20,084 nucleotides of DNA from a virus: positions 1-20,084 of the IMG/VR virus record IMGVR_UViG_3300006751_000197. One strand, given 5' to 3'. The notes beneath the pieces are model-generated. The model had not been told where the DNA came from. It saw nothing but the letters and a program-made list of their open reading frames with translations, and searched no databases. The number at the start of each line of letters is the position of its first letter. The first letter of the stretch is position 1. The position numbers and the translations under genes were made by a program. Shown here piece after piece: positions 1-20,084 of this stretch.

Positions 1-1
1 A

Positions 2-1363
2 AGTGAGGTAAGGAAGGAGCTTGCATCCAGGGCATTGGCATCCAGGTCATTGCTTGAGTTCACTAAGAGGAGCCATGGGAGCTATCAAGTGAGCTGGCAT
101 CACAGGATGATAGCGGAGAGGTTGGAAGCTGTGGAGAGGGGCGAGGTCGACAGGCTTATGATAAACATGCCCCCCAGACATGGCAAGTCCGAGCTTAGTT
201 CCATAAGGTTCCCTGTCTGGTTCTTGGGGAGGAACCCTGCTAAGAGGGTGATAGCGGTGTCTTATTCAAGGGAGCTTGCCACGGACTTTGGAAGGAAGAC
301 GAGGAACTTGGTGAAGTCGGAGCAGTTCACGAACGTGTTCGATGCGTCATTGTCCGAGGACAGTTACTCTGTGCAGAAGTGGGACCTTTCTGAGGGAGGC
401 GGATATGTAGGAGTAGGGATAGGGGGGACAATAGTTGGCAGGGGTGCGGACATCTTTTTGATAGATGACCCGATCAAGTCAGCGGACGATGCTGACTCTG
501 CCACTTACAGGGACGCAGTTTGGGATTGGTATCAGAACGTGGCATATACGAGATTGGAGAAGGGAGGGGCAATAGTGCTGACCATGACGAGGTGGCACAA
601 GGACGATCTTGCAGGAAGGTTGACGGACTTGGCGAAGAAGGACGGATGGGAGGTATTGAGCCTCCCTGCCACAGGGGATGCGAATGAGAAGGAGAGGGAG
701 GAAGGAGAGGCCTTGTGGCCAGAGAAGTATGACGATGCCTCTTTAAAGAGGATAAGGGAGAACATTGGCACGAGGGCATTCGGAGCGCAGTATTTGCAAC
801 GCCCTGTGATGGAGGAGTCCAGCATCTTCAACCGCAAATGGTTCAGGTTCTATGAGCCTGGGGGGCTTCCCCATGTGTACAGGTACATATGGAGTTGGGA
901 CACGGCATCGAAGGCGAAGGCACAGCATGACTTCTCGGTCGGCACGTTCTGGGCGGAGTGCGAGAATGGTTTTTATTTGGTGTACTTGTGGAGGGAGAAG
1001 TGCATATACACGGATTTGAAGAGGGCGATATTGAATATGCAGTCAGCATGGGAGGCGGACTGTGTTTTGATAGAGGACGCATCCAGCGGTATTCAGTTGT
1101 TGCAAGACCTTCAGGAGACCACTTCCTTGCCCATATTGCCAGAGAAAACAGAGGGCAGGAGCAAGGAGGCGAGGGCGGTGGCCATATCACATTTGTTTGA
1201 AAGTGGCAAAGTTTTCTTCCCAAGGAATGAAGATTTTGTTAATGTATTGGTGGACGAGCTGGTTTCTTTCCCAGCGTCAAAGAGAAAAGACCAAGTAGAC
1301 AGCGTTTCCCAAGCATTGCGTTTCATGAAAAGGCAAGAGGATGCTTGGGTGGAGTGGTTATGA
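2..1363 (+). CDS. terL: Terminase large subunit (5'-truncated by window edge)
   Basis: This is the motor ATPase and nuclease that pumps and cuts phage DNA at the portal. Counting residues from a TTG codon at 35, a Walker A-type loop PPRHGKS sits at 46-52 and a Walker B FLIDDP at 141-146. The RNase H-like nuclease half shows SWDTA near residue 285, then LIEDASSG, then DQVDSVSQAL near the C-terminus, which supply the expected acidic metal ligands. The frame is open to the left edge, and the residues before the TTG (RKELASRALASRSLLEF) look like normal family N-terminus. The real start is therefore probably outside the window, and the TTG is only a fallback. The stop overlaps the portal ATG as ATGA. 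Arginine codons are almost all AGG in the first 90 residues. The family call is secure. Confidence 0.95.
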   Translation, partial: SEVRKELASRALASRSLLEFTKRSHGSYQVSWHHRMIAERLEAVERGEVDRLMINMPPRHGKSELSSIRFPVWFLGRNPAKRVIAVSYSRELATDFGRKTRNLVKSEQFTNVFDASLSEDSYSVQKWDLSEGGGYVGVGIGGTIVGRGADIFLIDDPIKSADDADSATYRDAVWDWYQNVAYTRLEKGGAIVLTMTRWHKDDLAGRLTDLAKKDGWEVLSLPATGDANEKEREEGEALWPEKYDDASLKRIRENIGTRAFGAQYLQRPVMEESSIFNRKWFRFYEPGGLPHVYRYIWSWDTASKAKAQHDFSVGTFWAECENGFYLVYLWREKCIYTDLKRAILNMQSAWEADCVLIEDASSGIQLLQDLQETTSLPILPEKTEGRSKEARAVAISHLFESGKVFFPRNEDFVNVLVDELVSFPASKRKDQVDSVSQALRFMKRQEDAWVEWL

Positions 1364-2646
1364 GCAGTTTTTTACAAAAGATCAGGGACGGCCTGGGCAT
1401 AGTGCCTGATCTTAATCAGATGCAGGATGACCTCTATGAGAAGTCGAGCTTGTTCACTCCTGTGTCAAATACCTTGCTGAGTGGTTTCTTAGAGCAGGAA
1501 AGCACATATGACAAGCTTTCCAAGCAAGGGTTCCAGAAGAACCCTTACATATTCTCATGTATTGACATACTGGCGAATGCGGGGGCGAACCTGAAGCTTT
1601 CCTTGTTCAAGGGCAAGAGGGAGATAGTCAGGGAGCATAGGATACTCGACCTGTTGGACAATGTTTACTACGGGGACTCGAAGCTTTCTTATTATGATTT
1701 CATGTACTTTCTATGGGCTTACTTCTATTTGTCAGGGAATGCTTACCTTTGGGTGGACGTTTCTTCAGGGAAGCCTTCCCAAGTGGTATTGCTATCACCT
1801 TCTGAGATCAGGATAGAGGTGATGGCGAACGAGGTGAAGTATTATATAAACAATAAGCTTTTCAAAAGCAACGGTGCAAAGCTGGTCCATTTGAAGTTCT
1901 TCCATCCTTTCCAGAAGACAGAGGGGATGAGTCCTTTGGGGCCGTGCGCCATGTCGATAGACCAGAACAATGCGGGCAGGGTATGGAACACCAACCTCTT
2001 GAACAGGATGACCAAGACGGACGGCTATCTTGAGTCGAATGCGGGCAGGTTGTCCGAGAAGCAGAGATTGATATTGAAGAATGAGATGGAGGTCAAGACA
2101 GGGGGAGCGAACAACGTCATGAAGACGATGGTGCTGCCAGGTGGGATGAAGTTCCACCCTCTTACTTTGTCAGCGGTGGACATGGACTGGGAAAAAGTAA
2201 TGGGAATGAGCGGAAGGGAGATATCAATGACCCTCAAAGTCCCTGCGGAGCTTTTGGGGTTTGAGAACAGGACTTATCAGAATGTGAAAGAGGCGAAGGC
2301 AGGGCTTTATTCAGAGGCGGTCATCCCTCAGATGAACAGGATGCTGAGTTTTCTCAACAAGGAGTTGTTGACCTTGTTCGGGGAGGGCTTCCATTTAGAG
2401 ATAGACATGGACAAGGTGGACGTATTGAAGCGTGACAGAACGCTTGTGACGAAACAGGCGGTGAGCCTTTTCGACTCAGGGATCGTGACGAAGAACGAGG
2501 CGAGGAAGTTGTTGGGGTATGATGAAGTGTCAGATGGGGATTCTTTCAAAGAGGAGATGGAACCACCTGATTTTACGAATGTGGCAAGGGAAGCGGAATT
2601 AGAGAAAGAACCTAATAATAAGATGAGGGCGGTGAGCGATGATTGA
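1360..2646 (+). CDS. Portal protein, HK97 family
   Basis: The portal forms the dodecameric ring at the capsid vertex through which DNA enters and leaves, and it docks the terminase and the head-tail adaptor. The 428-residue length fits the HK97-type portal family. Typical stretches are KNPYIFSCIDILA near the N-terminus, then FYLSGNAYLWVD followed by LLSPSEIRI, and in the clip/stem half MTLKVPAELLGF with NRTYQNVKEAK. I chose ATG 1360 because it makes an ATGA overlap with the terminase stop and has GGTGGAG just upstream. A TTG at 1345 would add five residues and is less likely. The 3' end overlaps the protease start by 8 bases, so translation is probably coupled. The family is clear from the order of motifs and from its position between terminase and protease. 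Confidence 0.93.
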   Translation: MSSFLQKIRDGLGIVPDLNQMQDDLYEKSSLFTPVSNTLLSGFLEQESTYDKLSKQGFQKNPYIFSCIDILANAGANLKLSLFKGKREIVREHRILDLLDNVYYGDSKLSYYDFMYFLWAYFYLSGNAYLWVDVSSGKPSQVVLLSPSEIRIEVMANEVKYYINNKLFKSNGAKLVHLKFFHPFQKTEGMSPLGPCAMSIDQNNAGRVWNTNLLNRMTKTDGYLESNAGRLSEKQRLILKNEMEVKTGGANNVMKTMVLPGGMKFHPLTLSAVDMDWEKVMGMSGREISMTLKVPAELLGFENRTYQNVKEAKAGLYSEAVIPQMNRMLSFLNKELLTLFGEGFHLEIDMDKVDVLKRDRTLVTKQAVSLFDSGIVTKNEARKLLGYDEVSDGDSFKEEMEPPDFTNVAREAELEKEPNNKMRAVSDD

Positions 2647-3406
2647 GGTGAACATCATAGAGAAGTGCAGGGCTTTGGACATTGACCCTGACCTTCCAAA
2701 GAGCGAGCAGGTCTGGGGAGTGTACTCTGAGGATGGGAAGAGGCTTTTGGGAAGGTATCCGAGCTTAGAGAAAGCAAAAAAGCATTCTAATGACATAGAG
2801 GCAAATAAGGAGGAAGCTCAGATGAAAAAGAAATCTTTTCAATTTGAGGTGAAGAATTTTAATGTTGATGACAAAGAGATAAACGGGGTCCCTGTGAAGG
2901 TGTTCGAGGGATATGCTTCTGTTTTCTCTAGTGTGGACAGGGTGAGGGACGTGGTGATGCCAGGGGCCTTCACCAACGCATTGCAGAAGAATGGCAATCG
3001 TATGATACTTATGAGCAACCACAGGATGAACGTGGGGGTGGCAGATGTCAAAGAGGATTCCAAAGGTCTTTTTGTGAAAGGGTACATCAATCAAGAGACT
3101 CAAGCAGGAAGGGAAGGGTATTCTCTTTTAAAGATGGGTGCAGTGAACAGGATGAGCTTTGGTTACGAAGTGAAAGAGCAACAATGGGTGGAAAAGGACG
3201 GGAAGGAATACAACGAACTAAGGGAACTTGTTCCCCATGAGGTCAGTTTCGTTGATTTCCCTTGCAACTCCCAAGCTGAGATTACTGCTGTTAAATCAGT
3301 AAGTGATGAACCAACAACTGACCCTGAGATTTTGAAAAGTCTTAGGTCTATCAATCAGGGTCTAATTAAATCTACTAATTACTTAAAAGGAGAATCTAAT
3401 GAGTAA
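2639..3406 (+). CDS. Prohead maturation protease, HK97 family (U35/S78), with N-terminal extension
   Basis: This serine protease is packaged in the prohead, where it removes the capsid delta domain and then itself. The protease core spans about residues 66-220. It contains FEGYASVFSSVDRVRD, the likely catalytic His128 in MSNHRM, Ser173 in AVNRMSFGYE and Glu201 in HEVSFVDFP; these assignments follow the family pattern and are not proven here. Residues 1-61 form a separate small segment with WGVYSEDGKRLLGRYPS, a motif I know from short phage proteins or extensions near this gene. A perfect TAAGGAGG at 2806-2813 precedes an in-frame ATG at 2822, so a 194-residue protease without the extension is probably also made, or is the main product. 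The 3' end overlaps the capsid gene by 8 bases. Confidence 0.92.
   Translation: MIEVNIIEKCRALDIDPDLPKSEQVWGVYSEDGKRLLGRYPSLEKAKKHSNDIEANKEEAQMKKKSFQFEVKNFNVDDKEINGVPVKVFEGYASVFSSVDRVRDVVMPGAFTNALQKNGNRMILMSNHRMNVGVADVKEDSKGLFVKGYINQETQAGREGYSLLKMGAVNRMSFGYEVKEQQWVEKDGKEYNELRELVPHEVSFVDFPCNSQAEITAVKSVSDEPTTDPEILKSLRSINQGLIKSTNYLKGESNE
2806..2824 (+). promoter_or_regulatory. Internal ribosome binding site and start within the protease gene
   Basis: TAAGGAGG at 2806-2813 is a full-length match to the anti-Shine-Dalgarno partner. It is followed after 8 bases by ATG 2822, in the protease frame (Met62). The downstream protein begins MKKKSFQFEV and still holds the whole catalytic domain. This site looks stronger than the one for the upstream ATG at 2639, which lies inside the end of the portal gene. 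Confidence 0.7.
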
Positions 3407-4655
3407 TGAGCAAGAAGTGAAAGCCCTGATCGAAGAACAGGGGAAATTGGTCAAGTCTTTTCGTAAAGAGGTTGTGGACAAGATCAACACAAATGAAGAG
3501 AAGAGCAAGCAGTTCGTCAATGACAAAGACGCTAATATGCAAAAAAGGCTGGACGAGATCGAAGAGAAGATCAACAAGTCCAACCGCAAAGTCCTTGAAG
3601 GGGCCTCTGAAGATAATAACAAAGAGGAAAGCAAAGAGCTTAAGGGCCTTTATGACGCTTATGTGAAGTTTGGTGAAAAAAAGATCGATAGAAACGATCT
3701 TGAGAGAATGAAAGAGCTGGCCACTAATGAATACCAAAAGCGTTTGAACAAAGCGGCAGGTGATCCTGTAGTGTCTTACACGGATGCTTCGGGAGGTCAT
3801 TTGATCCCTGAGTTCATGTATCAAACCATTCTCAATAATTTTCAGGAAATTGATCCAATGAGGTCTGAGGCCGATGTAGTTTCAATTACTAGTAATAAGA
3901 TTGAGTTCCATACAGGATTTGACGCAAGTGCTGGATGGGAAGCTGAATCATTTACTTATAATTCAGGGACTGCCCCAGATGCCGCTGATCCTTCTTTTTC
4001 CCGTAAAGAACTTTCTTGCGATGTATTAGCAGGTCAGATCAGGCTGTCACTTGAAGCTTTAGAGGACATTCCAAATATTGGTTCTTATGTTACTGAGCGT
4101 TTAGGTGCTAAGATGGCATATACAGAAAGTTATGCTTTTATTAAAGGAAGTGGTAGTGGACAGCCTCAAGGCTTTGACACTAACACTAACCAAGTTCTTA
4201 TGGCAGCTCAGAGCAATAACGTGACCATGGGCAGTAATACTGTATTTGATTATGATGAGTTCTTTGAGCTTCAATCGGCATTCAAGACAGGATACCAGAG
4301 CAATCTAAAGTGGTACTTCAACCTAGACACCTTGGGCAAACTTAGAAAAGTTCAAGACGGTAACAGTAATTACCTATGGGCAGGTGCTTTGCAAGGAGCG
4401 GCTGAAGCTCACCCTGCTACTATTGGAGGAAGACCTTATACAATACTTCCTTCATTGAGCAACTTAGCGGCAGATTCATACTCGGTATATTGTGGAGACA
4501 TGAAGCAAGCTTATAAGATCATCCAGAGAGTGGGTATGAGCGTTAAGCGTTTGGATGAGTTCCAATATCCAGATGTCCTATTCATTGCTCGTATGCGTAT
4601 TGGCGGAGACTTAGTGTTACCTGAAGCATTAGGTTACATGAAAGGAGCCAGTTAA
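3399..4655 (+). CDS. Major capsid protein, HK97 fold, with N-terminal delta domain
   Basis: This protein builds the icosahedral shell. Of 418 residues, about 1-65 are charged and heptad-like, as in the scaffolding delta domain of HK97 gp5. The conserved shell domain starts after residue ~120, with SGGHLIPEFM and later FIKGSGSGQPQGF, a hallmark of the family. Maturation cleavage probably falls around residues 110-122 (KRLNKAAGDP), leaving roughly 300 residues; the exact site is inference. AAAGGAG at 3386-3392 precedes the ATG, which overlaps the protease stop. Arginine codons differ from those of neighbouring genes: half are CGT/CGC, as expected for a very highly expressed product. An intrinsic terminator follows at once. 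I could not judge whether the HK97 cross-linking lysine and asparagine are present. Confidence 0.94.
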   Translation: MSNEQEVKALIEEQGKLVKSFRKEVVDKINTNEEKSKQFVNDKDANMQKRLDEIEEKINKSNRKVLEGASEDNNKEESKELKGLYDAYVKFGEKKIDRNDLERMKELATNEYQKRLNKAAGDPVVSYTDASGGHLIPEFMYQTILNNFQEIDPMRSEADVVSITSNKIEFHTGFDASAGWEAESFTYNSGTAPDAADPSFSRKELSCDVLAGQIRLSLEALEDIPNIGSYVTERLGAKMAYTESYAFIKGSGSGQPQGFDTNTNQVLMAAQSNNVTMGSNTVFDYDEFFELQSAFKTGYQSNLKWYFNLDTLGKLRKVQDGNSNYLWAGALQGAAEAHPATIGGRPYTILPSLSNLAADSYSVYCGDMKQAYKIIQRVGMSVKRLDEFQYPDVLFIARMRIGGDLVLPEALGYMKGAS

Positions 4656-4671
4656 TAACTGATTAACCCTA

Positions 4672-4697
4672 GGGGATGCCCAGGCATCCCCTTTTTT
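4672..4697 (+). terminator. Rho-independent terminator after the capsid gene
   Basis: The perfect 8-base stem GGGGATGC/GCATCCCC has a 4-base loop CCAG (extendable by a C-G pair) and runs directly into TTTTTT at 4692-4697. It sits 16 bases after the capsid stop, and the ribosome binding site of the next gene begins at its end. All downstream head and tail genes are on the same strand with no obvious promoter in the gap. It probably acts as an attenuator that lets some transcripts pass while giving the capsid gene excess mRNA. Confidence 0.88.
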
Positions 4698-4708
4698 AGG
4701 AGGTCGAT

Positions 4709-4867
4709 ATGGCTGAAGAGAAAAAAACAAAGAAAGCGAAGAAAGCGAAGAAATTAGACCCCACAGCGGTGGAGAAATTCCTTAAAGAGCTGGAAGGCTC
4801 TGAGCTGAAAAAGCACAAATGGGCAGCGAACAATTTGAGGACAGCCCTTAAATTATTGAAGGGCTGA
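4709..4867 (+). CDS. Small lysine-rich protein, function unknown
   Basis: This gene encodes 52 residues. It starts at ATG 4709 behind a strong AGGAGGT (4698-4704) and stops one base before the next ATG. The N-terminal third is very basic (KKTKKAKKAKK), encoded partly by a tandem 9-base repeat AAAGCGAAG at 4733-4741 and 4742-4750. The rest is predicted to be helical (AVEKFLKELEG and NNLRTALKLLKG). The strong ribosome site, clean placement between the capsid and adaptor genes and tight spacing support a real gene. I do not recognise a family. A basic tail next to the capsid and portal could contact DNA or an acidic partner, but that is a guess. Confidence 0.75.
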   Translation: MAEEKKTKKAKKAKKLDPTAVEKFLKELEGSELKKHKWAANNLRTALKLLKG

Positions 4868-4868
4868 G

Positions 4869-5465
4869 ATGGCAGCGATCAAGCTGGTATCAGCGGCCGA
4901 CATAAAGACGTACCTTAATTTCTCAAGCACCAATCAAGACACTTTGATAGGTGAGATGATCGAACAGGTATCTGAGGACATTCAAAGTTATTGTGACAGG
5001 ACCTTTACTGAAGGCACAGATGTACTTGAGTATCCCATAGGAGGGGGAAAGTATTTGTCCCTCAAGAGGTTCCCGATAACCTCAGTCAGCCATGTCAGGT
5101 ACAACACCGACTTTGACTTCACGGACAGCGGTGACGATGTGGACTCTGACAGCTATACCATAAGCGGGGACTTTGATGACTTGGGGCTTATATTCTTCAA
5201 AGGGTACAAATGGCACAATGCAGAAGGCTCGCTGCAAGTCAAGTACACAGGGGGCTATGCGGACACCGCAGATATTCTTAATGTACCTGACGATCTTAAA
5301 AAAGCTTGCATCATGCAAGTGGCGTATTTGATGGACAGAAGGAAGACCTTGGGGGTAAGGACAGCATCTGGGCAAGAAGGAAGCGTGAATTTTCAAGGGG
5401 AGTATGATTTCCTTCCCCATGTAAAAGGGATCATAGATAAATACAGAAGGCTTACAATTGTTTAG
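4869..5465 (+). CDS. Head-tail adaptor (connector), HK97 gp6-like
   Basis: The adaptor ring binds beneath the portal after packaging and lengthens the DNA channel toward the tail. The 198 residues show the usual order for the gp6-like family. First comes an N-terminal helical pair (VSAADIKTYLNF, then DTLIGEMIEQVSEDIQSYCDRTF), next a beta section with LSLKRFPITSVSHVRY, and then VKYTGGY followed by VPDDLKKACIMQVAYLMDRR. The C-terminus ends in a helix with FLPHVKGIIDKYRR, as in relatives that end near a conserved tyrosine-arginine helix. ATG 4869 begins one base after the previous stop, so translation is probably coupled. The position after the capsid gene is the standard one. The family is recognised from the pattern rather than from an alignment. 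Confidence 0.85.
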   Translation: MAAIKLVSAADIKTYLNFSSTNQDTLIGEMIEQVSEDIQSYCDRTFTEGTDVLEYPIGGGKYLSLKRFPITSVSHVRYNTDFDFTDSGDDVDSDSYTISGDFDDLGLIFFKGYKWHNAEGSLQVKYTGGYADTADILNVPDDLKKACIMQVAYLMDRRKTLGVRTASGQEGSVNFQGEYDFLPHVKGIIDKYRRLTIV

Positions 5466-5487
5466 GCCCATCACCAAGGAGGAAGGA

Positions 5488-5700
5488 ATGGCAAAGAATA
5501 AGTGCAAAGTCGTCAAAGGACCTATAAGATACATCTCCAAGGGGGAGAAGGTCATAAAGCAAGAGGGAGAAGGGTGTGATATGGACAATCAGGTTGTATA
5601 TGAGTATTTCAAAAGGCTTGGTTATGTGGAAGACCTGACCCCTTCAAAAAAGAATAAAAAGAAAAAAGAGGAAGTGCCTGAAGATGCCTCTGAAGTTTGA
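5488..5700 (+). CDS. Small basic protein in the head-stopper position, function unknown
   Basis: This gene encodes 70 residues. I chose ATG 5488 because AAGGAGG at 5476-5482 precedes it; the frame is open further upstream from a TTG at 5458, but that has no ribosome site. Residues 10-45 look like a small beta-rich unit (KGPIRYISKGEKV, then a helix VVYEYFKRLGYVEDL), similar in outline to short phage head-region proteins with a Gly-Asp turn. The C-terminal tail is highly charged (KKNKKKKEE). The gene overlaps the next one by 17 bases. In HK97-like connectors this slot usually holds a head closure protein of about 100 residues, but this one is shorter and I see no clear match, so the role is left open. 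Confidence 0.7.
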   Translation: MAKNKCKVVKGPIRYISKGEKVIKQEGEGCDMDNQVVYEYFKRLGYVEDLTPSKKNKKKKEEVPEDASEV

Positions 5701-6202
5701 TTTTACAGTAAGTCAATCTGTACTTTTTGAAAAAGGAGCATTGCCTAGGTTCGTCAATGAGGCATACGTCCATACTTTGGACACTACCCGAAGGGTAGCT
5801 GTGCAAGAGGCAAAAAGGCTTGTGCCTGTAGGCAAATTCTCTAAGTCCCCTGGAGCTTTGAAAAAGTCTATCCATAGTAAGATGATACCTGGGAGAAGGT
5901 TTGAAGGAAGGTTTGAGATCATTGCGGACGCTCAGAACAAAGGATTTTATTATGGGCATTCCATAGAGAAAGGAAGGGGGTCGGTAGAGATAAAAAACTC
6001 CCCTTATTTGATATTCAGGGACGGTAGGACAGGGAAATGGTTGAGAAAGAAGTCAGTAGGGCCTGCTAAGAAAAGGTCTTTCTTAGAACCTGCGGTGAGC
6101 TTTGCCCTGAGCAGGGCGGACGGGTATTTTCAAAATGCCTTGACAAGGTCCATGGACAGGTTTGCAAGAGGCATTACTGTAAAAAGGATAGGAAGGGATT
6201 AA
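5684..6202 (+). CDS. Neck / head-tail joining protein, HK97 gp10-like
   Basis: This probable neck protein of 172 residues sits between the connector and tail genes. The N-terminal helix ends in AVQEAKRLVPVGKF and is followed by GALKKSIHSKM. This matches the gp10-like pattern of a helix, a Val-Pro-Val and a Gly-x-Leu-x-x-Ser-Ile turn. The C-terminal part has KKRSFLEPAVSFAL, equivalent to the family's Pro-Phe-Leu-x-Pro-Ala end. In relatives, members of this family help couple tail to head. The start at ATG 5684 overlaps the previous gene, with AGAGGAAG just upstream. A tail-completion role is a reasonable alternative, but the position before the tail terminator and tube protein favours a neck role. 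Confidence 0.75.
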   Translation: MPLKFDFTVSQSVLFEKGALPRFVNEAYVHTLDTTRRVAVQEAKRLVPVGKFSKSPGALKKSIHSKMIPGRRFEGRFEIIADAQNKGFYYGHSIEKGRGSVEIKNSPYLIFRDGRTGKWLRKKSVGPAKKRSFLEPAVSFALSRADGYFQNALTRSMDRFARGITVKRIGRD

Positions 6203-6205
6203 GGC

Positions 6206-6658
6206 TTGGCAAACTCTATAAGAGAGAACATATTGGCCAAAGTCAAGACCTCAATGGAGGCATTGACAGGAGTAGGCACTGTGCAGAGGATGAGAGTCAC
6301 TCCCTTAGACAATGAAGTGGCATTTCCTGCCGTTTTCATATTTGAGGACAGGGAAGAGATATCCACCCAGGCCCCTTCAGACATGGGCAAGGTGTACAAG
6401 AATCTTTTCGTCACCCTTCAATGTTGGGAGATAGATGATGGGAGTGGGACGAGCGTTCAATTGAACGAGCTTATGAAGAATGTTGAGATAAAGGCCATGA
6501 GCAATCCGAATTGGGATTCATTGGCCCTAGACACTATTCCTATTGAAACTAGGAATTTTATAGATTTAAGTAGCGTCAAAGGAGAGGGATACCTGGGCTT
6601 TGAATTTGACATAAAGATCAGATACAGGCATACTTTCTATGACCCAGAAACCGCCTAA
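6206..6658 (+). CDS. Probable tail terminator / tail completion protein (TTG start)
   Basis: This gene encodes 150 residues and uses TTG 6206 as its start, with GGAAGG at 6191-6196 nine bases upstream. The next in-frame ATG is at 6254 and would remove the conserved-looking first helix (SIRENILAKVKTSMEAL). The protein then alternates beta strands (FPAVFIFEDREEIS and YKNLFVTLQCWEI), a helix (SVQLNELMKNVEI) and final strands (YLGFEFDIKIRYRH). This is the alpha-beta layout of tail terminator proteins that cap the tail tube and join it to the neck. The position directly before the tube gene is right for that role. The family is inferred from layout and place, not from a diagnostic motif. Confidence 0.6.
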   Translation: MANSIRENILAKVKTSMEALTGVGTVQRMRVTPLDNEVAFPAVFIFEDREEISTQAPSDMGKVYKNLFVTLQCWEIDDGSGTSVQLNELMKNVEIKAMSNPNWDSLALDTIPIETRNFIDLSSVKGEGYLGFEFDIKIRYRHTFYDPETA

Positions 6659-6673
6659 CAAGGAGAACGAAAA

Positions 6674-7675
6674 ATGGCAGATATATTATTAACAAGGCAA
6701 TCAGTCCTTTTTGTAAAGACCGAGACTACATATGGGACGGACGTTATTGGAGGGTCAGTTACTGCGGGAGATGCAGTTCTTTCCACCATTCCTGATTTCA
6801 GCTTTGATGTAGAAACTTATGAGAGAAATTTAGCTAGGGAATCGCTTTCTCCTTTAGACCCAAGGGTGACTAATATAAATTGCAGTTTATCTTTCTCCTG
6901 TGAACTTAGAGGAAGTGGCACAGCTACCACGCCCCCAGAGATCAATGCTTTACTAAAAGCGTGTGGGTTTTCAGTAGCTACTGAATCGGCAGCAGTTTTT
7001 TATAACCCTGTTACAACCGCCAGTTCAAGTTGTACTATTTATTTTTACCAAGGCGACCCTGGGCAATTGAAAAAATTGACGGGTTGTGTGGGGAACGTAA
7101 GTTTCGCAGTAGAGCAAGGAGGCATAGGAGTAGCTAATTTTGAAATGCAAGGGAAATTTGACGGAACTGCCGCCTTTGTGAGCAATACTGCAATCCCTAC
7201 TGCCGATTATGACGAGGAGCTTCCTCCTATAGCTCAAAATATTAGTTTTGTGTATGGCAGTGATTCAACTTTTGAAATTTCTTCTGTAGAAGTGAATATG
7301 AACAATGAGATTCAAAACGTAAAAACCATGAACAGTTCTGCTAAAACAGCTACTAATTTCTTTTTGACAGGACGTTCTCCAGGGGGTTCTTTTAATCCTT
7401 TAATAGAAACTTCTGCAGTAGAGAATGTCATAACCAATTTGGAAGGCTCCACTGGAAAGAACCTTCAGTTTGTTTTAGGTTCTACAGGAGGGAATAAGAT
7501 CACTTTTTATTTAGGAGGTTCTCAATCTGGAGGAACTGTAACTGACAGAGATGCTGTTACACTTACTAATCTAGGCTTTGAAGATTCTGATGGATTGGCC
7601 AGGTATAATTGTGAGTACCAATTAGGGGCAGGGTTTGACACGGGGAATGATGAAATATTAATTAAATTTTGGTGA
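6674..7675 (+). CDS. Major tail protein (tail tube)
   Basis: This protein forms the stacked rings of the tail tube. It has 333 residues, is beta-rich and poor in lysine, as usual for tube proteins. Visible marks are the N-terminal LLTRQSVLFVKTETTYGTD, a PEINALLKACGF segment (the conserved Leu-Leu-x-x-Cys/Ser-Gly-Phe of one tube family) and VANFEMQGKFDG, a strand pair common in tube proteins. AAGGAGA at 6659-6665 serves the ATG. The order terminator, tube, chaperones, tape measure is canonical, which makes this assignment strong. At this length it may carry an extra surface domain in its C-terminal third (residues ~230-330), but I cannot recognise one. Confidence 0.85.
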   Translation: MADILLTRQSVLFVKTETTYGTDVIGGSVTAGDAVLSTIPDFSFDVETYERNLARESLSPLDPRVTNINCSLSFSCELRGSGTATTPPEINALLKACGFSVATESAAVFYNPVTTASSSCTIYFYQGDPGQLKKLTGCVGNVSFAVEQGGIGVANFEMQGKFDGTAAFVSNTAIPTADYDEELPPIAQNISFVYGSDSTFEISSVEVNMNNEIQNVKTMNSSAKTATNFFLTGRSPGGSFNPLIETSAVENVITNLEGSTGKNLQFVLGSTGGNKITFYLGGSQSGGTVTDRDAVTLTNLGFEDSDGLARYNCEYQLGAGFDTGNDEILIKFW

Positions 7676-7691
7676 TAAAAGGAGGAGAAGG

Positions 7692-8153
7692 GTGAGTATT
7701 GCGGAGTATAAAAAAAGAGCTAACAACACTAAGGTCATTGAACTGGAGTTCTTCAAGGTTAAGATAAGGAAACTGAAGCCTAAAGATTATATAGGAGTGT
7801 CTGGGCTTCCTTCTATATATTCATTGGAGGAGAAAGAGCAGAAAGACGATCCCCCCCAAGAGGATGCCTTACAGCTTTTTAACACCATGAAGAAGTTCAT
7901 ATGTGCATGTGTTGTCCCTGATAAGGACAATGACATGCCTGGGATAGTTGACAGGCCTGAAAGCGAATGCAAGGATTGGGAGATATCTTTTGAGGAAACC
8001 CTTTCGGATGAGGACGCATTTAAGCTTTTCAACACCATTCAAGAGTTCACAGTAGGAGGTGGCCAATCTGACATGGCCGTGTTTCGGGAAGAACAAGACG
8101 TTCCTGATAGCGGTGACGATGATGGCCAAGGAATACGGAAAGTTTCCGCATGA
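7692..8153 (+). CDS. Tail assembly chaperone, upstream frame (GTG start)
   Basis: This gene encodes 153 residues from GTG 7692 behind AAAAGGAGGAG. It lies in the fixed chaperone position between the tube and tape measure genes. The protein is mixed alpha-beta, starting IAEYKKRANNTKVIELEFFKVKIRKLKPKDYIGVSG. The last ~26 residues turn into a very acidic, low-complexity tail (SGDDDG) that resembles out-of-frame reading. In tailed phages this gene commonly shifts frame near its end to add the next frame as a C-terminal domain. Here a 95-base overlap with the next frame and a TTT-C slip site at 8082-8085 suggest a fused product of about 215 residues. The chaperone coats the tape measure during tail assembly and is not in the finished virion in known cases. 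Confidence 0.75.
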   Translation: MSIAEYKKRANNTKVIELEFFKVKIRKLKPKDYIGVSGLPSIYSLEEKEQKDDPPQEDALQLFNTMKKFICACVVPDKDNDMPGIVDRPESECKDWEISFEETLSDEDAFKLFNTIQEFTVGGGQSDMAVFREEQDVPDSGDDDGQGIRKVSA

Positions 8154-8340
8154 GGTGGTAGAACTTGATTTGGGGGATTGGTCATTCAATTTGTTTTGCA
8201 TGATCAAAAGCCAGGAAGAATCTAAGCCTCAAGAATACTCTAAAGAGGTTATGGACATCGTGCCTAAAATGAAAGACCCTGAACATTTGAAAAAGTTATC
8301 TGAATATTCTGATAAATTACCTAAAAGGATGGTGAGGTGA
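8059..8340 (+). CDS. Tail assembly chaperone, downstream frame (probably made by +1 frameshift)
   Basis: This frame lies +1 relative to the upstream chaperone and is open from just after a TAG at 8053. It encodes a helical C-terminal domain: TFLIAVTMMAKEYGKFPHEV, then LDLGDWSFNLFCMI, typical of the T domain of fused chaperones. It lacks a good start of its own. GTG 8059 overlaps the AGGAGG at 8054-8059, and ATG 8119 and 8122 have no ribosome site. A CTG at 8068 is well spaced from AGGAGG and is a weaker alternative. Its stop TGA overlaps the tape measure ATG by one base. I expect it mainly as the tail of a frameshift fusion whose own part begins at GGG 8086. Confidence 0.72.
   Translation: MANLTWPCFGKNKTFLIAVTMMAKEYGKFPHEVVELDLGDWSFNLFCMIKSQEESKPQEYSKEVMDIVPKMKDPEHLKKLSEYSDKLPKRMVR
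8082..8085 (+). other. Candidate +1 ribosomal frameshift site TTT-C
   Basis: In the upstream frame the codons read GTG TTT CGG GAA. A Phe tRNA on TTT can re-pair with TTC one base on, after which reading continues GGG AAG AAC in the downstream frame. The A-site codon CGG could be slow. This is the only clean +1 re-pairing that I find upstream of the conserved helix of the downstream frame. An AAA-G near 8144 is a later, weaker candidate. Confidence 0.5.
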
Positions 8341-11027
8341 TGGCAGCTTTAAGTTTAGCTTTAAAGGCTTTGGGGGGAGCTACTTTTGCAAAGGACATTG
8401 CTAAAGTTGCAACTAAGTTATTTGTTTTAAACAAAAGTTTCCAGGAATTATCAGGTTCCATTAAAGATGCTAATAGCAGGTTCCGTTCTTTTGAAAAGGC
8501 CATGGCGGACGTAGGGACTCTTTTAGTGAATGACCAGGCCAATGTTGCAAAATTAACAAAAGAAGTGGACGCACTTGTAGCTTCTATGGGGCTTAATGCC
8601 CAGGATACGGTCAAGGGGCTTTATCAGATAATATCTTCAGGCGTAAGGGACCCTGCTGAAGCCATGGAATTGTTGACCGAATCCTCTAAATTGGCAATAG
8701 CAGGAGTAACTGACCTGTCCACTGCTGCCAATGGGTCAACGGCCATCATGAATGCCTATAAATTACAACTGCAAGACATCACCGATATTGGGGATGCAAT
8801 GCAGCAGACCGTAGTTCTTGGAAGATTGAGGATGGAAAACCTTTCCTCAGCTATGAGCATAGCCATGCCGATAGCTGCGAACTTGGGCATAGGGTACAAG
8901 GACATATTGGCAGGAACTGCCACTATGACCAAGCAAGCGTTCACTGCATCTGAGTCAATGACAGGATTAAGATCGGCAATCCGAAGCGTATTGCAACCTA
9001 CTAAAGTCATGAAACAATTATTTGACAAATTAGGGGTTTCTACAGGTCAAGAACTTATTTCAAATGCAGGAAGCCTTCAGAATGCCTTTGTGGAGATACG
9101 AGAAGCGGCAGGGGGGAACATACTGGTATTGGAAGAGGCCATCCGAAGGGTGGAGGGATTCAATGCCTTGCTTGCCTTAACAGGCAAGAACGCTAAAACT
9201 GCGGCCTCTGATCTCCTGGAGATCAAATCAGCTACAGGAGCGGTAAATCAAGCTGTTGAGGTGGTCAACAGGACCCAACAAAGATGGGGGGACCGATCCC
9301 AAGCGGTATTTGATTCCTTGAAAAGAGATGTGGGGTCATTTACCTCTCTATTTGTCAAGTTTAAAGACATTGTAGTGGTAAAAACTGCCGAAGCGTTAGG
9401 GGTAGTGGAAAGTTTAAGGGAAAAAACGGCAAGGGCAAATAAAGATTCCATAGAGCAAATGGTCAATGAATCAAGGTCCACCAAAAAACTGACCAAAGAG
9501 AAAAGACTACTTGAAGGGGCTATAGAATCCGTTCTAGAACTGCAAAAAAGGGGTCAAAGACGTTATACTTCTTCCCAAGCAAGTATGAATAGGGAAATAA
9601 CTCAAGTTTGGCTTCCCCATTATAGACAGGGACTAAAGTATATAAACGAAGAACTGGAAAAAAGAATTGAGATGGAGAAAAAACTTGAACTGGCCTCAAA
9701 AAAAGCGATGGCCGCCGCAAGACGTGCCAGAGAAGAAGAGCTAAAAAGGGTTACAGGTATTTTAGAGAAGGAAAAAGCTTCCTTAGACAAAGCTGGCAAT
9801 AAAAAGGACCTCTCTGCCAACAAAAAGACAATGAAACAAGAACTTGCCTTGGCCGAATTAAGGCATGAATTAGGATTAATATCCGCTAGTCAACTTGAAT
9901 CTGCCAAACTTAGTATAGAAAATGATTTTTTAAGCCAAAAGGAAGGGATTGTTGTCGCTTATCTTGAGAATAAGCTACGACTTATAAAAGAGAGTACCTT
10001 GAGATCAGAGAAATGGAAGATAAAGAACGCCAAGGAAGCCAGCTCAAGGATACTTAGCATAGAAAAGGCTACTGATCTCAAGATATTTGAAAACAAAAAG
10101 AAAATGATAGCCCTGGAAAAGAAGGAAAAGAAGGGGAAAGATACAGACTCTTTTTTGTTTGAAGAGGATTTTAAACGCAGATGGTCGATGGTGAATCAGC
10201 GAATTGCTACAGAAAGGATAAGGCTTCAGACTAAGATAAAACAAGCTCAACTTAAAGGGAACGTAGAACTGGAACAATCTTTGAAGGGAATATCAGTTAG
10301 GATGTTCAATCTAAGACAAAAATTTATAGATGGCGAAATAAAAACCATTGACGATTTTAAGAGGGCAATCCTTCAACTTAAAGAGGATGTGAAGATAGCT
10401 CAAACGGAATTTAAGCAAGGGGTAGTTGAAACCGTAGACTCGTTGAAGATTTTTAAAGAACATGTCTCAGAGATAAAGAAGAACTTAGACTTTATGGCAG
10501 ATGGAATGGACAATCTCCAAGCAGGGATGGAAAATCTAAGGAGAGGTTCTGGGGCATGGTTGGACAAGGTGAAAACAGTTTTAGGGATATTCAATAGCAT
10601 AGCGTCCGCAGCTGACAGGATAGCTTCCGCCCAACAAAAACAAGGACTTGCCAAAGGGATGGGCATGTTGGGAGGTTTTACAGGAGGATTGGGCGGGGTA
10701 GTAGGTGGCATAATGTCCCTTTTCCATGATGGAGGGGCCATCCAAAGGCTTCATAAAGGAGGTGTCCCTAACATGCTGTCCTCTGATGAAGTTCCTATCA
10801 TCGCCCAAGCAGGGGAGTTCATGTTAAGTAAGAACGCTGTTCAGAACATGGGTGGCCAGTCTGCTGTGAAGGACATGCACGACAATGCCGTAGCAGGAGC
10901 AGGAGCAGGGACAAATGTTAAATTGAACCTTAGTTTTAACCCCGATAATTTCAGGTCTTTTTTAACAGGTACTGAAGAAGGGAAGGACATTGTTAAACAA
11001 GCGGTCATTGAGGCATTTCCTACATGA
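8340..11027 (+). CDS. Tail tape measure protein
   Basis: This 895-residue protein sets tail length and occupies the tube lumen until ejection. Residues ~45-330 match the TP901-type tape measure core, with DPAEAMELLTESSKLAIAG, then ANLGIGYKDILAGTATMTKQ and RRVEGFNALLALTG. Residues ~370-760 are highly charged and helical, with long coiled-coil-like runs. Residues ~775-840 hold a glycine-rich hydrophobic stretch, then LFHDGGAIQRLHKGG and VPIIAQAGEFMLSKNAV, a C-terminal pattern seen in many tape measures. I chose ATG 8340 (TGATG overlap with the chaperone stop); a GTG at 8337 adds one residue. At about 0.15 nm per residue, the usual ruler relation gives a tail near 130 nm. No peptidase or lysozyme domain is visible. 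Confidence 0.93.
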   Translation: MAALSLALKALGGATFAKDIAKVATKLFVLNKSFQELSGSIKDANSRFRSFEKAMADVGTLLVNDQANVAKLTKEVDALVASMGLNAQDTVKGLYQIISSGVRDPAEAMELLTESSKLAIAGVTDLSTAANGSTAIMNAYKLQLQDITDIGDAMQQTVVLGRLRMENLSSAMSIAMPIAANLGIGYKDILAGTATMTKQAFTASESMTGLRSAIRSVLQPTKVMKQLFDKLGVSTGQELISNAGSLQNAFVEIREAAGGNILVLEEAIRRVEGFNALLALTGKNAKTAASDLLEIKSATGAVNQAVEVVNRTQQRWGDRSQAVFDSLKRDVGSFTSLFVKFKDIVVVKTAEALGVVESLREKTARANKDSIEQMVNESRSTKKLTKEKRLLEGAIESVLELQKRGQRRYTSSQASMNREITQVWLPHYRQGLKYINEELEKRIEMEKKLELASKKAMAAARRAREEELKRVTGILEKEKASLDKAGNKKDLSANKKTMKQELALAELRHELGLISASQLESAKLSIENDFLSQKEGIVVAYLENKLRLIKESTLRSEKWKIKNAKEASSRILSIEKATDLKIFENKKKMIALEKKEKKGKDTDSFLFEEDFKRRWSMVNQRIATERIRLQTKIKQAQLKGNVELEQSLKGISVRMFNLRQKFIDGEIKTIDDFKRAILQLKEDVKIAQTEFKQGVVETVDSLKIFKEHVSEIKKNLDFMADGMDNLQAGMENLRRGSGAWLDKVKTVLGIFNSIASAADRIASAQQKQGLAKGMGMLGGFTGGLGGVVGGIMSLFHDGGAIQRLHKGGVPNMLSSDEVPIIAQAGEFMLSKNAVQNMGGQSAVKDMHDNAVAGAGAGTNVKLNLSFNPDNFRSFLTGTEEGKDIVKQAVIEAFPT

Positions 11028-11659
11028 GTGCTAACGTCTTGATGCTCCCTCCAGTCAAAAATTCTTATGCCGAGGTCAGGATAATGCCTACTTCAATGCT
11101 GACTTTTGACAACGGAGGGCTGTCTTTTTTAAGTCAGTCAGACCTTTTCGACAATGCTGATGAATATGCCAAATTAAAGATCAAGATGAATCTTAAGACA
11201 TTCACAGAAAAGCAGTTCAACATCCTGAACTCTTTGCTTTATGAAGGGGTGAGCAGCACTATAAAAGTCCCTGTTTATTTTTCACAGATGAATCTTAGTT
11301 CTGCATTCACTTCAGGCACGACTGTCAATGTGAAGGCATCCTCATACTGTTCTAATATAACTTATTCTGAATTTTATGGGTATAGATATGGGTTAGGGAT
11401 CACTGTGCCTCGCCCTAATGTGGAATTGCTTTTGGTGAAACAGGATGAACCTGGGGATGTCCCTGAGTTCGAGGTATTTACTATAAGTTCTATAAATCAT
11501 GGGGCAAGCACTATAACCACATCGGGATCGCCTACTGTGTCCTTTGCTGAAAATGATCATGTGTATCCTTTGATAACCTGCACTTTGTCCAATTCAGTTT
11601 CTTTTGAGGCAGGGAACCCTGCTTTTTTAAACGTGGGCATTGAGGTGGTTGAGATATGA
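11024..11659 (+). CDS. Distal tail protein, family not identified
   Basis: This gene encodes 211 residues and begins in an ATGA overlap with the tape measure stop. It is beta-rich, with one helix segment (TFTEKQFNILNSLLYEG) followed by a strand leading to VPVYFS. The C-terminal half alternates short strands and turns (EFEVFTISSINHGASTITTS) and ends in VSFEAGNPAFLNVGIEVVEI. Position immediately after the tape measure is where distal tail and baseplate components lie. The next gene has a similar layout (helix, Pro-containing strand, then a beta half), so the two may be distant paralogues. I cannot name the family. It is probably a structural component of the tail tip. Confidence 0.7.
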   Translation: MSANVLMLPPVKNSYAEVRIMPTSMLTFDNGGLSFLSQSDLFDNADEYAKLKIKMNLKTFTEKQFNILNSLLYEGVSSTIKVPVYFSQMNLSSAFTSGTTVNVKASSYCSNITYSEFYGYRYGLGITVPRPNVELLLVKQDEPGDVPEFEVFTISSINHGASTITTSGSPTVSFAENDHVYPLITCTLSNSVSFEAGNPAFLNVGIEVVEI

Positions 11660-12282
11660 GCTGGCCTATTTACGGGTCTAATTATGTGATGCTTTACATA
11701 CCTGTAAGCACGGTGCAGGATTTCTGCATCCCTGTAAGACCTTGGACAAGGTCCTTGAACGATCAAGCCTCTGTGTTAGGGCAGTCCTTTCAGGACAAGA
11801 CCAAGTATTCAATAGGACAGCCTTTTGTAATTTATACGGGGAATCTTCATTGCTTTAATTCAGAGGAGAGAAACAGTCTCTGGGACTTATGGAAAATATG
11901 CAAGCAAGACGGGCAGTTCATTTGGCTCCCTAGTTGGAGAAGGGACTATGTATTCTCTTCGGTAGCGGTTGACAATAAAACGGTTACAATAGAGGAAAGC
12001 TATCATGACCTATATACGACTTCATTGACATCCAGGCATGTGGTGATATTCTTGAACGGAAATCCCACCACAGACACTCCTAACTACAGAAGGCTCACTA
12101 ACCTGACCTCTACTCAATTGGTGTTGGACACAGCTCTTTCTGGGATGACGGAGGCCACTTTGATAATGAATCTTTATTATGTTAATTTCTTTAGTGACAC
12201 ATTGGAGTTCCGATCACATGGGAATACAGATTCCAAAACTCCTTTGAAATTCATTGAAGACCAAAGGAACACTCCCACATGA
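11656..12282 (+). CDS. Distal tail protein, family not identified
   Basis: This gene encodes 208 residues and overlaps both neighbours by ATGA. Visible features are an N-terminal beta segment, a helix SEERNSLWDLWKICKQDGQF running into IWLPSWRRDYVF, then strands through RRLTNLTSTQLVLDTALSG and a final LEFRSHGN. The helix followed by a Leu-Pro-x-Trp strand recalls minor tail proteins that precede a BR0599/DUF2163-type gene in many siphoviruses. It is rich in Trp and Tyr, as tail-tip proteins often are. A structural role next to the hub protein is likely, but a precise function cannot be read from the sequence. Confidence 0.7.
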   Translation: MSWPIYGSNYVMLYIPVSTVQDFCIPVRPWTRSLNDQASVLGQSFQDKTKYSIGQPFVIYTGNLHCFNSEERNSLWDLWKICKQDGQFIWLPSWRRDYVFSSVAVDNKTVTIEESYHDLYTTSLTSRHVVIFLNGNPTTDTPNYRRLTNLTSTQLVLDTALSGMTEATLIMNLYYVNFFSDTLEFRSHGNTDSKTPLKFIEDQRNTPT

Positions 12283-15200
12283 GTTCGTTGTATAAGATAT
12301 CTATAGGAAGTACGGACTACACTTACACTTCAGGTCAGTCAGAGGTAACATATGATGGAGACACCTATGCTCCTTCTGCCCTTGAAAGGTCTGAGATATT
12401 CTTTTCTTTGGCAGACCATAAGCTTACTTTAAAGCTTCCTCAAGATACGGCGGTGGTCACTCCTTTGTTAGAGGACAAGTTCTCTGAGCTTGTTACTATA
12501 GAGGTCAGGGCGAACAGAACAGGATATACTTTATTGTTCAAAGGATATGTGAACAAAGTCATCACTAACTTGAAGAATTATCAAGTCCGAATGTACTGCT
12601 CTGCGTTCCCTCAAGGATCGGGGACCCTTCCTAACTTTTCAATGACCAGCACTTGCAAATGGGCATGGTCACAAGGCTTTACTGATGCCAACCCTTCTGC
12701 ATTGTCAGGGACAATAAATTCGCATAGTACCTCTACATCTGACAATACTTCCACTTTAACAGGATCAAGCACTTCCTTTGATTCGGATTTTGTCAAAAAC
12801 GATTTTGTTAGCATAGACGGGTATATTTACAGAGTGACAGTAACCCCCTCGTCCACAACTTCTATGGTGGTGCATCCTACGTTATGGGAAACCCCCTCCA
12901 CTTCCAGTTACTATAAAGTGACTTCAATAGACGAGTGTCCTGTACAAAGATCAAAGTTTGTAAGCAGCTCTGTAACTGTGGACGGTACTCATAAATTCGA
13001 TGCCTCTGACAAGACCCAGTTCATAGTGCCTGGAGGGCATGACCTTGTAAGCAATGGTGCAGATTCATTGCCTAAGTATAAATGGGGAATTGCCGTTTTC
13101 AAAGACAGCGGAGGGAATGAGATAGAAAAAGGCTATGTGGTGCAGGTGGAGTCCACTTACATAAGGTTCCTGAAGCCTGTTAGAAAAAACGCAGATGTCA
13201 CAAGCATTGAGGTCTATCAAGGATGTTCAAAGAAATGGTCAACATGCAAGGACAAATTCAGGGCTAATTTTAAATTTGGGGCATTTCCCAATACAGACAA
13301 GGTCACCCGCTATCCTGAGATGGAGGGGGTCACGCAAGATGTCAATTCACAGACTTATATTCCAGATGTTTTTGGCATCCAATGGGTAAAGGGAGCAATG
13401 ACCTGGTTCGATGATCAAGCCTCTTTTATATTTTCCCCGCAAGGAGGGATTGAGGCCCTTGGGTCCAAAACCTTACCCCCAGAAACAAGCAATGTGGCTG
13501 GATATTGGGGATATTATCGTTCTTATATCCTGACTTTGGCAAGACACTTAGATTCCATACTTGCCTTTAGGGTGGAAGAACAAGGGATCAAAGACAATGG
13601 CACTGCAAATGAGATGACAGTAGACGGGATGGTTGATTCATCTAGGGATTATTTCCCTAAAAAAGGAGGGGAGTCTTTTTATATAGATGCCAGTTATTGT
13701 GCTTCAGCAGGGGATTCTATACACATTCCTCGGCAATTCAACCGCACGGACATAACTGAAAGTATGCAGAATTTAGGGGACCTTTATCCAGGTTCTGCTT
13801 ATGAAATGGGAGGTAATTATTGGGGTCATAGAGGTTCTTCAGGTAACTCTAGGTCAACTCAAAAGTTCACTTTCTATGATGGCACTTCTAACTCCTTGAA
13901 TACTTGGCACAATTGGAGGACAATGACGAGCAGGGCGTTTTGGGACCCCGATGAGGGGGATTTCACAGCATCTGGAAGATCATACGTCATTGCCGAAGGT
14001 ATAACGGGAGGAATATCACCAGGGCAAAGAAGCAGAGGTGCTTTTTGGGGGTATGCTTCAGAACTAGGGATGGGAAGCCTTGCAGGAAAGAAGGATGACC
14101 ATTTAGGAAAGAACACCAAGCCAAAAGACCTTTGGGTGGATAAGTATTTCAAGGTAAGCCATTATCCTTATATATCCAGTTCTGCATATCAAGACATAAT
14201 AACTGAGGATTTTACAAATGGAACGGGTACTATATCAGAGATAACTTCAGGCTCTGCTATAGTAAAAGGGTCAGGTACTGCATTTTTAACAGAACTGTTG
14301 CCCGATGATATATTATTGATAGATGGGAATTACTATAGGATAAGTTCCATTACCAGCAACATTTTATTGACTTTGACGGCAAACGCATCCACAACTGCGG
14401 CAGGTGTAAGTTTTACATATGGGAAGCAGAAAGGGGCAAATCCTGCTTGTGTTGTTTACTATGTGATGAAAGAATCTCTTAAAATATCCGCCTCAAGCAT
14501 AGACACCTCTACTTTTCAAACGGCAAGGAACAGTTTATGGGGGGAGCAGTTGGACCTTAATGTGACCCTGAGTTCCCCAAGGCCCGCACTGGACTTCATT
14601 AAGGAAATATTGGATTTCACCTACTCTTCTTTGATCTGGGACATTTCTCTAGGCACTCCAGCATGGTCACTTACTTTAATGAGGGCATCTCAATCCTCTG
14701 TCAAGACCTATTCCACCTCCAATTGTTTTGACATAAGCGTGTCAAGTAATACATATAACGACCTTTTCAGCGAGCTTGTACTCCCATTCACCTCCAATGA
14801 AGACGTTCCTATTGGGCTTAAGCAGTCTTATTCAAATGATCTTATAAGGGAGATCGTAGGGTTTTCAAAGACTAAGAAGGTGAGCAACCCTTTAGTTAAT
14901 TCCCTGACAGCGGCAAGTTTTTACTTAAGCATACAGGCAACTAAATTATGCAGGGTGTCCCAGAACTTCACTTTCAACATACCTGTGACCGATCTCTTCA
15001 CAGTTCCTATATTAGAAGGCTCTAAGATACTTTTTAATTCTTCAGAATATCCTTTAGGGGAAGTGCCCTTGAGAGTGAATAAGATAAGTGGGTTCTCTGA
15101 GTTCACTGACAAGGCGAAGATAAACGCTAATCTTGACTTCGACTCTGTCGCAGGGAGATATGTGCCTATTGCACCTTCCCCCGCACTGATAGCAGGCTTT

Positions 15201-16547
15201 AACATAACCACATTGGACGCTGTAGAGGCAATCCCGACTTTCTTTGACACTCCTTTTTTATCAAGTTCCTCAGGCCTTCCTATTGCTAATTTTTCCCCTG
15301 CCAAGAGTCTTTTCGTGCTGTCCGCAGGAGGGACTATGTACGCTGGGATGTTCTCAGAGGTGGAGATGCTGGACATTAGTTCTAATGCAATAGACTCGTT
15401 TGATCTTCCTTTTGCATATAAAGGGACATTGAACAGTGCCCTTTCCCCAGGAGCTTGGATAGACAAGGGAAGCACGGGCATATTGATAGACACCAATATG
15501 GACATCGGGATAAAGACAGTGTCCTCAAGTGAATATGATAACATCGCCATCATATCCAAATTCAATGGAAGTTCCCAAGAGAACTCTGACTATGAGATGA
15601 TAGCGTTTAAGACCTTGGAAGAGGTGAGCGCACCTTCAGACTCATCTGGAGGACAGTACCGAATAACTGACATAGTGCGTAACATAGCAGGAAGCAATTA
15701 CTATGATGCCGATCCTTACGCATCTTCTTCCCAATATGTTGGAGGCAGTACAAATAAAACAGGGCAGTTCACCCATAGGTCAGGAAGTCAAATCTGGGTG
15801 TTGACAGCAGGGACATCTGGGCATAGTGCCCCTATAAATCAATATGTGGACTTTGATTCTGACTCGGATGGGGTATTTGACTCCTATAGGGTGGCATTGT
15901 CAGGAAAAGGGGTGTTCTGTACGGATAAAAGCAGTACCGCAAATACTTTTGACCTAGTAGTGCCTTATGCAGACGCTTCCCCTTTCATATTTAAGTTTAA
16001 CCGTCCTTATCCACCTTCCCAACTGTTTGGGTACAGGACAGTTAAAAGTGCCAATATGCACTATTATATACTTTACATAGGACCATCTGCCCAAAGTGGA
16101 GGGGCATGTTGGAGAAACCCTGACTCTTCATCCACTATAGACAAAAGGCCCTCTATGGATTTAGTGGTGGAATATGCAGATACAGAAGGAACAAGATCAA
16201 TCCGAATAGTTCCTTCAGAGAACATTGCTTGGTATTTTGACCTAGGCAACCTGCCCACAGTTAATAATGAACACATAGAAGGATATATTACATCTAAAAT
16301 AGGAGGGTATGACTTTGATGAGAGTGGGTCAGACAATGTTTCTAGCATCAGTTCGGCAGGGGAACCTGTGGTGCTTAGGGAAAGTTTCTTAAACAGACAA
16401 ATAGAAGGGTATGCTTGTTTTATATTGAACATAGACGGAGCTTCTCTTTCCACTATGACTTTCAAAGTTTACCATGATCTGAACGGGCTTCGTTCAATCC
16501 CAAGACAAATAACCATAGATACTAGCGATGAGGCGGTGATAACATGA
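12279..16547 (+). CDS. Large tail hub/tip protein: BR0599/DUF2163-like N-terminus fused to a gp15-like segment
   Basis: This 1,422-residue protein is probably the central hub of the tail tip. Residues 1-~345 fit the BR0599/DUF2163 pattern of gene-transfer-agent gp13-like proteins. They include a beta start (DYTYTSGQSEVTYDGDTYAP), cysteines at 126 and 220, and the closing signature GCSKKWSTCKDKF (Cys316, Cys323) followed by FGAFP. Residues ~750-1000 look like a hub domain (PRPALDFIKEILDFTYSSLI). Near residue 1105, EMIAFKTLEE followed by YRITDIVRNIAGS resembles the gp15/host-specificity family motif that ends in a GllRG-type turn. Two copies of a ~68-residue module sit at 144-213 and 650-715. 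I see no NlpC/P60 peptidase. The last ~250 residues are unrecognised and beta-rich. ATGA overlaps occur at both ends. The domain calls are from pattern memory, not a search. Confidence 0.8.
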   Translation: MSSLYKISIGSTDYTYTSGQSEVTYDGDTYAPSALERSEIFFSLADHKLTLKLPQDTAVVTPLLEDKFSELVTIEVRANRTGYTLLFKGYVNKVITNLKNYQVRMYCSAFPQGSGTLPNFSMTSTCKWAWSQGFTDANPSALSGTINSHSTSTSDNTSTLTGSSTSFDSDFVKNDFVSIDGYIYRVTVTPSSTTSMVVHPTLWETPSTSSYYKVTSIDECPVQRSKFVSSSVTVDGTHKFDASDKTQFIVPGGHDLVSNGADSLPKYKWGIAVFKDSGGNEIEKGYVVQVESTYIRFLKPVRKNADVTSIEVYQGCSKKWSTCKDKFRANFKFGAFPNTDKVTRYPEMEGVTQDVNSQTYIPDVFGIQWVKGAMTWFDDQASFIFSPQGGIEALGSKTLPPETSNVAGYWGYYRSYILTLARHLDSILAFRVEEQGIKDNGTANEMTVDGMVDSSRDYFPKKGGESFYIDASYCASAGDSIHIPRQFNRTDITESMQNLGDLYPGSAYEMGGNYWGHRGSSGNSRSTQKFTFYDGTSNSLNTWHNWRTMTSRAFWDPDEGDFTASGRSYVIAEGITGGISPGQRSRGAFWGYASELGMGSLAGKKDDHLGKNTKPKDLWVDKYFKVSHYPYISSSAYQDIITEDFTNGTGTISEITSGSAIVKGSGTAFLTELLPDDILLIDGNYYRISSITSNILLTLTANASTTAAGVSFTYGKQKGANPACVVYYVMKESLKISASSIDTSTFQTARNSLWGEQLDLNVTLSSPRPALDFIKEILDFTYSSLIWDISLGTPAWSLTLMRASQSSVKTYSTSNCFDISVSSNTYNDLFSELVLPFTSNEDVPIGLKQSYSNDLIREIVGFSKTKKVSNPLVNSLTAASFYLSIQATKLCRVSQNFTFNIPVTDLFTVPILEGSKILFNSSEYPLGEVPLRVNKISGFSEFTDKAKINANLDFDSVAGRYVPIAPSPALIAGFNITTLDAVEAIPTFFDTPFLSSSSGLPIANFSPAKSLFVLSAGGTMYAGMFSEVEMLDISSNAIDSFDLPFAYKGTLNSALSPGAWIDKGSTGILIDTNMDIGIKTVSSSEYDNIAIISKFNGSSQENSDYEMIAFKTLEEVSAPSDSSGGQYRITDIVRNIAGSNYYDADPYASSSQYVGGSTNKTGQFTHRSGSQIWVLTAGTSGHSAPINQYVDFDSDSDGVFDSYRVALSGKGVFCTDKSSTANTFDLVVPYADASPFIFKFNRPYPPSQLFGYRTVKSANMHYYILYIGPSAQSGGACWRNPDSSSTIDKRPSMDLVVEYADTEGTRSIRIVPSENIAWYFDLGNLPTVNNEHIEGYITSKIGGYDFDESGSDNVSSISSAGEPVVLRESFLNRQIEGYACFILNIDGASLSTMTFKVYHDLNGLRSIPRQITIDTSDEAVIT
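12708..12917 (+). repeat. Insert module copy A in the hub protein (residues 144-213)
   Basis: This protein-level repeat reads TLTGSSTSFDSDFVKNDFVS followed by IDGYIYRVT and then strands ending SSYYK. It lies between Cys126 and Cys220 of the BR0599-like domain, where shorter relatives have only a few residues. It pairs with copy B at 14226-14423. The shared pattern is G-S-x-T-x-F, an acidic turn with ND/DD, I-D-G-x-x-Y-R, then a Ser/Thr-rich strand pair. Confidence 0.6.
14226..14423 (+). repeat. Insert module copy B in the hub protein (residues 650-715)
   Basis: The sequence AIVKGSGTAFLTELLPDDIL, then LIDGNYYRISSITS and strands ending SFTYG, aligns with copy A. It looks like a compact beta module of the type V.GsGT.F.....GD.I.idg..y.V.sI.sdt.LtL seen in many phage tail proteins. 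The two copies are related in protein but not obviously in nucleotides, so the duplication is old or the copies were acquired separately. Confidence 0.6.
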
Positions 16548-16975
16548 GTGAATTTTTAGGTACAAAAATAGATAATATAGAGATAAACGATCTGGTGTGG
16601 AGACAAAAAGTAAACATGAACTTCATGACCTTGTCGGCAGTTCAGACGGTGACTGGAACATATACGGTAGACGCATCCCCTCCAAGCCCTTCCACATATG
16701 ATAGCACCATATTTTGTGATGCTACAGCGACTGCATTTACCATCACCCTTCCTGCGGAAAGCGAAGGGAGAAAACTAAAGTTCATCAGAAAAGATGACAG
16801 CACAAATGCAGTAACCATACAAGCTGCTTCAGGGGATTACTTAAACGGTACTGTGGACGGCAATGTTAGCCTGCACCACTCATCTTCTGCATATAGGAAG
16901 GGGTTAAGTATTGTTTTAGTGTGTGAGGGAACTGATACTACCGAAGGGTGGTGGGGCTTGGTTCGTGATAATTAA
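16544..16975 (+). CDS. Small tail fibre-type protein with a shared beta module
   Basis: This gene encodes 143 residues and overlaps the hub stop by ATGA. The first ~30 residues (FLGTKIDNIEINDLVWRQKV, then NMNFMTL) look like a short helical docking segment. From about residue 33 on it is a beta module with FTITLPAESEGRKLKFIR, then NAVTIQAASGDYLNGTVDG, and a closing IVLVCEGTDTTEGWWGLV. The same module recurs in the genes at 17420 and 18539. It is probably an appendage protein anchored to the hub, judging by translational coupling with the hub and similarity to fibre genes. It is followed by the only sizeable intergenic gap in the window. Confidence 0.7.
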   Translation: MSEFLGTKIDNIEINDLVWRQKVNMNFMTLSAVQTVTGTYTVDASPPSPSTYDSTIFCDATATAFTITLPAESEGRKLKFIRKDDSTNAVTIQAASGDYLNGTVDGNVSLHHSSSAYRKGLSIVLVCEGTDTTEGWWGLVRDN

Positions 16976-16983
16976 AATATTTT

Positions 16984-17013
16984 TTGCAAAAGAATCGAAG
17001 AGTCTGCTACAAT
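16984..17013 (+). promoter_or_regulatory. Candidate sigma70-type promoter with extended -10, before the fibre genes
   Basis: TTGCAA at 16984-16989 (4 of 6 to consensus) and TACAAT at 17008-17013 (5 of 6) are 18 bases apart. A TG lies one base before the -10, making an extended -10 element. An AT-rich run sits just upstream. Transcription would start near 17020, leaving a leader of about 38 bases before ATG 17058. The 82-base gap at 16976-17057 holds no gene. Confidence 0.6.
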
Positions 17014-17057
17014 AACGGTGGCTCTAACAATAATAATGATAAATAGGAGTTATCTCA

Positions 17058-17420
17058 ATGGCAAAATTCCAAGACAGTAACAATCGTTTACATACGGGCA
17101 GCGAGTACGCCACCACAGGTGTCACTCAAGCAGCTTCTTTGGAAGTAAAGACTTCAGCAGGGCTTTTCTTTGGTGTATCAGGCTACAATAATACTGCAAG
17201 CACGGTGTACGTCACCATACATGACGTGGCGGCATTAGGTTCGGCAGCAGCTGCAAATGTAAAATATTTTCTAGTGGCAAATGCCCACCAGGGCTTTGGA
17301 CTGTCAGTCACAAACCATGGCATTCATTTCTCGACAGGCATTCAGGTCAAGTGCTGGACTGATCTTGCTTGCACTTCTGCTACAGGCACAACGAACATAA
17401 TAACTGTGGAGTATCTATAA
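17058..17420 (+). CDS. Small beta-rich virion-type protein
   Basis: This gene encodes 120 residues from ATG 17058, with TAGGAG at 17044-17049. It is almost lysine-free after the N-terminus and consists of short strands: AGLFFGVSGYNNTASTVYVT, then IHDVAALG, FLVANAHQGFGLSV and GIHFSTGIQVKCWTD, ending in ITVEYL. This pattern (a Tyr-Asn pair, then I/L-H-D, then a Gly-I-x-F-x-x-Gly-I strand) is one I know from short phage structural proteins found near fibre genes. Its molecular role is not established to my knowledge. It lies first behind a candidate promoter and overlaps the next start as TAATG. It is likely a virion appendage or decoration protein, but that is inference. Confidence 0.7.
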   Translation: MAKFQDSNNRLHTGSEYATTGVTQAASLEVKTSAGLFFGVSGYNNTASTVYVTIHDVAALGSAAAANVKYFLVANAHQGFGLSVTNHGIHFSTGIQVKCWTDLACTSATGTTNIITVEYL

Positions 17421-18517
17421 TGGCGAATATATCACAAGGAAGTACCGAGAACGTAGTCCTTGGTGAGGGATATTCACCCTGGGCATTGAACAGCAATGAC
17501 CTTTACCCCGACAGTACAAGCTACATCGTAGGTATTGGAACAACTGACCCAGACTACACGCTTCATGTAGAAGGATCAACGACAGGCGTTAAAATTGACG
17601 CAAACACAGACCACTTAAAGTTCTTAGACAAAGACGGTGGAGTTAATGACAATGGGATATTATTTCAATATACTGAAACTACCACCAATGCTGCTAAACT
17701 AAAATTATTCATGGATGTAGCCGATTTTAATGAGAATTATATCGAGCTACTAATGGGAAGCTCCCTTGGGGCTTCCTTCTGTCATCAAGAAGGTACCAAC
17801 TTAGACGCTAAGATAATAAATACTGGGTCAGTTTTTAAAATCGGAACGGGAACCTCTCATCCTGTAGAATTTCATACAGGAAATAATTCAAAAATGGTGT
17901 TGGGGACTGCTGGTGAGTTAGAGATTACAAATACAAGTGCTAACCAGCTGAAGCTTAGTGACGGCACTAATTATGCTACATGGCAAACGGCAGGGGATGA
18001 CTTAATTTTAAACGTGGATGGGGGTGCTTTAGACAATCTCACTATTGAAGCAGATACAGGGAAGTTTATTTTCCAGTCAAATGCAGGCAGCAATAATACG
18101 GTCACTCTGAATGCTGATAACGGGTGGAACTATATCCCAAGTATAGCAAACACTACCCTTAATACGAAAATCATTAAATCAGGGGCTGCTATTAGTGCCC
18201 CCACAGGCATCTTTTTCGATTGGGGCAGGAAGGAAGCAAACACATCCAAAACGGCTGATTATACTGCAGGTGAAGGAGATCATGTCGTTTTTTGTGACCC
18301 CACTAGCGGGAGCATGACAATAACCTTGCCTGAGGCAACTGGTGGCAGGGTCATGAGAATAAAGAACACGACCACAGGGCTTGCGAATACTGTTACCGTT
18401 GCGACCCCTGCCTCAGAAACAATTGATGGGCAAGCGTCCTCGGTTCTAAGTGCCTCTTACGGCACTATTGAGCTTGTGGCCGATGGAACCAATTGGTTCA
18501 TATTGAACGTGGTATAA
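17420..18517 (+). CDS. Tail fibre-like protein with C-terminal shared beta module
   Basis: This gene encodes 365 residues. I chose ATG 17420 because GTGGAG at 17406-17411 precedes it and it overlaps the previous stop by one base; the frame continues upstream from ATG 17369, but without family-like sequence. The N-terminal half carries the fibre signature YIVGIGTTDPDYTLHVEGST and then short repetitive strands (KLSDGTNYATWQTAGDDLIL, then NVDGGALDNLTIEADTG), typical of a trimeric beta-helical shaft. Residues ~275-365 are the beta module (MTITLPEATGG, then TIDG and a final GTNWFILNVV). There is no S74 chaperone domain and no recognisable enzyme. The protein probably reaches from the tail tip and may bear or present a receptor-binding partner. 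Confidence 0.75.
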   Translation: MANISQGSTENVVLGEGYSPWALNSNDLYPDSTSYIVGIGTTDPDYTLHVEGSTTGVKIDANTDHLKFLDKDGGVNDNGILFQYTETTTNAAKLKLFMDVADFNENYIELLMGSSLGASFCHQEGTNLDAKIINTGSVFKIGTGTSHPVEFHTGNNSKMVLGTAGELEITNTSANQLKLSDGTNYATWQTAGDDLILNVDGGALDNLTIEADTGKFIFQSNAGSNNTVTLNADNGWNYIPSIANTTLNTKIIKSGAAISAPTGIFFDWGRKEANTSKTADYTAGEGDHVVFCDPTSGSMTITLPEATGGRVMRIKNTTTGLANTVTVATPASETIDGQASSVLSASYGTIELVADGTNWFILNVV

Positions 18518-18518
18518 T
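18510..18518 (+). promoter_or_regulatory. Possible extended -10 promoter before the LamG gene
   Basis: TGGTATAAT at 18510-18518 is a perfect extended -10 (TG, one base, TATAAT). There is no good -35 at 16-18 bases. A start near 18525 would leave a leader of about 14 bases containing the AGGAG site for ATG 18539. The motif overlaps the stop codon of the upstream gene, so chance is a real alternative. Confidence 0.3.
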
Positions 18519-18538
18519 AATACCTAGGAGTTTTAAAA

Positions 18539-19573
18539 ATGGCTGGTTATATCTTAAAGGATGGTTCTGGGAATGTTGTTCCGAGCGGAGGCAAAGGTAC
18601 TGTTTCAAAGTCTGATGCAACTTACACTTATGCTCCTGGCGATGGTGACATCGTAATCTGCACGAATACCGCAGAGCAAACAATTACCTTGCCTACTGCT
18701 GCATCCTCTGCAAATACCGTGGTGACGTTCTGCGATGGCAATGGTGGATGGAGCGACAACGCCACGATCATCATCCCCAATGGCTCTGAAACAATTGACG
18801 GTGGGACTTCCCTTGTGTGTGACACCAACAAAGGGCAGACTTCCATCGTGAGCAATGGGACTGCGTGGTTCGTGACAGCGGGTGATTATAGTGCTTATAC
18901 AAAAGCAAGCTCGCTGACCTTTGACGGTGTTGACGATTATGTTGACCTTGGGGATGTGAACAGCCTAACAGGCAATTTCTCAGTCTCTGCTTGGATAAGG
19001 CCGACAAGTGTCACGGGAGCATACCAGACTGCTGTTGGCAAAAGAGTATCAGCAGCGGGAGCTTGTAATTATGAGCTTGCAGTTGATACAACGAGTGCAA
19101 AATTCTCTTGGTACTCTCACAATGGAAGTTCGGGTGATTATGTTGAGTCTAGTCAGGTACTCGCAAATGACACCTGGTATCACCTGGTGGTGACCCTTGC
19201 AGGTACAACTCTTAATATGTACGCAAACGGGTCAAACGTAAAATCTGCACACACACTAAGCAATGCAGTTGTTGCGAACGCAGGGAGCCTCGGCTTCGGT
19301 AGAGCTGGCAGTTATGTTGGCGAATATTTCCCTGGACAAATATTGCAAGTGGCAACATGGGAGTCTACCCTGACCTCAGGGAACGTCACAACGCTTTACA
19401 ATTCTGGGGTTCCTGTTGACCCCAAAAGAGTCAGCAGCGGCACGCTTACAGGAGCTTGGATGATGGGTGATGGCCCTGAATCTGGGAAAGGTTCGACTGT
19501 TTATGATGTGTCCGTCAACGAGAACAATGCAGCATTTAAAAATGGAACTGCATTCAGCACAACCGTGCCGTAG
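18539..19573 (+). CDS. Fibre/receptor-binding candidate with beta module and LamG-like lectin domain
   Basis: This gene encodes 344 residues from ATG 18539 behind CTAGGAG (18524-18530). Residues ~20-117 repeat the beta module of the two neighbouring fibre genes (QTITLPTAAS, then ETIDGG and GTAWFVTAGD). Residues ~124-290 are a LamG/concanavalin A-type jelly roll with LTFDGVDDYVDLGD, NFSVSAWIRP, then DTWYHLVVTLAGTTLNMYAN and a closing VATWESTLTSGNVTTLYNSG. Residues ~300-340 hold the usual LamG-linked tail (GAWMMGDG followed by VYDVSVNENNAAF). LamG domains in phage fibres commonly bind glycans, so this is the best candidate here for host receptor binding. The ligand cannot be read from sequence. 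No enzymatic domain is seen. Confidence 0.82.
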   Translation: MAGYILKDGSGNVVPSGGKGTVSKSDATYTYAPGDGDIVICTNTAEQTITLPTAASSANTVVTFCDGNGGWSDNATIIIPNGSETIDGGTSLVCDTNKGQTSIVSNGTAWFVTAGDYSAYTKASSLTFDGVDDYVDLGDVNSLTGNFSVSAWIRPTSVTGAYQTAVGKRVSAAGACNYELAVDTTSAKFSWYSHNGSSGDYVESSQVLANDTWYHLVVTLAGTTLNMYANGSNVKSAHTLSNAVVANAGSLGFGRAGSYVGEYFPGQILQVATWESTLTSGNVTTLYNSGVPVDPKRVSSGTLTGAWMMGDGPESGKGSTVYDVSVNENNAAFKNGTAFSTTVP

Positions 19574-19581
19574 GAGAGATA

Positions 19582-19797
19582 ATGAAATTCGTTATTTTGA
19601 ATAAAGATAAAGTAACTTCTGAGATGATCAACTCTTGTTTAGAGACAAGCATTGATTCGCTGCGGATAAGCTCAGAGAACAACGCCATATTAAAATACGA
19701 AGGCACTCAACCAGATTGCCTAAACGGATATAAAGATTACACGCTCGCAGAAATGCGAGAAGAACTTAAAAAAGGAGAGTGGAATGCCAAGTTATAA
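19582..19797 (+). CDS. Small protein downstream of fibre genes, function unknown
   Basis: This gene encodes 71 residues from ATG 19582, with TAGGAGAG overlapping the LamG stop codon. It starts with a strand (KFVILNKDKV), then a helix (SEMINSCLETSIDSLRIS), a strand (AILKYEG) and a C-terminal helix (TLAEMREELKKGEW). The pattern of a strand, I/L-R-x-S, then a Lys-Tyr-x-Gly strand recalls short proteins found just after fibre genes in other phages, for which I know no role. Spacing and overlap (14 bases with the next gene) fit one transcript with the fibre genes. It may be a fibre assembly factor or a minor virion protein; this is only a position-based guess. Confidence 0.65.
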   Translation: MKFVILNKDKVTSEMINSCLETSIDSLRISSENNAILKYEGTQPDCLNGYKDYTLAEMREELKKGEWNAKL

Positions 19798-19966
19798 AAA
19801 AGGAGAAAGAGAAAACATTTTAGTTGAAAGCAAGACCCTCAAAAAAGAGTACAGGCTTGAAGATTTAAAATCAAAAAAAGCAGGTTTGGAAGCAGAGATT
19901 GCTAGGATTGACGGTCTAATTGCAGAAGCAGATAAATTAGAGCTAAAGGAGCTTAAAAATGATTAA
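19784..19966 (+). CDS. Small coiled-coil protein, function unknown
   Basis: This gene encodes 60 residues from ATG 19784, with AAAGGAG about 8 bases upstream. Nearly the whole protein is charged and heptad-patterned (YRLEDLKSKKAGLEAEIARI, then DGLIAEADKLELKEL), as in a single long coiled coil. The N-terminus is basic. It overlaps both neighbours, so translation is likely coupled. No family is recognised. Short coiled-coil proteins at this point in phage genomes are common but mostly uncharacterised. Confidence 0.62.
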   Translation: MPSYKKGERENILVESKTLKKEYRLEDLKSKKAGLEAEIARIDGLIAEADKLELKELKND

Positions 19967-20084
19967 TATAAACAGCATTGAAGAACATATTTCCAAATTA
20001 AAAAAGCAATTTGAAGAGCAGAAACAAGGTGCATTGATGACGCAAGGGGCGATCCTGATGGCAGAGACTTTGCTGAAGGAAGCG
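19959..20084 (+). CDS. Partial coiled-coil protein, cut by the right window edge
   Basis: Only the first 42 codons are present. ATG 19959 has AAAGGAG at 19945-19951 and overlaps the previous stop. The visible part begins MININSIEEHISKLKKQFEE, continues through a helix rich in Glu, Gln and Lys, and is open to the last base. It resembles short helical phage proteins beginning with a similar N-terminus, for which no function is known to me. It probably ends soon after the edge. Confidence 0.6.
   Translation, partial: MININSIEEHISKLKKQFEEQKQGALMTQGAILMAETLLKEA

Follow-up and report, generated by a model that had tools for sequence, protein, structure and literature searches.

The window analyzed here is the whole stretch of 20,084 nucleotides from a 20-kb virus record of metagenomic origin. 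Two overlapping reading frames, predicted to encode a pair of tail assembly chaperones, are located between the genes for the tail tube and the tape measure protein, which is the usual place of such chaperones. The same gene order was found in L011, L020, and L023, which represent the homologous lineages compared below. The region comprises the following genes and features.

6674 to 7675, plus strand: tail tube protein gene (PF18906, E 4.8e-19), context
7692 to 8153, plus strand: 0-frame ORF of a predicted G-like tail assembly chaperone, 153 amino acids, GTG start at 7692, TGA at 8151 to 8153
8056 to 8340, plus strand: open stretch in the +1 frame, opening after the TAG at 8053 to 8055; the T-like domain would be read from 8083 after the slip
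8082 to 8087, plus strand: putative slip site TTT CGG, with a Phe codon in the P site that can re-pair from TTT to TTC and the rare CGG in the A site
8151 to 8153, plus strand: 0-frame stop codon TGA, lying inside the codons for a conserved His-Glu of the +1 frame
8337 to 11027, plus strand: tape measure protein gene (PF10145, E 1.6e-24, and PHROG tape measure families), context

The 0-frame ORF has a strong ribosome binding site of its own (-11.8 kcal/mol with the anti-Shine-Dalgarno sequence). The frames were recomputed, which bore out the overlap described in an earlier note on this DNA: 95 sense bases (8056 to 8150) are common to both frames, and the downstream frame lies at +1 (or -2). 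In a G/GT pair, ribosomes enter the second ORF by frameshifting from the first, with which it shares bases in a different frame; here the overlap is present and the comparative evidence presented below points to the shift. In Pfam and among the named PHROG families no match was obtained for the chaperone pair, and a weak match of L020 to phrog_6280 (E 0.0057) leads to a family without assigned function. The AlphaFold2 models, with a mean pLDDT of 41 and 36, were too poor for a fold comparison. Chaperones of the G/GT kind share little sequence (PMC5009743), and a family match was therefore not treated as a defining feature; we infer the chaperone function of the gene pair.

At TTT-C (8082 to 8085) the 0 frame reads TTT followed by CGG, and the +1 frame reads TTC followed by GGG. 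The clean re-pairing of the Phe codon that had been noticed at this position was confirmed, and it is equally possible in the three other lineages. Among the sense codons of the phage, CGG is the rarest and occurs elsewhere in the window only once in 6,440 codons. The A-site codon of L023 is CCT, the third rarest (1 of 80 Pro codons), that of L011 is TCG, the eleventh rarest, while L020 carries the ordinary CAA (rank 30 of 61), which is not a slow codon. The rarity of the A-site codon fits a predicted pause of the ribosome at this site. Schwartz and Curran (1997) reportedly measured the dicodon UUU-CGG itself in E. coli. In bacteria, UUU_Ynn is a published site prone to +1 shifting (PMC5009743).

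The codon usage of the window is also peculiar in itself: arginine is mostly encoded by AGG (141 of 244 codons) and CGG is nearly absent at a coding GC content of 44%. This AGG-rich and CGG-poor bias is unusual and may point to the host.

The comparison set consists of four lineages, namely the window, L003/L011, L020/L021, and L023/L024, and the case for a frameshift rests on these four. Two of the further lineages share 44-46% identity with the window over the first frame and 38-44% over the second, and the GC-rich L023/L024 is more remote, with 30% identity in the second frame. The second frame lies at +1 in each of these lineages. Sequence searches of phage records and bacterial genomes returned no relatives of the chaperone. 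The aligned junctions read as follows.

Window: GCC GTG TTT CGG GAA
L011: GCC ACG TTT TCG CAA
L020: GAA GTG TTT CAA GAA
L023: GTG GCC TTT CCT GCG

TTT followed by a pyrimidine is found at the same aligned place in all four lineages. As the Phe codon is always TTT and the next base always a pyrimidine, a forward move by one base lets tRNA-Phe pair again, with either TTC or TTT. The earlier note had named homologues that lost the slip site and gained a normal start for the second frame as evidence that would refute the shift. The comparison favours the frameshift instead, since TTT-Y is kept in the four lineages, and no well-placed conserved start lies upstream of the slip codon.

The metagenomic origin of the record gives some reason to consider the break between the frames as a sequencing or assembly error, or as the trace of a decayed gene. 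Yet two contigs with 99% identity to the window carry identical junction bases, which does no more than exclude an error in the sequence, and the +1 arrangement recurs in the three diverged lineages. An error or decay is thus extremely improbable.

In the +1 frame, conservation sets in at the slip Phe (F-GKN, F-RKN, and F-KKN), ahead of the first ATG that is shared. The alignment of three lineages has no gaps over the 69 bases that run from TTT to the stop codon of the 0 frame. For a null distribution, the 0 frame was resampled 5,000 times with synonymous codons, and the three diverged homologues were scored against it. The +1-frame conservation score was 138, compared to a null mean of -1.5 (sd 17.3), and was matched in none of the 5,000 resamplings. 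The segment upstream of the shared ATG alone scored 54 compared to 5.0, again unmatched (0 of 5,000), and in the five codons preceding TTT the resampling revealed no conservation of the +1 frame. Since resampling never reaches these scores, the +1 frame is under coding constraint from TTT onward and not solely from the ATG at 8122.

This bears directly on the possibility that the downstream frame is a separate gene with an internal start (MAKEYGKFPHE...) and that the overlap serves translational coupling only. The candidate start is the following feature.

8119 to 8124, plus strand: ATG ATG in the +1 frame, the second of which (8122) has an aligned counterpart ATG in L011 and L020

The earlier note had denied these codons a ribosome binding site, which was overstated: GCGGTGACG upstream of ATG 8122 pairs with the anti-Shine-Dalgarno sequence at -7.4 kcal/mol, a weak site compared to the -11.8 kcal/mol of the gene's own start. 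Its placement of GTG 8059 on its own AGGAGG was correct, as the codon overlaps 8054 to 8059. Together with the aligned ATG, the weak site in the window speaks for an internal start. The corresponding ATG codons of the homologues score poorly, however (-2.1 in L011, -4.9 in L020, and -2.8 kcal/mol in L023), and the +1 frame is conserved over 13 codons upstream of the ATG, beyond what the 0 frame explains. In L011, the +1 frame is closed by a TAG that ends 5 bases before TTT, and its next start codon comes no earlier than 19 bases past TTT. A separate gene with its own start is therefore very unlikely.

The same frame would also be entered by a slip of -2, as known for phage Mu (PMC5009743), which would result in one residue more. 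In the overlap, no P-site codon of the window or of L011 allows full re-pairing two bases back, whereas TTT-Y re-pairs forward in 4 of 4 lineages, and TTT is the only site of full +1 re-pairing common to all of them. This makes a backward slip even less likely than an internal start. A programmed +1 frameshift at TTT 8082, producing a G-T fusion beside the G protein, is very likely in view of these sequence comparisons, and the shift joining the two chaperone frames that had been predicted in the earlier note is supported by the conserved TTT-Y and by the start of conservation at the slip codon.

The mechanism would proceed as follows. While TTT 8082 occupies the P site and the very rare CGG awaits decoding in the A site, tRNA-Phe would move one base forward from UUU to UUC in a minority of ribosomes. 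The slipped ribosomes would then read GGG and stay in the +1 frame to 8340. The predicted products are a G-T fusion of 215 amino acids and the G protein of 153 amino acids. By comparison with gpG/gpGT of lambda, their ratio would help the tail to assemble on the tape measure protein. The slipping itself and its rate we infer from the nucleotide sequence.

Two RNA elements upstream of the slip codon were analyzed as candidate stimulators.

8054 to 8059, plus strand: AGGAGG, similar to a Shine-Dalgarno sequence and most likely a side effect of encoding a Gly-rich stretch
8061 to 8078, plus strand: possible stimulator, a predicted hairpin (GGCCA/UGGCC) with its 3′ end directly before the E-site codon GTG (8079 to 8081)

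A Shine-Dalgarno-like stimulator is no general requirement of +1 sites. The AGGAGG motif is equalled at 0.4-2.6% of gene positions, but given the encoded amino acids it is to be expected (P 0.2-0.6). It shows no excess over coding and lies about 15-25 bases from the slip codon, and was rejected as evidence.

A predicted stem of at least 5 pairs, located 1-3 bases before TTT, was found in 4 of 4 lineages with folding windows of 45 and 60 bases; with a window of 30 bases it was absent in L020. About 20-25% of random gene positions per lineage have such a stem, and fewer have one with the same run and energy. Compared to synonymous resampling, the combined P was 0.001-0.009 for windows of 24-45 bases, which were picked after looking, and the signal is driven by L011 and L023. 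As the windows were chosen post hoc, the lineages are only four and their stems differ, the upstream hairpin is regarded as a lead only; on this modest evidence from folding predictions, it may be a stimulator. Downstream of the slip site, no predicted RNA structure stood out. Upstream hairpins lying against the E site were shown to stimulate +1 shifting of reporter constructs in a 70S translation system (PMC6321510). A tentative and rather doubtful extension is that the chaperone shift of these phages is driven by a three-part +1 cassette, consisting of the P-site UUU_Y, a usually rare A-site codon, and an RNA stem which forms again directly behind the ribosome, against the codon in the E site, and promotes slipping forward. 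If true, the cassette would show the effect of upstream hairpins (PMC6321510) exploited in nature.

Several mosaic breaks were noted in the window. L013 (L002 contig) matches the window with 98.5% over positions 1 to 8342, where the match ends. Its chaperone pair is near-identical to that of the window, but its tape measure protein (L013 from 9584) begins differently (MSKSQTLEMRIKAVDATRKAF) and is closer to that of L011. The break coincides with the start of the tape measure gene (window positions 8337 to 8342), although binding of the tail assembly chaperone to the tape measure protein is presumed. The match to the window ends at about 5495 in L011 and L012 and at about 5327 in L009 and L020, so that head genes with 95-98% identity are combined with tail genes that belong to different lineages.

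A very remote relative of the second domain was found in L025, where the domain lies at -1 behind the slippery heptamer A_AAA_AAC (L025 positions 6001 to 6007). With the domain at -1 in L025 and at +1 in the window, different phages apparently use shifts of opposite direction to attach the same domain, and opposite shift directions have been described for the chaperone gene pair generally (PMC5009743). The +1 shift predicted here and the classical -1 site in L025 suggest that the fusion is maintained by selection even as the direction of the shift and its signal change. The locus appears to be a new example of a known phenomenon, chaperone frameshifting, which is very probably used by this phage, and its slip site is compact and directly testable in a laboratory strain.

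The frameshift of lambda gpG/gpGT and its relatives was described by Xu, Hendrix and Duda (2004), as reviewed in PMC5009743. As in lambda, the overlapping frames of the window are located between the tail tube and tape measure genes, and a late shift would yield a fusion of two domains. In contrast, the shift predicted for the window is +1 at TTT-C and that of lambda is -1, and the pair of the window has no detectable similarity to a named family.

In SPP1 and Listeria phage, +1 slips occur at CCC (PMC6316719, PMC5009743), likewise in a phage tail gene. Unlike in the window, they affect the tail tube gene and use a proline codon, often preceding a stop. The chaperone shift of SPP1 itself is a putative -1 shift at UUUUUUC (PMC6316719).

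With regard to the slip site, the closest counterparts are the influenza PA-X site UCC_UUU_CGU (PMC3498833), the amalgavirus site UUU_CGN (PMC5052127), and the bacterial sites UUU_Ynn and YopN-TyeA (PMC5009743). PA-X, amalgavirus, and bacterial UUU_C sites resemble the window in a P-site UUU that re-pairs to UUC while the A site holds CGN or another codon that is slow. The E-site codon is GTG in the window and UCC in PA-X. Host and gene are unrelated to those of the window, and the resemblance is a convergence.

In the chaperone genes themselves, a +1 frameshift is known from the archaeal virus HSTV-2 (PMC5009743), and forward shifts have been annotated in SEA-PHAGES genomes, for which the program PRFect weighs a rare 0-frame A-site codon (PMC10885494). 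These cases share with the window a chaperone fusion via a forward slip, a likeness in the direction of the shift, slip sites aside. What distinguishes the present locus from them is the conservation of TTT-Y across four lineages, which provides a comparative case for +1 chaperone frameshifting at UUU_Y, with UUU_CGG as the form predicted for the window.
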